From Paracoccus onchidii (GTDB taxonomy: Bacteria > Pseudomonadota > Alphaproteobacteria > Rhodobacterales > Rhodobacteraceae): a DNA stretch of 64,000 nucleotides. The stretch spans positions 62,001 through 126,000 of the forward strand of contig NZ_JAQBIE010000011.1 in NCBI RefSeq assembly GCF_028294535.1, in the 5' to 3' direction. Below, piece by piece: positions 1-64,000 of this stretch. The first letter of the stretch is position 1; each line of letters begins with the position of its first letter. The position numbers and the translations under genes were made by a program. The notes beneath the pieces were generated by a model. The model searched no databases and was not told the origin of the DNA. It saw only the letters and a list, made by a program, of their open reading frames with translations.

Positions 1-254
1 CGCGCCCAATTGGTGGAAAACCGATAGGCATCAAACCCTGCATCGCGCACAAGATCGAGATCGGTTTCCCACAGGTGATAATGATCGCATGCGCGGGCGC
101 CGCCGCTGTTATCGGCGATATTTCCGGGGGTCGCGGCAAAGCTGTCCCAATGGGATGGACCTGCATTGCCAAATGCCGAGCCTTCGATCTGATAGGCTGC
201 GGTTGCCGCGCCAAAGGTGAAGTTCGTGGGAAAGTCTGAGCGGTTCGGCAGCAT
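1..254 (-). CDS. Beta-glucosidase, glycoside hydrolase family 1 (N-terminal part, cut by window edge)
   Basis: Hydrolyses beta-glucosides and related sugars in the cytoplasm. Only the first 84 codons are present; the gene continues beyond base 1. The translated start holds the GH1 N-terminal signature FTFGAATAAYQIEG followed by the expected spacing to a DHYHLWETDLDL segment and the YRFSTNWA stretch of the first barrel strands. The ATG at 252-254 is preceded by AGGAG at a good distance. The gene lies downstream of no visible partner, but a polyol transport operon starts 2 kb away on the same strand, so a general carbohydrate role fits. The catalytic glutamates lie outside the window. Confidence 0.85.
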   Translation of the reverse strand, partial: MLPNRSDFPTNFTFGAATAAYQIEGSAFGNAGPSHWDSFAATPGNIADNSGGARACDHYHLWETDLDLVRDAGFDAYRFSTNWA

Positions 255-390
255 CGGGACGGCTCCTGTCGGGACAGGCGCAGCCTGACATGTCTGCCTG
301 CTTTGGGAAACCCCGCCAAGGGGTGCCAATCGTCGCAGTGGATGCTATCTGGATCGACATTTCGGAAATGCGGGTCGGTCGCGGGGGCGA

Positions 391-756
391 ATGCAGGTAT
401 TTGACAAGATTATCTCGGATCGCGGGTCACGATATGCGGTGTCTGGTGGGGCGGCCTCCAACCGGGCCGAGGTCGCGGCCCTGTTGGGACAGCTGAAGCG
501 GAACAAGCGTTTTGCCAAGGCCACGCATAACAGTTGGGCGGCGATCCTTTCGGGTGAGCCGGTCAAGGATGACGACGGAGAATCCGGCGCAGGCAGCCTG
601 ATGTTGCAGATGCTCGAACGGGCCGGGTTGCAGGATCATGTCGTCGTGGTGACCCGCTGGTATGGGGGCAAGCATCTGGGTGGCGACAGGTTCCGCCATG
701 TCGCCGATGCGATGCGTCACTATCTGCGCGAAACCGGCCATCAAGACCCAGAGTAA
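391..756 (+). CDS. YigZ/IMPACT family protein (UPF0029)
   Basis: A 121-residue protein matching the N-terminal IMPACT/YigZ domain. Visible family motifs are SRYAVSGGAA near the start, a central A-x-H-N-S-W-A, the DDDGESGAGSLMLQ segment (canonical DDGEPxGTAGxPML) and VVVTRWYGGKHLGG (canonical VVVTRYFGGxxLG). The family has been linked to translation regulation in eukaryotes; the bacterial function is not settled. It is shorter than the roughly 200-residue E. coli YigZ because it lacks the C-terminal ferredoxin-like domain, a common form in Rhodobacterales. It stands alone on the plus strand, its 3' end almost touching the convergent SoxW-like gene. Confidence 0.8.
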   Translation: MQVFDKIISDRGSRYAVSGGAASNRAEVAALLGQLKRNKRFAKATHNSWAAILSGEPVKDDDGESGAGSLMLQMLERAGLQDHVVVVTRWYGGKHLGGDRFRHVADAMRHYLRETGHQDPE

Positions 757-762
757 CGCGGC

Positions 763-1332
763 CTAATCCTGTGTGGCCAGCTTTTCGACCATGTAGCGCT
801 GGAAATTCTGTTCCTGTTCATAGCCGTGTTCACGAACCCACTGAAACAGGAACAGCGTGGTGCCTTTTTCAAACGCGCCGGGCATGGTGGCAACTGCCGC
901 TTGTGCGGCGGTCATGTCCTGGGGAACCTCTTCGGGCATGAACAGCATGGTTGGGGTGAACATCGTTCCCCAGCGATTTGCCATCTTCTTTTCGCTCAGT
1001 TCGGTGCCGTCGAAATCGGTCACTTCGACATCGCCGAACATGTTCAGCTGCACGACAAAATAGTTGTCGGCGATATAACCGGCGATCTCGGGGTCCGAGA
1101 AGACCTCTTCATGCATGCGCGTGCAATAGATGCAGCCGCGCTGTTCGATGATGATCATCAGCCGCTTGCCTTCGGAATTGGCTTCGCTCAGGTCTTCGCG
1201 CAGATCCTTGAAGGTCTCGCGGATCCAAGGCTGATCATGCAATCCGTCATCGCCCAATGTCGCGGCCCCCAGCGGTGTTGCCAGGGTTGCCCCAAGAAAG
1301 AGCGCGTTCAGGGTGGATCGAAGAAATGTCAT
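763..1332 (-). CDS. SoxW-like periplasmic thioredoxin
   Basis: A 189-residue secreted thioredoxin-fold protein. Residues 1-23 form a signal peptide ending in an Ala-rich cleavage region. The redox motif C67-I-Y-C70 sits in EQRGCIYCTRMHEEV, and the cis-proline TPTMLF segment follows. It resembles SoxW and other SoxW-type thioredoxins, which receive electrons from a CcdA-like membrane protein and keep periplasmic thiols reduced. The gene begins 12 bases after the CcdA/SoxV-like gene, so the two form an operon. In Paracoccus, soxVW lies in the sulfur oxidation cluster, but no other sox gene is visible here, so a role in cytochrome c or general periplasmic reduction is equally possible. Confidence 0.8.
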   Translation of the reverse strand: MTFLRSTLNALFLGATLATPLGAATLGDDGLHDQPWIRETFKDLREDLSEANSEGKRLMIIIEQRGCIYCTRMHEEVFSDPEIAGYIADNYFVVQLNMFGDVEVTDFDGTELSEKKMANRWGTMFTPTMLFMPEEVPQDMTAAQAAVATMPGAFEKGTTLFLFQWVREHGYEQEQNFQRYMVEKLATQD

Positions 1333-1344
1333 CTTGTCCTCGTC

Positions 1345-2082
1345 TCAAATCAGGGTGGAGGTCCAGTCAAAGTTTCGGATCATCCAGTCAGCGATCAGGT
1401 TCACCGTATTCGTGGCAATCAGCAAGGCGAACAGGATCAGCATAACACCCATGACGCGTTCGACATGCCGCAGATGTTTACGGTTTCGAGAGGCCCAGGA
1501 CAGAAACGGTTTGGCAAAAAATGCCGCCAGCACGAAAGGCAGGGTCATCGAAAGGCCATAGACCAGCAACAGCGTGCCCCCGCGCCACAGATCCTGAGAG
1601 ACCGAGGCCACCATCAGAATCGCGGTCAGGGCAGGGCCGACGCATGGCGTCCAGCCAAAGCCAAAGGCAAGCCCCATGACATAGGCGCCAAGAACCGAAC
1701 TGGGCCTTGCGGGGCCTTCGACGCGGGCCTCGCGATACAGGAACGGGATTTTCAGAACGCCAAGGAAATGCAGCCCGAACAGCGTCAGGACAATGGCTGC
1801 CAGATAGGAAAGCGGTTCCCGCCACTGGGCGAAGACCTGTCCAAGGGCCGTTGCCCCAAGGCCCAGCAGCACGAAAATCGTCGTGACGCCAAGGGCAAAG
1901 GCAGCGGCCGATATCACCAGCCTTCGCTGGGCACCGGCCGGGACCTGCCCATCGCCGCGCAGTTCGGCCATCGAAATGCCCGCCATATAGGACAGGTAGA
2001 AAGGCACCATCGGAAGGATGCAGGGCGACAGGAATGACAGCAAACCGGCAAGCGCGGCGCCCCAGTATCCGATGTCAAGCAT
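1345..2082 (-). CDS. CcdA/SoxV-like thiol-disulfide membrane transporter
   Basis: A 245-residue polytopic inner-membrane protein of the CcdA/DsbD-transmembrane family that carries reducing equivalents from cytoplasmic thioredoxin to periplasmic partners. The two membrane cysteines typical of the family are visible: C21 in LSFLSPCILPMVP and C148 in GFGWTPCVGPAL. Six hydrophobic segments can be counted. The start MLDIGYWG at 2082 is chosen because it is preceded by AAGGGCGG and places the first Pro-Cys motif where CcdA has it; a longer in-frame extension upstream has no family similarity. It is co-transcribed with the SoxW-like thioredoxin. Its ribosome site lies in the 3' arm of a perfect 11-bp inverted repeat (see the site at 2088-2154). 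Confidence 0.82.
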   Translation of the reverse strand: MLDIGYWGAALAGLLSFLSPCILPMVPFYLSYMAGISMAELRGDGQVPAGAQRRLVISAAAFALGVTTIFVLLGLGATALGQVFAQWREPLSYLAAIVLTLFGLHFLGVLKIPFLYREARVEGPARPSSVLGAYVMGLAFGFGWTPCVGPALTAILMVASVSQDLWRGGTLLLVYGLSMTLPFVLAAFFAKPFLSWASRNRKHLRHVERVMGVMLILFALLIATNTVNLIADWMIRNFDWTSTLI

Positions 2083-2087
2083 TGTGC

Positions 2088-2154
2088 CGCCCTTTCGTCC
2101 AGACCGATATGAACCCGCCGAGTGATAGCAGAACATGGCGCAAACGAAAGGGCG
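2088..2154 (-). promoter_or_regulatory. Inverted repeat covering the ccdA/soxV ribosome-binding site
   Basis: CGCCCTTTCGT at 2088-2098 and ACGAAAGGGCG at 2144-2154 form a perfect 11-bp inverted repeat with a 45-base gap. In the minus-strand mRNA the 3' arm is ACGAAAGGGCG, which contains the Shine-Dalgarno sequence a few bases before the ATG at 2082. Pairing would hide the ribosome site. This is inference from sequence complementarity only; an operator role on DNA is the alternative. Confidence 0.45.
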
Positions 2155-2181
2155 ACCGGGTGCCGTCAGGCGTTCCGCGTG

Positions 2182-3672
2182 TCAGGTTGCCGCGGTGGTT
2201 TTCGTCAGTTGCAGGTAATCGGCTATTGCCGCGTAAGTGCCATGCTCCTGCACGAACCGCAGCCGTGCGGCAAATTTCTCGCGAAAACGAGGATTGTCCG
2301 CAAGGTTTCCGAACACTGCCGGATTGTTCAGGAAGGCCAGTGGATCCCGGCGCGATTCCAGGGCCAGATCACGAAGCATCCGGTGATTGTCGTCATTGGG
2401 CGCGATTGCATTGCCGGTTTCGTCCGTACCCTCGCAATAGCGACACCAGAACGCGACCTCCTGGGCAAGCCCGTCTATGGTCGCGTCGTTGTGCAACCGT
2501 TCGGCCAGGGTCGGCAGAATGAATTTTGGCTGGCGGTTCGAGCCGTCAAGGCACAGGCGTGCGATGGTATCCCCGATTTCGGGATTGGCGAAGCGTTCAA
2601 CGATCTTGTTCAGATAGCTGGCAAAGCTGACGCCGTTGATGGGGGCAAGCGTCGGAATGATCTCGTGGCTTTCGACGGCCCTTAGCCAGGCGGCGATCTG
2701 GGGATCGGCCATCGCTTCGTGCACGAAGTGATGGCCGAGCAATGCGGATGGATAGGCGATTGCCGCATGGCCCCCATTCAGGATACGCAGCTTCATCAGC
2801 TCGTATTTGCCGACATCCGCGACAAATTGCGCCCCGACCTGTTCAAGTGGTGGGCGTCCTTGGGGGAAATTATCTTCCAACACCCATTGGCGAAATGGTT
2901 CGCAGACCACGACCGCATCATCCCTGACCCCAAAGCGGTCACGCACCAGCGCCCTTTCACGATCCGATGTTGCCGGCGTAATGCAATCGACCATTGAATT
3001 GGGAAAGGCGACGTTCCGATCCACCCATTGCGCCAGATCCGCGTCGCTCAGCCCGGCGAGGCCGATGACGGTGCGGGCACAGACATGGCCGTTTTCGGGC
3101 AGGTTGTCACAAGACAGGACCGTGAAGGGTGCCAGCCCTGCCAGACGGCGGTTGCGCAGGGCGGCCAGAATCATGCCGAACACGCTGCGTGGTGCATCGG
3201 GGTGGCTGGCATCATGCGCCATGTCGGGATGCGTGGCGTCAAAGCCGTCGGTCTTGGCATCGACATAATAGCCGCCCTCGGTGATGGTCAGCGACACGAT
3301 GCGGATCTCAGGGTTGCTCATTGCGGCGATAACGGCCGCGGGATCGATGGGGGTGAAATCGATCATTGACCCGATCACGCGGGCGTTGAGGCCCTTTGGA
3401 TCAAGCTCGATCAAGGTGGTCAGCCAATCCTGACCTTCCAGCCTGTCCCGCATCACCTGATCGCCCGGGCGCACGCCGGCACCCACCAAGGCCCAGTCCT
3501 GACCTTCCCCCAGCGCAAACAGACGGTCCAGATAATAGGCCATATGTGCGCGGTGAAAATTGCCCACGCCGATATGCAGAATTCCCGGTGACAGGTTGCT
3601 GCGGTCATAGCCCGGCGCTTCGACCGGAGCGGGCAGGTTTTCAAGAGCGGTAAGCGACAGGGTGGTGGCCAT
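2182..3672 (-). CDS. mtlK: Mannitol 2-dehydrogenase (polyol dehydrogenase, MtlK type)
   Basis: A 496-residue NAD-dependent long-chain polyol dehydrogenase that oxidises D-mannitol to fructose (often D-arabinitol too). The Rossmann start GILHIGVGNFHRAH, the central VDCITP segment, the catalytic region with KYELMKLRILNGGHAA (Lys, Asn and His of the family) and the C-terminal AFWCRYCEGTDETG stretch are all recognisable. The start at 3672 (MATTLSLTALENL) is preceded by AAAGG and matches the family length; an upstream in-frame extension would run into the ATPase gene. It is the last gene of the smo-type operon, 164 bases after the ATPase gene. The sorbitol dehydrogenase smoS found between these genes in Rhodobacter sphaeroides is absent. 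Confidence 0.9.
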   Translation of the reverse strand: MATTLSLTALENLPAPVEAPGYDRSNLSPGILHIGVGNFHRAHMAYYLDRLFALGEGQDWALVGAGVRPGDQVMRDRLEGQDWLTTLIELDPKGLNARVIGSMIDFTPIDPAAVIAAMSNPEIRIVSLTITEGGYYVDAKTDGFDATHPDMAHDASHPDAPRSVFGMILAALRNRRLAGLAPFTVLSCDNLPENGHVCARTVIGLAGLSDADLAQWVDRNVAFPNSMVDCITPATSDRERALVRDRFGVRDDAVVVCEPFRQWVLEDNFPQGRPPLEQVGAQFVADVGKYELMKLRILNGGHAAIAYPSALLGHHFVHEAMADPQIAAWLRAVESHEIIPTLAPINGVSFASYLNKIVERFANPEIGDTIARLCLDGSNRQPKFILPTLAERLHNDATIDGLAQEVAFWCRYCEGTDETGNAIAPNDDNHRMLRDLALESRRDPLAFLNNPAVFGNLADNPRFREKFAARLRFVQEHGTYAAIADYLQLTKTTAAT

Positions 3673-3836
3673 AGCGGAGCCTTTCGTCAAAGACCTGCCA
3701 TGCCGCTGCAAAACGCGCGGTGAACAGGCGGTCATGGGCCATGAATGCGGCGCAGGGAATTCGCCATGCGACAGAGGGTGTTCAGAATGGGATCGGGCAT
3801 CGCCAGGAACGATGCCGCAATCAATCGGCGCAGGGA
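3673..3836. other. Gap between ATPase and mannitol dehydrogenase genes, no gene seen
   Basis: This 164-base gap lies where smoS sits in the Rhodobacter sphaeroides operon. Short minus-strand frames can be read through it, but none shows a dehydrogenase motif or a plausible start with a ribosome site. No strong hairpin was found. It may mark a past deletion, but no recognisable relic remains. Confidence 0.5.
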
Positions 3837-4838
3837 TCAGATCCGATCGCCATTCGCGTCGAAGCGATGGATCTTGTCCTCGGCCGGGGTAAGCCAGACC
3901 GTGTCGCCGTGGCGCAAGGCGACCTCGCCATCCGCGCGCACGGTCACGGCCTCGGCCAGACCGGTGTCTTCGACATAGAAGAACGTGTCCGAGCCCAGAT
4001 GTTCGCTGACCCCGATCCGGCCTTTCCATTTGCCGTTCTCGGCGGAAACCCCGATATGTTCGGGGCGGACACCTATAGTTTCAGCGCCGTATTCCGCTGC
4101 GGCCGCGCCGGTAAACAGGTTCATTCTGGGGCTGCCGATAAAGCCCGCGACGAACACGTTTCGGGGGTTGCGATACAGTTCCAGCGGGCTGCCGACCTGT
4201 TCGATCCGTCCCGCATGCAGCACGACGATCTTGTCCGCCATGGTCATTGCCTCGACCTGATCATGGGTGACATAGATCATCGTCGTTTTCAGGCGGTTGT
4301 GCAGCTCGCTGATTTCCAGCCGCATGCCGACCCGCAACGCTGCATCCAGATTTGACAGCGGCTCGTCAAACAGGAAGGCCGAAGGTTCCCGGACAATGGC
4401 CCGGCCGATCGCGACACGTTGGCGCTGCCCGCCTGACAATTGACCCGGCCGGCGATCAAGATAATCGGTCAGGTTCAGCGCCTTTGCGGCATTGTCGATG
4501 CGGCGCTTCTGTTCGGTTTCGTCGATGCCGGCCATCCGCATGGGAAACGCGATATTCTTGCGCACAGACATATGTGGATAAAGCGCGTAGGATTGAAACA
4601 CCATCGCCAGACCGCGCCGTGCGGGCGACAGCGGGGTGGCGTCGGAGCCGTCGATCAGAATGCGGCCGTCGCTGACATCTTCGAGACCGGCGATCAGCCG
4701 CAGCAATGTCGATTTGCCGCAGCCCGAGGGGCCGACAAACACGACGAATTCGCCATCCTCGATATCAAGGTTCAGGGGCGGGATGACTTCGACATCGCCG
4801 AAACGCTTGGCCACGCCTTCCAGGGTAATGCGTCCCAT
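3837..4838 (-). CDS. smoK: Polyol ABC transporter, ATP-binding protein (SmoK/MalK type)
   Basis: A 333-residue ATPase of the carbohydrate CUT1/MalK group that powers polyol import. Walker [10 protein letters not shown] (residues 36-44), the Q-loop [13 protein letters not shown], the ABC signature [14 protein letters not shown], Walker [13 protein letters not shown] and the H-loop [14 protein letters not shown] are intact. About 100 C-terminal residues form the OB-fold regulatory domain seen in MalK/SmoK, with the [10 protein letters not shown] segment. ATG at 4838 begins 12 bases after the stop of the permease gene. Together with the two permeases and the binding protein it makes a complete importer. 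Confidence 0.92.
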
Positions 4839-4850
4839 GATTTGTCTCCG

Positions 4851-5681
4851 TTACTTCACTGCGCCAAAGGTCAGGCCGCGGACAAGTTGTTTCTGGCTGA
4901 ACCAGCCAAGGATCAGGATCGGTGCGATGGCCATGGTCGAGGCCGCGCTGAGTTTTGCGTAAAACAGGCCCTCGGGGCTGGAATAGCTGGCGATAAAGGC
5001 GGTCAGCGGGGCGGCGTTCGCCGCCGTCAGGTTCAGGGTCCAGAAGGCTTCGTTCCAGGCGAGGATCACGTTCAGAAGCAGGGTAGAGGCAATGCCGGGC
5101 ACCGCCATCGGCGTCAGCACATACAGGATCTCGGATCGCAATGTCGCCCCATCCATGCGCGCGGCTTCCAGGATCTCGCCGGGTATTTCGCGGAAGTAGG
5201 TATACAGCATCCAGATGATGATCGGCAGGTTGATCAACGTCAGAACAATCACCAGACCCGTGCGTGTGTCCAGAAGCCCGGTGTCACGAAACAGAAGGTA
5301 GAGCGGCACCAGAACGCCCACCGGTGGCAGCATCTTCGTTGATAACATCCACATCAGCACGTCCTTGGTGCGCTTGCCCGGCACAAAGGCCATGGCCCAG
5401 GCGGCGGGGATCGCGATGATCAGGCCGATGACGGTCGAACCGAGCGAGATGACCACCGAATTCCAGAAATGCCGGAAATAGTTCGAGCGCTCCTGAACGG
5501 TTGCATAGTTTTCCAGCGTCCAGTCGAACATCAGAAACCGGGGTGGGGTGGCCACGGCCTCGGCCTCGGTCTTGAAGCTGGTCAGAACCGTCCAGAAGAT
5601 CGGAAAGAAGATCAGCAATCCGATCGTCCAGGCGATGACCGTGGTGATAGCCTTGCGGCGCGGGGTGATAGCGCGTGCCAT
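4851..5681 (-). CDS. smoG: Polyol ABC transporter permease (SmoG type)
   Basis: A 276-residue inner-membrane permease of the MalG group with six hydrophobic segments. The cytoplasmic EAA loop that docks on the ATPase reads EILEAARMDGATLRSEI at about residues 172-188. A long periplasmic region after the first membrane segment (FKTEAEAVATPPRF) is typical of CUT1 permeases. It follows the SmoF-like gene by 14 bases and precedes smoK, fitting translation from one mRNA. Homology supports import of sorbitol, mannitol or arabitol, but the exact substrate cannot be read from sequence. Confidence 0.9.
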   Translation of the reverse strand: MARAITPRRKAITTVIAWTIGLLIFFPIFWTVLTSFKTEAEAVATPPRFLMFDWTLENYATVQERSNYFRHFWNSVVISLGSTVIGLIIAIPAAWAMAFVPGKRTKDVLMWMLSTKMLPPVGVLVPLYLLFRDTGLLDTRTGLVIVLTLINLPIIIWMLYTYFREIPGEILEAARMDGATLRSEILYVLTPMAVPGIASTLLLNVILAWNEAFWTLNLTAANAAPLTAFIASYSSPEGLFYAKLSAASTMAIAPILILGWFSQKQLVRGLTFGAVK

Positions 5682-5695
5682 GGTCGTTTACCTCC

Positions 5696-6568
5696 TCACG
5701 CGTCAAGATTCTTGCCGATCATCCGCATCAGGAAGATCGCAACGATATTGGCCAGAATGATCGCAACCACGCCGCCCGCCGAACCGAGACCGACATCGAA
5801 CTGCAACAGCGACTGCACATAGACCAGGAAGGTCAGATTCGTGGTCGCGGTGCCGGGGCCGCCATTCGTGGTGACAAGAATTTCTGCAAAGACCGACAAC
5901 AGGAAGATCGTCTCGATCAGGATGACCACGGTAATGGCGCGCGACAGGTGGGGCAGAATGATGAACCAGAACCGCTTGAGTGGTGGCGCGCCGTCCATTT
6001 CGGCGGCTTCCAGTTGCTCGCTGTCCAGCGATTGCATCGCCGTCAGCAGGATAAGCGAGGCAAATGGCAGCCACTGCCAGCTGACGATGCCGATGATCGA
6101 CATCAATGGGGCGGCGGTCAGGAAATCGAAGGGCTGCAAACCAACCGATTTGAACAACCAGGCAAATATTCCGTTGACGGGATTCATGAACATGTTCTTC
6201 CAGACCAGCGCTGAAACCGTCGGCATGACAAAGAACGGGGCCAGCACCAACAGGCGCACGATGCCCTGTCCCCAGAAATCCTGATCAAGCAGCAACGCGA
6301 TCAGCACACCGCCGACGACGCTGACAAACAGCACGCCCCCGACCAGCAGCAGGGTATTCACAAGTGCCGATGTAAAGGCCGGATCGCTGAAGAAATACTG
6401 ATAATTCTCGAACCCGGCCCAGCTTTCCATGCCGGGCATCAGCAAGTTGTAGCGAAGCAGTGAGAAATACACGGTCATCGCCAGCGGCACGATCATCCAC
6501 ATCAGCAGCAGGATGACGGCGGGCGAGATCATCAACCGGGCGGCGGTCTTGGATGCCTTGGTTGCCAT
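5696..6568 (-). CDS. smoF: Polyol ABC transporter permease (SmoF type)
   Basis: A 290-residue inner-membrane permease of the MalF-like group. Hydrophobic segments begin at about residue 12, and the EAA loop is visible as QLEAAEMDGAPPLKRFWFI near residue 180. The ATG at 6568 has a GAAAGGCG ribosome site. It is separated from the upstream binding-protein gene by 136 bases that hold two hairpins, one of them terminator-like, so its expression is probably lower than that of the binding protein. Confidence 0.9.
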   Translation of the reverse strand: MATKASKTAARLMISPAVILLLMWMIVPLAMTVYFSLLRYNLLMPGMESWAGFENYQYFFSDPAFTSALVNTLLLVGGVLFVSVVGGVLIALLLDQDFWGQGIVRLLVLAPFFVMPTVSALVWKNMFMNPVNGIFAWLFKSVGLQPFDFLTAAPLMSIIGIVSWQWLPFASLILLTAMQSLDSEQLEAAEMDGAPPLKRFWFIILPHLSRAITVVILIETIFLLSVFAEILVTTNGGPGTATTNLTFLVYVQSLLQFDVGLGSAGGVVAIILANIVAIFLMRMIGKNLDA

Positions 6569-6658
6569 TGGTTTCGCCTTTCAGGTTGCACGGTTCAGCC
6601 CCTTTGCCATCTTGGCAAAAGCGAACCGCTGCGGCGTCGGGGAAAGTTCCGGAATATG

Positions 6659-6695
6659 AAAAAGGCGGGCCGTTCCGGGGAAAGGGCGGCCCGCC
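6659..6695 (-). terminator. Terminator-like hairpin between binding protein and permease genes
   Basis: A perfect 9-bp stem (GGCGGGCCG at 6664-6672, CGGCCCGCC at 6687-6695) lies 9 bases past the binding-protein stop codon and is followed on the minus strand by five T. This has the form of an intrinsic terminator inside an operon. It probably acts as partial attenuator or 3' end stabiliser so that binding protein exceeds permease. A second small hairpin (TTTGCCA/TGGCAAA, 6603-6619) follows before the permease start. Confidence 0.6.
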
Positions 6696-6704
6696 AGGAC
6701 GACC

Positions 6705-8036
6705 CTAGTCGATATAACCCGCCCGGGTCATTTCGCGGGTGGTCAGCTGCTGGGCGTTCTGAAGCGCCTGCTCTGCGGAAATCTGTCCGGCAAGCGCGGC
6801 CGAGAATTGCTGGCCGACAAGCGTGCCAATGCCCTGGAATTCAGGAATGGCCACGAACTGCACGCCGGTATAGGGGACAGGATCGACGGTTGGGTTGGTG
6901 GGATCGGCTGCCTGAATGCTTTCCAGCGTCATCTGTGCAAATGGCACTTTCTGGTATTCCGGGTTTTCATACAACGATTTGCGCGTTCCCGGCGGGACAT
7001 TTGCCCAACCTTCCTTTTCGGCGATCAATGCCGTGTATTCCTTGGATGTGGCCCAAGCGATGAATTCTTTGGCTGCGTCAACCTTTTGCGATCCCGAGGG
7101 AATGCCAAGCGACCATGCCCACAACCAGTTTCCGCGCTTGCCCAATCCCATATCGGGTGCAAGCGCAAATCCGACCTGATCTGCGACCTTGGATTCCGCG
7201 CCATTGGTCACGAAGGATGCAGCGACGGTCGCGTCGATCCACATGCCGCATTTGCCTTGCTGGAACAGTGCGAGGTTTTCGTTAAAGCCGTTGCTGGATG
7301 CGCCCGGCGGGCCGAAATTGTTCATCAGGTCAAGATAGTCGGTCAGCGCATTCTTCCACGCCTCTCCGTCGAACTGGGGCTGCCAGTTTTCGTCGAACCA
7401 GCGCGCGCCATAGCTGTTGGCCATCGCGGACAGAAAGGCCATGTTCTCGCCCCATCCGGCCTTGCCACGCAGGCAGATCCCATAGACCTCGCCCTCCTTG
7501 TCGGTCATGGCTTCTGCGGCCTGCCTGATGAATTCCCATGTGGGGGCATCGGGCATTTCGAGACCGGCTTGTTCGATCAGGTCGGTGCGATACATCACCA
7601 TCGAGCTTTCGCCATAAAAGGGCGCAGCGAACAATTCGCCGTCGACGGTCAGGCCGTTGCGGATGGCGGGCAGCAGGTCGTCGACATCATATTCCGCCGG
7701 CAGATCATTCAATGAGACCAGCCAACCCTGTTTGCCCCAGATCGGAACCTCGTAGGTGCCGACGGTCACGACATCATATTGCACGTCGTGCTTGCCGCCG
7801 CTGGTCGCGACATCGGTCGTGACGCGCTGGCGCAGGACGTTTTCCTCAAGCGTGACCCATTCCAGCTCGATACCGGGATGTGACGCCGTGAATTCGTCGG
7901 ACAATCCCTGCATTCGGATCATGTCGCCATTATTCACCGTGGCGATGGTCAGTGTCACCGTGTCCTGGGCAAAGGCCGTTCCGCTGATGGCGCATAGTGC
8001 GGTTGCGCCCATCACGGCGCGCAAAGTCGTCTTCAT
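6705..8036 (-). CDS. smoE: Polyol ABC transporter, periplasmic binding protein (SmoE type)
   Basis: A 443-residue extracellular solute-binding protein of family 1. Residues 1-23 form a Sec signal peptide ending AISGTAFA. The mature part shows the family pattern FTASHPGIELEWVTLEENVLRQRVTTD near the start (in pieces), a hinge region with MWIDATVAASFV and a C-terminal GYID end. It captures sugar alcohols in the periplasm and delivers them to the SmoFG permeases. It is the first structural gene of the operon: a promoter lies 46-74 bases upstream of its ATG at 8036 and a SorC-type regulator gene lies just before it. Confidence 0.9.
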   Translation of the reverse strand: MKTTLRAVMGATALCAISGTAFAQDTVTLTIATVNNGDMIRMQGLSDEFTASHPGIELEWVTLEENVLRQRVTTDVATSGGKHDVQYDVVTVGTYEVPIWGKQGWLVSLNDLPAEYDVDDLLPAIRNGLTVDGELFAAPFYGESSMVMYRTDLIEQAGLEMPDAPTWEFIRQAAEAMTDKEGEVYGICLRGKAGWGENMAFLSAMANSYGARWFDENWQPQFDGEAWKNALTDYLDLMNNFGPPGASSNGFNENLALFQQGKCGMWIDATVAASFVTNGAESKVADQVGFALAPDMGLGKRGNWLWAWSLGIPSGSQKVDAAKEFIAWATSKEYTALIAEKEGWANVPPGTRKSLYENPEYQKVPFAQMTLESIQAADPTNPTVDPVPYTGVQFVAIPEFQGIGTLVGQQFSAALAGQISAEQALQNAQQLTTREMTRAGYID

Positions 8037-8057
8037 GATTATCCTCCCTTACGTGTG

Positions 8058-8067
8058 GGCATATGCC
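8058..8067. promoter_or_regulatory. Palindrome GGCATATGCC, candidate operator of the polyol operon
   Basis: A perfect 10-bp palindrome sits between the predicted transcription start and the binding-protein ATG. Its position directly downstream of the promoter fits an operator for the SorC-type regulator encoded next door, but SorC family sites are usually longer and no second copy was found. Confidence 0.3.
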
Positions 8068-8081
8068 AACGCGATGGGCAA

Positions 8082-8110
8082 ATATTCGGACATGGACATG
8101 ATTCTGTCAA
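8082..8110 (-). promoter_or_regulatory. Sigma-70 type promoter for the polyol operon
   Basis: On the minus strand a perfect TTGACA (8105-8110) is followed after 17 bases by GAATAT (8082-8087). The predicted start of transcription is about 35 bases before the ATG of the binding-protein gene. It lies in the 148-base gap after the regulator gene, so the transporter genes can be transcribed separately from the regulator. Confidence 0.5.
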
Positions 8111-8184
8111 GAAAATATCTCGACGGACCTCATTTCGCGGGCGGCGAAATAAGGTTAGAGAATTGAAATTAAGGCGAATATCGT

Positions 8185-9156
8185 TCAGGTGGATGCGTGG
8201 TGGGAAAGCAGCCGTTCGGCAGTGGCCTCGGAGGTGATCAACCCGTTGACCAGCTTTCCAGTCAGTGCCGCACGCATCGCGGGCAGTTTCGTTTCGCCCG
8301 CAGCGACGGCAATCACCCGGTTCGCAGGTGATTGAGGCAGGGGGGCTGATGCAACACGTGCGTTGAAATCGCAATCGATGATGCGCCCGTTCCTGTCATA
8401 GACCCAGCTTGTGATTTCGCCGGTCGCGCCGGCGCGGACAAGCTGATCCATTTCGTCTTCGCTGGCGAAGCCATCGACGAAAAGCGGTGCGCTCCGGTCC
8501 ATCTGGCCTATTCCCACAAGCGACAAATCCGCCTGTTCGCATAGTGAGATCGTGTTTCTCACCGCTTCCTGATGCTGCATCGCAAGAAGCTCGGCCGGGT
8601 CCCGTGCCAGAACGGGCAGAGGATAGGGGTAATGGGGCGCGTCGATACGCTCGGCCAGCCTGATCGTTGCGTTATAGGGCGATGCAGAACCGTCTTGCAT
8701 CATGTTCCCAAGGCGGGAAACAACGACATGCTGCGGGCAGGACATCCGTGGCAATTGTTCGACCATCGCCTTCAAGGCCCGTCCGGTGCCCAGGCTGACG
8801 ATGCGGCGTTCGGGCGATTTCAACACGCGTTCCAGCTCTGCGGCGGCGGCGATTGCAGGGCCGGTCAGCAGATCGGGCGCGTCCGGGTCGGAAGGAACCA
8901 CCTCGCAGGACGCCAGGCCGAACTGATCTTTCAGCGCCTTGGCCAGATCCATGCAACGCGCGATCGGGTGATCAAGGCGGACCTTGATCAGCCGCTCGCT
9001 GATGGCCATTGCAACCAGACGCTGTGCAGATTGACGGCTTACGCCTAGTTTGCGCGCGATTTCATCCTGGGTGTTGCCGGCGACGTAATACAGCCATCCG
9101 GCCCGCGCGGCGTCGTCAAGGCGGGTGGCCTCGGGATTGAAACGTCCTGCGTTCAC
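8185..9156 (-). CDS. smoC: SorC/DeoR-type sugar-responsive transcriptional regulator
   Basis: A 323-residue SorC-family regulator. The N-terminal helix-turn-helix reads TQDEIARKLGVSRQSAQRLV at about residues 29-48, and the C-terminal phosphosugar/sugar-binding domain shows IVSLGTGRALKAMVEQLP and LSLVGIGQMDRSAPLF. The likely start is GTG at 9156: it overlaps the TGA of the preceding HAD gene as GTGA and follows AAAAAAGGG; an ATG 27 bases further upstream has no better site. Gene position just before the polyol transporter suggests that it controls that operon in response to a polyol or its phosphate. Confidence 0.85.
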   Translation of the reverse strand: MNAGRFNPEATRLDDAARAGWLYYVAGNTQDEIARKLGVSRQSAQRLVAMAISERLIKVRLDHPIARCMDLAKALKDQFGLASCEVVPSDPDAPDLLTGPAIAAAAELERVLKSPERRIVSLGTGRALKAMVEQLPRMSCPQHVVVSRLGNMMQDGSASPYNATIRLAERIDAPHYPYPLPVLARDPAELLAMQHQEAVRNTISLCEQADLSLVGIGQMDRSAPLFVDGFASEDEMDQLVRAGATGEITSWVYDRNGRIIDCDFNARVASAPLPQSPANRVIAVAAGETKLPAMRAALTGKLVNGLITSEATAERLLSHHAST

Positions 9157-9821
9157 GACTTGACGGCCCTTTTTTCCAAGCATTCCAACACATGCTCAAA
9201 TTCATTCCAATTGTCAAAGACCGGGACATTGCCGGCGGGATGAACCTGATCCTTCAGATGCGCCCCGCCAACGTAATGCAGCACCGACATGCCTGCGGCC
9301 AACCCCGCTGCAATGCCCGGGGCGCTGTCTTCGATGACCACGCAATGCCGGGGGCTGACCTGCATCCTGTCCGCAGCGAACAGGAACAGGTCGGGCGCGG
9401 GCTTGCCGTGCCGGACTTGACTTGCGGTAAAGACATTCGGGCCAAAGACTTTGGCCAGACCCAGAATCTCCAATGTGCGGGCGACGCGCGGCGGGCTTGA
9501 AGATGTTGCGATGCAGATCGGCATGTCCAGGCGCGAAAGCAGTGCCGCAAGCCCCGGGGTAGGCGTCAGGTTGTGTTCAAAGCGTTCAAGCAGCCTTGTC
9601 CGGTAGCGGGCTTCGAAATCCGCAGGAAGCGGCGCGCCAAAGCGGTCACGAAGGCTTGCCGCGACGGTGGGAAAGCTGCGGCCCAGAAAATCGCGTCGCA
9701 CGTCGTCTGGGGTGATACGAATGCCGATCTCGGCAAGCTGGTCGATCAAGACCAGAGCCGAAAGGACTTCACTGTCCGCGACGACGCCGTCGCAGTCGAA
9801 AATGACAAGCTTTGGGGGCAA
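9153..9821 (-). CDS. HAD-IA family phosphatase
   Basis: A 222-residue haloacid dehalogenase-like hydrolase, probably a phosphosugar phosphatase. Motif I is FDCDGVVADS (nucleophile D9, acid D11), motif II is ICIATSSSPPR, motif III is the lysine in GKPAPDLFLFA, and motif IV is VIEDSAPGI. A TTG start at 9821 is preferred because AGGAG lies six bases upstream; a GTG at 9836 is the alternative and adds five residues. It overlaps the regulator gene by four bases and heads the polyol gene group, so a sugar (or sugar alcohol) phosphate is a reasonable substrate guess. Confidence 0.85.
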   Translation of the reverse strand: MPPKLVIFDCDGVVADSEVLSALVLIDQLAEIGIRITPDDVRRDFLGRSFPTVAASLRDRFGAPLPADFEARYRTRLLERFEHNLTPTPGLAALLSRLDMPICIATSSSPPRVARTLEILGLAKVFGPNVFTASQVRHGKPAPDLFLFAADRMQVSPRHCVVIEDSAPGIAAGLAAGMSVLHYVGGAHLKDQVHPAGNVPVFDNWNEFEHVLECLEKRAVKS

Positions 9822-9871
9822 GCGGATCTCCTGCACGTTCTCGGGTCAGCTTACCCGGTGCGGTGATCTTC

Positions 9872-10456
9872 TCAATATGCTTCGGAATTTTGATTGTGGT
9901 CGCGGTCCTGAGCAAACCGGCTGGCCAAAACCAAACCGGCCTGCGCCAGACCCAGCGCATAAAGCAACAGCCCTGCAACCCAGAGTTCCAGCCGCAGCAC
10001 ATGGTCGATGGTCATTGCAAACAGGCCCGGCACGCCCTGAGAAACGGCATAGACGAGGCCGTCGGAATGGGTTTCAGCCAGGTTCAGAACCGCCCCGATC
10101 TGATACGAGGGCGAATCGCCATGCATCAGCAGCGGGATATGAAAATTCTGCAAGAAAATCATCGCCAGCCCCAAAGAGATCATGGCCACTGAAACCAATG
10201 ATCCAAATTTATCGCGGGCGGACGGTTCCAGATCGCCATTGTCCGATGTGGAAAACAGACTGGGCAGAACGGCGGCAAGTATCCCAAGATTACCGGCCAG
10301 CCAATAACCGATCAGCGCGGCTTTCCAGCCAAACCCAGAGGCGAATGCCAGAATGGCAGCCAGCGTTCCGCAGCCGATTGCCACAATCATTGCGGGAACG
10401 ATCAGCATGCCGTCACCATTGTCTTGCAGATCCGGTTTGCGGGGCCTGCGGACCAT
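9872..10456 (-). CDS. Hypothetical membrane protein
   Basis: A 194-residue protein of unknown function. Hydrophobic segments appear at roughly residues 18-40, 45-62, 85-103, 125-150 and 155-175, so it is an integral membrane protein. Charged loops include LFSTSDNGDLEPSARDKFG. It begins with ATG at 10456. It is followed by the HAD-regulator-polyol group on the same strand with a 50-base gap; whether it belongs to that group is not clear. No family was recognised. Confidence 0.6.
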   Translation of the reverse strand: MVRRPRKPDLQDNGDGMLIVPAMIVAIGCGTLAAILAFASGFGWKAALIGYWLAGNLGILAAVLPSLFSTSDNGDLEPSARDKFGSLVSVAMISLGLAMIFLQNFHIPLLMHGDSPSYQIGAVLNLAETHSDGLVYAVSQGVPGLFAMTIDHVLRLELWVAGLLLYALGLAQAGLVLASRFAQDRDHNQNSEAY

Positions 10457-10738
10457 ATCGGACGGACAAATTCAACATCAGTCATCGGCTGGCGGGATGC
10501 CTGAACCCGCCATGAGCGTCTGCGATGTGTTTCTGGCCGCTTCAATAAGTACATGTTTATAAAATAGGTGAAATTCGCTCGTCTGTATACATGTGATGCA
10601 ACTTGCGCGTGAGTTTTTATGCCTGCGGTGGAATCTTGCCGAAACAGTCCGTGTATCGCCGTCAAAGGGCGTGTTTGCCTGACCATATGCAGTAGCTTGA
10701 CGGCCCCGCAGAGTGCGATTAGGCAGTGGTGGCTGCGT
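10457..10738. other. Intergenic region before the tRNA gene
   Basis: No gene is supported in these 282 bases. The centre is AT-richer than its surroundings (for example ACATGTTTATAAAATAGG around 10552-10569) and probably holds the promoter of the divergent membrane protein gene. The right end holds the tRNA promoter candidate. Confidence 0.5.
10697..10725 (+). promoter_or_regulatory. Candidate tRNA promoter
   Basis: TTGACG (10697-10702) is followed after 17 bases by TAGGCA (10720-10725), 13 bases before the tRNA. The -35 box is strong and the -10 box weak, which is common in this lineage. Confidence 0.4.
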
Positions 10739-10815
10739 GGGCCTGTAGCTCAATTGGTTAGAGCAGGGCGCTCATAACGCCTTGGTTGGGGGTTCGAGTC
10801 CCTCCGGGCCTACCA
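10739..10815 (+). tRNA. tRNA with anticodon CAT (Ile2 or elongator Met)
   Basis: A complete 77-base cloverleaf can be folded: acceptor GGGCCTG with CGGGCCT (G-U at pairs 1-72 and 6-67), D arm GCTC...GAGC, anticodon stem GGGCG/CGCCT around loop CTCATAA with anticodon CAT, T arm GGGGG/CCCTC around TTCGAGT, and encoded CCA at 10813-10815. The GGGCCTG acceptor resembles tRNA-Ile rather than Met, so this may be tRNA-Ile2, whose C34 is changed to lysidine by TilS to read ATA. Deciding between Ile2 and Met needs an identity-element model. Confidence 0.93.
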
Positions 10816-10897
10816 GCGGTGATTCGCGGATTCAGGCTGATCGCGTCAGTATCCGATTTGTGCATGTCATTGGTCGAAAACGGCACCGGTTGCGGTG

Positions 10898-12097
10898 TCA
10901 GGCCCCGTTTTCACCCGATTGTGAGGGCAGGACCTCGGCAAGATAGCGCATCATGTTCCCACCCATGACCTTTTCGATCTGTTGTTCGGTCAGTCCCTCA
11001 TCCAGCAGCGCCTGAGTCAAGAATACCAGATGCGCGGCATCGAAAGGGGCGTCGACCGAACCGTCATAATCCGACCCCAAAGCCACATGATCTTCGCCAA
11101 GCAGCGCAATGGCCGCGCCGATCGCACCGGCAATATCCGTGGGTGTCGCACCACAGACGACATCGGACCAGAATCCGATTCCGATGATGCCGCCCTTCGC
11201 GGCAATCCGTTGCATCAGCCTGTCATCCAGGTTGCGCGGCGTCCGGCAATGCGAATGGATGCCCGTATGGGAAAGCAGCGGACGTGCGCCATCTATGTCC
11301 AGCACGTCCTCGACCATCTGCGGTGAAGCATGGGCCAGATCGATAATCATGCCCTTTTCCATCATGCGCGCCACGACATCATATCCGAACTGGCTAAGCC
11401 CCGATCCTGTGCCGCCCTTGCCGTGCAAGCTGCCGCCAAGTTCGTTGTCAAAGAAATGGGTCAAGCCGATCAGGCGGAACCCGGCGTCATGGAACAGGTC
11501 GATATTGGCAAGATCACCTTCAAGGGGATGACCGCCTTCGGCCCCCAGAATCGTGCCCAGAACCCGCTGTCCGTCGGCGCGGTCGGCCAAAAGCCGCGCG
11601 AGGTCTTGGCGGCTGCGAATGACGCGCAGCCTGTCGGGGGCGCGATCGACCATTTCTTGCAGGGCTTCGGCTTGAACCAGGGCACGTTCGCGCAGTGAAA
11701 ACCACGATCTCACCGGGCGCAGCTGGCCCATGAATAGCGGGGTGATGTTGTCGGCGGCGCCGGTTTCGTTTTCGTCGTAATTCTGGCCGCGCGGGCTTTT
11801 GGTGACAGTGGTCAGCACCTGCACCGCGACATTGCCATCCAGCAGGCGGGGCACGTCGGTATGCCCCCTTTCGCTGCGTTTCAGCAAGTCTCGGTCCCAC
11901 AGCAAGGGGTCGGCATGCAGATCGCCGATGACCAGACGTTGATGCAGGCTTTCGGCCCTGCCGGTGACCGGCCAGCCATCTTCGGGCATGCGCAGTGGGT
12001 TCAGCGCGGTTTCGACATAGCCCGGCGCCAATGAGAAAAAGGCGACCAATGCGGCGATCAACAGACCGGCAAGAACGATGAGAATTCGTTTTAACAT
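10898..12097 (-). CDS. Membrane dipeptidase, peptidase family M19
   Basis: A 399-residue zinc dipeptidase of the renal dipeptidase family. Residues 5-25 form one hydrophobic anchor, leaving the enzyme in the periplasm. Metal ligands of the family are visible: GDLHAD (His, Asp), LGAEGGHPL (bridging Glu), SHTGIHSHC (His) and GSDYDGSVDAPFD (Asp). It probably cleaves dipeptides, including those with a D-residue at the C-terminal side. It is a single gene convergent with the tRNA and lies downstream of the oligoendopeptidase F gene on the same strand; a hairpin between them suggests separate transcripts. Confidence 0.9.
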   Translation of the reverse strand: MLKRILIVLAGLLIAALVAFFSLAPGYVETALNPLRMPEDGWPVTGRAESLHQRLVIGDLHADPLLWDRDLLKRSERGHTDVPRLLDGNVAVQVLTTVTKSPRGQNYDENETGAADNITPLFMGQLRPVRSWFSLRERALVQAEALQEMVDRAPDRLRVIRSRQDLARLLADRADGQRVLGTILGAEGGHPLEGDLANIDLFHDAGFRLIGLTHFFDNELGGSLHGKGGTGSGLSQFGYDVVARMMEKGMIIDLAHASPQMVEDVLDIDGARPLLSHTGIHSHCRTPRNLDDRLMQRIAAKGGIIGIGFWSDVVCGATPTDIAGAIGAAIALLGEDHVALGSDYDGSVDAPFDAAHLVFLTQALLDEGLTEQQIEKVMGGNMMRYLAEVLPSQSGENGA

Positions 12098-12135
12098 TCG
12101 TCGTCCTGTCCTTGATCGGGGCCGGGCGGCAATTC

Positions 12136-12168
12136 CTGAACCGGGCGCGGCTGGCGCGACCGGTTCAG
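12136..12168 (-). terminator. Terminator-like hairpin after oligoendopeptidase F
   Basis: CTGAACCGG (12136-12144) pairs perfectly with CCGGTTCAG (12160-12168), and the loop can extend the stem with GCGC/GCGC. It lies just past the stop codon at 12180 on the minus strand. No T run follows, so it may be a processing or stabilising structure rather than a full intrinsic terminator. Confidence 0.45.
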
Positions 12169-12179
12169 CTTAGTCGTGG

Positions 12180-14003
12180 TCAGGCGTCTTTCTCAAGTGC
12201 TTCCAGCTCGTCGATGAAACCTTCGATCATCGACAGCCCCTTGTCCCAGAATGCCGGATCTGATGCGTCCAGACCGAAGGGTGCCAGAAGTTCGGAATGG
12301 TGCTTCGAGCCTCCGGCCGACAGCAGGTCGAAATACTTGGACTGGAAGTCGGGCAGACCTTCTTCATAGGCCGCATAAAGCGCGTTCACCAACCCATCCC
12401 CGAAAGCATAGGCATAAACATAGAATGGCGAATGCACGAAATGGGGGACATAGCTCCAGAAGGTTTCATAGCCGGGCATGAATTCGAATATCGGCCCAAG
12501 GCTTTCGGCCTGCACGCTCATCCACAGGGCGTTGATGTCATCCGGCGTCAGCTCGCCCTCGGCGCGTGCTGCATGCAGCTTGCATTCAAAATCATAGAAG
12601 GCGATCTGGCGCACGACCGTGTTGATCATGTCCTCGACCTTGCCGGCAAGCAGCGCCTTTTTCTGAGCCGGATCGGTGGTTTTCGCCAGCAAGGCGCGGA
12701 AGGTCAGCATCTCGCCGAAGACCGAGGCCGTTTCGGCAAGAGTCAGCGGTGTCGAGGCCAACATTTCCCCTTGTTTGGCGGCAAGCCGCTGATGCACGCC
12801 ATGACCCAGTTCATGCGCCAGCGTCATCACGTCGCGTGGTTTGCCCAGATAGTTGAGCAGGACATAGGGATGCACGGTCGTGACGGTCGGATGTGCGAAT
12901 GCGCCGGGGGCCTTGCCCGGTTTGACAGCCGCGTCGATCCAGCCCTTGTCGAAGAACGGCTCGGCCAGCTCGGCCAGCTCGGGGGCGAAACCGGCATAGG
13001 CATCCAGAACGGTGCTGCGTGCCTCGGACCAGTCGATCGTGCGCGGGGCATCGGTCGGCAAGGGGGCATTGCGATCCCAGACCTGCAGCTTGTCCAGACC
13101 CAGCCATTTGGCCTTCAGCGCGTAATAACGGTGGGACAGGCGCGGATAGGCCTTGGTGACGGCATTGCGCAGCGCCTCGACCACCTCGGGTTCGACATGG
13201 TTCGACAAGTGTCGGCCATGCTGGGGTGACGGCATCTTGCGCCATTTGTCCTCGATGGCCTTTTCCTTGGCCAGAGTGTTGTGGATGCGCGCGAACAGCT
13301 TGATGTTCTGACCAAACACCTTGGCCAATGCCTCGGCTGCGGCCTGCCGCTGCGCGCGGTCGTGTTCGGTCAGCAGGTTCAGCGTTGCTTCCAGCCCCAA
13401 TGTTTCACCATCGACGGTGAATTCAAGCCCGGCCGTCGTTTCGTCAAACAGGCGGTTCCAGGCGGCCGCACCTACGACCGAGTTGTCGTGCAGGAACTGT
13501 TCCAGTTCATCAGACAGCTGATGGGGGCGCATCGCCCGCATGCGATCAAACACTGGCCGATAGCGTGCCGGGCCATCATCCGCGGTGAACATCGCTTCAT
13601 AGACATCATCCGGGATCCGGTTGAATTCGAGGCTGAAGAAGACCAGCGCCGTCGTGATGTCCGTGATCTGGGCCTGCAAATCCCCCAGCATCTTCGCGCG
13701 GTCGGCATCGGTGGTGTTCTGATAATAGCGCAAGCCGGCATAAGACATTACGCGCCCGGCAATGATGTCGATCTGTTCGTATTCGGTGATACAGGCCAGC
13801 ATGTCCGATGGGCTGAGTTGGGCCAGCTTGCCCTGATAACGTTCGGCGAACTGCGAAACCTGAGCGGCAAGCGCCTTGAGGTCGGATTTCAGCTCGGGCG
13901 AATCCGGCGCGGGATATAGATCGTCCAGATCCCATTCCGGCAAGTCGCCGAAACCGCCTGCCTTTGCCTGATCGCCTGCGTCAAATGTTATTGGTCCTGC
14001 CAT
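12180..14003 (-). CDS. pepF: Oligoendopeptidase F, peptidase family M3
   Basis: A 607-residue cytoplasmic zinc metallopeptidase that degrades peptides of roughly 7-17 residues. The zinc motif is H397-E-L-G-H401 within LAHELGHGVHQ, and the third ligand region TPLTLAETASVFGEM follows about 25 residues later. The N-terminal PepF domain (about residues 110-185) and the C-terminal SPFYVYAYAFGDGLVNALY segment are typical. Length matches the family. It is a single gene on the minus strand. Confidence 0.92.
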   Translation of the reverse strand: MAGPITFDAGDQAKAGGFGDLPEWDLDDLYPAPDSPELKSDLKALAAQVSQFAERYQGKLAQLSPSDMLACITEYEQIDIIAGRVMSYAGLRYYQNTTDADRAKMLGDLQAQITDITTALVFFSLEFNRIPDDVYEAMFTADDGPARYRPVFDRMRAMRPHQLSDELEQFLHDNSVVGAAAWNRLFDETTAGLEFTVDGETLGLEATLNLLTEHDRAQRQAAAEALAKVFGQNIKLFARIHNTLAKEKAIEDKWRKMPSPQHGRHLSNHVEPEVVEALRNAVTKAYPRLSHRYYALKAKWLGLDKLQVWDRNAPLPTDAPRTIDWSEARSTVLDAYAGFAPELAELAEPFFDKGWIDAAVKPGKAPGAFAHPTVTTVHPYVLLNYLGKPRDVMTLAHELGHGVHQRLAAKQGEMLASTPLTLAETASVFGEMLTFRALLAKTTDPAQKKALLAGKVEDMINTVVRQIAFYDFECKLHAARAEGELTPDDINALWMSVQAESLGPIFEFMPGYETFWSYVPHFVHSPFYVYAYAFGDGLVNALYAAYEEGLPDFQSKYFDLLSAGGSKHHSELLAPFGLDASDPAFWDKGLSMIEGFIDELEALEKDA

Positions 14004-14059
14004 CGGAATGTCCTTTCAGCTTTTGCATAGATGTGGACCGCGCATGGATGGATCGCAAG

Positions 14060-15001
14060 TCATCGGGTGATCAGAAAAACACCCGCCATCAAGATCGCCG
14101 CAAGGATCATGGCGCGACGATAGAGCCGCAATGCCTGCGCGACGGTGTGCGCATCAGGGTCCTTTGCCTTGCCATTCAACCAAGGTTCGTTGGCCACGCG
14201 ATCAGCATAGACCCGCGGTCCCGACAGCCTGATGTCCAGGGCCTTTGCCATGGCGGTTTCCGGCCAGCCGGCATTGGGTGATCTGTGGCGGATGGCGTCA
14301 CGTCGCAGGCCGGCCCACCGGGTCTTTCCGCTGGCCAGCACGATCAGCAATGCGGTCAGCCGCGCGGGGATCAGGTTGGCCACATCGTCCAGCCGCGCGG
14401 CAAAGCGACCAAAGGCTTGGTGGCGTGGGGTGCGATGGCCGATCATCGAATCCAGCGTGTTGATCGCCTTATAGGCCGCCACGCCGGGCAATCCTGCGAC
14501 ACAGGCCCAGAACAGCGGTGCGATCACGCCATCCGATGCGTTTTCGGCCAGGCTTTCGATGGCGGCGCGCGACAGCTCGGCTTCGGTGGCCGCCGACACG
14601 TCGCGCCCGACGATCATGGATGTTGCCTGGCGGGCGGACGTGATGTCCTTGCGTTCCAAAGCCAGGGCGACCGCGCGCACATGTTCATCCAGAGATCGCG
14701 CTGCAATCAGCGGCCATGCAACGATACCTGCCAGGATCGGCCCCAGAAACATGTGCCCCGATACCGCCCGTCCCAGCGCGACTTGCAGGGCGATGGCCGG
14801 CAGCAGGGCTGCGCCGATGACGGCCAGACTGACCAGGCTGCCACGTATGGCCCTGTGCGCCCCGGAATTCAGCCGGTGATCCAGCCACGAAATGACAGCG
14901 CCTAGCCAGACAACCGGATGCCCGATCTTGCGAAACAGACGATCAGGCCATCCGATCGCGACATCGAGCAGCAGGGCGATCAAGGCGGTCAGGATGGTCA
15001 T
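14060..15001 (-). CDS. cobD: Adenosylcobinamide-phosphate synthase CobD/CbiB
   Basis: A 313-residue membrane enzyme that attaches aminopropanol (or its phosphate) to adenosylcobyric acid in cobalamin synthesis. Family hallmarks are the start LLLDVAIGWPDRLFRKIGHPVVWLG (shown in part), the RDVSAATEAELSRAAIESLAENASDG region and the YKAINTLDSMIGHR motif. Four to five membrane segments are visible. The name follows the Pseudomonas denitrificans scheme; cbiB is the Salmonella name. Its ATG overlaps the stop of the upstream phosphatase gene by four bases (ATGA). The rest of the cobalamin pathway is not in the window. Confidence 0.92.
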   Translation of the reverse strand: MTILTALIALLLDVAIGWPDRLFRKIGHPVVWLGAVISWLDHRLNSGAHRAIRGSLVSLAVIGAALLPAIALQVALGRAVSGHMFLGPILAGIVAWPLIAARSLDEHVRAVALALERKDITSARQATSMIVGRDVSAATEAELSRAAIESLAENASDGVIAPLFWACVAGLPGVAAYKAINTLDSMIGHRTPRHQAFGRFAARLDDVANLIPARLTALLIVLASGKTRWAGLRRDAIRHRSPNAGWPETAMAKALDIRLSGPRVYADRVANEPWLNGKAKDPDAHTVAQALRLYRRAMILAAILMAGVFLITR

Positions 15002-15537
15002 GTTGCGGTCATGTTGACGAAATCAACCCCCCAGGACCTGCCCGATTTGCGCAGCACCGTCAAAGACAGCGGAGCGACCGAAAATGACAGGGCCGCAGGT
15101 CCGACCACCAATGCCAGTGCGGCACGAACGGTTCCGGCATGGGCGATCAACAGGCTATCCGTTGCCAGTTCCTCGATGGCCTGCTGCACGCGTTCGGCCA
15201 TGTCGTGAAAGCTTTCGCCGCCCGGAGGGCGATGATTGGCCAGCTGCGCAACCGGCAAGGGGCCCAGATCGGGCAGTCGTGCGTATGGCAGGCCCTCCCA
15301 GGTGCCGAAATCCTGTTCCCAGAAGCGGGCATCGACAGGCGCATTGTCAAAACCCAATGCCCCCGCAGTCTGGCGGCAGCGCTGGGCGGGGCTGGTCACG
15401 ATCTGTGTCGAGCGGTCGATGCGGTCCGCAATCCATGCCAGTGCATTCTGGTCCGAACAATCGGCATCGACATCGGTTCTGCCCGCCAGACGACCCTGTG
15501 TCAGGGCGGGGGCATGGCGCAGGATCTGCAATTTCAC
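14998..15537 (-). CDS. cobC: Histidine phosphatase, alpha-ribazole phosphatase-like (CobC of Salmonella)
   Basis: A 179-residue phosphoglycerate-mutase-fold phosphatase. The phosphohistidine motif LRHAP is at residues 5-9, followed by GRLAGRTDVD, ITSPAQRCRQTA-like VTSPAQRC, an acid-containing EQDFGTWEG segment and the second His in LLIAHAGTVRAAL. Coupling to cobD by a four-base overlap supports a role in removing the phosphate from alpha-ribazole phosphate during the nucleotide loop steps. GTG at 15537 is preferred because GAGG precedes it and puts the RH motif near the N-terminus; the frame stays open to 15627. Confidence 0.8.
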   Translation of the reverse strand: MKLQILRHAPALTQGRLAGRTDVDADCSDQNALAWIADRIDRSTQIVTSPAQRCRQTAGALGFDNAPVDARFWEQDFGTWEGLPYARLPDLGPLPVAQLANHRPPGGESFHDMAERVQQAIEELATDSLLIAHAGTVRAALALVVGPAALSFSVAPLSLTVLRKSGRSWGVDFVNMTAT

Positions 15538-15647
15538 CGGGGCCTCGTTATCGGGTTCGCGCCGTATTCGGCACAAGATGACGTTTTGTGTCGAAAGGGG
15601 CAAGGCAGGGATGTTGACGCATGGCATCCTGGAAGCGCAGGCTTTGC

Positions 15648-15677
15648 TTGACGCAGCGCCACGGGATGCGGTAAATA
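15648..15677 (+). promoter_or_regulatory. Promoter of the leucine degradation operon
   Basis: TTGACG (15648-15653), 18-base spacer, TAAATA (15672-15677). Transcription would begin near 15684, immediately before the palindrome at 15687-15700, and about 40 bases before the ivd start. Confidence 0.45.
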
Positions 15678-15686
15678 CAGTTTAAA

Positions 15687-15700
15687 TGAACAAGCGTTCA
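15687..15700. promoter_or_regulatory. Palindromic operator candidate upstream of ivd
   Basis: TGAACAAGCGTTCA has perfect 5-bp arms around a 4-base centre and covers the predicted transcription start. This is the expected place and form of a repressor site of the TetR type used to control acyl-CoA degradation genes. No matching regulator gene is in the window. Confidence 0.45.
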
Positions 15701-15722
15701 ATAAATCAGGAGGAGTGCGACG

Positions 15723-16886
15723 ATGTTCACGCGTGGGATGGAATTCGATCTGGGAGAGGATGTTAACGCCCTGCGCGACATGGTTCACCGTTGGGCGCAA
15801 GACCGGGTCAAGCCGATCGCGGCGGATGTTGATCGCAACAATGAATTCCCCAATGATCTTTGGTCGGAAATGGGCGAGCTGGGCCTGCTGGGCATCACCG
15901 TGTCCGAAGAGTTCGGCGGATCCGGCATGGGGTATCTGGCTCATGTCATCGCGACCGAAGAAATCGCCCGAGCATCGGCATCGATCAGCCTGTCCTATGG
16001 CGCCCATTCGAACCTGTGCGTCAATCAGATCAAGCTGAACGGCACGGCCGAACAAAAAGCCAAATATCTTCCCGATCTTTGTTCGGGCCAGGCGGTCGGC
16101 GCGCTGGCCATGTCCGAAGAGGGCGCGGGCAGCGATGTCGTCAGCATGAAGCTGCGGGCTGAAAAGAAAAACGACCGGTATGTGCTGAACGGCAACAAGT
16201 ATTGGATCACCAACGCGCCCGATGCAAAGACGCTGGTCGTTTATGCCAAGACCGACCCCGAGGCCGGCAGCAAGGGCATAACCGCCTTTATCGTCGAGCG
16301 GGGCATGAACGGTTTTTCCACCGGCCCGCATTTTGACAAGCTGGGCATGCGTGGTTCCAATACCGGCGAGCTGATCTTCGACAATTGCGAGATCCCATTC
16401 GAGAATGTTCTGGGTGAAGAGGGGCGCGGTGTGCGCGTGTTGATGTCGGGGCTGGACTACGAACGGCTGGTGCTGTCGGGAATAGGCACCGGGATCATGG
16501 CCGCATGTCTGGACGAGGTGATGCCTTATCTGCGCGATCGCAAGCAATTCGGTCAACCGGTCGGGTCGTTCCAGCTGATGCAGGGCAAGATCGCCGATAT
16601 GTATGTCGCGCTGAACACGGCGCGGGCTTACGTCTATGAGGTTGCGCGCGCTTGTGATGCAGGCAAGGTGACACGTCAGGATGCTGCGGGCGCGGTGCTT
16701 TATGCCAGCGAGCAGGCAATGGTTCAGGCGCATCAGGCGGTTCAGGCGCTTGGCGGTGCCGGCTTCCTCAGCGACAGTGTGGTCAGCCGCCTGTTCCGCG
16801 ATGCAAAATTGATGGAAATCGGGGCGGGCACCAGTGAAATTCGCCGAATGCTGATCGGGCGCGAGCTGATGGGTCTGGTCGGATGA
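15723..16886 (+). CDS. ivd: Isovaleryl-CoA dehydrogenase
   Basis: A 387-residue FAD acyl-CoA dehydrogenase that oxidises isovaleryl-CoA to 3-methylcrotonyl-CoA in leucine breakdown, passing electrons to electron transfer flavoprotein. Family segments are [49 protein letters not shown] and [14 protein letters not shown]. The glutamate in [17 protein letters not shown] is at the position used as catalytic base in isovaleryl-CoA dehydrogenase, which separates it from short/medium-chain enzymes. ATG at 15723 has AGGAGGAG upstream. It heads the operon with mccB, mccA, hmgL and the hydratase. Confidence 0.93.
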
Positions 16887-17365
16887 TCCGCGATCGGGGG
16901 ATCGCTGGTGCCGCGATCATGGTGCTGGCGGCGCTGCCCGATGTCGCGTCGGCGCAAGAACTCGCGGTGGAACCTACGATCGTTGATGCCTGTTTCGCAG
17001 CGACCGAAACAAGGGATGTTGATCCGCCATGTATAGGTCGCGCCGCCGAAGCTTGCCAGAACGATGCCCCAGAGGGCCATACCACGCTTGGGACATCGCA
17101 ATGCCTGATGGGCGAACGCGATGTCTGGGACGCATTGCTGAACCGCGAATATGCCGCGCTTCGAAATTCGCTAGGCGAAACGAACCCGTCTGCCGAATCT
17201 CTGCTGCAGGCACAGCGGGCCTGGATCGCCTTTCGGGACGCAGATTGCAGATACGCCTATGATCGCTGGCATGGTGGATCAATGCGCGTGATCGCTTCAG
17301 CAGATTGCCAGATGCGCCACACCGCGCGTCGAACATTTGAACTTCGTGACCTGCAGGGGTTTTAA
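16883..17365 (+). CDS. LprI/DUF1311-like periplasmic protein
   Basis: A 160-residue exported protein. Residues 1-24 are a signal peptide ending VASAQE. The mature part has the cysteine-rich pattern of the lysozyme-inhibitor LprI N-terminal (DUF1311) domain: [50 protein letters not shown], and a closing [14 protein letters not shown]. Its ATG overlaps the ivd stop (ATGA), and mccB begins two bases after its own stop, so it is firmly inside the leucine operon although no metabolic role is evident. Function is inferred from the family only. Confidence 0.72.
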
Positions 17366-17366
17366 G

Positions 17367-18971
17367 ATGAAATTGAAAAGCCAAGCCCTGACCAATTCCG
17401 ATGCTTATCGTGCCAACCGGCAGGCGCATCTGGCGCTTCTGGATACCGCGCGTCAGGCGGCGCAGGCCGCTGCGGCGGGTGGCGGGGCCAAGGCGATGGA
17501 CCGCCATGTCAGCCGGGGCAAGATGCCGCCGCGCGAACGGGTGGCCAATCTGCTGGACCCCGGCTCGCCCTTTCTGGAAATCGGCGCGACGGCGGCCCAT
17601 GACATGTATGACGGCGCGGCTCCCGGCGCGGGCGTGATCGCGGGCATCGGGCGGGTGCATGGGCAGGACGTGATGGTCGTGGCCAATGACGCCACGGTCA
17701 AGGGCGGCACCTATTACCCGATGACGGTCAAGAAGCACCTTCGCGCACAGGAAATCGCCGAGGAATGCCACCTGCCTTGCGTATATCTGGTCGATAGCGG
17801 CGGTGCGAACCTGCCCAATCAGGACGAAGTGTTCCCCGACCGCGACCATTTCGGGCGCATCTTCTACAATCAGGCCCGGATGAGCGCGAAGGGCATTCCC
17901 CAGATCGCCGTTGTGATGGGGTCCTGCACGGCGGGCGGCGCCTATGTTCCCGCCATGTCCGACGTGACGATCATCGTCCGCGATCAGGGCACGATCTTTC
18001 TGGCCGGCCCGCCACTGGTCAAGGCCGCCACGGGCGAGGTGGTGTCTTCCGAGGATCTGGGCGGCGGCGATGTCCATACCCGCCTGTCCGGCGTTGCCGA
18101 TTACTTGGCCGAGGATGACGCCCACGCGCTGGCCCAGGCCCGCCGCGCCATCGCCAATCTGAACCGCCGCATGCCCGACAGCGTCGTCTGGCAATCGTCC
18201 GAGGATCCCGCCTATGATCCTGACGAAATCCTGGGCGTCGTGCCGGCCGATCTGCGCACGCCCTATGACATCCGCGAGGTGATCGCCCGCACCGTCGACG
18301 GCAGCCGCTTTGACGAGTTCAAGGCCCGCTTCGGCGAAACGCTGGTGACCGGCTTCGCCCATGTTCAGGGTTGCCCGGTCGGCATCGTGGCCAATAACGG
18401 CGTGTTGTTCAGCGAGGCCGCCCAGAAGGGCGCGCATTTCGTCGAACTGTGTTCGCAACGCGGCATCCCGCTGGTCTTTCTGCAGAACATCACTGGCTTC
18501 ATGGTGGGACGCAAATACGAAAACGAAGGCATCGCCCGCCACGGCGCCAAGATGGTCACCGCCGTCGCCACCACCAATGTCCCCAAGATCACCATGCTGG
18601 TCGGTGGCAGCTTTGGGGCGGGCAATTACGGCATGTCGGGACGGGCCTATTCCCCGCGGTTCCTGTGGACCTGGCCCAACAGCCGCATCAGCGTCATGGG
18701 CGGCGAACAGGCCGCGGGCGTTCTGGCCACCGTCAAGCGCGACGGGATCGAACGGCAGGGCGGCAGCTGGTCACCCGAGGAAGAGGCCGAGTTCAAGCGC
18801 CCCACGATCGAGATGTTCCAGCGGCAGTCCCACCCGCTCTATGCCTCAGCGCGCCTGTGGGATGACGGCATCATCGACCCGCGCCAGACCCGCGATGTGC
18901 TGTCGCTGTCCTTGCGTGCATCGCTGAACGCCCCGATCGAGCCGACGCGTTTCGGCATATTCCGGATGTGA
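17367..18971 (+). CDS. mccB: 3-Methylcrotonyl-CoA carboxylase, carboxyltransferase (beta) subunit
   Basis: A 534-residue carboxyltransferase that moves carboxyl from biotin to 3-methylcrotonyl-CoA. Crotonase-fold signatures include the N-terminal [37 protein letters not shown] for CoA binding, [17 protein letters not shown], and [20 protein letters not shown] in the second half with [15 protein letters not shown] at 17367 is chosen because it follows the preceding stop directly and matches the family N-terminus; an in-frame ATG at 17337 lies inside the preceding gene. It pairs with mccA, 144 bases downstream. Confidence 0.94.
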
Positions 18972-19115
18972 TGGTCGCGATGCCTGTCACGGACCGCAGC
19001 ATGGCCGTCGCCAGAATGCGCAAGGCTGCGACAAATACCGGGCGGGCATCGACAATGTTTTCCACAAGGGCACGCCGCCATGCATCGGCCAGCCTTATTC
19101 AGCGAAGGTTCTGAT

Positions 19116-21041
19116 ATGTTTTCCAAGATCCTGATCGCCAATCGCGGTGAAATCGCCTGCCGGATCATCGATAGCTGCAACCGGATGGGTGTGGCCACCG
19201 TGGCCGTGTTTTCCGACGCAGATCGTGCGGCGCGCCATGTCGCCATGGCAGATGAGGCCATTCACATCGGCGGGCCGGCCCCTGCGGAAAGCTATCTGAT
19301 GGCGGATCGCATCATCGCCGCAGCCAGGGATACGGGCGCAGAGGCGATCCACCCCGGCTATGGCTTTCTCAGCGAGAACCCCGATTTCGTCGATGCGGTC
19401 GAGGCTGCGGGGCTTGTCTTTATCGGACCCTCGGCCAAGGCCATTCGCGCGATGGGTTTGAAAGACGCCGCCAAGGCCCTGATGGAAGAGGCGGGCGTTC
19501 CCGTCGTGCCGGGCTATCATGGCAGCAATCAGGACCCGGCGCATCTGGCGCAGCAGGCGGATGACATCGGCTATCCGGTGCTGATCAAGGCCGTCGCGGG
19601 CGGCGGCGGCAAGGGCATGCGCCGCGTCGATGATCCCAGGGATTTCGCCGACGCGCTGGCCTCGGCCCAGTCCGAGGCGAAGAACGCTTTCGGCAATCCC
19701 GATGTGCTGATCGAGAAATACGTCCTGCAACCCCGCCATATCGAGGTGCAGGTCTTTGGCGACGGCCACCGCGCCGTGCATCTGTTCGAACGCGACTGTT
19801 CGCTGCAGCGTCGCCACCAGAAGGTGATCGAGGAAGCCCCGGCTCCCGGCATGACCGCAGAGATGCGCAAGACCATGGGCGCCGCCGCCGTCCGCGCGGC
19901 CGAGGCGATCGGCTATAAGGGTGCGGGCACCATCGAATTCATCGTGGACGGTTCCGACGGGCTGCGCAGCGACGGGTTCTGGTTCATGGAGATGAACACC
20001 CGTCTTCAGGTCGAGCATCCCGTGACCGAGCTGATTACCGGGGTTGATCTTGTCGAATGGCAGCTGCGCGTGGCCGCCGGCGAGCCGCTGCCCGCCCGTC
20101 AGGAAGATCTGACCATAACGGGGCATGCCTTCGAGGCACGTCTTTACGCCGAAGATGTGCCGGCGGGGTTCCTGCCTGCGACCGGGCGGCTGGCGCATCT
20201 GCAATTCCCGCCATCGGCGCGCATTGAAACCGGTATTCGTCAAGGAGACACGATCAGCCCATGGTATGATCCGATGATCGCCAAGGTCGTGACGCATGGC
20301 GCCACCCGCGCCATTGCGTTGCGCGCGCTGGAATCCGCGCTTGTCGATACCGAGGTCGCGGGCTCGGTCACCAATGTCGATTTCCTCATCGCGCTGACCC
20401 GTCATGACGGGTTCCGCAAGGGCGAGGTCGATACCGGCCTGATCGGGCGCGATCTGGACGACCTGATTGCCGCCGCCGAACCCGATCCGCGCGCGCGTGC
20501 GCTGGCCGTGATCGGCCTTGCCGGTCTGGCCGATGCCGATGTGAAGGGCGGCGCGACCATGTGGCAACCGCTGCGCCGGACCATCGCCTGGGAAGGCGGT
20601 CAGGCCATGCTGGAGGTGCTGGGTCCGGGCGCGGCGCGGGTCGATCTGGGCGACAGCATCCATGAGGTGCGCTGGCAGGGCGACCGCTGGTGGGTCGATG
20701 ACGCGCTGCGCCGCAACCGGATCGTGTCGCATGACGCCGGGATCAGCGTCTTTGGCGGCCGGACGGTGCATCTGACCCGTCACGATCCGCTGGCGCGTGA
20801 CGCGGCCTCGGCGGGCGGCGATGCGCTGACCCTGTCGCCGATGCCGGGGCTGGTAAAGGCCGTTCATGTCAGCGCGGGACAGGATGTGAAGGCAGGCGAC
20901 AGGCTGACCGTGCTGGAAGCGATGAAGATGGAACACAGTCTGACCGCCGCCCGCGACGGCACCGTGGCCGAGGTTCTGGCCCAGGCCGGCGATCAGGTCG
21001 AGGCCGGCGCACCGCTGATCCGTCTGGAGGAGGAAGACTGA
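19116..21041 (+). CDS. mccA: 3-Methylcrotonyl-CoA carboxylase, biotin-containing (alpha) subunit
   Basis: A 641-residue biotin carboxylase plus biotin carrier. The ATP-grasp domain shows ILIANRGEIACRI at the start, the GGGGKGMR glycine-rich loop, ERDCSLQRRHQKVIEEAPAP and MNTRLQVEHPVTE. The biotinyl lysine is K604 in EAMKMEHS near the C-terminus. It carboxylates biotin and hands it to MccB. ATG at 19116 follows GAAGG; an in-frame ATG at 19080 lacks family similarity. The stop overlaps the following GST gene by one base. Confidence 0.94.
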   Translation: MFSKILIANRGEIACRIIDSCNRMGVATVAVFSDADRAARHVAMADEAIHIGGPAPAESYLMADRIIAAARDTGAEAIHPGYGFLSENPDFVDAVEAAGLVFIGPSAKAIRAMGLKDAAKALMEEAGVPVVPGYHGSNQDPAHLAQQADDIGYPVLIKAVAGGGGKGMRRVDDPRDFADALASAQSEAKNAFGNPDVLIEKYVLQPRHIEVQVFGDGHRAVHLFERDCSLQRRHQKVIEEAPAPGMTAEMRKTMGAAAVRAAEAIGYKGAGTIEFIVDGSDGLRSDGFWFMEMNTRLQVEHPVTELITGVDLVEWQLRVAAGEPLPARQEDLTITGHAFEARLYAEDVPAGFLPATGRLAHLQFPPSARIETGIRQGDTISPWYDPMIAKVVTHGATRAIALRALESALVDTEVAGSVTNVDFLIALTRHDGFRKGEVDTGLIGRDLDDLIAAAEPDPRARALAVIGLAGLADADVKGGATMWQPLRRTIAWEGGQAMLEVLGPGAARVDLGDSIHEVRWQGDRWWVDDALRRNRIVSHDAGISVFGGRTVHLTRHDPLARDAASAGGDALTLSPMPGLVKAVHVSAGQDVKAGDRLTVLEAMKMEHSLTAARDGTVAEVLAQAGDQVEAGAPLIRLEEED

Positions 21042-21694
21042 TGGTCCGTTTGCATCATGTTGGCGGGTCCCGCTCGATGCGGGTTTTGTGGCTGCTTGAG
21101 GAACTGGGGCTGGACTGCGATCTGCAGAACTGGTCGCTGACGGATGGCAGCCTGCGCCGCCCGGAATTCGTCGCGATGTCGCCCGCCGGACGTATTCCCG
21201 CATTGGAAATCGACGGGCGCTCGATCTTTGAATCCGGCGCGATCATCCAGTATCTGACCGAGCGTCAGGGCCAGTTGGCCCCCGCGCCGGGCGATCCCGA
21301 GCGCGCGGATTTTCTGGAATGGATCGGCTTTGCGGAAACGCAGGCCAATATCATTCAGGCGCTGAACATCCATCACATCTTTCTGCGCCCCGAAGCGGCG
21401 CGGTCGGTCCCGTTGATGAAACTGGACACGAAACGGTTGGCGGTGACGGCGGCCGCGTTAGAGCGGCATCTGTCGGATCACGACACGCTGCTGGCCTCGG
21501 GGTTTTCGGCCGCCGATTGCATGCTGGGCTTTAATATGTTGGCACTGTTCCGTTTTCTGCCGGAAGGCGACTATCCCAATCTGACCGCCTATCGCGACCG
21601 GATGACCGCCCGCCCGGCCTATCGCCGGGCCGAGGAACGCGGCGGGCTTGATGCGATCTATGCGCAGGATTTCTATCAGGTGCCCCATGGCTGA
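21041..21694 (+). CDS. Glutathione S-transferase family protein
   Basis: A 217-residue protein with an N-terminal thioredoxin-like GST domain (GSRSMRVLWLLEEL, cis-proline region AGRIPALEIDGRSIFESGAI) and a C-terminal helical domain (FSAADCMLGFNMLALF). The serine in the GSRS segment is a candidate catalytic residue. It is translationally linked to mccA (one-base overlap) and to hmgL (eight-base overlap), so it belongs to the leucine operon. A role in maleylacetoacetate-like isomerisation or in protecting against reactive acyl-CoA intermediates is only a guess. Confidence 0.85.
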   Translation: MVRLHHVGGSRSMRVLWLLEELGLDCDLQNWSLTDGSLRRPEFVAMSPAGRIPALEIDGRSIFESGAIIQYLTERQGQLAPAPGDPERADFLEWIGFAETQANIIQALNIHHIFLRPEAARSVPLMKLDTKRLAVTAAALERHLSDHDTLLASGFSAADCMLGFNMLALFRFLPEGDYPNLTAYRDRMTARPAYRRAEERGGLDAIYAQDFYQVPHG

Positions 21695-22550
21695 GAAGGT
21701 CGAAATTTTCGAGATGGGCCCTCGCGACGGGTTGCAGAATGAAAAGCGCCTGATCCCGGCCGCCGACAAGATCGCACTTGTCGACCTGCTGTCGCGATGT
21801 GGCTTCCGGCGGATCGAGGTGACCAGCTTTGTCAGCCCGAAATGGGTGCCGCAAATGGCCGATGCCGCGCAGGTGATGGCCGGGATCACGCGCGCGCCCG
21901 GCGTCAGCTATGCCGTGCTGACCCCGAACATGAAGGGATACGAGGGCGCACGCGCGGCCCGCGCCGATGAGGTCGCGATCTTTGCCAGCGCCTCGGAAGG
22001 GTTCAGCAAGGCCAATCTGAATGCCACCATCGCCGAAAGCCTTGATCGCTTTCGCCCGGTGGCCGAGGCCGCGCGGGCCGACGGCATCCGGGTGCGCGGC
22101 TATGTCAGCGTGGTGACCGATTGCCCCTACGACGGACCGACGTCGCCCGAAAATGTCGCGCGTGTCGCGGCCGCGCTGCGCGATATGGGCTGCTATGAGA
22201 TCAGCCTTGGCGACACGATCGGGCAGGGTCGTCCCGAAACAATCGATGCGATGTTGTCGGCGGTCCTGAAAGAACTGCCCGCCGAACAGCTGGCCGGGCA
22301 TTATCACGACACTGCCGGGCGGGCGCTGGACAATATCGCGGCCAGCCTCGCACGCGGGCTGCGGGTGTTTGACGCGGCAGTGGGCGGTCTGGGCGGCTGC
22401 CCCTATGCGCCCGGTGCGAAAGGCAATGTCGCGACCAAAAAGGTGGCGCGGCAGCTGGCGGCCTCGGGCTATGAAACCGGGCTGGACATGGAACTGATCG
22501 AACAGGCTGCCGACATGGCGCGCGGCCTGCAAGGGGGCGGCGATGTATAA
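21687..22550 (+). CDS. hmgL: Hydroxymethylglutaryl-CoA lyase
   Basis: A 287-residue TIM-barrel lyase that splits HMG-CoA into acetoacetate and acetyl-CoA, the last step of leucine breakdown. Seen are MGPRDGLQNEKR (metal/substrate binding), FVSPKWVPQMADA, SLGDTIGQGRPET, GHYHDTAGRALDN (metal-binding His) and the catalytic cysteine in GGLGGCPYAPGAKGNVAT. ATG at 21687 lies inside the end of the GST gene. The end overlaps the next gene by eight bases. Confidence 0.94.
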   Translation: MAEKVEIFEMGPRDGLQNEKRLIPAADKIALVDLLSRCGFRRIEVTSFVSPKWVPQMADAAQVMAGITRAPGVSYAVLTPNMKGYEGARAARADEVAIFASASEGFSKANLNATIAESLDRFRPVAEAARADGIRVRGYVSVVTDCPYDGPTSPENVARVAAALRDMGCYEISLGDTIGQGRPETIDAMLSAVLKELPAEQLAGHYHDTAGRALDNIAASLARGLRVFDAAVGGLGGCPYAPGAKGNVATKKVARQLAASGYETGLDMELIEQAADMARGLQGGGDV

Positions 22551-23325
22551 CACGATCAAGATCGAGACCGATGCGCGGGGCGTGGCGACGCTGTGGCTGT
22601 CGCGGTCGGAAAAGCATAACGCCCTGTCCCAGGAAATGATGCAGGAACTGACCGATGCCGCGACGCGTCTGGGTCAGGATCCCGCGGTGCGGGTTGTCGT
22701 TCTGGCCGCCGAGGGCGCAAGTTTCTGTGCCGGTGGCGATCTGGCATGGATGAAATCGCAGATGCAGGTCGATGCCGAAACCCGCCGTGACGGGGCGCGG
22801 GTGCTGGCCGGGATGCTGTCGGCGCTGAACCTGCTGCCGAAACCGCTGATCGGCAAGGTGCAGGGCAATGCCTTTGGCGGCGGCGTCGGCATGATGTCGG
22901 TCTGCGATATCGCCATCGCCTCGCGCGATGCGAAATTCGGCCTGACCGAGGTCAGGCTGGGCCTGATCCCCGCCACCATCGGTCCCTATGTTCTGGCCCG
23001 CATGGGCGAGGACAAGGCGCGGCGGGTGTATTTTTCGGGGCGGATCTTCGGCGCGGACGAGGCGGTCGGTCTGAACCTTGCGGCCCGCGCCGTGCCGCTG
23101 GCCGATCTGGATCAGGCGGTCGAGGATGAGGTCGCGCCGTTCCTGTTGGGTGCGCCGGGGGCGATCGCCGCCGCCAAGGCCCAGTGCCGCGCCCTTGGCC
23201 CGCGCATCGATCAGGCGGTGATCGAGGACAGCATCGACCGGCTTGTCGCCGCGTGGGAAGGCAGCGAGGCCCCCGAAGGGATTGGCGCATTCTTCGACAA
23301 ACGCAAACCGATATGGCAGGCTTGA
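22543..23325 (+). CDS. liuC: Enoyl-CoA hydratase, probably methylglutaconyl-CoA hydratase
   Basis: A 260-residue crotonase-family protein. The oxyanion-hole segments read GASFCAGGDLAWMK and GNAFGGGVGMMSVCDIAIA, and the catalytic acid region is FGLTEVRLGLIPATIGPYVL. In this operon the missing step between methylcrotonyl-CoA carboxylase and HMG-CoA lyase is hydration of 3-methylglutaconyl-CoA, so that is the most likely role. Translational coupling to hmgL supports it. Confidence 0.88.
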   Translation: MYNTIKIETDARGVATLWLSRSEKHNALSQEMMQELTDAATRLGQDPAVRVVVLAAEGASFCAGGDLAWMKSQMQVDAETRRDGARVLAGMLSALNLLPKPLIGKVQGNAFGGGVGMMSVCDIAIASRDAKFGLTEVRLGLIPATIGPYVLARMGEDKARRVYFSGRIFGADEAVGLNLAARAVPLADLDQAVEDEVAPFLLGAPGAIAAAKAQCRALGPRIDQAVIEDSIDRLVAAWEGSEAPEGIGAFFDKRKPIWQA

Positions 23326-23354
23326 TCCGACCCTGACAGGGAAAGGATCGCATC

Positions 23355-23765
23355 ATGAAGATCACGGTCGAGGCGCTGGTCAAGGCGCCCGTCGAAACCG
23401 TCTGGCGCTGCTGGACCACGCCGCAGGATATCATGGCGTGGAACGCCGCGTCGGACGACTGGCACACGACCGCCGCCACGGTCGATCTGCGTGAAGGCGG
23501 CCGGTTTTCCTCGCGGATGGAGGCCAAGGACGGCAGCATGGGCTTTGATTTCGCGGGCATCTATCGCCGTGTCGAACCGCCCCGTCTGTTGCAGGCGGTG
23601 ATGGAGGACGGGCGCGAGATTCTGGTCGAGTTCCTGCAGCAGGACGGTGCCGTTCTGGTCCGCGAAACCTTCGATGCCGAGGACCAGCATCCTGCCCAGA
23701 TGCAGCGGCAGGGCTGGCAGGCGATCCTTGATCGCTTTGCCGCCCATGTCGAAAGCGTGGCCTGA
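23355..23765 (+). CDS. SRPBCC/AHSA1-domain protein
   Basis: A 136-residue protein of the START-like SRPBCC fold, activator-of-Hsp90-ATPase-homologue group. Recognisable pieces are the start VEALVKAPVETVWRCWTTPQ, the AWNAASDDW segment, DLREGGRFSSRMEA, FDFAGIYRRVEPPRLLQ and the final QGWQAILDRFAAHVE. It probably binds a hydrophobic ligand in the cytoplasm. It begins 29 bases after the hydratase gene with GAAAGGA as ribosome site, so it is probably the last gene of the leucine operon, though no metabolic role is implied. Confidence 0.82.
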   Translation: MKITVEALVKAPVETVWRCWTTPQDIMAWNAASDDWHTTAATVDLREGGRFSSRMEAKDGSMGFDFAGIYRRVEPPRLLQAVMEDGREILVEFLQQDGAVLVRETFDAEDQHPAQMQRQGWQAILDRFAAHVESVA

Positions 23766-23788
23766 ACGTCGCCCGCCATCCAGGCATG

Positions 23789-23821
23789 AAAAAGCCCCGC
23801 TGCACTGCCATGCAACGGGGC
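23789..23821 (-). terminator. Intrinsic terminator of glyA
   Basis: An 11-bp stem with one mismatch (23794-23804 with 23811-23821) around a six-base loop is followed on the minus strand by five T (23789-23793). It lies 20 bases past the glyA stop codon. On the plus strand no T run follows, so it serves glyA. Confidence 0.8.
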
Positions 23822-23841
23822 GAGGCGTTCTGCTATAGAAC

Positions 23842-25137
23842 TTACAGACCGGCGTAAAGCGGGAAACGCGCGCAAAGTTCCGAAACTTCGGCCTTTACCT
23901 TGGCTTCGACCTCGGCATTGCCCTCATCGCCATTGGCGGCCAGACCGTCGACGACCTCGACGATCCAGCGGGCGATCTGGCGGAACTCTTCTTCCGCGAA
24001 GCCGCGGGTGGTGCCGGCGGGGGCGCCCAGACGGATGCCCGAGGTGACGAAGGGTTTTTCCGGGTCGAAGGGCACGCCGTTCTTGTTGCAGGTGATGTGG
24101 GCGCGGCCCAATGCGGCCTCGGTCGCCTTGCCGGTCACGCCTTTCGGGCGCAGGTCGGCCAGACACAGATGGTTGTCGGTGCCGCCCGACACGATGTCGA
24201 TGCCGCCCTTCATCAGCTCATCCGCCATGGCCTGCGCGTTCTTGACGACCTGCGCGGCGTAATCCTTGAACTCGGGGCGCAGGGCCTCGCCGAAGGCCAC
24301 GGCCTTGGCGGCGATCACATGCATCAGCGGACCGCCCTGCAGGCCGGGGAACACGGCGCTGTTGATCTTCTTGGCGATGTCGGCGTCGTTGGTCAGCACC
24401 ATGCCGCCACGCGGACCGCGCAGCGATTTGTGGGTGGTGGTGGTCACGACATGCGCATGCGGCAGCGGCGAGGGATGCTGACCACCCGCGACCAGACCGG
24501 CGATATGGGCCATGTCGACCATCAGATAGGCGCCGACCTCATCCGCGATCTTGCGGAACGCGGCCCAGTCCCAGACGCGGCTATAGGCGGTGCCGCCAGC
24601 AACGATCAGCTTGGGCTTGTTCTGACGGGCGCTTTCGGCGATCGCTTCCATGTCCAGCAGCTGGTCCTGCTGACGCACGCCATAGCTGACGACGTTGAAC
24701 CATTTGCCCGACATGTTCACGGGCGAACCATGGGTCAGGTGACCGCCGGAATTCAGGTCCAGACCCATGAAGGTGTCGCCCGGCTGCAGCAGCGCCAGGA
24801 ACACGGCCTGGTTCATCTGGCTGCCCGAATTGGGCTGGACGTTTGCGAATTCGCAGCCGAACAGTTCCTTGGCGCGTTCGATCGCCAGATTTTCGGCGAT
24901 GTCGACATATTGGCAGCCGCCGTAATAGCGCTTGCCGGGGTAACCTTCGGCGTATTTGTTGGTCAGAACCGAACCCTGCGCCTCCATCACGGCGCGGCTG
25001 ACGATGTTCTCGGATGCGATCAGCTCGATCTCGTCGCGTTGGCGGCCAAGTTCCAGGCCGATGGCTTCGGAGATTTGGGGATCACGGCTGGCCAGCGTTT
25101 CGGTGAAGAAACCGGTTTCGCGGGTGGGTGCGTTCAT
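23842..25137 (-). CDS. glyA: Serine hydroxymethyltransferase
   Basis: A 431-residue pyridoxal phosphate enzyme interconverting serine and glycine with tetrahydrofolate. Signature pieces: [16 protein letters not shown], the [15 protein letters not shown] segment, [25 protein letters not shown] and the PLP lysine in [15 protein letters not shown]. Length and start ([11 protein letters not shown]) match alphaproteobacterial GlyA. It is a single gene with its own terminator. Confidence 0.96.
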
Positions 25138-25326
25138 CTGTTTCGCATCCTCTCAGGCTAGGGGGCTGCAGGAATGGCGCTGTCATAGCGCAAGCCTGCC
25201 AAGGCTGAAAGCGACAAAACGACACCACGGCAACGAATGGCGGCACTTGTGCCAGGCAGGTGGGGGGGCTTGCCATCCCCGCGGTCGCGTCCGATGCTGC
25301 GTCCGGATCAAAGGAACGACGATACG

Positions 25327-26088
25327 ATGACGCCTGCCATTCATTTCACCGCAAGCCATGCCGATCTCGCGCAAGAGGCATTGCGGCGGCTTTCCCTGCG
25401 CTATGGAAATTCGGCATTGGCCGAGGCCGAGATCGTTGTGGCTCTGGGCGGCGACGGGTTCATGCTGCAAACGCTTCACGCCATTCAGGGGCGTGACTTG
25501 CCCGTCTATGGCATGAATCGCGGAACGGTCGGGTTTCTGATGAACAGTTATTCCGACGAAACCTTGATGGAACGGCTGGGTGCCGCGGAAGAGGCGGTGA
25601 TCAACCCGCTGCGAATGACGGCGACATGCGCCGATGGTTCGTTGCAGGAAGCCCTTGCCATCAACGAGGTCAGCCTTCTGCGCGAGGGACCGCAGGCCGC
25701 CAAGCTAAGGATCCATATCGACGGGCGCACAAGGATGGAAGAACTGGTTTGCGATGGCGCATTGGTATCCACGCCGGCGGGATCGACGGCGTACAACTAT
25801 TCCGCGCATGGTCCCATTCTGCCTATCGGTTCCGAAGTTCTGGCCCTGACCGCGATTGCCCCGTTCCGACCCCGCAGATGGCGGGGGGCATTGTTGCCCA
25901 AGGCTGCGCAGGTCGAGATCGAGGTGCTGAATCCCGAACGGCGCCCGGTCATGGCGGATGCCGATTCGCGCTCGGTGCGCCATGTCACGCGTGTCAGCAT
26001 CAAGAGCGCGGCGGATATTCGTCACCGGTTGCTGTTTGACAGCGGGCACGGGCTGGATGAACGCCTGTTGCGCGAGCAATTCGTCTGA
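25327..26088 (+). CDS. nadK: NAD kinase
   Basis: A 253-residue ATP-NAD kinase that makes NADP. Motifs are VVALGGDGFMLQTLH (GGDG), GMNRGTVGFLMN, AINEVSLLREG (NE), and STPAGSTAYNYSAHGPILP. ATG at 25327 is preceded by AAAGGA; the longer open frame upstream has no family match. It diverges from glyA across 189 bases in which no other gene was seen. Confidence 0.93.
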   Translation: MTPAIHFTASHADLAQEALRRLSLRYGNSALAEAEIVVALGGDGFMLQTLHAIQGRDLPVYGMNRGTVGFLMNSYSDETLMERLGAAEEAVINPLRMTATCADGSLQEALAINEVSLLREGPQAAKLRIHIDGRTRMEELVCDGALVSTPAGSTAYNYSAHGPILPIGSEVLALTAIAPFRPRRWRGALLPKAAQVEIEVLNPERRPVMADADSRSVRHVTRVSIKSAADIRHRLLFDSGHGLDERLLREQFV

Positions 26089-26092
26089 CCCG

Positions 26093-27115
26093 TCACCCGG
26101 CGCAGATCTGTTGCAGGGCCAGCCATTGCGGATCGGTCAACAAGGGTTTGCCAGTGGGCGCGGTTCGGGCGGGGTCGTTTTCGATCAGGGCCGGCACGCT
26201 GGCCCCGGTCGGATCAAGCGTCCGGGCATATGCTTCGCTGCCAAGGCCGCGTTCGGCCAGCTGTTCAAGCAAGATGTCGTCTTGTGGCCGCGGCAGGTTG
26301 CGTGACAACAATTCCTCGCCATAGCCTTCCATTGCGCTTGCCGGAATGTCCCCCAGCGTCATCAGGCGCAAGACCGCGCCAAGCCCGGCATGTTCAAGCG
26401 CGTCGCGTGTGACCCGAAGATCGTCGGTTGCCAGACCCGCGGCGACGATATGGCCTGCCGCGGCCTCTGGGCCTGCGGCACCAACCAGAAGATCCCCTCC
26501 CAGAACATACAGATTGCCGGGCAGCCTCAGCGCGCCGTTCAGTGCGCCGGGAACGACCTGAAGGATGGCGTTGTCCTCGGCCAGTTTCGGCGCCAGCCAG
26601 TCAAGCACGGCCCGGCCCGATTCGCGCTGACAGATGCTGCCGGTGCTGCGTTCGATATCGGTCAGGACCGCCTCGCCGATCTGGCGGGTCTGGGCCGGCG
26701 GCGCGATGCGGGCGGCGTGGTGGATGATGGCGTCGGGAAGCCAGATCACCAATCCGGCCAGCATGAGAACGGCTGCGATCACCGTCAGCACGCCCCGCAG
26801 ACGCCCCGGATGCGCCCGGTGCATGGCGATGGCGCGCTGGACACGCTCGATCGCTTCGATCATCAGGGGATCGTCGATCTCGACCGTTTCATCGGCGCCT
26901 TGCGATCCGGGGGCATAGATCGCCGGCATCTTGCCCGCGTTAAGCCGTGTCACGGCTGGCAGGGACCAATGCGACAGCGGGCGTTCCGATTTGGGGTCTG
27001 ACAGGATCAGCGTGGCATCGCCGACCGACACGATGACTTCGCGCAAGCGGGCATCGGGCGTTTCCCGCCACGATCCCTGAGCCTCGAGTCTTTGAAATTC
27101 CGTCAGCGCGGTCAT
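26093..27115 (-). CDS. Membrane protein with a degenerate M48 metallopeptidase-like domain
   Basis: A 340-residue protein. Residues 1-75 form a cytoplasmic part, and about 106-126 a membrane segment (VLTVIAAVLMLAGLVIWLPD). The C-terminal part follows the outline of M48 peptidases: VPGALNGALRLPGNLYVLGGDLL matches the NAFALPGGxIxVxxGLL region (shown in part), but where HEIGH should be it has GHIVAAGLA, and the downstream ExxAD helix is replaced. It therefore looks like a non-catalytic relative of Oma1/BepA-type peptidases. It is convergent with nadK with a four-base gap and downstream of rpoH. Confidence 0.65.
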   Translation of the reverse strand: MTALTEFQRLEAQGSWRETPDARLREVIVSVGDATLILSDPKSERPLSHWSLPAVTRLNAGKMPAIYAPGSQGADETVEIDDPLMIEAIERVQRAIAMHRAHPGRLRGVLTVIAAVLMLAGLVIWLPDAIIHHAARIAPPAQTRQIGEAVLTDIERSTGSICQRESGRAVLDWLAPKLAEDNAILQVVPGALNGALRLPGNLYVLGGDLLVGAAGPEAAAGHIVAAGLATDDLRVTRDALEHAGLGAVLRLMTLGDIPASAMEGYGEELLSRNLPRPQDDILLEQLAERGLGSEAYARTLDPTGASVPALIENDPARTAPTGKPLLTDPQWLALQQICAG

Positions 27116-27155
27116 GTGTATTGGTCTGCCTGCCTGTCAGGCGACCATAGCGTGA

Positions 27156-27185
27156 ACCTGCGGCAGGTCAATGATTGCCGCAGGT
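27156..27185 (-). terminator. Inverted repeat after rpoH
   Basis: ACCTGCGGCA (27156-27165) and TGCCGCAGGT (27176-27185) form a perfect 10-bp stem with a 10-base loop, just past the rpoH stop. No T run follows. It may end or stabilise the rpoH transcript. Confidence 0.45.
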
Positions 27186-27198
27186 CGAGCCGGTCTTG

Positions 27199-28107
27199 TC
27201 ATTCCGCGGTATCGGGGATCTTCATGCCCTTTTCCTGTGCCAGAACGCGCATGCGGTCCTGAAGTTTTTCAAAGGCGCGCACCTCGATCTGACGAATGCG
27301 TTCGCGCGAAACGTCATAGCGGCCGGACAGGTCTTCCAGCGTCATGGGGTCATCGCGCAGGCGGCGTTCCATCAGGATGTCTTTTTCGCGGTCGTTCAGC
27401 GCGTCCATCGCATCGATCAGCATTTGCCGCCGGGTGTCCAGTTCTTCGGTCTCGGCATAGCTTTCGGCCTGATTTGCGTCTTCGTCTTCCAACCAGTCCT
27501 GCCATTGGGCGGTCGAATCACCATCCGCCGACCCGACCGTCGCGTTCAGCGAGGCATCACCCCCCGACATGCGGCGATTCATCTCGATCACTTCGCGTTC
27601 GGTCACATTCAGATCATTGGCGATCTGCTTGACGTTTTCGGGCCGCAGATCACCGTCTTCCAGTGCGCCGATCTTGGACTTGGCCTTGCGCAGGTTGAAG
27701 AACAGTTTCTTCTGCGCACTGGTGGTGCCCATTTTGACCAGCGACCATGACCGCAGGATATATTCCTGAATCGATGCGCGGATCCACCACATCGCATAGG
27801 TCGCCAGCCGGAATCCCTTGTCGGGGTCGAAACGCTTGACCGCCTGCATCAGCCCGACATTGGCTTCAGAAATGACCTCGGCCTGGGGCAGACCGTAGCC
27901 GCGATAACCCATCGCGATCTTTGCGGCCAGGCGCAAATGGCTTGTTACCATCTTGTGCGCGGCCTCGCTGTCCTCATGGTCGACCCAGGCCTTGGCCAAC
28001 ATGTATTCCTCTTCCGGTTCCAAAAGGGGAAACTTGCGGATTTCCTGAAGATAGCGGTTCAGCCCCTGTTCGGGGCTTGGCGCGGGAAGGTTACCGTAAT
28101 TTGCCAT
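27199..28107 (-). CDS. rpoH: RNA polymerase sigma-32 factor RpoH
   Basis: A 302-residue heat-shock sigma factor. Region 2 shows ISEANVGLMQAVKRFDP and FRLATYAMWWIRASIQEYIL; the RpoH box that separates it from other sigma factors is QKKLFFNLRK at residues 132-141; region 4 has LEDLSGRYDVSRERIRQIEVRAFEKL. It directs transcription of chaperone and protease genes. Rhodobacterales often carry two copies (RpoHI and RpoHII); the sequence alone does not tell which one this is. Confidence 0.95.
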   Translation of the reverse strand: MANYGNLPAPSPEQGLNRYLQEIRKFPLLEPEEEYMLAKAWVDHEDSEAAHKMVTSHLRLAAKIAMGYRGYGLPQAEVISEANVGLMQAVKRFDPDKGFRLATYAMWWIRASIQEYILRSWSLVKMGTTSAQKKLFFNLRKAKSKIGALEDGDLRPENVKQIANDLNVTEREVIEMNRRMSGGDASLNATVGSADGDSTAQWQDWLEDEDANQAESYAETEELDTRRQMLIDAMDALNDREKDILMERRLRDDPMTLEDLSGRYDVSRERIRQIEVRAFEKLQDRMRVLAQEKGMKIPDTAE

Positions 28108-28236
28108 GTCAGTGGCCTTTCGCAGAGTTCGGGCAACGCACCCACCTAAACCACGGTTCCGCCGTGAGGGGGCCGGACATTAGGATGGTCGGGTTTCGCG
28201 AACTATTCTGTCCTGTTTCGAAGGCGCTGTAACGTG

Positions 28237-28259
28237 GTGATGAATCACGATCCTGTCAA
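28237..28259 (-). promoter_or_regulatory. Upstream promoter element and palindrome before rpoH
   Basis: A perfect TTGACA on the minus strand (28254-28259, overlapping the rluD stop) is followed by the palindrome GTGATGAATCAC (28237-28248). No convincing -10 box lies at 16-18 bases, so this is a weak promoter call with a possible operator in its spacer. Confidence 0.3.
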
Positions 28260-29281
28260 GGTGCCGTGTTCCGCAGATCGTCCAGCAAGGCCTGCATATC
28301 GTCGGGCAGGGCGCTGTCAAATGACATCGCGTCCCCGCTGACGGGATGGTCAAAGCCCAGATGGGCTGCGTGCAGGGCCTGCCGGGGAAAGGTCGAAATC
28401 GCCTGCGCCGCCGATCCCAGCGCCTTGCCGGTGGCGCGTCTTGCGCCGCCATAAACCGGATCGCCGACCAGCCCCAGGCCGGCATAGGCCATGTGGACCC
28501 GGATCTGATGTGTTCGCCCGGTTTCCAGCCGGCATTCCACCAGCATTGCCGCAGGCGGACTGCCGAATGATTGCAGCAGGCGTGCGCGGGTCACGGCGTG
28601 ACGGCCCTTGTCGAAATAGACGGCCTGCTTCTGACGGTCGGTCGCGTGCCGTGTCAGCCGAGAGGTGATCTTGAGCACCGCACCATCTTCGAAGCTGATC
28701 CCGGCCAACCCGCGCAGCCTTGGATCGGCGCCGTCGATCACGCCATGCGCAATGGCAAGATATTTGCGTTGCGCGCTATGGGCTTCGAACTGGGCTGCCA
28801 GCCCGTGATGCGCGCGATCGGATTTTGCCACGACCAGCAATCCCGACGTATCCTTGTCGATCCGATGCACGATGCCGGGACGGCGCTCGCCGCCGATGCC
28901 TGACAGGCTGTCCCCGCAATGGGCCAGCAATGCATTGACCAACGTGCCCGAAGGGCTGCCGGGCGCTGGATGGACGACCATTCCCGCCGGCTTGTCGACA
29001 ACGACCAGATCCTGGTCTTCATAGGCGATCTGCAGCGGGATTGCCTCGGGCAGTGTTTCGACGGGTTCGGCGCTTGGCAGGGCGATGTGATATTGATCCC
29101 CTTCGCGGACGCGGGCCTTGCCGTCGCGCACCACGCCTTCGGGGCCGCTGATTGCGCCTTGCTGGATCAGCCGCGCCAGCCGTGATCGTGAAAGCGCGGC
29201 TTCTGCTGGCACAGCCATGGCAAGCGCCTTATCAAGCCGTTCGGGCGGCTGGGCCGGGATGGTGATAACGAGGTTGGACAT
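28256..29281 (-). CDS. rluD: Ribosomal large subunit pseudouridine synthase, RluD/RluC type
   Basis: A 341-residue RNA pseudouridine synthase. The N-terminal S4-like part holds LSRSRLARLIQQGAI, and the catalytic domain has DLVVVDKPAGMVVHPAPGS, HRIDKDTSGLLVVAKSD with the catalytic aspartate, and ETGRTHQIRVHMAYAGLGLVGDPVYG (in part). It modifies uridines in 23S rRNA. The start MSNLVITIPAQ at 29281 fits the family; its ATG overlaps the ATG of the divergent gene within CATG at 29279-29282. No clear ribosome site precedes it; an alternative in-frame start lies at 29374. Confidence 0.9.
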   Translation of the reverse strand: MSNLVITIPAQPPERLDKALAMAVPAEAALSRSRLARLIQQGAISGPEGVVRDGKARVREGDQYHIALPSAEPVETLPEAIPLQIAYEDQDLVVVDKPAGMVVHPAPGSPSGTLVNALLAHCGDSLSGIGGERRPGIVHRIDKDTSGLLVVAKSDRAHHGLAAQFEAHSAQRKYLAIAHGVIDGADPRLRGLAGISFEDGAVLKITSRLTRHATDRQKQAVYFDKGRHAVTRARLLQSFGSPPAAMLVECRLETGRTHQIRVHMAYAGLGLVGDPVYGGARRATGKALGSAAQAISTFPRQALHAAHLGFDHPVSGDAMSFDSALPDDMQALLDDLRNTAP

Positions 29282-29615
29282 GAGCGAAGATGATAACGAC
29301 TGGAATGCGGCTGCGAAAGCGGTGCCGGAACTGAGATTTCTAAAGACCCTTGTGACCGGCCTGACCCTTGTCATGGGGCTGGGAATGGTCGCAATCGTCG
29401 CATTGTTGTGGCTGCGACTGGGTCAGCCGGTCCTGCCCGATCTGCCTGACAACATCGATCTGCCGTCCGGCACCACCGCAACCGCCATTACCTTTGCCGG
29501 CGAGCGGATCGTGGTGATGACCTCTGACAGCCGCGTCCTGGTCTATGACAGGGCAGGGCGCTTGCATGGCAGCGCCGCGCTTGATGTCGCGGTGCCGGGG
29601 GATCAGTCGCCCTGA
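29280..29615 (+). CDS. DUF6476-like single-pass membrane protein
   Basis: A 111-residue protein with a charged N-terminus, LRFLKTLVTGLTLVMGLGMV leading into one membrane segment (about residues 20-43), and a short periplasmic domain with LPDNIDLPSGTTATAITFA and VVMTSDSRVLVYD. This is the pattern I associate with DUF6476, a small Rhodobacterales family beside rluD. The function is unknown. ATG at 29280 is preceded by GAGG and shares three bases with the rluD start codon on the other strand. Confidence 0.7.
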   Translation: MSEDDNDWNAAAKAVPELRFLKTLVTGLTLVMGLGMVAIVALLWLRLGQPVLPDLPDNIDLPSGTTATAITFAGERIVVMTSDSRVLVYDRAGRLHGSAALDVAVPGDQSP

Positions 29616-29854
29616 CGCCCGGCCTCGATCGCGTCGAGACGCGCCTTGAGTTCGGCGTTTTCGGTGCGGGCCTTGATCGCCATGTCGCGCACGGCTTCGA
29701 ATTCTTCGCGTGTCACGAAATCGCGATCGGCCAACCAACGCTCGATCCAGCCGTTCATGGCGGTTTCGGCCTCGGATTTGGCGCCTTGTGCGACACCCAT
29801 CGCATTTGTCATCAGCTTCGAGAAATCGTCGAAAAACTTATTCTGTGTCGTCAT
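29603..29854 (-). CDS. ubiK: Accessory factor UbiK family protein (BMFP domain)
   Basis: An 83-residue protein matching YqiC/UbiK: an N-terminal amphipathic helix (FFDDFSKLMTNAMGVAQGAK) and a C-terminal coiled coil with VTREEFEAVRDMAIKARTEN and ELKARLDAIEA. UbiK helps assemble the ubiquinone biosynthesis complex in E. coli. Its 3' end overlaps the convergent DUF6476-like gene by 13 bases. Confidence 0.85.
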   Translation of the reverse strand: MTTQNKFFDDFSKLMTNAMGVAQGAKSEAETAMNGWIERWLADRDFVTREEFEAVRDMAIKARTENAELKARLDAIEAGRQGD

Positions 29855-29971
29855 TTGGCGTGACCCTTGTGGCTTGGTTGCCCCCTATATGGGCCGGTCG
29901 GTGTCCGGGTTCAATGTTGACACTGCCCACGGCGCAGCTAGCGTGCGCGGCGAATCCGACACCGAGGCCCC

Positions 29972-30859
29972 ATGATCCCCTTTCCCAATATCAGCCCCGA
30001 GATTTTCACGATTGAACTGGGCGGCCTGTCGCTTTCGCTGCGCTGGTATGCGGTCGCATATCTGGCAGGATTGCTGATCGGCTGGCAGCTGATGATGCGC
30101 ATGATGCGCAGCCAGCGTATCTGGGGCGATGGTGCGCCGATGAAACCGGAAGAGGTCGATGACCTGCTGACCTGGATCATCCTGGGTGTCATCCTTGGGG
30201 GGCGTCTTGGATTCGTGCTGTTTTACGAACCGGGATTCTACCTGTCCAATCCGGCCGAGATCCTGAGGATCTGGCAAGGCGGGATGAGCTTTCATGGCGG
30301 GTTCGCCGGGGTTGTCCTTGCCTCTTGGTGGTTTTGCAGGTCGCGCGGTATCGCGCCGATGCGCTTGGCCGATGCGATGGCGGTGGTTGCGCCGATCGGT
30401 CTGTTCTTTGGACGGATCGCGAATTTCATCAATGCCGAACTGTGGGGGCGGCCGACCGATCTGCCGTGGGGCGTCGTGTTTCCGGGCGAGGCTGCGCAAT
30501 CCTGTGTCGGTGTGGCCGGTTTGTGCGCGCGACATCCAAGCCAGCTGTATGAGGCGGGGCTTGAAGGTGTTCTGCTGGGGCTGGTGTTGTGGGCCATCCT
30601 TCGGCGTGGCGGCCTGATGCGCCCCGGTCTGTCGCTTGGCGTGTTTCTGACCGGCTACGGGTTGGCGCGGATGTTCGTCGAACTGTTCCGCGTTGCCGAT
30701 GCGCAATTCATCACGCCAGACAATCCGCTGGGGCATGTGGTCGGCGGGCCGGTGATCGGTCTGTCGATGGGGCAGCTGCTGTCATTGCCCATGGTTCTGG
30801 TCGGGCTGTTCTTCATGGTGCGGGCCAGGCGCCGCCCTGCGGTGGCCGAAACCGCATGA
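29972..30859 (+). CDS. lgt: Prolipoprotein diacylglyceryl transferase
   Basis: A 295-residue inner-membrane enzyme that puts diacylglycerol on the cysteine of lipoprotein precursors. Family motifs include [26 protein letters not shown] (essential HGGL-like motif), the Lgt signature [13 protein letters not shown], and [13 protein letters not shown]. Seven membrane segments are visible. Its stop overlaps the start of midA (ATGA). Confidence 0.95.
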
Positions 30860-31914
30860 CGGCGCTTGCGGACATGATCGTGCAGCGCATCAGGGCGACC
30901 GGCCCGATGACCATTGCCGATTACATGGAGCTTTGCCTTATGCATCCGCGGCACGGCTATTACGCGACCCGCGATCCATTCGGTCGCGATGGCGATTTCG
31001 TGACCGCGCCAGAGATGTCGCAGATCTTCGGCGAGATGTGCGGTCTGGCTTTGGCGCAGGCTTGGCTGGATCAGGGTGCGCCCAGCCCTTTTACCCTGTC
31101 CGAGCTTGGGCCGGGGCGTGGCACCCTGATGAATGACATGCGTCGCGCGATACAGGCGGCACCGGGTGCCCGTGATGCCGCGCAGATCGCCCTGGTCGAA
31201 CGTTCACCATATTTGCGTCAGCGGCAGCGCGAAACGCTGGGACCGGTGCTTCATGTCGACGATGTGACGCAACTGCCTGAACAGCCACTGTTTCTTGTGG
31301 CAAATGAGTTCTTCGATGCGCTGCCGATCCGTCAGTTTCAGCGGGTCGAGACCGGGTGGGCCGAGCGTGTGATCGGGTTGGACGATGCCGGGTTGCGCTT
31401 CGGGCTTGCTCCGGCGGTCGATCTGCCCCGCAGCGGCAATATCGGTGACGTGATCGAGGATTGCGCCGCCGCAACGGCGATCATGACCACGCTTGCACGC
31501 CGAATCGCAAGGCATGGCGGTGCCGCGATCATCATTGATTATGGCGGTTGGAACGGGGTCGGTGATACGTTTCAGGCCGTGCGCGGCCACCGCCCGGAAA
31601 ATCCGCTTGCCAATCCCGGTGACGCCGACCTGACCGCGCATGTCGATTTTGCGCCCCTTGCGGCGGCAGCGTTCCGCGCCGGGGTGCAGGTGTCGCGCCC
31701 GATCCATCAGGGGGATTGGCTGCTGTCGCTTGGTGCCGAGGCACGGGCGCGTAAACTGGAGGCAGCCGGGGACCGGGGCGCGATGTCTGCGCTAGCACGG
31801 TTGACGCATGCCGATGAAATGGGTCACCTGTTCAAAGCAATGGCCATCTGGCCGAAAGGGGCACCCGCGGTGCCCGGATTCGACGTTCTGGGGCAGCATG
31901 CAGACAACGCTTGA
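30856..31914 (+). CDS. SAM-dependent methyltransferase, MidA/NDUFAF7 family
   Basis: A 352-residue class I methyltransferase-like protein (DUF185). Motifs are [40 protein letters not shown] (in part), the SAM loop [26 protein letters not shown] and IIDYGGW. In mitochondria NDUFAF7 dimethylates an arginine of the complex I subunit NDUFS2; a like role on bacterial complex I is inferred. It overlaps lgt by four bases and the next gene by 17. Confidence 0.9.
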
Positions 31915-32671
31915 GATTCTGACCCATCCGCTGCTTGGCGATGTGAAACATGGGTTTTTCACCCGCAAGGGCGGGGCATCCTCTGGCCTGTTCGCAGGCT
32001 TGAATTGCGGTCGCCGTTCCAGTGATCAATCTGATATGGTGATGGTCAATCGTGGTCGTGTCGCAACGGCAATGGGGGTGGCACCCGATGCCTTGGCGAC
32101 GGTCAAGCAAGTGCATTCGGCGGATGCCGTGGTATTGGGCGACGGTCTCGATCCTGCGCAGGTGCGTGACGTCAAGGCGGACGGCATCGTGACGACGCGG
32201 CGCGACGTGGCCTTGGCGGTTCTGACAGCGGATTGCCAACCGGTTCTCATGGCAGATCGCGACGCCGGGGTTATCGGCGCTTGCCACGCCGGTTGGCGTG
32301 GCGCATTGGCGGGTGTGATCGAGGCGACGGTTCAGGAAATGCGCAATCTCGGTGCCCGGAATATCCGCGCCGTCATAGGCCCTACGATCAGCCAGTCCGC
32401 CTATGAGGTCGGCGAGGATTTCATGCAGGATTTTCTTGCCGAGGATCCGGAATTCCATCGCTTTTTCAGCGGCGGCCCGAACGGTCGGCCGATGTTCGAT
32501 CTGCCATCATTCGGACTGTCCAGATTGCGTGATTGCGGGGTCGAGGCCGAATGGTCGCGCCACTGCACCTATTCCGACCCCGAGCGTTTTTTCAGCTATC
32601 GGCGGGCAACCCATGAGGGGCAGGCCGATTACGGCAGATTGATTTCGGCGATATCGCTCAGGTTTTCGTGA
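31898..32671 (+). CDS. pgeF: Laccase-domain purine nucleoside phosphorylase, PgeF/YfiH family
   Basis: A 257-residue multicopper-oxidase-fold protein (DUF152). The metal and catalytic residues of the family are visible as TVKQVHSADAV, LTADCQPVLMAD and GACHAGWRGALAGVIEATV. Where many relatives have GPCIGPCCYEVG this one has GPTISQSAYEVG. YfiH/PgeF has been tied to correct peptidoglycan composition and, in mammals, to purine nucleoside phosphorolysis. ATG at 31898 lies inside midA and gives the family N-terminus. Confidence 0.9.
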   Translation: MQTTLEILTHPLLGDVKHGFFTRKGGASSGLFAGLNCGRRSSDQSDMVMVNRGRVATAMGVAPDALATVKQVHSADAVVLGDGLDPAQVRDVKADGIVTTRRDVALAVLTADCQPVLMADRDAGVIGACHAGWRGALAGVIEATVQEMRNLGARNIRAVIGPTISQSAYEVGEDFMQDFLAEDPEFHRFFSGGPNGRPMFDLPSFGLSRLRDCGVEAEWSRHCTYSDPERFFSYRRATHEGQADYGRLISAISLRFS

Positions 32672-32688
32672 ATTCTGGGAATGATGCG

Positions 32689-33747
32689 TTATGCCCTGTT
32701 ATAGCTGTTCTTTTTCAGGGCTGATCTTATGATCAGATTTGCCATTGCCCCGATCAGCGCAGCGATTTGACCCAGCAGAAGTCCGATCAGTCCAAGGGCG
32801 GTCAGTGCCAGATCCGAGAAACGGCTCAGCAATCGAAGGCTTTTTGATTTTCCAAGAACATTCAATGATTTGCGCGTGTTTTTTCCAGTTACTTCTGACA
32901 ACCTTGCAAGTTGCCTCAGCTCTGACGGGTTATCGGCAAGGCGCAGGATGGGAATGATCTCGGGGACCGAGCTGTGCCGCGCGATGATACCAAGATCTGC
33001 AAGAATTTCACCAAGGTCACTTGTCGGCCTTGCGCCCCGCGCGACATCTTGCAGGGCCTTTTGCATGCCGGGCGACAATGCTCGTGCCCGTCGGGCACTG
33101 CGCAGTATCGTGGCGGATGCCTTGACTGAAACGGTGCTGCCGGCACTGATCAATGCGCCACCTGTTGCCGCCAGGCCAACCGACGCCAGCGCGACCTCGA
33201 CCGTATCGACCTCGGCCCCGGTCAGTTTCGCCTTGGCCTGTCGCGCCAACGCCGCAACGTCACCGGCAGGGGACATCTCGAACGGCACTGCGCAAGCCGC
33301 GACCATTTGCAGGCTGGGGCAATCATTCAGGTCAATCATGCAGCGACCACAATCATTCACCGTCGCCAAGACGCCTTGGTGTTCCTGTTGAAGCTGGTCA
33401 GCGCGGGCGGTCAGATCTGCGGGGAGGGCGATACCGTGATCCTGTGCCAAGGACCGCAACAATGTCAGCTCTTGCAGGTCGCGATTGAGCAAGGCGGTTT
33501 CGACCCGTGGCGCCAGCCAATCCTCCGTGACTGTTCCGGCAACGGCGGTTTCAATCTGCAATCTGGCCTGATCTGCCGACGCGGCAACATAAGGGGCGAG
33601 AAACGGGTTTCGGGACAATGTCCAGATCAAGGCGGCAATAGTTACGGCGGTCCAGGACAGCAATGCCACTCGGGCGATGGCGCGCAAAAGATCAAACGCT
33701 GTTTTGTTTTTGTTGCGTGAATCGTCCTTCGGCGCCCGCAGGGTCAT
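32689..33747 (-). CDS. Hypothetical membrane protein
   Basis: A 352-residue protein with a membrane segment at about residues 27-46, a long soluble region with four cysteines clustered in NDCGRCMIDLNDCPSLQMVAAC (shown in part, roughly 131-151), a glycine-rich hydrophobic stretch VGLAATGGALISAGS near 198, and a hydrophobic C-terminal segment (ALTALGLIGLLLGQIAALIG). The cysteine cluster suggests disulfides or a metal site in the periplasm. I do not recognise a characterised family. It is convergent with pgeF and downstream of the Lrp-type regulator. Confidence 0.65.
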   Translation of the reverse strand: MTLRAPKDDSRNKNKTAFDLLRAIARVALLSWTAVTIAALIWTLSRNPFLAPYVAASADQARLQIETAVAGTVTEDWLAPRVETALLNRDLQELTLLRSLAQDHGIALPADLTARADQLQQEHQGVLATVNDCGRCMIDLNDCPSLQMVAACAVPFEMSPAGDVAALARQAKAKLTGAEVDTVEVALASVGLAATGGALISAGSTVSVKASATILRSARRARALSPGMQKALQDVARGARPTSDLGEILADLGIIARHSSVPEIIPILRLADNPSELRQLARLSEVTGKNTRKSLNVLGKSKSLRLLSRFSDLALTALGLIGLLLGQIAALIGAMANLIIRSALKKNSYNRA

Positions 33748-33776
33748 CAGGCGGCCGGCAGGTGCAGGAACGGGGA

Positions 33777-34277
33777 TCAGCCTGCCTCGCGAATGCGGGC
33801 CTCGACGACCTCGAAGGGCACGCCGGGTTCGTCTTTTGCGCCACGAATGACAAGCGAAGTCTTGACGCTGGCAACATTGGGCGCGGCGGTCAGATCATCG
33901 GTCAGAAAACGCTGAAAGGTCGACAGATCGGGTGAAACGCATTTCAGGATAAAATCGATCTCGCCGTTCAGCATGTGGCATTCGCGCACAAGCGGCCAGT
34001 CCTGGATCAGCGTCTCGAATGCCGACAGGTCGCGTTCCGATTGTGATGCAAGCCGCACCATCGCAAAGACCTGAACTTCAAAGCCCATTTCCCGCGAATC
34101 GATATCGGCGTGATAGCCGCGAATGAAGCCCATCTCTTCCAGTGTGCGGACCCGACGCAGGCAGGGCGGGGCCGAAATCCCGACCCGTCGGGCCAACTCG
34201 ACATTGGTCATGCGCCCGTCGCTTTGCAGTTCGGCCAGAATCTTGCGGTCGATCTCGTCCAGTTTTGCGCCGGCCAT
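33777..34277 (-). CDS. Lrp/AsnC family transcriptional regulator
   Basis: A 166-residue regulator: N-terminal helix-turn-helix LDEIDRKILAELQSDGRMTNVELARRVGISAPPCLRRVRTLE (in part) and a C-terminal RAM/AsnC domain with the GEIDFILKCVSPDL effector region. ATG at 34277 (MAGAKLDE) has AAGGGG upstream and the family start; the frame stays open further. It diverges from trxB over 159 bases and may respond to an amino acid. Confidence 0.9.
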   Translation of the reverse strand: MAGAKLDEIDRKILAELQSDGRMTNVELARRVGISAPPCLRRVRTLEEMGFIRGYHADIDSREMGFEVQVFAMVRLASQSERDLSAFETLIQDWPLVRECHMLNGEIDFILKCVSPDLSTFQRFLTDDLTAAPNVASVKTSLVIRGAKDEPGVPFEVVEARIREAG

Positions 34278-34334
34278 GCTGCCCGTTACCCCTTGGTCTT
34301 CTGATTTGCCGGAAACTACAATGTGCGCCCCTGA

Positions 34335-35435
<1,101 letters not shown>

Positions 35436-35445
35436 TCCGGATCAT

Positions 35446-35478
35446 GGATATTGCGGGCGCAAGCTGTCCGCAATATCC
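35446..35478 (+). terminator. Hairpin after trxB
   Basis: GGATATTGCGG (35446-35456) and CCGCAATATCC (35468-35478) form a perfect 11-bp stem with an 11-base loop, 10 bases past the trxB stop. No T run follows, so termination may be partial. Confidence 0.5.
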
Positions 35479-35555
35479 GCAGGCCGGCAAGGGTGCCTTG
35501 TCTTTGCCGTGTGCCCAAATGCCTGTCCCATTCTCAAAGGAATGAATCGCCGAAC

Positions 35556-36509
35556 ATGTCAGCGCCCCATCAGATCCGTATCCCCCAGCTATTCGTATCG
35601 CCCGAGTCCGCCCTGGCGCTCGAAGAGGATGCGGGTCGGATCTTGTCCTGGACCCTGAGCGAAGCCCAGGCCAGCGAACTGGACTTGTTGATGAATGGCG
35701 GCCTGTTCCCCTTGAAGGGGTTCCTGAGCCAAGCCGACTATGACAGTGTTCTGTCCGATATGCAGCTGTCCTCGGGGCAATTCTGGCCCATGCCGCTGAC
35801 CCTGGATGTTACCACCGCCTTCGCGGATGATGTCGAACCCGGAATGGATATCGCGTTGCGTGACTGCGATGGTGCGGTGTTGGCGATCATGTCGGTGACG
35901 GATAAATGGCGGCCTGACCGGGAACATGAGGCGAGAACAGTCTTTGCGTCATCGGCCTCGACGGATCCCCGTGCGCAGACATTTCTGCAAACGACCCGAC
36001 CGATATATCTGGGCGGAAAGGTCAAGGGCATTCGGGCTAGGACAACGGAAAACCAGCCCCTCATGCCGTCTGGTCCCAATGGCTTGCGATCGTATTTTCA
36101 TGAACATGGCGCCATGTCTGTCGCGTTCCATGCGATAGATGAAAGGCTGGATGCGGGGCGGATCGCTGAACTTGTTGCTGCCGCACGGGATGTTCAGGCG
36201 AAATGTCTGATCCACCTTGTGGCTGATTCAAGCATAGCTGGGCAAGCTGATGACATTGCGGGTCAATATGCCACGGCCGACAACGCCGCTTCAGCGATAC
36301 AGCCATTTGTCGTTTCGGCGGAACATCTTCGGCCCGGGGCGGGGCTGCGCTATCTGTTGTGGCTGGGCCTGATCGCGCGCAATCATGGTGCAACGCATGT
36401 CTTGATCCCGCGCGACACAAACCTTGCGCCGCACGCGCGGGAAAAGAGTTTGCGACAGCTTTCTGCGTCACTGGGCAGTCGGGCTGGTGTCACATTCGTA
36501 ACGCTTTGA
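35556..36509 (+). CDS. ATP-sulfurylase-like protein, catalytic motif lost
   Basis: A 317-residue protein. The first half is the PUA-like domain of ATP sulfurylase: LMNGGLFPLKGFLSQADYDSV and FWPMPLTLDVTT are almost canonical. In the catalytic half the QTRNPLHRAH nucleotide-binding motif is replaced by FHAIDERLDAG, and GRDHAG is replaced by PRDTNLAP, while LIARNHGATHVLIPRD keeps the strand pattern. The usual C-terminal extension and the APS kinase domain of Rhodobacterales bifunctional enzymes are absent. It is therefore a truncated paralogue, probably unable to make APS. It lies between trxB and a convergent sulfotransferase gene. The start at 35556 has AAAGG 15 bases upstream. Confidence 0.75.
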   Translation: MSAPHQIRIPQLFVSPESALALEEDAGRILSWTLSEAQASELDLLMNGGLFPLKGFLSQADYDSVLSDMQLSSGQFWPMPLTLDVTTAFADDVEPGMDIALRDCDGAVLAIMSVTDKWRPDREHEARTVFASSASTDPRAQTFLQTTRPIYLGGKVKGIRARTTENQPLMPSGPNGLRSYFHEHGAMSVAFHAIDERLDAGRIAELVAAARDVQAKCLIHLVADSSIAGQADDIAGQYATADNAASAIQPFVVSAEHLRPGAGLRYLLWLGLIARNHGATHVLIPRDTNLAPHAREKSLRQLSASLGSRAGVTFVTL

Positions 36510-36586
36510 CATCCCACTCGGGAAGGGCTGCCGGACACGCAAGGATTCATTCCAGCCGGTCGGAACCACAATTCGATGGTCCGGCC

Positions 36587-37381
36587 TCATGCGTGATCGA
36601 GGATGCCTTCGAATTTCGTGCCGACCAAAGCTGCGGCGCATTCGCCGCGATTCCTGATCATCTGGGCCGGTGGGCGTTTTACAATCTTGTTCATGCGGAT
36701 GCTGGTTGACACATGCGGCAAGTCCAGAAAGCGAAAAACCTCGTCTATGATCTTCTTTCGGCGTGGCTCGGATGAATAGAACTCATCATATCGGATCTTG
36801 TAGACGCGATCTTCCGGCACTCGGTTCAGGGTTTTCTTCAACAGGTCATTTTCGGCGGAAATCGTGGTCAGGTGATCGGCAATTCGCGTGGGGTCCACGT
36901 CAATTGGCTCGGGCTCTTTCTGACCGTCCTTGTTGTGAAACACGACACCCGTCTGGTTCAGCAACTGCCATGAAACGAAACGCCCCAGGACATCATCGCG
37001 CAGCAACCCGATCACCTTCACGTCATGGCGCGTCTGGGGCCAGTTTTCCTGACCATGCTCCGACATCAATGTTGCGAATTCCTTGAAGCCAAGGGTCTTG
37101 ATGCGCCCTAGCGGTTTTGCCTCCCTGGGTTTCAGCCGCAGCCATCGACCTGCGGTCCGACCCGCAACAAGTCCACGCAGCAATCCCGATTTCCGGGATA
37201 CGCCGTCCAGATAGGCGGATGTGTCATTGGGGTACAGGTTCAGCCGGTCACGGATCTGGCGCACCCGGTTCCATTTTCCAAGCACTTCACCGATGTTCAG
37301 CGCATTGGGATGCTGGTTCAGCAAGTTCACAAGTGTATTCGAACCACTCCGGCCAAGTGTCAGAACAACGTGTCTTTGCAT
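36587..37381 (-). CDS. Sulfotransferase family protein
   Basis: A 264-residue protein with the PAPS 5'-phosphosulfate loop VLTLGRSGSNTLVNLLNQHP at residues 5-24 and a central VIGLLRDDVLGRFVSWQLL segment that matches the 3'-phosphate binding region. It probably transfers sulfate to a carbohydrate or lipid acceptor that cannot be named. ATG at 37381 is preceded by AGGGA; a longer start upstream adds 14 residues without similarity. Convergent with the sulfurylase-like gene, 77 bases apart. Confidence 0.78.
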   Translation of the reverse strand: MQRHVVLTLGRSGSNTLVNLLNQHPNALNIGEVLGKWNRVRQIRDRLNLYPNDTSAYLDGVSRKSGLLRGLVAGRTAGRWLRLKPREAKPLGRIKTLGFKEFATLMSEHGQENWPQTRHDVKVIGLLRDDVLGRFVSWQLLNQTGVVFHNKDGQKEPEPIDVDPTRIADHLTTISAENDLLKKTLNRVPEDRVYKIRYDEFYSSEPRRKKIIDEVFRFLDLPHVSTSIRMNKIVKRPPAQMIRNRGECAAALVGTKFEGILDHA

Positions 37382-38196
37382 ATGTTCCCTGTCATTTCTT
37401 GCGGCGTGCCCCGCGGAGGTCAATCCTTACACATCATACGGGCTTCGGCCTACGCGTCGAGCCTTCTGGCGGGGCGGTCATCCCAGCTTCGGAAATGTGT
37501 CACATTCACGGCAATCCAAAACCCTCGGGATGAATTTCGCGGCAATGTCGGCTGCAAAAAAGAATGAAGGGTGCGGGAACCTGCGATCGATCCATATTCG
37601 GCAGACGGCGCAGTATGGTCGGGAACAACTGACATGAAGGGTGCGGACGACAGGGTTGGTTCCTGATCCGCGACCATTTCGCCGCTCTGCCGGGTTTTGA
37701 CCCGGGTTTCATGCCTGGCGGCTTTTCGCATTTGGCCGGGATCTTTCCGCCTGCAAGCGGAGCCAGCAACCGATGCCATGAGTCCGGAGGTTTCCATTGC
37801 GATAGCTACTCCCGGCGCCCACCCTGCTGCGGGCCAGTTCCGACCTGCAGTTCCGTGACCGCCGGATCGGTTGTCCGGGACGCGGTGGGCGAGGTGCCAG
37901 CACGTGCGCCGCGTATTGTTTTCGATCGCGATGCGTGCCCGGCTGCCGTTCTCCGCTGGGTGGATGCCGTATCTCTTGACCAGTCCGACCGTTGTCAGAC
38001 CCATCGCTTGGGTCACTTTCGCATTGAACTTGGCACAATGGCGCCTGCGTTTGGCCATCCCGGCACAATTTTCCCCCGGCGCAAAAGCTTGGCGGCCGGC
38101 CCCAGGTTTCGCAACCACCTCTGAAAATGTGGCCCGGCTTTCTTTCTTGGTTAGGGCGCAACAAGACTGTGCCTTGCCATTGCGTTCCAGAAAACT
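37382..38196. other. 815-base gap with relics and no intact gene
   Basis: Several overlapping frames are open here, but none has a family match over its length or a good start. It holds a 13-bp direct repeat (ATGAAGGGTGCGG at 37564 and 37634, 70 bases apart) and a short IS3-like relic near 37955-38059. It looks like decayed accessory DNA between the sulfotransferase and the sensor kinase. Confidence 0.5.
37955..38059 (-). pseudogene. Remnant of an IS3-type transposase OrfA
   Basis: From an ATG at 38059 the minus strand reads MAKRRRHCAKFNAKV and then TVGLVKRYGIHP, the beginning of the IS3/IS911-type OrfA helix-turn-helix (canonical KRRRHSAKFKAKVA...ELAKRYGIHPxQI). About ten residues are missing between the two blocks and the similarity stops after the second, so it is a short relic. 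Confidence 0.4.
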
Positions 38197-39495
38197 TCAG
38201 GCCGGCAGGTCGACGATTGCCGCCAGACCCCCCATTGACGAGCGCTCAAGGCGTAACTCGCCCCCATGCAATGCGGCCAGATCTGCTACGATCGACAGCC
38301 CCAACCCCGAACCAGACAGGCCGAATTCATCCAATCTACTGCCCCTGATCATCGCCTTGGGGACGTCTGTCTGCGCCATGCCCGGTCCATCATCCTCTAT
38401 GCACAGGACCAGACGATCGCCGGGGAAACTGACCGTTATGCCGATCTGCCTGCGCCCCCATTTCACAGCGTTCTCGGCCAGGTTCCCGATTATTTCTTCC
38501 AGATCTTGGCGCTCGCCGGAAAAGGTGGCACCTTCGGGGCAGACGATCCGTGCCGTCATGTTCTTGTCCTGCAATGGCCAACGCAACACCAACAGGATGT
38601 CGTCGATAACGGGGCGCAGCTCACAACGACGGCCCATTTGCTTCGGTCCCGCCTGACGTGCCCGCCGCAGGTGCCATCCGATCAACCTGTCCATACGTGC
38701 GATCAGCGTCTGGCCATTGTGATCCGATGGCAGTTCATTTGCCAGGGCCGCCAAAGGGGTTTTCAGCGAATGGGCCAGATTCCCCAAATGGTGGCGCGAC
38801 CGGCTCAAATGGGTGGCGTTCTGGTCGAGCGCAGCATTGATTTCATGCGTCAGCGGTTGCAGCTCGGCGACGTCCGGCAAGGGAATCCGATCTTCCTTGC
38901 CCTCGCGAACATTGCGCAGGTCGTCGCCCAATCGATCCAGACTGCGCAGTCCGGCTGTCACCTGAACAAGGCTCGCGGCGGCCAGACCGACCCCAAGAAC
39001 GATAAGCGAAAAGGCCAGAGGCGCACGAATTTCGCGCAGGCTTTGTTCGATCTCGGATTGTGGCGCGGTCACCGTGATGGCAATCGGCTCTTCGGCGTCC
39101 GGGATCGTAATCTCGCGGCGCAATACACGCAATGGCGCGCCATCCGCGCCAGTTCCGCTGCCACCGACATAGCTGCCCGTTGAACCGGTCAGGCGTCCAT
39201 CCAACAATGAAGCAGAACGCGCGACGATGCGGCCTCCGCTATTGACCTGCCAGTACCAACCACTGAATGGCAGACCAAAGCGTGGATCCGCCGGCAGGGT
39301 GGACAGGCTGACTTCTTCTTCGGAATCAATACCCAATGACCCGACCAAGGCATCTGCTACGGCAAAGGTTTCTGCATCGAAGCGATCGGTCACGAACTGG
39401 TTCAACAAATGCGAGATAAGGAGAAATGCCGCCAGCAATGCGGCCGACAACCACACTCCTGCCAAAAGCAGCAATCGACCGCGCAATGACTTCAT
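38197..39495 (-). CDS. Sensor histidine kinase, PhoQ-like
   Basis: A 432-residue membrane kinase. Two membrane segments (about residues 8-28 and 165-183) flank a periplasmic domain of roughly 135 residues. Cytoplasmic motifs: H box GNLAHSLKTPLAAL, N box NLAENAVKWG, and G boxes EDDGPGMAQTD and SGSGLGLSIVADL. The H box with HSLKTPLA is typical of PhoQ. It phosphorylates the regulator encoded just upstream, with which it overlaps by four bases (ATGA). The signal is unknown; Mg, pH and cell-envelope stress are possibilities for the family. Confidence 0.9.
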   Translation of the reverse strand: MKSLRGRLLLLAGVWLSAALLAAFLLISHLLNQFVTDRFDAETFAVADALVGSLGIDSEEEVSLSTLPADPRFGLPFSGWYWQVNSGGRIVARSASLLDGRLTGSTGSYVGGSGTGADGAPLRVLRREITIPDAEEPIAITVTAPQSEIEQSLREIRAPLAFSLIVLGVGLAAASLVQVTAGLRSLDRLGDDLRNVREGKEDRIPLPDVAELQPLTHEINAALDQNATHLSRSRHHLGNLAHSLKTPLAALANELPSDHNGQTLIARMDRLIGWHLRRARQAGPKQMGRRCELRPVIDDILLVLRWPLQDKNMTARIVCPEGATFSGERQDLEEIIGNLAENAVKWGRRQIGITVSFPGDRLVLCIEDDGPGMAQTDVPKAMIRGSRLDEFGLSGSGLGLSIVADLAALHGGELRLERSSMGGLAAIVDLPA

Positions 39496-40157
39496 CCGGC
39501 CGAACTCTCCAGCACATATCCTTCGCCCCGGCGCGTGGTGATCAACCCATCGCCGATCTTCTTGCGCAACCGGCCGATGACGACTTCGATCGATTTGAAA
39601 TCGCGATCCGTTTCGGCTTCGTACAGATGCTCGGACAATTCGGTGCGGGTGATGATGCGGTTCTGATGGTGGATCAGATAGCTTAGAATACGGGTCTCGA
39701 ATGATGTCAGCTTCAGCGGACTGCCATCGCGGGTAATCACACCCAGCTGCGTGTCCAGTGACAGCGGTCCCGCCACGATGATCGATCGGCTATGTCCGGC
39801 CGCGCGGCGGATCAGCGTTTGGGCACGCAAGATAACCTCGTCCAGCCGGAAAGGCTTGACCGCATAGTCATCTGCTCCGGCCCGAAACCCCGCAACCTTG
39901 TCGGTCCAGTCGCCACGAGCCGTCAGGATCAGGACCGGCATGGTCACACCCTGATTTCGCCATCGTGTCAGCACTTCTATTCCGGACATTCCCGGCAAAC
40001 CAAGGTCCAGTATTGCCACGTCATAGGTTTCGGTCGCTCCCATGAACTCGCCATTCGTGCCATCCTCGGCGTGGTCGATGGCAAAACCCGCCTCGTGAAA
40101 TGCCGATATCAGCTGTTGGGCCAGAACCTTGTCGTCCTCGACAATCAATGCGCGCAT
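39492..40157 (-). CDS. Response regulator, OmpR/PhoP family
   Basis: A 221-residue regulator. The receiver domain shows the acidic pocket VEDD, the phosphorylated aspartate in AILDLGLPGMSG and the lysine in YAVKPF; the C-terminal winged helix includes LTSFETRILSYLIHHQNRII and VIGRLRKKIGDGLITTRRGEGY (in part). ATG at 40157 is preferred; it overlaps the stop of the PepSY gene by one base (TGATG). Confidence 0.93.
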   Translation of the reverse strand: MRALIVEDDKVLAQQLISAFHEAGFAIDHAEDGTNGEFMGATETYDVAILDLGLPGMSGIEVLTRWRNQGVTMPVLILTARGDWTDKVAGFRAGADDYAVKPFRLDEVILRAQTLIRRAAGHSRSIIVAGPLSLDTQLGVITRDGSPLKLTSFETRILSYLIHHQNRIITRTELSEHLYEAETDRDFKSIEVVIGRLRKKIGDGLITTRRGEGYVLESSAG

Positions 40158-40564
40158 CAATTCTTGCTTTCGTTGTTCAAAGGTTTTCCGACGGGTTTCA
40201 GCGCCTCCAACTGGCCGCGACCGGCCACGTCCAGGAAACGGCCGTCGCGCGCGTCCATCCGAATTCTCAGCAGGTTTTGCTGCGGCGTGATAATCCTGAA
40301 CTCGTAGATCAGCGCCGCCCCCAGATCGCGCTCTCTGGGTGTGGGCCGCATGATATTGACCCCGATCAAGCGACCCCGATAGCGTTCGCTGACCCGTTTG
40401 GCCAGCTTGTGAAAGGGCAGGGGGCGGAAATCCTGGGCCGCTGCGGCGCCCGGAAACGATTGCGGGGCGATCGCCATATGCGGAGCCAGAACAGGGCTAT
40501 CGCGCGGCCAGGTCATGGCGGCTGCGATGGTCAGGCAGGTGCAGATCAGAAGACGGCGTTTCAT
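40157..40564 (-). CDS. PepSY-domain secreted protein
   Basis: A 135-residue protein with a signal peptide (KRRLLICTCLTIAAAMTWP) and a PepSY-like domain in the C-terminal half (GVNIMRPTPRERDLGAALIYEFRI, RIRMDARDGRFLDVAGRG, in parts). It is the first gene of the operon with the regulator and kinase. Small periplasmic PepSY-type proteins can restrain such kinases (FeuN of FeuPQ in rhizobia is the example I know), so a negative feedback role is a reasonable inference. ATG at 40564. Confidence 0.75.
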   Translation of the reverse strand: MKRRLLICTCLTIAAAMTWPRDSPVLAPHMAIAPQSFPGAAAAQDFRPLPFHKLAKRVSERYRGRLIGVNIMRPTPRERDLGAALIYEFRIITPQQNLLRIRMDARDGRFLDVAGRGQLEALKPVGKPLNNESKN

Positions 40565-40703
40565 GTCGCTATCTATGCCGCCCCGCGACCAAATGGAAAC
40601 CAAACGAGATGTTGGCATTTCATTCGGCAAGGCCCAGTTAGAACGTGATTCGTGCTGACAGCCCAAGCCGGGTTGTCGGAATGAACTCTACAAGGACGAT
40701 ATC

Positions 40704-41504
40704 ATGAGCAGCAGATTTTTCACCACGACCGCAACCTCGATCGCGTTGATTGCCGTTTTGGGCGGTGCCGCCTTTGCACAGGACACTGCCGAGAGTTTTC
40801 AGATCCCAGAGGTTCTGGATGCCCTGAACCTGAATGATGTCGAGGTCAAGGACGGGCCTCGTGGCGGAACCAGGATCGAAGCCGAACTGCCCGATGGTGG
40901 CGAGATCATGGCAATCCTCGACAAGCAGAACAACGTGATGATGATCAAGGGTGATGATGCGGCGCTGCCTCAGTCGGTTCTTGATCAGATGCTGCCCCAA
41001 GCCGTTCGCGACAACGCAATTCTGTCGCAATTTGCGGTCATCGACCGTGTGGCAGGACATGAAGGACGGGCGATGGTCGCGGGTCAGGATGCAGATGGCG
41101 AAGAGCTGCGCGCCGGCTTTGATGCCGATGGCCGTCTGATGCGTTTCGGGCGGGGTGACGAGGATCATGGCCCCAAGCACCGCGGGAAACATCACCGCAA
41201 AGGTGGTGATCACGACAAGGGTGAGCGCGGTGGAATGCATGGCAAGCATGGCGATCATCACCGTGGCGATCACGGTCCCGAGGGGCACCGCAAAGCGGAT
41301 GGCGACCATCACAACGAGCGGGCGATGAAGCGTATCGATTCTGCGGCCATCGACCAGAAACTGGGTGATGCGGGTTATACTGATCTAAGAGACCCACGCC
41401 CGGCCGGCCCGCGTATCCAACTGGATGCGGTCAACCCGGCAGGTGAGGCCGTCACGCTGGATCTCGATCGTGAAGGTGATGTGCTGCGCGAAGTTGCACG
41501 CTGA
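40704..41504 (+). CDS. Secreted PepSY-like protein with a His-rich linker
   Basis: A 266-residue exported protein. A signal peptide (residues 1-25, ending GAAFA) is followed by a PepSY-like repeat (EVKDGPRGGTRIEAELPDGG), a second region (ALPQSVLDQMLPQAVRD), then a very His/Lys/Asp/Gly-rich stretch at about residues 150-210 (HGPKHRGKHHRKGGDHDKGE and so on), and a final PepSY-like repeat with GEAVTLDLDREGDVLREVAR. The linker suggests binding of divalent metals such as Zn, Ni or Cu. It is divergent from the PepSY-regulator-kinase operon (139 bases), so it may be its target. Confidence 0.72.
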   Translation: MSSRFFTTTATSIALIAVLGGAAFAQDTAESFQIPEVLDALNLNDVEVKDGPRGGTRIEAELPDGGEIMAILDKQNNVMMIKGDDAALPQSVLDQMLPQAVRDNAILSQFAVIDRVAGHEGRAMVAGQDADGEELRAGFDADGRLMRFGRGDEDHGPKHRGKHHRKGGDHDKGERGGMHGKHGDHHRGDHGPEGHRKADGDHHNERAMKRIDSAAIDQKLGDAGYTDLRDPRPAGPRIQLDAVNPAGEAVTLDLDREGDVLREVAR

Positions 41505-41515
41505 TCGCAGGGATG

Positions 41516-41541
41516 GACAGGGGGGGGCTTTCCCCCCTGTC
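41516..41541. terminator. Hairpin between His-rich gene and pyrimidine operon
   Basis: GACAGGGGGG (41516-41525) pairs with CCCCCCTGTC (41532-41541) in a 10-bp stem located between two convergent genes, 12 bases past the stop of the plus-strand gene. A shared terminator or block to read-through. Confidence 0.55.
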
Positions 41542-41556
41542 TTGCAGGGGGTTGGA

Positions 41557-42543
41557 TCAGTTCAGGGCCTTGTCCGTAATGGCATGGGTCCAGGCGCCTT
41601 CGGGCTCTTTCGAGATGACCGGATCAGAGCCACCTGCCAACAGGGTTTCCACGGTGCGCTGGTAATCTGCCTGATCCAGCGTGCCGTTCGAACCGGCCGT
41701 CAGCTTGGCGACCTCGCTCATCATGCGGGTCTGATGCTCGATGGTCTGGGCGCCCGTCTCGTCATTGTCCAGCACGATTTCGGCCGCTTCATCAGGGTTT
41801 TCCTCGGCGTATTTCCAGCCTTTCATCGAGGCGCGGACGAAACGTGCCAGTTTGTCGACCATTTCGGGATCGTCCAGATTCTGTTCCAGCGTGTAGAGCC
41901 CGTCTTCAAGCGTCGCGACATCCTGATCTTCGTATTTGAACGTCACCAGATCGTCCTCGGTCAGTCCGGCATCCAGCACCTGACCATATTCATTATAGGT
42001 CATGGTGCTGATGCAGGCCGCCTGTTTTTGCAGCAAGGGATCGACGTTGAAGCCCTGTTTGAGAACCGTCACCCCATCTTCGCCGCCCTCGGTCGAAAGC
42101 CCGAGCGTGTTCATCCAGCTGAGAAACGGGTATTCATTTCCGGCGAACCAGACCCCAAGCGTCTTACCCGCGAAATCGGTTTGTGGGTCCGATACACCGC
42201 TTTCTTTCAGGCAGGTCAGCATCATGCCCGAAGATTTATAGGGCTGTGCAATATTGACCAGCGGCAGCCCTTTTTCGCGCGCTGCCAGCGCGGCGGGCAT
42301 CCATTCCACGGTGACATCGGCCCCGCCCCCGGCCAGAACCTGCGTCGGCGCAATGTCGGGGCCGCCGGGTTTGATGGTGACGTTCAGGTTCTCTTCCTCG
42401 TAGAAACCTTTGTCCTTGGCCACGTAATAGCCCGCAAACTGTGCTTGGGTTACCCATTTCAGCTGCAAGGTCAGGTCATCTGCCGCGCTTGCCACAGATG
42501 CAGACGATGCCAATACGGCTGCGGAAATCATCAGATATTTCAT
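41557..42543 (-). CDS. ABC transporter substrate-binding protein, NMT1/THI5-like
   Basis: A 328-residue periplasmic binding protein. Signal peptide residues 1-20 (ASSASVASA). The start of the mature part LTLQLKWVTQAQFAGYYVAKDKGFY (in part) is the hallmark of the NMT1/THI5-like group that binds pyrimidines, riboflavin or related rings. CISTMTYNEYGQ gives the ligand-pocket region seen in pyrimidine-type members. It is the last gene of the operon with dihydropyrimidinase, so a pyrimidine base or its reduced form is the probable ligand. Confidence 0.88.
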   Translation of the reverse strand: MKYLMISAAVLASSASVASAADDLTLQLKWVTQAQFAGYYVAKDKGFYEEENLNVTIKPGGPDIAPTQVLAGGGADVTVEWMPAALAAREKGLPLVNIAQPYKSSGMMLTCLKESGVSDPQTDFAGKTLGVWFAGNEYPFLSWMNTLGLSTEGGEDGVTVLKQGFNVDPLLQKQAACISTMTYNEYGQVLDAGLTEDDLVTFKYEDQDVATLEDGLYTLEQNLDDPEMVDKLARFVRASMKGWKYAEENPDEAAEIVLDNDETGAQTIEHQTRMMSEVAKLTAGSNGTLDQADYQRTVETLLAGGSDPVISKEPEGAWTHAITDKALN

Positions 42544-42565
42544 TCGTCACTCTCCTGTTGGGGGC

Positions 42566-43498
42566 TCAGGCCCGTTTATTGCGCTGAGACGGGTGCCAGA
42601 ATGTCACCTTCTTTTCGAGCAGCGCGACAATACCATAGAACAAGGTGCCGGCGATTGCGGCGACCAGAATTTCGGCCCAGACAAGCGGCAGGTCCAGCCG
42701 CCCGACCGCGGTCGAGATGCGAAAACCCATTCCCTTGGTCGGGCTTCCGAAGAATTCGGCCACGATGGCGCCGATCAGGGCCAGCGTGGAGGTGATCTTG
42801 AGGCCGTTGAACAGGAACGGCATTGCAGCTGGCATCCGCAACTTCCACAAAGATTGCCAATAGGGGGCGGCCCAGGTTGCCATCTGGTCCCGCTGCATCT
42901 GGTCGGTTGCTGCCAGTCCGGCGACCATGTTCACCAGAATTGGAAAGAACACCATGACCACAACCACCGCTGCCTTGGATTGCCAGTCGAAACCGAACCA
43001 CATCACCAGAATTGGCGCGATTCCGACGATTGGCAACGCGGCGACAAAATTTCCGATTGGCAACAGGCCGCGTTGCAGGAAGGGGCTGCGGTCTATGGCG
43101 ATTGCGGTCATGACCGCCGCCACCGCCCCCATGAGCCATCCCGTCAAGGCACCTTTCAGGATGGTTTGGACGAAATCGGTCCACAGGATGGCGGCATTCT
43201 GCAAGACACTGATCCCGATCTGACTGGGGGGCGGAAGTATGACCGATGGAATCGCAAAGATCCGGCAGCTCAGTTCCCAGATCAACAACAAGGTTGCGCC
43301 AAAAATAATCGGGGTCAGGACACGCGCGAATGGCAGGTTCAGACTTGTCATGGCGACGTTCAACGTCCAGGCGATCAGCCACAGCAAGACGACCGGAAAC
43401 AGGGGCGGCGCAATGGCGGCGGCCAGGATCAGAAAGGGGGCGGCCAACAGCGTTGGCATCATCTCGCGTCGGAATTCCTGTCGGGATACGGGTTTCAT
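42566..43498 (-). CDS. ABC transporter permease (pyrimidine/hydantoin type) 2
   Basis: A 310-residue permease of the SsuC/ThiX group with about seven hydrophobic segments. The EAA-type loop reads QSLWKLRMPAAMPFLFNGLK. GAVAAVMTAIAIDRSPFLQ and FGFDWQSKAAVVVVMVFFP are typical of the group. It overlaps the first permease gene by four bases (ATGA) and begins a second half of a heterodimeric channel. Confidence 0.9.
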   Translation of the reverse strand: MKPVSRQEFRREMMPTLLAAPFLILAAAIAPPLFPVVLLWLIAWTLNVAMTSLNLPFARVLTPIIFGATLLLIWELSCRIFAIPSVILPPPSQIGISVLQNAAILWTDFVQTILKGALTGWLMGAVAAVMTAIAIDRSPFLQRGLLPIGNFVAALPIVGIAPILVMWFGFDWQSKAAVVVVMVFFPILVNMVAGLAATDQMQRDQMATWAAPYWQSLWKLRMPAAMPFLFNGLKITSTLALIGAIVAEFFGSPTKGMGFRISTAVGRLDLPLVWAEILVAAIAGTLFYGIVALLEKKVTFWHPSQRNKRA

Positions 43499-44412
43499 CG
43501 CGCCAGTCCCATATGCTCAAGTGTTGCTTTCTGGATCATTCCGATCAACGCAACCAGAATTGCGGCAAGGGTGGCGGCGGCAAGCAGCGCGGCCCAGATC
43601 TGTATGGTTTGCCCGTAATAGCTGCCCGACAACAGGCGTGCCCCCAGACCGGCGCTTGCCCCCGCAGGCAATTCTCCGACGATCGTGCCGACAAGGGCTG
43701 CGGCGACCGCGACCTTCAGGCTGGCAAACAGGAACGGCAGCGATGATGGCAAGCGCAGTCGCCAAAAAACCTGCCGGTCCGAGGCGTTCCAGCTGCGCAT
43801 CAGGTCCAGTTGCATGGCGTCCGGGGTTCGCAGCCCTTTGACCATGCCGACCAGGACCGGAAAGAAAGACAACCATGCCGCGATGATCGCTTTTGGCAGC
43901 AATCCGGTAATGCCGGCGCTGGCAAAGACCACGATCACCATCGGGGCAATGGCAAGGATGGGAACCGTCTGGCTTGCCACGGCCCAGGGCATGACGGACT
44001 GATCCATGGCGCGGTTGTGGACAATGCCCACGGCCAGCACGACACCGGCCAGACTGCCGATCGCAAAGCCCGCCAGTGTCGCCGACAAGGTGATCCAGCC
44101 GTGATAGATCAGGCTTCGCTTCGAGGTGATCTTCTGGCCGAAAATTCCGTCCCACAAACCGGACGCAACCTGATGTGGTGCCGGCAGGACCGGGCGATCT
44201 AGGATCAGTGTCCGCCGCAGGAATTCACCCGATGTCAGATCTTCATCGGCGCGGGCGGCCTGATCCCGGACCCACTCGGCATTCATGCCGATCGCAGCAA
44301 GATACCAGATCCCAACAATGACCAGCAAGACGACCAACACCGGCAAGACCCGATCGGCGTGACCGGTACGCCAGCTTGTTTTGTCCGACGGGGCGCGGGC
44401 CAGATCAGTCAT
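43495..44412 (-). CDS. ABC transporter permease (pyrimidine/hydantoin type) 1
   Basis: A 305-residue permease with a longer N-terminal loop (ADEDLTSGEFLRRTLILDRP). The EAA-type loop is QVFWRLRLPSSLPFLFASLK. ATG at 44412 (MTDLARAP) is preferred because GAGGGG lies seven bases upstream; another ATG six bases earlier is possible. It follows the ATPase gene with an eight-base overlap. Confidence 0.88.
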   Translation of the reverse strand: MTDLARAPSDKTSWRTGHADRVLPVLVVLLVIVGIWYLAAIGMNAEWVRDQAARADEDLTSGEFLRRTLILDRPVLPAPHQVASGLWDGIFGQKITSKRSLIYHGWITLSATLAGFAIGSLAGVVLAVGIVHNRAMDQSVMPWAVASQTVPILAIAPMVIVVFASAGITGLLPKAIIAAWLSFFPVLVGMVKGLRTPDAMQLDLMRSWNASDRQVFWRLRLPSSLPFLFASLKVAVAAALVGTIVGELPAGASAGLGARLLSGSYYGQTIQIWAALLAAATLAAILVALIGMIQKATLEHMGLAR

Positions 44413-45268
44413 CGCCATGCCCCTCGCGCAGCCCTTCGCGCACCTCATGGGCGAGGGCGATGAATTCGGCCGAGTCGCGAATGTCCAGGGGGCGATTACG
44501 GGGCAGCGGACTTTCGATGATTTTCGTGATCCGGCCAGGGCGCGGGGACATGACGACTATTCTGGTGGAAAGATAGACTGCCTCGGGGATCGAATGCGTG
44601 ACAAATCCAATCGTTTTGCCAGTCTTGCGCCACAGGTCCAGCAGGGCCTCGTTCAGCTTGTCGCGGACGATTTCGTCCAACGCGCCGAACGGTTCATCCA
44701 TCAGCAATATGTCGGCGTCAAAGGCCAGGGCGCGCGCAATGCTGGCGCGCTGCTGCATTCCGCCCGACAATTGCCACGGGTATTTGCCGCCGAATCCGGC
44801 AAGATCGACCAGCTCCAGCACCCGTTCGATGCGTTGGCGGCGATCCGCCTTGTCAAACCCCATGATTTCAAGCGGTAACGAGATGTTGCCCGCGATGCTC
44901 CGCCAAGGGTAAAGGCCTGGCGCCTGAAAGACATAGCCATAGGCACGCGACCGGCGGGCCTGATCAGGGCTTTGGCCATTGACCGAGATCCTGCCGCCAG
45001 TGGCGTTTTCCAACGCCGCGATGGTGCGCAGAAAGGTTGTCTTGCCACATCCCGAGGGGCCGATGAAGCTGACGAAATCGCCCTGATTGATGGTCAGATC
45101 CACATCTTTCAAGGCATGGATCGGCCCATCGGCGGTCTGGAATGTCAGGCTGACACCCTGAGCCTGAATGACCGGCTGGGCTGGATGTTCCGCGCCCTGC
45201 AAATTCAGACCCCCGATGCAGGAATGCCGGACCGTGTAACCGGCCTTGGTGCGGTCAGGTCCTTCCAT
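44405..45268 (-). CDS. ABC transporter ATP-binding protein (pyrimidine/hydantoin type)
   Basis: An ATPase of up to 287 residues, SsuB/TauB group. Walker A GPSGCGKTTFLRT, signature LSGGMQQRASIARALAFD, Walker B ILLMDEPFGALDE and H-loop GFVTHSIPEAVYLS are intact. The ATG at 45268 would overlap dihydropyrimidinase by 64 bases and has no clear ribosome site; a TTG at 45202, just after that gene's stop and behind GGGGG, is an alternative start that gives the usual length (265). Confidence 0.9.
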   Translation of the reverse strand: MEGPDRTKAGYTVRHSCIGGLNLQGAEHPAQPVIQAQGVSLTFQTADGPIHALKDVDLTINQGDFVSFIGPSGCGKTTFLRTIAALENATGGRISVNGQSPDQARRSRAYGYVFQAPGLYPWRSIAGNISLPLEIMGFDKADRRQRIERVLELVDLAGFGGKYPWQLSGGMQQRASIARALAFDADILLMDEPFGALDEIVRDKLNEALLDLWRKTGKTIGFVTHSIPEAVYLSTRIVVMSPRPGRITKIIESPLPRNRPLDIRDSAEFIALAHEVREGLREGHGDD

Positions 45269-46656
45269 TGGCTGAGGGCGCGATTGACGGTGCCTCTTGC
45301 ATTTCGCGGGATGAACTGTCCGTGTCCTTCCTGGCTGGCGATCTTGCCTTCGGTGACCGCAATGACGCCGCGTGTCAGGGTATAGCGGGGCAGGCCCTTG
45401 ACGGTTTGCCCTTCGAACACGTTGTAATCGATGGCGGATTGCTGGCTTTGCGACGAGATGGTCTTTTCCGCCTCTGGGTCCCAGACCACAAGATCGGCGT
45501 CACTGCCGACCAGCACCGCACCTTTGCGTGGATACATCCCCAGAATCTTGGCACTGTTGGTCGAGGTCGCCGCAACGAATTCGTTCGGTGTCAGCCGTCC
45601 CGTATTGACCCCGTGTGTCCAAAGCATCGGCATTCGATCTTCCAGACCGCCGGTTCCATTCGGGATCTTGGTGAAATCGCCAACGCCGTAACGCTTTTGT
45701 TCGGTCGTGAAGGCGCAGTGATCCGTCGCCACGACCGACAGGCTGCCGGATTGCAGTCCGGCCCAAAGGCTGTCCTGATGCTGTTTGTTCCGGAACGGGG
45801 GCGACATGACGCGCCGCGCGGCATGGTCCCAATCGGTGTTGAAATATTCACCTTCGTCCAGTGTCAGATGTTGGATCAATGGTTCGCCCCAGACACGCTT
45901 GCCCTGCTGGCGCGCACGCCGGATCGCCTCGTGACTGTCCTCACAGCTGACATGCACTACATAAAGCGGCACACCGGCCATGTCGGCGACCATGATCGCA
46001 CGGTTCGTTGCCTCACCCTCGACCTGTGGAGGACGGGAATAGGCATGCGCCTCGGGGCCGGTATTGCCCTCGGCCAGCAACCGGGCGGACAGTTCGGCCA
46101 CGACATCGCCGTTTTCGGCATGCACAAGCGCGATCCCGCCCAGATCGCCGACGCGGCGAAAGCTGGAAAACAGCTCGTCGTCATTGACCATCAGTGCGCC
46201 CTTATAGGCCATGAAATGCTTGAAACTGGTGATCCCGCGTTTGACCACGGCCTCCATTTCATCAAAGACCTGTTCGCCCCACCATGTGATGGCCATGTGA
46301 TAGCTGTAGTCGCAATGCGCGCGACCGGATTTATTGTCCCACATCTGCAATGCGTCCAGCAGGCCCTGACCGGGCGAAGGAAGGGCGAAATCCACCACCA
46401 TCGTCGTGCCGCCAGCAAGCGCTGCGCGCGTTCCGCTTTCGAAATCATCGGCCGAATAGGTGCCCATGAAGGGCATTTCCAGATGGGTGTGCGGGTCGAT
46501 TCCGCCCGGCATGATCATGCAGCCGGTGGCGTCCAGCGTTTCATCGCCAACCAGCCCTTCGGCAATGGCAACGATCTTGTCGCCCTCGATCAGCACATCG
46601 GCCTTGTAGCTGAGATCGGCGGTGACGACGGTTCCGTTCTTGATGACGATGCTCAT
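45205..46656 (-). CDS. pydB: Dihydropyrimidinase (D-hydantoinase)
   Basis: A 483-residue cyclic amidohydrolase that opens dihydrouracil/dihydrothymine to N-carbamoyl-beta-amino acids. Metal-site residues are seen in GGIDPHTHLEMPF (HxH), the carboxylated lysine of GITSFKHFMAYKG, His in ALVHAENGD and YVVHVSCEDS, and Asp in VATDHCAFTTEQK. The second enzyme of the reductive pyrimidine pathway. Its start overlaps the acyltransferase stop by four bases. The first enzyme, dihydropyrimidine dehydrogenase, is not in the window. Confidence 0.94.
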   Translation of the reverse strand: MSIVIKNGTVVTADLSYKADVLIEGDKIVAIAEGLVGDETLDATGCMIMPGGIDPHTHLEMPFMGTYSADDFESGTRAALAGGTTMVVDFALPSPGQGLLDALQMWDNKSGRAHCDYSYHMAITWWGEQVFDEMEAVVKRGITSFKHFMAYKGALMVNDDELFSSFRRVGDLGGIALVHAENGDVVAELSARLLAEGNTGPEAHAYSRPPQVEGEATNRAIMVADMAGVPLYVVHVSCEDSHEAIRRARQQGKRVWGEPLIQHLTLDEGEYFNTDWDHAARRVMSPPFRNKQHQDSLWAGLQSGSLSVVATDHCAFTTEQKRYGVGDFTKIPNGTGGLEDRMPMLWTHGVNTGRLTPNEFVAATSTNSAKILGMYPRKGAVLVGSDADLVVWDPEAEKTISSQSQQSAIDYNVFEGQTVKGLPRYTLTRGVIAVTEGKIASQEGHGQFIPRNARGTVNRALSQWKDLTAPRPVTRSGIPASGV

Positions 46657-47783
46657 ATGCGATCCTCCGGCTGCGACGCTGAAGGTGAAACAATCACCGT
46701 TGCGTCATTGGTGGTCAGTGGTGGCGGCTGCTGTCGTTTGTGATGAATGAAGCGCAACAAGGGACGCTCGATCAGCAAATGGGTGATCATGCCGCCCACG
46801 GTTCCTGCGACAATCAACAACGAAACCGTTGCCACAGCGCCAAGTTGCAGATGCCCTGCTGTCAGGATCATGGCGCAGGCAATCATGGCAATCGAATGCG
46901 CGAGATAGGTTGAATAGGAAGCGTCACCCAGAAAAACCAACCAGCGTGGAAAGCCAATTCCGGTTCTGCGCTCAAGCCCGGCAAGCCCCGCGACGATGGC
47001 GGCAGAGGCAAGCCCGTAATAGATCGGGCGCAGCGTTTTCTCTGGCAGTGTGGCGTCATGGGCAATGGTCAGCATGAAGCCGGCAAGCCCTGTGATCAAC
47101 AGGATGGCCGCCTGGCTTGTCGATATCGTCGTGTGAATAAAAGTTGCGGCTATTCCAAGCAAAAACAATAGATTGTACGGGGAAAGCAGAAAGCTTTGGG
47201 GGAAAGCAACGGACATTTGGTCAATGCTGGCATAGGCCAGCGCCGCCAGGCAGGCCAGCCACCAGGCCCCCATCAAGGCAATGCCGATGCCGCCGGCCAG
47301 AATGCAGACGGACAGAAGCAGATAGAACAAGAGTTCATGCGACAATGTCCAAGCAACCCTCATCGGTGGGTCGGTCGCGAATGGGGCAAGCGTATAGGCA
47401 CGCAGATAGGCCATCGGTCCGTCAAGATGCGGATCGATCCGTCCGGTGATGATCTGACCCAGAAGAAAGATAGAAAACAAGACCCAGAACAGCGGATAGA
47501 TCCGTATGATTCGTTTGGACATGAAGCGCCGCGCCCGTTCCGGTTGTCCGATATCGCGCCCATGAACGACAAACATGATGAACCCGCTCAGCACGAAAAA
47601 GAACTCGACTCCGGAATGGCCCGCCGCCAGAATCGGGTTCCACATCTGAACTCCAAGATGTTCCGACATCAGCAAGGGCGCGTGACACAGCACGACATAT
47701 TGGGCGGCAAAAGCGCGGCCAACCTGCAGGCTTTCCAGATTGACGCGCCCGCCCGCATTGCGGGATGTGGCCGCTGTGCTCAT
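46653..47783 (-). CDS. Acyltransferase family 3 (OafA-like) membrane protein
   Basis: A 376-residue membrane O-acyltransferase with about ten hydrophobic segments. Family signs are LQVGRAFAAQYVVLCH at the start, GHSGVEFFFVLSGFIM, RRFMSKRIIRIYPLFWVLF (Arg-rich R/K-R-Y-P motif) and WTLSHELLFYLLLS with the HEL pair. It would acylate a sugar or similar envelope acceptor. It overlaps both pydC (four bases) and pydB (four bases), so it is translated with the pyrimidine enzymes although its function is unrelated on paper. Confidence 0.88.
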   Translation of the reverse strand: MSTAATSRNAGGRVNLESLQVGRAFAAQYVVLCHAPLLMSEHLGVQMWNPILAAGHSGVEFFFVLSGFIMFVVHGRDIGQPERARRFMSKRIIRIYPLFWVLFSIFLLGQIITGRIDPHLDGPMAYLRAYTLAPFATDPPMRVAWTLSHELLFYLLLSVCILAGGIGIALMGAWWLACLAALAYASIDQMSVAFPQSFLLSPYNLLFLLGIAATFIHTTISTSQAAILLITGLAGFMLTIAHDATLPEKTLRPIYYGLASAAIVAGLAGLERRTGIGFPRWLVFLGDASYSTYLAHSIAMIACAMILTAGHLQLGAVATVSLLIVAGTVGGMITHLLIERPLLRFIHHKRQQPPPLTTNDATVIVSPSASQPEDRI

Positions 47784-49051
47784 TCCGTGCGGGTCACTTC
47801 TGCAGCGTTCAGGACGGCATGCAGCAAGACGTCGGTGCCGGCCTTGGCCCATTCGGGACTGATTTCTTCAGCTTCGTTATGGGACAGGCCGTCAACACAA
47901 GGGCACATGATCATGACCGTGGGTGCGACCCTGTTGATCCAGCAGGCATCGTGACCAGCCCCTGAAACGATGTCCATGTGACCATAGCCCAGCCGTCGCG
48001 CCGCATCGCGGACCATGCCTGCGAGGCGTTCGTCAAATGTCACCGGATCGAAATGCCCGACCGGTTCAATCGCGATGCCAAGCCCGAGATTGCTGGCGAT
48101 TTCTGCCGCCTCTTGCTCCAACTGGCTTCGCATCGATGTCAGTTTATCCAGATCGGGGCTGCGGAAATCGATCGTGAAAACGGTCTTGCCCGGAATCACG
48201 TTGCGGCTGTTTGGATATACATTGGCCTGTCCGACCGCGCCGACGGCATCGGGTTGATGCGCCATGGCAATGCGATTCACGGCCTCGATGATGCGAGCCA
48301 TACCCAGCCCCGCATTCACGCGCATATTCATCGGGGTCGATCCGGTATGGGCGTCCTTGCCGGTCAGCGTAACCTCCAGCCACCACAATCCCTGACCATG
48401 GGTCACGACACCGATTTCTTTTTTTTCGGCTTCCAGAATGGGGCCTTGTTCGATGTGGTATTCAAACATCGCATGGATGGGCCGTTCGCCCGGTGTTTCC
48501 TGACCGCGCCAGCCGATACGATCCAGTTCGTCGCCAAAGCTCTTGCCTTGGGCATCGAGACGACTGTTGGCGTATTCCTCGTCATGCATGCCGGCAAATA
48601 CGCCAGAGGCCAGCATGGCCGGGGCAAATCGCGTGCCTTCTTCATTTGTCCAGTTGGTAAGGACAATGGGGCGTCGCGTCTGAATGCCCAGATCGCGGAT
48701 CGTGCGAATGACTTCCAGCCCCGCCAGAACACCCAACACGCCATCATATTTGCCGCCGGTGGGCTGGGTATCCAGGTGGCTGCCGATATAGACCGGATCA
48801 AGGTCGGGATCCGCCCCTTCGTGACGCATGAACATGTTGCCCATCCGGTCCACGGTCATTGTCATATCGGCTTGTTCGCACCAATTCCGGAACAAATCCC
48901 GCCCCTCGGCATCATCATCCGTCAGGGTTTGACGGTTGTTGCCGCCCGCGATGCCCGGTCCGATCTTGGCCATTTCCATCAGGCTGTCCCACAGCCGATC
49001 GCCATCTACCCGAATATTGTCCGCCGAGGATGCGGTGTCGGAAAAGGTCAT
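47780..49051 (-). CDS. pydC: N-carbamoyl-amino acid amidohydrolase, M20 family (beta-ureidopropionase type)
   Basis: A 423-residue zinc hydrolase of the HyuC/allantoate amidohydrolase group. Metal ligands: GSHLDTQPTGGKYDGVLGVL (His, Asp), NEEGTRFAP (Glu), HIEQGPILE (His) and GAGHDACWI (His). It removes carbamoyl from N-carbamoyl-beta-alanine, releasing CO2, ammonia and beta-alanine, third step of reductive pyrimidine breakdown. ATG at 49051 has AAGGAAC upstream. First gene of the operon and divergent from rutR. Confidence 0.92.
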   Translation of the reverse strand: MTFSDTASSADNIRVDGDRLWDSLMEMAKIGPGIAGGNNRQTLTDDDAEGRDLFRNWCEQADMTMTVDRMGNMFMRHEGADPDLDPVYIGSHLDTQPTGGKYDGVLGVLAGLEVIRTIRDLGIQTRRPIVLTNWTNEEGTRFAPAMLASGVFAGMHDEEYANSRLDAQGKSFGDELDRIGWRGQETPGERPIHAMFEYHIEQGPILEAEKKEIGVVTHGQGLWWLEVTLTGKDAHTGSTPMNMRVNAGLGMARIIEAVNRIAMAHQPDAVGAVGQANVYPNSRNVIPGKTVFTIDFRSPDLDKLTSMRSQLEQEAAEIASNLGLGIAIEPVGHFDPVTFDERLAGMVRDAARRLGYGHMDIVSGAGHDACWINRVAPTVMIMCPCVDGLSHNEAEEISPEWAKAGTDVLLHAVLNAAEVTRTE

Positions 49052-49147
49052 CACTTGTTCCTTCCTGTCTTGCCGCCCCGTCTTGGTGCGAGGTCGGCTG
49101 AATGGGAAAACCGCACAGGCAAGCGTCGGCAGCGACGTCATGAAAAC

Positions 49148-49163
49148 TTTACCAAACGGTCAG
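49148..49163. promoter_or_regulatory. RutR-box-like operator
   Basis: TTTACCAAACGGTCAG agrees with the E. coli RutR site TTGACCANNTGGTCAA at 11 of 14 defined positions, including the ACC-N4-GGT core. It lies between pydC and rutR and just downstream of the predicted pydC promoter, where binding would block transcription. Confidence 0.6.
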
Positions 49164-49167
49164 TTTG

Positions 49168-49195
49168 AGGCTAGCACGGTGCGAAAGTCAGTCAA
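49168..49195 (-). promoter_or_regulatory. Promoter of the pyrimidine operon
   Basis: Minus strand TTGACT (49190-49195), 16-base spacer, TAGCCT (49168-49173). The predicted start of transcription falls in the RutR-box-like site. Confidence 0.45.
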
Positions 49196-49268
49196 GGATA
49201 CAAAAACTTGCGGCTGACAAAAGATGAAGCGCTGCCTAGAAATAAAACAGGGCAGTACAGGTTTCAGT

Positions 49269-49886
49269 ATGACGGAAGACTCCAAGCCACCGCTGACGCG
49301 CATTCAGCAAAAGAACCGTGACATCATTCTGGAAGCGGCGCTGACGGTGTTTTCGACACGCGGCCTGAGGGGCGCAACGATCGACCGGATCGCGGATGCC
49401 GCAGGTTTGTCCAAGCCGAATGTGCTGTACTATTTCGGATCAAAGGATGAAATCTACAGGACACTTCTGACCGCGCTGTTGGATACCTGGCTGGCGCCGA
49501 TGCTGAATATCGACAGCAACGGGCAGCCGATGGACGAGGTGCTGGGCTATGTCGCGGCCAAGCTGCAATTGTCGCGCGATTATCCCCGCGAAAGCCGGCT
49601 GTTCGCCTATGAAGTGCTGCAAGGGGCACCTCATCTGGAAGGCATCCTTGGGGGCAGGTTGCGCGATCTGGTCGAGAACACCGTGGCGGTTCTGGAACGT
49701 TGGATGGCGCAGGGAAGGCTGAAACCCGTCGAGCCGCATCACCTGATTTTCTCGATTTGGGCGTTGACCCAGCATTATGCTGATTTCGATGTTCAGGTAA
49801 GGGCGGTGCTTGGCCCCGGACATGATCCCTATGCCGAGGCCGAGCTTTATCTGGAGAACCTGTTTCGGCAGATGTTAGAGCCCTAG
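49269..49886 (+). CDS. rutR: TetR-family regulator RutR
   Basis: A 205-residue TetR regulator close to E. coli RutR. The DNA-binding helices read ATIDRIADAAGLSKPNVLYYFGSKDEIY (in part), and the C-terminal ligand domain keeps the RutR pattern RDYPRESRLFAYEVLQGAP and the diagnostic LIFSIWALTQHYADFDVQV. RutR senses uracil or thymine and controls pyrimidine use. It diverges from pydC with a RutR-box-like site between. Its stop codon TAG lies in the CTAG target duplication of an IS element, so the coding sequence was spared. Confidence 0.92.
   Translation: MTEDSKPPLTRIQQKNRDIILEAALTVFSTRGLRGATIDRIADAAGLSKPNVLYYFGSKDEIYRTLLTALLDTWLAPMLNIDSNGQPMDEVLGYVAAKLQLSRDYPRESRLFAYEVLQGAPHLEGILGGRLRDLVENTVAVLERWMAQGRLKPVEPHHLIFSIWALTQHYADFDVQVRAVLGPGHDPYAEAELYLENLFRQMLEP
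49883..49886. repeat. Left target-site duplication CTAG
   Basis: CTAG precedes the IS end GTGTT and includes the rutR stop codon TAG. The same four bases follow the right end at 50936-50939. IS481-type elements insert at NCTAGN. Confidence 0.75.
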
Positions 49887-50935
49887 GTGTTTGATCCCAC
49901 AGTTTGATGGTGCGATCCTTTCTTTGGAATGGAAGGATGCCCTATGGGACAAGTTCGTCACGGAAGCGCCACGACCACGCACGCAGTCAGAGCAGCAATA
50001 ATGAGGGCGGCCCGCCATCGGTCCGAGGGCCTGCCCGAATAATCGCAAGCTTCGCTCGCGACGCTGAGCCGGGAGCTGGGGATCAATCTGAAGACGGTTG
50101 CGAAGTGGCGTAAACGGCAGACGGTCGAAGATCTCAAGACCGGCCCAAAGGAGCCACGTTCGACGGTCCTCACGGAGGCTGAGGAGGCGGCCATCGTCGC
50201 GCTTCGGCGCCACACGCTGCTGCAGCTTGACGATTGCCTCTATGCCCTTCAGCCGTCCATCCCGCACCTGACACGCTCGGCGCTGCACCGTTGTCTGCAG
50301 CGGCATGGCATCTCACGCCTGCCTGACGTCGAGGGCGACAAACCGAGGAGGTCGAAGTTCAAACGCTACCCGATCGGCTTCTTCCACATAGACATCGCCG
50401 AAGTGCAGACTGCTGAAGGAAAGCTCTTCCTGTTCGTTGGCATCGACCGCACGAGCAAGTTTGCCGTTACCCAGCTCGTCGAGAAAGCAGACAGGAAGAC
50501 GGCCTGGGAGTTCCTGCAACACATGCTCGAAGCTGTGCCATATCAGGTCCACACCGTCCTCACTGACAACGGCATCCAGTTCGCTGAGCAGCCCCGGGAC
50601 CGGAACACTGCCTATTCTCGGCCTATGCGTTTCGACATGATCTGCGAGGCCAACGGGATTGAGCACCGGCTGACCAAACCCAATCATCCTTGGACCAACG
50701 GACAAGTCGAACGGATGAACCGCACGATCAAGGAGGCCACCGTCAAACGCTTCCACTACGACAGCCATGATCAGCTGAGAACGCACCTCTCGGACTTCAT
50801 CGCAGCATACAACTTCGCGCGCCGGCTCAAGACCCTCAACGGGCTCACACCCTACGAGTACATCTGCAAGATCTGGACTTCAGAGCCGGACAGATTCATC
50901 TTGAACCCGATCCACCAGATGCCGGGACTGAACAC
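49887..50935 (+). mobile_element. IS481-family insertion sequence
   Basis: A 1049-base element bounded by GTGTT...AACAC ends, with imperfect terminal inverted repeats (about 15 of the first 24 bases match, beginning GTGTTTGATCCC on the left and GTGTTCAGTCCC on the right complement) and CTAG duplicated on both sides. The transposase DDE signatures are FHIDIAEVQT, LTDNGIQFAE and NGQVERMNRTIKE. Size, ends and target agree with IS481. It sits between the convergent rutR and a second tetR-type gene. The transposase is interrupted, so the copy is probably inactive unless helped. Confidence 0.88.
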
Positions 50936-50939
50936 CTAG
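49944..50939 (+). pseudogene. IS481-family transposase, interrupted by an in-frame stop
   Basis: The reading frame starts at 49944 (MGQVRHGSATTTHAVRAAI) and is normal until about 50000, where 42 bases unlike the family (ATG AGG ... GAA TAA) replace the two codons expected before SQASLATLSRELG. They end with a stop TAA at 50040-50042, after which the same frame continues open to the end with an intact helix-turn-helix and DDE domain. AATAAT repeats border the strange stretch (49997 and 50038). The final TAG stop at 50937-50939 is part of the CTAG target duplication, so termination depends on the insertion site. Confidence 0.75.
50936..50939. repeat. Right target-site duplication CTAG
   Basis: CTAG follows the right IS end AACAC and matches the left copy at 49883-49886. 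It supplies the stop codon of the transposase frame. Confidence 0.75.
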
Positions 50940-50941
50940 GC

Positions 50942-51520
50942 TCAGCTGTTCAGCAGCTGGGCTGATCCGACGATCAGCGCCAGATGCTCCCGCGCCAGTG
51001 CGATCAGATCCTCTTGCGGGCCGGTCACCCATTGGCGGGTTGCGGTGTTGGTGGCTGCCACGATTGCCGCGGCCAGGATCTCGATCTTGCGATAATCGGT
51101 ATCTGGAAGGCGACGTTTCAACAGTTCGCGCATCTGTGCACGTCGCGCAAGGATCGCGCTGCTGAACAATGCACCGACCTTTTGGTCTTCGGCGGCGAGG
51201 CGGTTGATCTGCGCGACCATTTCGCGATCCCCCAGGTAACGGGACAGGTGCGATTCAATCAGCAGGTTCAAATCGTCGATCAATCGTCCGTGGCCGGCAA
51301 CAAACACCTCGGAGGCCTCGGCGGGATAATCGGGCGGCGGCCCCATGATCGCCGCTTCCTTATAAGGAAAATGGTTGAAGAACGTGCGCGTGCTGATCTC
51401 CGCCTGGCGGGCGATTGCTTCGGTCGTCACATTCGCAAGGCCGTGACGGGCGGCCAGGGTGACTGCTGCGGCCTGAATCTTGCGTGCGGTACGAAATCTG
51501 CGCGAAGTCTGGGGGTTCAT
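50942..51520 (-). CDS. TetR-family transcriptional regulator
   Basis: A 192-residue regulator with the helix-turn-helix ANVTTEAIARQAEISTRTFF-NHFPYKEAAI at about residues 28-58 and a ligand domain of unknown specificity. Start ATG at 51520. It is convergent with rutR across the IS and isolated on its other side by 190 bases, so the target genes cannot be inferred. It resembles AcrR/efflux-type regulators more than RutR. Confidence 0.85.
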   Translation of the reverse strand: MNPQTSRRFRTARKIQAAAVTLAARHGLANVTTEAIARQAEISTRTFFNHFPYKEAAIMGPPPDYPAEASEVFVAGHGRLIDDLNLLIESHLSRYLGDREMVAQINRLAAEDQKVGALFSSAILARRAQMRELLKRRLPDTDYRKIEILAAAIVAATNTATRQWVTGPQEDLIALAREHLALIVGSAQLLNS

Positions 51521-51712
51521 CTGTTCCTGGTTTCCGCTATCCGTTTCGATGGTGGTAAACGCCAGCGTTTAGGAACAATTCAGACGCGTCAAGTGTTTCA
51601 GTGACAGGATGTTATGCCCGGATCTTCATGTAAATGACTCAGGAATGACAAAACCCGTGCGCCGCCTGGCAGGACGGGCAGGTGGCACAGGGGTTTCGTC
51701 GTTTGTTTCGGG

Positions 51713-52273
51713 TCAGGATCCCCAGCTGCGGATCGGCCCACAATCCATATGTACGAAATTCGAGCGCGAATACTTTCCGACGCCGCCTGCCTTGCAGGCC
51801 ATCGCCGCCTTGTACATCTGGTTGACCGAGCGCGACTTGAGCCGCAGATCTGCGGCCTTGCCCTGCACATGCAGCGAATTCTTGGCCACGCCGCGCGAGC
51901 GACGGCGCAGCATCGCGTTGGTTTGGGGCGAGCGATAGCCCGACAGCATCATGTAAGGTTCGTTGGTTTGCAGCAGCCGATGCGAGGCCGCCGCAACGTC
52001 GATCGTGCGCGGGTCAATGCCGATCGCCGTGCCTGTGCGCCAGTCGCGCATGAAGATGTTCACTTCGTTGAGGGCTTCGCGGACGTATTTTCCATCGACC
52101 CAGTAAACGGTATCGATGCTTTCGCCGGTGCGGCCATTATACATCTTGATGCGCCGCACATCACCGGCCCCGCGAAGGAAACCGAATGCATTTGCCATCA
52201 CTGGTGCAGCTGTTGCCGAGGTTGCCGCAAACACACCAAGCACGCCGCGACGCGAGATAAGGTCCATTGTCAT
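51713..52273 (-). CDS. YcbK family (DUF882) Tat-exported cell-wall protein
   Basis: A 186-residue protein with a twin-arginine signal (MTMDLISRRGVLGVFAATSA) and the DUF882/peptidase M15-like domain: YMMLSGYRSPQTNAMLRRRS, VAKNSLHVQGKAADLRL and FVHMDCGPIRSW, with His and Asp residues of the zinc site of M15 peptidases (SLH...AxD...HxD) preserved. It probably acts on peptidoglycan. ATG at 52273 fits the Tat signal; an in-frame ATG at 52297 exists. It is divergent from an L,D-transpeptidase gene, the same pairing as ycbK-ycbB in E. coli. Confidence 0.86.
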   Translation of the reverse strand: MTMDLISRRGVLGVFAATSATAAPVMANAFGFLRGAGDVRRIKMYNGRTGESIDTVYWVDGKYVREALNEVNIFMRDWRTGTAIGIDPRTIDVAAASHRLLQTNEPYMMLSGYRSPQTNAMLRRRSRGVAKNSLHVQGKAADLRLKSRSVNQMYKAAMACKAGGVGKYSRSNFVHMDCGPIRSWGS

Positions 52274-52573
52274 GTCAGATCGCCTGTCCTGCTTCATTCT
52301 GCTGACCGCATTCCTTGCGGCTTAGACGGGTTTAGCCCCGACTTGCTAACAATATGTCAAATCTTGGTGGTTTTATAAACAGATTCCTGTGGAGCCTGCC
52401 TGATTTCTGCTATCATAGGCGAGTTTTCGCCGAGCCCTTGTCTTTGTTGCGACGCTGCCTCCTGGCGTGGCTGGTTTGCAACAGTTGTGTTCGCGGCATG
52501 GTTGAGGTGGGTGCAAGCTGGTGCCGCGCAGAATTTGCAGGCAAATTATTGGTAGTTGAGTATCGAGGTTGAC
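52274..52573. other. Divergent promoter region of ycbK-like and transpeptidase genes
   Basis: A 300-base region without a gene. Minus strand: TTGACA (52355-52360) with GCTAAA 18 bases downstream (52331-52336) for the ycbK-like gene. Plus strand: an extended -10, TGCTATCAT (52408-52416), for the transpeptidase operon, giving a leader of about 150 bases that includes a small GGCGA/TCGCC hairpin. Spacers and boxes are read by eye only. Confidence 0.4.
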
Positions 52574-54208
52574 ATGTTGCGTATTTCCCAAAGATTTGCC
52601 GTGTCCTTATTTGCCCTGTTGGGGCTGGCCGGCTCTGCCGTGGGGCAGGGGGCGGTTCAAGTCAGTGCGGGCTCGGGCGCGCTTCTCTCGCCCAGGTTGA
52701 ATTTTTCGGCTGCGGAAATGGAGCTGGCGCAGGCCGTGGCAGGGCAGCCTTACCTTGCGGAATTCTATGGCGGCAACGGGTTGAAGCCGGTGTTTCAGGG
52801 TGCCGAGGGGCGCGCATTGCGCGAGGCGTTGCGAAGGGTGGCGGTGGATGCGCCGCAGCATGGTCTGCCCCGGTCCCGCTATCGCCCGACTGCCTTGAAG
52901 ACGACAGAAAACGGTTTGCGCGCAGAGCTGCTTTTTGCCGGTATGCTGGCGCGTTACCTTTCGGACATGACTGGCGGGGCGCTTGATCCGCAATCGGTCT
53001 CGGATCAGAACCATCGCCAGGTCCGTCGACCTGCGATCGGGCCCTTGATGGCGGCGTTCGTGGATGCGGCGTATCCAGTTGCGTTTCTGCGCCAGCAAGC
53101 GCCTGCCCATCCTGCCTATACCGCCCTTCAGGATGCGCTTGCGGGTCCGCGGAAATTGACCGTGCCCACACATCTGCCGCCCGCACCCGAGGCGGTTTGG
53201 CGCGTGGGTATGCGCGGCAAAGGGGTGCTTCCCTTGCGTGATCGCTTGGCCAGCATCGGGTTCGGGGCCGAGGTTGCCGATCCGATGCTGTATGATGCCG
53301 CCCTGTCCATAGCGGTTTCGCGCTATCAGGGGGCGGTCGGTCTGTCAGCGGATGGGATCGCCGGGCCGAATACGATTCGCTATCTGAATGGCGACATTGA
53401 CGCGACGACAGATTGGCGGAGCCGCAAGATCGTCGCCGCGCTTGAACGTATGCGCTGGTTGGGCGGTGAAGATCTGGAGGCGCGGCATGTCTGGGTGAAT
53501 ATCCCCGAATATTCGGCGCGGATCGTTGATGGCGGTGCCGAGGTTTTCAATACGCGGGTCGTCGTGGGCAAGGCCGAGGCCAGACTTCAGACGCCAGAGT
53601 TTTCGGACAGTATGGAATATGTGGTTGTCAATCCGCGCTGGAACGTGCCGCGCTCGATCACCGTGCGTGAATACTTGCCGCGCCTCAAGGCCAACCGCCA
53701 TGCGCTGTCCCATCTGGATGTGGTCGATGGCAGGGGCGGGGTGGTTGCGCGCGGCAGCATCGATTTCGGCCGCTACACGGCCGCCAGCTTTCCTTACCGA
53801 ATGCGACAGAAACCGGGGCCGAGCAATGCGCTTGGTCTGGTCAAGTTCATCTTTCCAAACCGTTGGAATATCTATCTGCACGACACGCCAAGCAAGCATC
53901 TGTTTGGCAATCGCACCCGCGCCTATTCGCATGGATGCGTGAGGGTCGGAGACCCTTTCGACCTGGCCCGGGCATTGCTGTCGCGGCAAAGCAGCGATCC
54001 GGCGGCCTTGTTCCAGCGCGCGTTGGATAGCGACAGGGAAAGGTGGTTGAAACTGACGCCCGAGGTGCCGGTGCATCTGGTCTATTTCACCGCCTATCCT
54101 GACAAGTCCGGCCGGATCCGCTATTTTGAGGATGTCTATGGGCGTGATGACGCTATCCTGCGCGGATTGGACGCCATCGCACTGGATTCGGCGGGCGAAA
54201 GCGAATAA
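52574..54208 (+). CDS. L,D-transpeptidase, YcbB (LdtD) type
   Basis: A 544-residue exported enzyme. Signal peptide residues 1-25, an N-terminal scaffold domain ([20 protein letters not shown]), a peptidoglycan-binding domain ([24 protein letters not shown], in part, about residues 235-275) and a YkuD catalytic domain with the motif [16 protein letters not shown], catalytic Cys455. It makes 3-3 cross-links or attaches proteins to peptidoglycan. ATG at 52574 has GAGG at a good distance. It leads an apparent operon of four with an LpxD paralogue, an ACP and a ketoacyl synthase; gap to the next gene is 23 bases. Confidence 0.92.
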
Positions 54209-54231
54209 GTCGGCACTTGAAAGAGGGTGCG

Positions 54232-55335
54232 ATGAAATCAGTAAATATCGGTGAGTTGGCGCGAGCGCTGGATGCGCGCAGCTGGGGGGATCTGACCCTG
54301 CCTGTGACTGGCGCGGCAGAGCCCGCCTCGACTGGTCCCGTGGGGCCCGAAGGCGGTATGATTGCGATGGCCATGTCGCCAAAATATGCCGACGCTCTGC
54401 AACCCGGAAGTATGGCGATCCTCGCCGAAGGAATGGACCCAGAGGTATATGGGTTGAAGGCGGCGATATTCGCGCCTCGTCCGCGCTTGCTGATGGCGGG
54501 GCTGACGCGGGCTTTTGATCCCGGGCTCGATATCGCGCCGGGCATTCACCCCAGCGCGATCGTCGACCCTTCTGCACGGATCGGTGAGGGGGTTGCGATT
54601 GCGCCCCTGGCCGTGATCGGCGCGAATGTGCGGATCGGAGCAGGGTCCCGGATCGCGGCCCATGTCTCGATCGGACGGGATTCCGTTCTGGGCGAGAACT
54701 GTGTCATCCATCCGGGCGCAAGGATCGCGCATGGCGTCAAGGCCGGTGACAGGCTGATCATGCAGCCGGGGTCGTCGATTGGTGGGGACGGGTTTTCCTT
54801 TGTCACCCCCGAGGAATCGGGGATCGAGGAAATCCGGCGCACCCTTGGCCCCCGTGCCGATATTCACGCCCAACACTGGACGCGCATCCATTCGCTGGGT
54901 GGTGTCGAATTGGGTGATGATATCGAACTGGGCGCCAACTCGACCATTGATCGCGGCACCATTCGCGCCACCCGAATCGGGTCGGGAACCAAGATCGACA
55001 ATCTCGTCCAGATCGGCCACAACGTCGAGATCGGCACGGATTGTCTGCTCTGTGGCCTGGTCGGTGTCGCGGGATCGTCGCGTATCGGCGATCGGGTGGT
55101 TCTGGCCGGACAGGTCGGGGTTTCGGACAATATCGTCATTGGCGACGACGTGATCGCCGGTGGCGCAACCAAGATCTTCAGCAGGGTGCCCGCGGGGCGG
55201 GTCATTCTGGGCCATCCGGCCGTGAAGATGGAAACGCAGATGGAAATTCAGAAAGCGATGCGTCGCTTGCCACGTTTTGCACAACAGCTCGCCAAGCTTC
55301 AGGAAACTGTTACACGCCTGTTGGAAAAGGGCTGA
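54232..55335 (+). CDS. LpxD-like N-acyltransferase (left-handed beta helix)
   Basis: A 367-residue hexapeptide-repeat acyltransferase of the LpxD group. An N-terminal sugar-nucleotide-binding-like domain of about 100 residues precedes many [LIV]GxxxxI repeats ([20 protein letters not shown] and onwards) and a C-terminal helix that would carry the ACP contact. His263 in [11 protein letters not shown] is at the position of the E. coli catalytic His239. The second histidine (E. coli His276) aligns by my counting with Asn300 in GVSDN, a deviation from typical LpxD. It is not in the usual bamA-fabZ-lpxA context and may be a specialised paralogue. Confidence 0.85.
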
Positions 55336-55347
55336 ACAGGAGGCCTC

Positions 55348-55614
55348 ATGACCGACACGATCAAATCCAGAATCACAGCCATCATCGCGGAACAGGCGAT
55401 GCTGGAACCCGATCAGGTGACTGACGACGCGACCCCCGAGGATCTGGGCATTGACAGCCTCGGCCTGGTCGAGTCGATTTTCGCATTGGAAGAGGAATTC
55501 GACATCACGATTCCCTTCAATGCCAACGAACCCGAGAAATCCGAGTTTGACATCACGAATATGGGCACGATCATCGCGGCGGTTGAACGCCTGGTGGCGC
55601 AGAAAGCTGCATGA
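55348..55614 (+). CDS. Acyl carrier protein
   Basis: An 88-residue ACP. The phosphopantetheine site is Ser37 in DLGIDSLGLVESIFALEEEF. Compared with the housekeeping AcpP it has a longer loop after helix II (NANEPEKSEFDITNMG) and weaker similarity at the N-terminus, so it is a specialised carrier. It begins 12 bases after the LpxD-like gene with AGGAGG and overlaps the ketoacyl synthase start by four bases (ATGA). Confidence 0.93.
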   Translation: MTDTIKSRITAIIAEQAMLEPDQVTDDATPEDLGIDSLGLVESIFALEEEFDITIPFNANEPEKSEFDITNMGTIIAAVERLVAQKAA

Positions 55615-56948
55615 GTCCCAAGAAGTCAGGTAAGAAGGCCGCCCGAAACGAAGGCGCGGCCGAGAGTACAGCAGCATCGGGATCTGCCAGCGCAGCACCT
55701 GAAATCGTCAAACCCCTTGCCGGCGAAAGCTACAAGGGATTGCGGCGCGTGGTCATCACCGGTGCAGGCACGATCAACGCGCTTGGACATGATGTCGATA
55801 CGACGCTTGGCGCCTTTCGCGAAGGGCGCTGCGGGATCACGCAGCTCAGCTTTCGCGATGTCGAGCGGTTGTCGATCCAGATCGGTGCGCAGGTGCATGA
55901 CTGGCGACCCGAAGATTACTTCAATCGCCAACAGATCCTTCTGTATGACAAGTTCACCCAGTTCACGCTGTTGGCCGCAAAGCAGGCGGTGGCCCAATCG
56001 GGTCTTAGCTTCGTTGGCGCGCTGGGGCTGCGTTCGGGTGTCATTCTGGGGACCGCTGGTGGCGGATTGAACACCTGGGACGAAAACTATCGAGCCGTCT
56101 ATGAAGAGGGGAAGAACCGTGTTCACCCCTTTGTCGTGCCCAAGTTGATGAACAATGCCGCGGCCAGCCACGTGTCGATGGAATTCGGCCTGCGCGGGCC
56201 TGCATTTACCGTTGCGACCGCTTGTTCCAGCTCGAATCACGCGATGGGCCTTGCGTTTCAGATGGTGCGGTCGGGCGCGGCGCAGGTCATGTTGACCGGC
56301 GGTTCGGAAGCGATGCTTTGCTTTGGGGGCGTCAAGGCCTGGGAAGGTTTGCGCGTCATGTCCAAGGATGCGTGCCGACCCTTCAGTGCCAACCGGAACG
56401 GGATGGTGCAGGGTGAAGGGGCGGGGGTCTTTGTATTCGAAGACTATGAATCGGCCCGTGCCCGTGGCGCCGAGATCCTTGCCGAAGTGGTCGGGTTCGC
56501 AATGTCCTCGGATGCGCAGGATATTGTCATGCCATCTGCTCAGGGGGCCGAGCGTGCGATTACCGCCGCCATCGCCGATGCAGGGCTGAATCCCGAGCAG
56601 GTCGGTTATATCAACGCGCATGGCACCGGCACCGCGGCGAATGACAAGACCGAATGCGCCGCCGTGGCGCATGCGTTTGGGCATCACGCCGACAGCCTGA
56701 TGATTTCATCCACCAAGTCGATGCATGGCCATCTGATTGGCGGGACAGGTGCCGTTGAACTTCTGGCCTGTATCATGGCGCTGCGCGACGGGGTGATCGC
56801 CCCGACGATAGGATATCAGGAACCTGATCCGGAATGCGGCCTTGATGTGGTGCCCAACGAAGCGCGGGATGCCAAGGTTGATGCCGTTTTGTCCAATGCG
56901 TTTGCATTCGGGGGGTTGAATGCGGTGATTGCATTGCAACGCGTTTAG
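55611..56948 (+). CDS. Beta-ketoacyl-ACP synthase II-like (FabF family)
   Basis: A 445-residue condensing enzyme. The catalytic triad is Cys205 in TVATACSSSNHAMG and histidines in INAHGTGTAANDKTE and TKSMHGHLIGGTGAVE. The C-terminal NAFAFGGLNAVIAL is typical. The first 40 residues (SPKKSGKKAARNEGAAES...) are a low-complexity Lys/Ala/Ser extension not found in housekeeping FabF. It probably elongates an acyl chain on the neighbouring ACP for delivery to the LpxD-like enzyme. Followed by a bidirectional terminator. Confidence 0.92.
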   Translation: MSPKKSGKKAARNEGAAESTAASGSASAAPEIVKPLAGESYKGLRRVVITGAGTINALGHDVDTTLGAFREGRCGITQLSFRDVERLSIQIGAQVHDWRPEDYFNRQQILLYDKFTQFTLLAAKQAVAQSGLSFVGALGLRSGVILGTAGGGLNTWDENYRAVYEEGKNRVHPFVVPKLMNNAAASHVSMEFGLRGPAFTVATACSSSNHAMGLAFQMVRSGAAQVMLTGGSEAMLCFGGVKAWEGLRVMSKDACRPFSANRNGMVQGEGAGVFVFEDYESARARGAEILAEVVGFAMSSDAQDIVMPSAQGAERAITAAIADAGLNPEQVGYINAHGTGTAANDKTECAAVAHAFGHHADSLMISSTKSMHGHLIGGTGAVELLACIMALRDGVIAPTIGYQEPDPECGLDVVPNEARDAKVDAVLSNAFAFGGLNAVIALQRV

Positions 56949-56972
56949 GCGGCGTCAGAGATGCCCATGTAA

Positions 56973-57000
56973 AAACGGCGCCCGAATTCGGGCGCCGTTT
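56973..57000. terminator. Bidirectional intrinsic terminator
   Basis: A perfect 28-bp palindrome centred on GAATTC, with GGCGCCCG/CGGGCGCC arms and A/T ends giving T runs on both strands, lies between the convergent ketoacyl synthase and IalB-type genes. Confidence 0.85.
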
Positions 57001-57023
57001 CCTTTCCTGAGCGCGTGGGAAGT

Positions 57024-57743
57024 TTAATTCGCCGCAGCGCTGGCCTGATCTGAATATTCCGACAATTCGTTGAACGCCGCCGTGAAGCCCGACAGGGATA
57101 GTTCAAGCTTGACCGGGTTTTCCGGGTTTCCGCCGAACGGCATCAGCGAAAGATTCGCGACATTTCCGCCTTTCAGCGCCGTCAGTTCACCCGCGGTAAA
57201 CCCGACGCGGGCCACACATCCGACCGGCGCACAGAAGCTGAACGGATATTCCTGTGTCTTGCTGCTGTCGATCGAGAACCCCAATCCCTTGATCAGATCG
57301 GTTTCCAGCGGCGCCACGATGGTCGCGCCCGCGGCAACATTGCCATTCTTCAGCGGGATCAGCGTCATTTCAGCGACCGAATTGCCCTCGCCGTCCTGCA
57401 ACAGTTGATACAGTTCGCAAGGATCCTCTCCTTGTGCGGCGCGAATACAGCGCAAGGTCCAGTCGGTATGGGTCGATTTCACGTAATAGCTGCCGACCTG
57501 CGGTTCATCCGATTCCGCGGCGGCTTCACCCTCTGCGGTCGGGGTTTCATCGGTTGCCGTGGTTTCATCCGCTGCGGGGGCCTCTGCTGCGGGGGCTTCG
57601 GCGGGTTGTTCTGCCTCGGTCGCAGCCTGTTCAGCGGGTGCGCTGGTTTCGTCAGAGGCTTCCGGGGTGCTGTCCTGGGCAAACGCCGGCGCCGCAACAA
57701 GAGCCAGCGCTGCCAGCAAAGTCTGCGAGGGTTTGATCGGCAT
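57024..57743 (-). CDS. Invasion-associated locus B (IalB) family protein
   Basis: A 239-residue exported protein. Signal peptide residues 1-22 (ALVAAPAFA), then an acidic Ala/Glu/Pro/Thr-rich linker of about 55 residues, then the IalB domain: THTDWTLRCIR, EDPCELYQLLQDGEGN, SFCAPVGCVARVGF with the paired cysteines of the family, and ANLSLMPF. In Bartonella IalB is linked to invasion; in free-living Rhodobacterales the role is unknown. ATG at 57743 with AAAGGGAA upstream. Confidence 0.88.
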   Translation of the reverse strand: MPIKPSQTLLAALALVAAPAFAQDSTPEASDETSAPAEQAATEAEQPAEAPAAEAPAADETTATDETPTAEGEAAAESDEPQVGSYYVKSTHTDWTLRCIRAAQGEDPCELYQLLQDGEGNSVAEMTLIPLKNGNVAAGATIVAPLETDLIKGLGFSIDSSKTQEYPFSFCAPVGCVARVGFTAGELTALKGGNVANLSLMPFGGNPENPVKLELSLSGFTAAFNELSEYSDQASAAAN

Positions 57744-57777
57744 GTCTATGTCTTCCCTTTGCTCGATAGTCCACGCC

Positions 57778-57806
57778 CGCCTAGCATGTCTGTAGCGCTT
57801 TGTCAG
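57778..57806 (-). promoter_or_regulatory. Candidate promoter of the IalB-type gene
   Basis: Minus strand CTGACA (57801-57806), 17-base spacer, TAGGCG (57778-57783) with an extended TGC before it. 35 bases before the ATG. Confidence 0.35.
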
Positions 57807-57937
57807 TCCACAAGAACCGCGGCGCGCATCAACATGGGTTGAGTGTTGTTGAAACCATGAGATGTCAGGCTTGCGGTTGCGGGCCTGCATTCCCGTTTTC
57901 AGTAGCAGGGCGTGCGCAGAAAGTGGCGCCGGAATTG

Positions 57938-58009
57938 AAAAGGGCCGTGGTTCAACCACGGCCCCGACGCTAAGGCGTCCTCTCCCTGCCGGACGGGCCG
58001 GTCATCATT
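57938..58009 (-). ncRNA. Candidate small RNA of about 72 bases
   Basis: On the minus strand a promoter (TTGACG at 58039-58044, 17-base spacer, TAGCGT at 58016-58021) predicts a start near 58009. The transcript would contain the hairpin GACGC-CTTA-GCGTC and end in a strong intrinsic terminator (stem 57942-57950 with 57956-57964, then TTTT at 57938-57941). No open frame or ribosome site fits. The ends are inferred by eye; the family is not recognised. Confidence 0.5.
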
Positions 58010-58015
58010 GCCTGC

Positions 58016-58044
58016 ACGCTAGTCGCGCAACCGTGATCCGTCAA
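58016..58044 (-). promoter_or_regulatory. Promoter of the candidate small RNA
   Basis: TTGACG (58039-58044) and TAGCGT (58016-58021) with an optimal 17-base spacer on the minus strand, not followed by any protein gene before a terminator. Confidence 0.45.
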
Positions 58045-58070
58045 CAGCCTATACAGATAGGTTCAATCAC

Positions 58071-58096
58071 AAAAAAGCCGCGCCCGGGGGCGCGGC
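58071..58096 (-). terminator. Intrinsic terminator upstream of the HerA-like gene (minus strand)
   Basis: GCCGCGCC and GGCGCGGC arms (58077-58096) followed by TTTTTT on the minus strand. No protein gene ends here; it would close a second short minus-strand RNA that starts within 58100-58230 and carries CCTTCCTCCC ahead of the stem. A clear promoter for that RNA was not found. Confidence 0.6.
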
Positions 58097-58233
58097 AGTC
58101 CAACAGGGAGGAAGGTCCGGACCGGACGAGGGTACCGGACAGTTCCCATACTGGCACATGGCGGTTAATTTTGTATTGTCGCAGCGTGCGTTGGGGCGCA
58201 ACAGGGTGGAAGATGCAGCAGGAGGCGGCGCGA

Positions 58234-59799
58234 ATGACGAATGTGCTGAATGAACAGGCGGGCACGATTTTCGTTGGCGGGGGTGGAAAGAATTACGGTG
58301 ATCCACAATCACTGTTGCTGAAATACGCAAACCGTCACGGCATGATCGCCGGGGCGACCGGAACCGGAAAGACGGTTACCTTGCAGACCCTCGCAGAAAG
58401 CCTTTCGCTGGCGGGCGTGCCGGTGTTCTTGTCTGACGTCAAAGGGGATCTTGCGGGCCTGTCACGCGCCGGGTCCGAGCAGGGAAAGCTGCATGATGCC
58501 TTTGTTAAACGCGCGGATCAAATCGGATTGACGCTGGATTATCAGGCATTTCCAGTTACGTTCTGGGATGTCTGGGGCGAGCAGGGTCACCCCGTGCGCA
58601 CCACGCCCGCCGAGATGGGGCCGCTGCTTTTGTCGCGGTTGCTGGGGCTGACCGATGCGCAGGAAGGCGTGATGAATATCGCATTCCGCGTGGCCGACGA
58701 GCAGGGATTGGCCCTGCTGGATCTGGATGACTTGCAGGCCATGCTGGTTTGGGTTGGCCAGAACGCCAAGGAATTGTCGCTGGAATACGGGAATATCAGC
58801 ACCGCGAGTGTCGGGGCAATCCAGCGCGCATTTCTGGTGTTGGAAAATCAGGGCGGCAATCACCTGTTCGGAGAGCCGGCACTGGATCTGGCGGATATGC
58901 TGACGACCGACAAGGATGGTCGAGGTACGGTCAACATTCTGGCCGCGGATCGCCTGATGCATTCGCCGCGGCTATACGCGACCTTCCTGTTGTGGCTGTT
59001 GTCAGAGCTGTTTGAACAGCTGCCCGAGGTCGGCGATCCAGAGCGGCCCAAGATTGCCTTCTTCTTCGATGAAAGCCACTTGTTGTTCGACGATGCGCCC
59101 AAGGCGCTGATCGACAAGGTGGAACAGGTCGCCAGATTGATTCGATCCAAAGGTGTCAGCGTCTGGTTCATCAGCCAGAATCCTGCGGATATTCCCGAGG
59201 ATATTCTGGGGCAGCTGGGAAATCGGGTGCAGCATGCGTTGCGTGCGTTTACCGCCAAGGATCAGAAGGCGCTGCGTCTGGCGGCGGAAAATTATCGCAC
59301 CAATCCCGAATTCGATATTGCCCAGGCAATCCAGAGCGTGGGGACGGGCGAGGCCGTGACATCGCTGTTGGAACACAAAGGCGTGCCCGGTATCGCACAG
59401 CGTTGCCTTGTGCGCCCCCCCTTCAGCCGCTTGGGGCCGATCGATGAAACCGAGCGGGCACAGACAGTCGATGGATCCCCGCTGCGCGCCAAATACTCAG
59501 AACGGCTGGAACGAGAATCAGCCAAGGAAATTCTGACCTCTCGCGCCGAGGCGGCAGCCAAAGAGCTTGCCCAGAAGGCCTCTACCGCGCCCGAGGATGA
59601 TCTGTTCAACATGGATCGCCCCGAATATCGCAACGCCCGTCGCTATGAACCCACATCCAAACCGAAGACCCGCAGCAGATCTTCTCGCAGCGACAGCGTT
59701 GCCGAGACATTCGCTAAAAGCCTGGCGCGCCAATTGGGCACAAGATCCGGGCAGGCCCTGGTCAGGGGTGTGCTTGGATCATTGTTCCGCGGTCGCTGA
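58234..59799 (+). CDS. HerA-like ATPase (DUF853)
   Basis: A 521-residue P-loop ATPase of the HerA/FtsK group. Walker A is GATGTGKTVTLQTL at about residues 38-51, Walker B IAFFFDESHLLFDDAPK, and further motifs VWFISQNPADIPEDILGQLGNR (in part) and DQKALRLAAENYRTNPEF. The C-terminal 90 residues are Arg/Ser/Lys-rich. This group (DUF853) is widespread and lacks a proven function; DNA processing or export is possible. ATG at 58234 has AGGAGG nine bases upstream; another ATG at 58213 is poorer. Confidence 0.88.
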   Translation: MTNVLNEQAGTIFVGGGGKNYGDPQSLLLKYANRHGMIAGATGTGKTVTLQTLAESLSLAGVPVFLSDVKGDLAGLSRAGSEQGKLHDAFVKRADQIGLTLDYQAFPVTFWDVWGEQGHPVRTTPAEMGPLLLSRLLGLTDAQEGVMNIAFRVADEQGLALLDLDDLQAMLVWVGQNAKELSLEYGNISTASVGAIQRAFLVLENQGGNHLFGEPALDLADMLTTDKDGRGTVNILAADRLMHSPRLYATFLLWLLSELFEQLPEVGDPERPKIAFFFDESHLLFDDAPKALIDKVEQVARLIRSKGVSVWFISQNPADIPEDILGQLGNRVQHALRAFTAKDQKALRLAAENYRTNPEFDIAQAIQSVGTGEAVTSLLEHKGVPGIAQRCLVRPPFSRLGPIDETERAQTVDGSPLRAKYSERLERESAKEILTSRAEAAAKELAQKASTAPEDDLFNMDRPEYRNARRYEPTSKPKTRSRSSRSDSVAETFAKSLARQLGTRSGQALVRGVLGSLFRGR

Positions 59800-60160
59800 T
59801 TGCGGTAAGGGCGGGTGCCGGAATTTCGCCGCGTGCGGTATCTGCCTTGGGGTCGGCCTGTCCGCTGACCTCTCGCATTTCGGCCAGGATAGCGATCATC
59901 AACAGGACGTGGCGATGCATGTCATAGTCGGATGCCTTTTCAAGGCGCCGCTCATTCATGACGGCTTCCATCGCGCGCAGGCGGGGAAGGGTCTGGCCAA
60001 TAGCCGGACAACCGTCGCGGCGTAGCAGGCGGGCCAGGTCGCGGTTGCGTTTCCAGCTTGCCTGGCCCGCGCGGGCGGCGCGGATCAATGTCGCTGGCCG
60101 ACGAAGTGCCGGCTGAGAAGAATGCTGGCGCAGAACGATGACGTTGCCGGTCGTGGACAT
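59762..60160 (-). CDS. DUF6477-like protein
   Basis: A 132-residue protein with a basic N-terminal part (RRPATLIRAARAGQASWKRNRDLARLL, in part) and a helical RAMEAVMNERRLEKASDYDMHRHV segment ending in LLMIAILAEMREV. This matches what I know as DUF6477, limited to Rhodobacterales, function unknown. ATG at 60160 has AAGGAG upstream. The 3' end overlaps the HerA-like gene by 38 bases. Confidence 0.68.
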   Translation of the reverse strand: MSTTGNVIVLRQHSSQPALRRPATLIRAARAGQASWKRNRDLARLLRRDGCPAIGQTLPRLRAMEAVMNERRLEKASDYDMHRHVLLMIAILAEMREVSGQADPKADTARGEIPAPALTAISDRGTMIQAHP

Positions 60161-60372
60161 GGGAGACTCCTTGATGCGTGTCCCAGTCAGCTTCACACAA
60201 CCTTAACGTGTGTTGCCAAGTCATTGATTGGACCGTTCGCTGCAGCAATGAATCTTTAAAGTTTGTTAGGGAATGTTGCCACTATGTGCAGAAAGTTACC
60301 TGCGCATTAACCAGAGTGATGCAACCCAGGGTGGCAAACTTCTTGCTGTCCGAGGATGACAAAGGACCTGAC

Positions 60373-61509
60373 ATGACCGTATTCACCGGTGATTTCACCA
60401 TCGAGGCGGGCGGCGCCGACCACCGATCCGAGATCGCCAGCGTGACCGCGACACGAACCGACCTTCCGGAAGATGCCCGATTGTATCTGCGCCATGTCGA
60501 GGACGGTGTGACCATCCGTGCGTTGGCCCGCGAGGCGGGCTGCCACGCTTCGACCATATTGCGTCGTATTCGCCGGTTCGAGGCGCGCCGCGATGATCCC
60601 TTGATCGACCGGGCCTTGTCGCCCGAACGTAAACCTTCGGCGAATGATGATGCCACAACCTTGCGGATCCTGCGTCGTCTGGCCGAGCCAGGTGCGGTTC
60701 TTGCCTCTGCCGAAGGGATGGACAAGGCAATCGTGAGCCGGAACGATATCAGGACTGCTGTGCTTGAACGCGATCTTGCGGAAATGATGGCGCTGCGCGG
60801 TTGGGTGGCCATGATTTCGAATGGGGGGCGTATCCAGCGCTATGCGATTGCCCCTGCCGGGCGCGAAGCCTTGCGCGCTTTGTTGTCGCGTTCGGGCATG
60901 GGGGCTGCCGTGCCCGGACCGGGTGATTTTTCAAACGCAACGCCTGTCGACTTGCCTTCGGCGCAAGGCGATGTGACCGGGGGGAACGCAACCGATCATG
61001 CAGAGCAGCATCGGGTGTGGGAAGAGCGGAAGATTCAGGATCCTGAAGACGGCAAGCGGCGCACGGCTCGTGTGAATATTGCCGAAAGCCCCTTGTTGCT
61101 GTTGGCGCGGCGGCGCGATCGGGATGGAAAGCCGTTTCTTTCGGCAGGGATGGTCACCGCAGGTGAGAGGTTGCGCGAAGACTTCGAATTGGCCCAGATG
61201 GGGCCGCGGGTGACACAGAACTGGACCGGGTTCCTGACTGCGGGCATCGACCGGTCCTTCAACGGTGGCGGGTATCGCGGCGGTTCCGAAAGTGCACGTG
61301 ATCGCGTTGCGACCGCGTTGCGCGAACTGGGGCCCGGAATGGGCGATGTCGTCCTGAGGGTGTGCTGCTATCTCGAGGGTATCGAGATGACCGAACGACG
61401 CCTTGGCTGGTCGGCAAGATCCGGCAAGATCGTGCTGCGGCTGGCGCTGATGCGTCTTGAACGCCATTACGAAGAGGTTTACGGCGGCGGTTCGCGATTG
61501 ATCGGCTGA
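60373..61509 (+). CDS. DUF6456 helix-turn-helix protein
   Basis: A 378-residue protein. A helix-turn-helix at about residues 45-70 (VTIRALAREAGCHASTILRRIRRFE) is followed by a second winged-helix-like region and a conserved helical C-terminal domain (about 230-378) with ESPLLLLARRRDRDGKPFLS and VLRVCCYLEGIEMTERRLGW, the part I assign to DUF6456. It is probably a DNA-binding regulator. ATG at 60373 has AAAGGA. Divergent from the DUF6477 gene across 212 bases. Confidence 0.75.
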   Translation: MTVFTGDFTIEAGGADHRSEIASVTATRTDLPEDARLYLRHVEDGVTIRALAREAGCHASTILRRIRRFEARRDDPLIDRALSPERKPSANDDATTLRILRRLAEPGAVLASAEGMDKAIVSRNDIRTAVLERDLAEMMALRGWVAMISNGGRIQRYAIAPAGREALRALLSRSGMGAAVPGPGDFSNATPVDLPSAQGDVTGGNATDHAEQHRVWEERKIQDPEDGKRRTARVNIAESPLLLLARRRDRDGKPFLSAGMVTAGERLREDFELAQMGPRVTQNWTGFLTAGIDRSFNGGGYRGGSESARDRVATALRELGPGMGDVVLRVCCYLEGIEMTERRLGWSARSGKIVLRLALMRLERHYEEVYGGGSRLIG

Positions 61510-61570
61510 GTGAATATTCAGGCTCATAAGGCAGTTGCGGCGTTTCCCGATGATCCGATAGTGTGCGCTT

Positions 61571-62485
61571 ATGAACATCACCCTGCGTCAATTGCGCTAC
61601 TTTCTGGCCCTGGCCGAACATGGTCATTTCACTCGGGCGGCTGAAACGGCACATGTGACCCAACCGGCCCTGTCCATGCAGATCAAGGCGCTGGAAGACG
61701 CCGCCGGTGCCAGTCTGGTCGAACGCACTTCTGCCGGGATCGTATTGACCCCACGAGGAAGACAGTTGGCCGCCGATGCAAGGCAGGTCATGGCGGCGAT
61801 GTCCGGTCTTGAGCAAGGTTTGCGACAGCCCGGGCAGGGCGGTCGGCTGACATTGGGTATGATCCCGACGGTGGCGCCTTATCTGTTGCCTCAGGCTTTG
61901 CCGGTCTTGCGGGCACGCGATATTGGTCGCGATCTTCATCTGCGTGAGGCGCAGACCGACCGGTTGCTGGATGAGCTTGAAAACGGCCGGTTGGACGCCG
62001 CCGTGGTTGCGACACCTTCTGATCGCGACAATCTGTTGGCCACTCCGTTATTCGCCGATCGGTTTCTGTTGGCCGGCAGCGCCGAACGCATCCGACAGTT
62101 TCAAGATGATCGCGATTCGCCTCGTCCCGAAGATCTTGACCCCGGACAATTGTTGTTGCTGGACGAAGGCCATTGTCTTGGCGATCAGGCGTTGGAAGTA
62201 TGTGGCATTGGCCGCCATCGCAGCCGCCTGGACCTCGGCGCCGCATCGTTGGCGACGCTGTGCAGGCTTGCCGCGCAGGGAATGGGTCTGACATTCCTTC
62301 CCGAAATTGCCCGGGCTCAGGAATTGGCGGCGGCACCCGGATTGGCAACGATCAGCTTTCCAGATCCCCAGCCGTCGCGGCAGGTGTTGTTGATGCGCCG
62401 CGCGACGACAAGCACGGCCGGATGGTTCGACGACTTGGCTCAGATATTGCAAAAGGCGGGGCGGGATCTGCGTTCAGCGGTGTGA
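61571..62485 (+). CDS. oxyR: Hydrogen peroxide sensor OxyR (LysR family)
   Basis: A 304-residue LysR regulator. N-terminal helix-turn-helix FTRAAETAHVTQPALSMQIK; the redox cysteines C202 and C211 in LLLDEGHCLGDQALEVC have the nine-residue spacing of E. coli Cys199 and Cys208, with the GHC-L-x-D-Q context that marks OxyR. Hydrogen peroxide makes the disulfide and activates antioxidant genes. A Prx5 peroxiredoxin gene is convergent just downstream. Confidence 0.9.
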   Translation: MNITLRQLRYFLALAEHGHFTRAAETAHVTQPALSMQIKALEDAAGASLVERTSAGIVLTPRGRQLAADARQVMAAMSGLEQGLRQPGQGGRLTLGMIPTVAPYLLPQALPVLRARDIGRDLHLREAQTDRLLDELENGRLDAAVVATPSDRDNLLATPLFADRFLLAGSAERIRQFQDDRDSPRPEDLDPGQLLLLDEGHCLGDQALEVCGIGRHRSRLDLGAASLATLCRLAAQGMGLTFLPEIARAQELAAAPGLATISFPDPQPSRQVLLMRRATTSTAGWFDDLAQILQKAGRDLRSAV

Positions 62486-62496
62486 ATGAAAGAAAA

Positions 62497-62518
62497 CGGG
62501 GCCGCATATGCGGCCCCG
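62497..62518. terminator. Terminator between oxyR and peroxiredoxin genes
   Basis: A perfect 22-bp palindrome centred on CATATG with GGGGCCG/CGGCCCC arms. On the minus strand it is followed by TTTTCTTTC, so it ends the peroxiredoxin transcript; it may also stop oxyR. Confidence 0.75.
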
Positions 62519-62545
62519 CCATCATGTTCGACTGTCCCGAGCCGA

Positions 62546-63094
62546 TCAGGCCGGTTCGCCAACCTTGGCCTTTTGCAAATAGCCCAGAACCGTTTCAGGC
62601 GAGGATTCCCCATAGGGATCCTCGGCGTGGTTGTCTGCGCGGCCCGGTTCCTCGAACCATGCTTCGACAACTCCGTCATTGATGACAGCTGCATAGCGCC
62701 AGCTGCGGGCACCGAATCCCAGATTGTCCTTGCGCACCAGCATGCCGGCTTTTTCAGTGAATTCACCCGATCCGTCGGGGATGACATTCACATTCGCCAG
62801 ACCCTGCGACTTGGCCCATTGGTTCATGACGAAACTGTCATTCACCGACATGCAATAGATCGCATCGATGCCCAGAGCGCGCATTTCGTCGAACGCCTTT
62901 TCAAATCCCGGCAGCTGATAGGTCGAGCATGTCGGAGTGAACGCACCGGGCAACGAGAACAGCACGACGCGCTTGCCTTTGAAATAGTCGTCCGTGGTCA
63001 GCGTTTCCCAGCGAAACGGGTTGGGCCCGCCGATCGATTCGTCGCGCACGCGGGTTTGAAAGCTGACTTGCGGAAGTGTATCACCGATTTTCAT
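62546..63094 (-). CDS. Peroxiredoxin, Prx5/AhpE-type
   Basis: A 182-residue thiol peroxidase. The peroxidatic Cys56 lies in LPGAFTPTCSTYQLPGF and a second cysteine, C81, in AIYCMSVNDSFVMNQW. The C-terminus lacks a fused glutaredoxin, so it relies on glutathione or thioredoxin from elsewhere. It reduces hydrogen peroxide and alkyl peroxides in the cytoplasm. ATG at 63094 with AAAGGA. Convergent with oxyR, its probable regulator. Confidence 0.93.
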   Translation of the reverse strand: MKIGDTLPQVSFQTRVRDESIGGPNPFRWETLTTDDYFKGKRVVLFSLPGAFTPTCSTYQLPGFEKAFDEMRALGIDAIYCMSVNDSFVMNQWAKSQGLANVNVIPDGSGEFTEKAGMLVRKDNLGFGARSWRYAAVINDGVVEAWFEEPGRADNHAEDPYGESSPETVLGYLQKAKVGEPA

Positions 63095-63114
63095 TGAATT
63101 GTCCTTTCAGCATG
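63082..63114 (-). CDS. Possible 10-residue leader peptide before the peroxiredoxin gene
   Basis: On the minus strand GGGAGGAGG is followed at a good distance by ATG (63114) and the frame MLKGQFNENR, ending in TGA at 63082-63084 inside the peroxiredoxin gene. The overlap would couple translation of the two. Too short to judge by composition. Confidence 0.3.
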
Positions 63115-63243
63115 AATCTGCCTCCTCCCATTTGCCTTGTGCCGCGATGCGGCAACAGGGATATGCACGTGCAGCATGGACAGCGCCGTTGATCAAGCCC
63201 CCTTCAAACGTTAAGTAGGAAAAAAAGCTTCGAAAGATTGATC

Positions 63244-64000
63244 ATGTCCGATCAGACCGCTTCCCAGCCGCCACGCCTGCGGCATCCTGAAAAGGCCCAT
63301 CGGGCCGATCAGAGCCAGCCACGCAAGCCGGACTGGATCCGCGTGAAAGCGCCGACCTCTGAAGGTTACAAGCAAACGCGCGATATCCTGCGAGAAAACC
63401 GCCTTTCGACCGTTTGCGAAGAGGCCGGCTGCCCCAATGTCGGCGAATGTTGGAGCCAGGGCCACGCCACCATGATGATCATGGGCGAAATCTGTACCCG
63501 TGGCTGTTCATTCTGCAACGTCATCACCGGTCGCCCGGATGCCCTGGATGTGTTCGAACCGGGCAGGGTGGCGCATGCTGTTCAGAAACTGGGCCTGAAT
63601 CATGTGGTCATCACTTCGGTCGACCGCGACGATCTGGATGATGGCGGTGCCGAACATTTCGCCCAAACCATTCGCGCGATCCGTCATCGTTCACCCGCAT
63701 CGACCATCGAGGTGCTGACACCGGACTTCCTCAAATCAAAGCCCGGCGCACTGGAAACCGTCGTCGAGGCGCGGCCCGATGTGTTCAACCATAATCTGGA
63801 GACGGTGCCGGGGCTTTACCCCTCGGTGCGGCCCGGCGCGCGCTATTTCCATTCGTTGCGTCTGCTTCAAAGGGTTAAGGAACTGGACCCCGGCATGTTT
63901 ACCAAATCGGGTATCATGGTTGGGCTGGGCGAAGACCGGCAGGGCGTGCTTCAGGTGATGGATGACATGCGCGCTGCCGATGTCGATTTCATGACGATCG
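63244..64000 (+). CDS. lipA: Lipoyl synthase (5' part, cut by window edge)
   Basis: The first 252 residues of a radical SAM enzyme that inserts sulfur into octanoyl groups. The auxiliary cluster cysteines C58, C63, C69 lie in [14 protein letters not shown] and the radical SAM cysteines C84, C88, C91 in [12 protein letters not shown]. Further segments [28 protein letters not shown] and SGIMVGLGE are typical. The start [12 protein letters not shown] at 63244 is probable; the nearest ribosome site is weak. The 3' end lies outside. Confidence 0.95.

Follow-up and report, generated by a model that had tools for sequence, protein, structure and literature searches.

The locus raises the question why the lpxD gene of Paracoccus onchidii lies next to genes for an L,D-transpeptidase (LDT), an acyl carrier protein (ACP) and a ketoacyl synthase (KS), and which acyl chain such an arrangement might deliver. 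An earlier note had described four genes on one strand, with gaps of 23 and 12 bases and a four-base overlap. The list of open reading frames and the sequence of the window, i.e. the whole stretch of 64,000 nucleotides that was analyzed, confirmed this description. The four plus-strand reading frames follow one another in the order LDT-lpxD-acp-KS, with 23 bases between LDT and lpxD, 12 bases between lpxD and acp, and an overlap of four bases (ATGA) between acp and KS (Table 1).

Table 1. Positions of the four genes and of the flanking features in the window.
Feature	Position	Strand	Remarks
LDT, L,D-transpeptidase of YcbB/LdtD-like architecture	52574..54208	+	544 aa; YkuD, Scaffold and PG_binding_1 domains
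LpxD, UDP-3-O-acyl-glucosamine N-acyltransferase (predicted)	54232..55335	+	367 aa; hexapeptide repeats with LpxD models
Operon ACP, dedicated acyl carrier protein	55348..55614	+	88 aa; PP-binding, DSLG site
KS, FabF-like 3-oxoacyl-ACP synthase	55611..56948	+	445 aa; ketoacyl synthase; start inside the ACP stop (ATGA)
28-base perfect palindrome separating KS from the convergently oriented IalB gene	56973..57000		read from the sequence
Peptidase_M15_2 (DUF882) gene, divergent	51713..52297	-	flank common to the relatives examined
IalB-family protein gene	57024..57959	-	flank common to loci L173-L175
HerA-like ATPase reading frame	57862..59799	+	flank common to loci L173-L175

The predicted LpxD reached 263.6 bits with the LpxD model TIGR01853 (cut-off 242.5), and it was the only protein above this cut-off in the genome of P. 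onchidii, which is 99.99% complete. A fabZ-lpxA-lpxI-lpxB cluster is present elsewhere in the genome and does not include lpxD. The gene had been regarded as an lpxD paralogue; this was wrong, because no second gene reached the cut-off, and a genome with a single lpxD was the very case in which, according to the earlier note, its view would fail. In these respects, and in its conserved His, Gly and Asp, the protein resembles the canonical LpxD of the Raetz pathway (E. coli, P. aeruginosa, S. meliloti). It differs in its gene neighborhood, which is LDT-lpxD-acp-KS instead of lpxD-fabZ-lpxA (S. meliloti has retained rseP-bamA-lpxD-fabZ-lpxA-lpxI-lpxB), in an insertion at the acyl site, and in the N-terminal domain, for which the model PF04613 gave no match at E 0.001, neither with this protein nor in the genome, while the whole-length model spans residues 3-360.

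To compare the active sites, the residue numbers of E. coli LpxD were placed on the P. aeruginosa row of an alignment, and we assume that they correspond. In the E. coli enzyme, His239 is catalytic, Gly257 provides the oxyanion hole, Asp232 contacts the 3-hydroxyl group of the acyl chain, and the backbone of Phe183 touches the acyl chains (excerpt of PMC6286764). The equivalents of His239, Gly257 and Asp232 were found in all 45 operon LpxD sequences, and the other residue that contacts the 3-hydroxyl group was Gln in 29 and His in 16 of them. The contact residues of E. coli are thus largely kept, and therefore the sequences give no sign of selectivity for 3-oxo chains. The window protein carries an insertion of about 19 residues near the acyl site. 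This insertion is a feature of the lineage, as the segment after the Phe183 equivalent comprises 41 residues in 35 of the 45 sequences and 30-44 in all of them, versus 22. A single-sequence AlphaFold model of LpxD had a mean pLDDT of 46. The alignment with P. aeruginosa LpxD verified that Asn300 replaces the second active-site His in the window protein. As a marker of specialized chemistry it had to be rejected, because the position varies within the operon type (Asn in 28, His in 17 of the 45 sequences).

The gene order turned out to be widely conserved. Of 24 operon-type loci, 21 comprised the complete set of four genes, and the order was present in each of the nine Rhodobacterales genomes with LpxD among the 12 genomes reached by named loci, including Cereibacter johrii, Rhodovulum, Roseivivax and Salipiger. 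It was also present in all four plasmid records that were opened, out of five with 60-80% identity. The coordinates gave the same picture, as the LpxD and KS matches were 287-423 bp apart in 74 of the 77 genomes for which both were listed. A KS orthologue was detected in 265 of 295 Rhodobacteraceae genomes, and in only five of 385 genomes of the class sample, all five of them Rhodobacteraceae. The arrangement is therefore not due to chance, and in Rhodobacteraceae the sole LpxD usually shares an operon with its own ACP and KS. Of the earlier interpretation, the conserved operon of acyl synthesis genes and an N-acyltransferase was upheld by the adjacency in relatives; the paralogue, Asn300 and an extension of the KS (see below) failed as signs of a specialized product.

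The operon ACP stayed below the cut-offs of every ACP model listed, including AcpP (TIGR00517, 52.7 bits, cut-off 70.45) and PRK06508 (NF005079, 34.7 bits, cut-off 83), which we take to be the model of AcpXL. The Ser of its attachment site was conserved in 51 of 51 orthologues. The KS did not reach the FabF equivalog cut-off (TIGR03150, 453.7 bits, cut-off 493.75), but exceeded that of the broader subfamily PRK07314 (437.6 bits, cut-off 387), and in a phylogenetic tree the orthologues formed a clade separate from the FabF sequences. The active site Cys-His-Lys-His is intact in the window KS; Cys, the first His and Lys were present in 50 of 50 sequences, and the second His in 49, with one gap. 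The low-complexity N-terminal extension that had been noticed does exist in the window protein (about 43 residues). Most other orthologues, among those listed, align only from about residue 38-45, and thus the extension is not generally conserved and was dismissed both as a conserved feature and as an indication of a special product.

Taken together, the ACP and the KS most likely represent a private acyl supply for the N-acylation of lipid A. Rhodobacter lipid A contains 3-oxo acyl groups, and amide-linked 3-oxo-14:0 has been reported (excerpt of PMC5923411); a study of this group from 1991 is cited in PMC5852877. The standard procedure for releasing the fatty acids had overlooked the 3-oxo acid (excerpt of PMC5923411). 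Against a 3-oxo product, one review gives 3-OH-14:0 at both amides for R. sphaeroides (excerpt of PMC7956469). A KS forms 3-oxoacyl-ACP, and no gene for a reductase or a dehydratase adjoins the KS in the window or in the loci L011 and L173-L175, so that amide-linked 3-oxo-14:0 is the favored product. In such a pathway, malonyl carried by the operon ACP would be condensed by the KS with a C12 acyl group to 3-oxo-C14-ACP, the ACP might shield this intermediate from reduction by FabG, and LpxD would attach the chain to UDP-3-O-acyl-glucosamine at its 2-amino group, while presumably still accepting 3-OH-14:0 from AcpP. This proposal of a housekeeping LpxD with its own ACP and KS, co-transcribed with the LDT, draws on the observed gene order, the sole LpxD, the intact catalytic residues, the family-wide conservation and the presence of the KS beside the operon ACP in exceptional genomes; we give it not quite an even chance of being correct. 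That the operon is the genetic source of the Rhodobacter-type 3-oxo-tetradecanoyl group, with the only LpxD receiving an unreduced intermediate of fatty acid synthesis directly from the KS and a shielded ACP, is suggested tentatively and with some doubt.

The 3-oxo group has been known chemically for decades, and Rhodobacter-type lipid A is the model for the TLR4 antagonist eritoran. The titles and abstract openings searched named no gene for this group, although one may be in print, e.g. in subscription literature. The main text of an R. sphaeroides Tn-seq study contained no mention of lipid A, lipopolysaccharide, peptidoglycan, fatty acid, acyl carrier or fabF, and neither "oxo" nor "keto" occurred in the text of the further lipid A literature checked. 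The operon thus offers a four-gene, family-wide and easily deleted candidate. If the proposal is correct, lipid A would have been diversified via the identity of the donor ACP and not by later modification.

It is also conceivable, but rather unlikely, that the ACP and the KS only set the chain length, and that they deliver 3-hydroxy-C14 (after FabG) to LpxD where the main synthesis reaches C18. The 3-oxo group would then stem from fatty acid synthesis intermediates taken by LpxD or from a later oxidation. Comparably, a special chain is built in rhizobia by AcpXL together with its synthases. The invariant Asp that binds the 3-hydroxyl group would fit, as would genome G014, which keeps LDT-LpxD and in which the search for the operon ACP gave no match. 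Amide-linked 3-oxo-14:0 also occurs in Spiribacter salinus and Halorhodospira halophila (excerpt of PMC5923411), yet none of the 28 lpxD loci examined from 54 genomes of their order had an ACP or KS gene within 1.5 kb. The 3-oxo group is therefore apparently possible without this arrangement, which also speaks against the favored proposal. Since the loci examined in this gammaproteobacterial order with the same chemistry lack the ACP-KS linkage, it was rejected as a feature by which 3-oxo lipid A could generally be recognized. However, in many bacteria ordinary fatty acid synthesis already provides LpxD with C14 3-hydroxyacyl-ACP, a reductase or dehydratase gene adjoining the KS is missing in the window and in the loci L011 and L173-L175, and Gly at the position of E. 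coli FabF I108 (39 of 50 KS), presumably the chain-length-limiting residue, does not suggest a short pocket.

The favored proposal of a private supply for LpxD has parallels in other specialized systems. The rhizobial AcpXL/FabF-XL system for very-long-chain lipid A appears analogous in that it dedicates an ACP and a ketoacyl synthase to lipid A acylation. The two differ in that the operon ACP scores far below PRK06508, in that the operon has neither a further fabZ nor a gene for a secondary acyltransferase next to it in the window, and in that the KS is nearest to general FabF models. By its description, the sphingolipid ACP of Rhodobacteria is likewise a specialized ACP that feeds one lipid pathway, but it serves the serine palmitoyltransferase pathway (excerpt of PMC9386255).

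As an exception to the common arrangement, LDT-ACP-KS without lpxD was found in seven genomes, and thus the ACP-KS pair is not tied to this LpxD. The state was scattered over the KS tree, with seven changes on the best tree, and a single clade was rejected (p-AU 4.5e-8); in the loci L173-L175 the block DUF882-LDT-ACP-KS-IalB-HerA was otherwise identical in order. This would agree with a function of the ACP and the KS for a target other than LpxD, e.g. a different lipid of the envelope or an envelope protein that is acylated, with lpxD present for shared regulation only. We consider this unlikely, because lpxD most often immediately precedes acp, and because five of the seven genomes contain another LpxD that could in principle use the operon ACP. 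In addition, the retention of the pair is partly ascertained, since the seven genomes were found via the ACP or the KS. The pair is retained in five of the six genomes that carry the other LpxD type, while no match to the ACP was found in the sixth (G028, 86% complete). LpxD was not found at E 1e-20 in ten Rhodobacteraceae genomes, of which G101 and G229 keep LDT-ACP-KS, while the operon ACP was not found in G164 and G209. Wherever the ACP was found in exceptional genomes, the KS was next to it; in the eight genomes without the ACP a diverged KS may remain, so that a joint loss is uncertain. The operon is moreover an example of an lpxD that moved out of the usual lpxD-fabZ-lpxA cluster and joined an ACP of its own; several lineages subsequently lost this lpxD from the operon or replaced it, but retained the ACP-KS pair.

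The LDT shares the YkuD, scaffold and peptidoglycan-binding domains with E. coli LdtD (YcbB), and an SHGC motif was recognized by eye. It differs in its score of only 195.7 bits with PRK10594 (NF007891, cut-off 425), which we take to be the LdtD model, and in its operon with lpxD. The earlier note had proposed that a special acyl chain is coupled to peptidoglycan through the LDT, e.g. as a tethered lipid. The LDT stands beside ACP-KS even in the seven genomes without lpxD in between, and thus the neighborhood is meaningful, but co-regulation is a sufficient explanation. The substrate of LDTs, peptidoglycan, is periplasmic, whereas LpxD, ACP and KS reside in the cytosol, and a coupling appears very improbable. 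In E. coli, LdtD is switched on when the outer membrane is compromised (excerpt of PMC6428754), and therefore shared regulation suffices for the link between LDT and lpxD. The link is conserved, and any chemical coupling to peptidoglycan remains putative; under the private-supply proposal, co-transcription would allow peptidoglycan cross-linking and LPS synthesis to be set together.

At the downstream border, the strong terminator proposed after the KS corresponds to a real palindrome, which is possibly a bidirectional terminator. Its strength was not corroborated, as it was recognized by eye, was not among the calls of a terminator scan of the window, and has a T-poor tail. Beyond it, the 5′-part of the HerA-like reading frame overlaps the IalB reading frame, and its true start is probably located further in.

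The operon layout noted earlier agreed with the sequence: four open reading frames are separated by gaps of 23 and 12 bases and an ATGA overlap. In gene order, profile matches revealed YkuD, Scaffold and PG_binding_1 domains (L,D-transpeptidase, LDT), a hexapeptide LpxD, a PP-binding domain (the dedicated acyl carrier protein, ACP*) and a ketoacyl synthase (KS). Two flanking features were read from the sequence (see table), and the palindrome was absent from the terminator-scan output for the window.

Features flanking the operon in the window
Feature	Position	Remark
ORF upstream of the operon region	50403-50939	integrase-core transposase-like, by eye
Perfect palindrome	56973-57000	between KS and the convergent IalB gene

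The LpxD had been taken for a paralogue, which was not borne out. In the P. onchidii assembly (4.08 Mb, 83 contigs, 99.99% complete) the window gene was the only one above the cut-off of model TIGR01853, and the lpxA locus, fabZ-lpxA-lpxI-lpxB, has different genes upstream and contains no lpxD, unlike that of S. meliloti, in which lpxD lies within rseP-bamA-lpxD-fabZ-lpxA-lpxI-lpxB. The window gene is thus the housekeeping lpxD at an unusual place. The genome also holds fabF (628 bits) and further KS and ACP matches.

LpxD was present in 285 of 295 Rhodobacteraceae genomes (E 1e-20; 256 of the 260 better ones), and a KS orthologue at E 1e-150 in 265 (243 of the 260); in a class-wide sample the KS was detected at E 1e-145 in 5/385 genomes, all Rhodobacteraceae. 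Among the 30 LpxD loci returned, the six best-scoring contained another LpxD type adjoining an LpxA match, and LDT, ACP and KS were all missing within their 1.5 kb flanks. Over the same flanks, 23 of the remaining 24 have LDT and 22 have ACP and KS; 21 carry the full set of four. A bait protein yielded 67 named loci, and the genomes of 12 were searched: four genes were together in all nine Rhodobacterales with LpxD, at least one of which (G296) appears by coordinates identical to G253 of the family set. The other three were two Ectothiorhodospiraceae and Rhodothalassium salexigens DSM 2132, in which LpxD was not matched at E 1e-20. Five plasmid records had 60-80% identity to LpxD, and the four opened (Paracoccus ferrooxidans, versutus and pantotrophus; Pseudorhodobacter turbinis) had the same gene order. 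The three Paracoccus operons lie on 1.5-1.7 Mb "plasmid" replicons (pFER4, pTAV4, pPAN3), which would be chromids if they carry the sole lpxD there. The LpxD-KS spacing was 287-423 bp in 74 of 77 genomes among the best-scoring matches listed, leaving space for one ACP gene. In one genome (G054) the operon is split into ACP-KS (contig C62) and LDT-LpxD (C60), neither half having its partner genes in the flanks retrieved. Taken together, the operon with its acyl genes is real and family-wide, and combines a private ACP-KS pair with a housekeeping LpxD instead of the proposed paralogue; the framing of the earlier note holds in part.

Among 18 exceptional genomes, 14 of them drawn from the 30 without KS at E 1e-150, ACP* was found in ten, each time with an adjoining KS. 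Only AcpP-like matches or none were obtained in the other eight (G209, G164, G028, G014, G003, G136, G022, G159). Six of the 14 "KS-less" genomes do have ACP* and a KS below the strict limit; a diverged KS without ACP* is therefore possible in the eight. In G165 (C1:909476-909718) the KS beside the ACP is in two frames (77% and 88% identity), either a frameshift or an assembly error. Cys, His and Lys were conserved in 50/50 KS rows and the second His in 49, with one gap; the position of FabF I108 is Gly in 39/50. ACP* has DS in 51/51 rows, followed by L, M or V and then mostly G (46/51), where AcpP has Asp.

The product of a KS is a 3-oxoacyl-ACP. Because the ACP is private and no reductase adjoins the KS, the simplest predicted product would be an unreduced 3-oxo acyl group passed to LpxD. 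R. capsulatus lipid A presumably has 3-oxo groups at both amides, and eritoran retains a 3-oxo group. Rhodobacter lipid A contains 3-oxo acyl groups according to excerpts of PMC5923411 and a title cited in PMC5852877. Eritoran is described as modelled on R. sphaeroides lipid A in excerpts of PMC7956469 and PMC5769089, and a review drawing of the latter lipid A displays 3-OH-14:0 only (excerpt of PMC7956469). A predicted 3-oxo product of ACP*-KS for LpxD is the best single explanation, to which we give slightly less than an even chance.

Amide-linked 3-oxo-14:0 is also listed for Spiribacter salinus and Halorhodospira halophila (as Ectothiorhodospira halophila) in an excerpt of PMC5923411. Spiribacter and Aquisalimonas belong to one family in NCBI taxonomy, and the order of an Aquisalimonas genome comprised 54 genomes; at E 1e-25, LpxD was matched in 51 of them. 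A test of the linkage in this order failed: neither ACP nor KS was found beside lpxD in any of the 28 new loci examined (flanks up to 1.5 kb); fabZ and/or lpxA adjoins lpxD in 26, and lpxD is alone in two (L153, L158). Given the reported 3-oxo-14:0, 3-oxo chemistry in this lineage apparently does not depend on having ACP and KS linked to lpxD. One Ectothiorhodospiraceae genome (G301) has two full-length LpxD genes (L136 on C123, L125 on C151), one of them outside the lpx cluster.

Operons without lpxD were also found. In the three spacing exceptions (G124, G143, G154), LDT-ACP-KS stands without an intervening lpxD, in an otherwise unchanged block DUF882-LDT-ACP-KS-IalB-HerA, and their lpxD adjoins lpxA at a separate site; the same holds for LDT-ACP-KS and a separate lpxA-lpxD in G116 and G142. 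LDT-ACP-KS is likewise present in G101 (L203, C1:922601-922861) and G229 (L210, C4:421699-421959), which are 99-100% complete and in which LpxD was not matched at E 1e-20; they have either a very diverged N-acyltransferase or have lost normal lipid A. On a tree of 50 KS and seven FabF-like rows, the seven operons were scattered (seven changes on the best tree, several forks weak; G054, with ACP-KS apart from lpxD, omitted from the count), and a single clade was rejected (p-AU 4.5e-8). On more than one occasion, therefore, lpxD was lost from the operon or replaced at another site, with LDT, ACP and KS remaining. Because KS or ACP* matches led to these seven, they demonstrate cases of retention but say nothing on its frequency. 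Six genomes possess the other LpxD type; five have kept ACP*-KS, and ACP* was not matched in the sixth, G028 (86% complete). Near lpxA-lpxD of G154 (L183:4733-7003) lie a Gfo/Idh/MocA oxidoreductase and a DegT aminotransferase, a kind of pair that occurs in diaminoglucose lipid A pathways, which is suggestive of such lipid A in some Rhodobacteraceae. The pair was not seen among four ORFs scanned in L182 (G143).

The LpxD alignment contained 45 operon rows, one genome being present twice; E. coli residue numbers were assigned on the P. aeruginosa row. Equivalents of Asp232, Asn233, His239 and Gly257 were present in 45/45, the Gln236 position was Q in 29 and H in 16, and the His276 position N in 28 and H in 17. 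According to excerpts of PMC6286764, Asp232 and Gln236 of E. coli LpxD bind the 3-hydroxyl, H276A lowers kcat 32-fold, the Phe183 backbone contacts the acyl chains, and the His276 equivalent of Chlamydia touches the UDP pyrophosphate. The earlier note had read Asn in place of the second active-site His as a product clue; with this N/H mixture at a pyrophosphate contact, it is a change tolerated within the family and uninformative on the product. An insertion directly after the Phe183 equivalent is a better mark of the lineage: the segment has 30-44 residues (41 in 35/45), in contrast to 22 in P. aeruginosa LpxD and in the six family LpxDs of the other type; a by-eye count on the displayed stretch also gives 22 for S. 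meliloti.

In E. coli, LdtD is activated under outer-membrane defects (PMC6428754). For the association of LDT and lpxD in one operon, shared expression is enough as an explanation. A Roseobacter litoralis LpxD of 38.27 kDa has the value -6.67 in a starvation/light proteome table (excerpt of PMC4103551), showing that an LpxD of such size is expressed in a relative.
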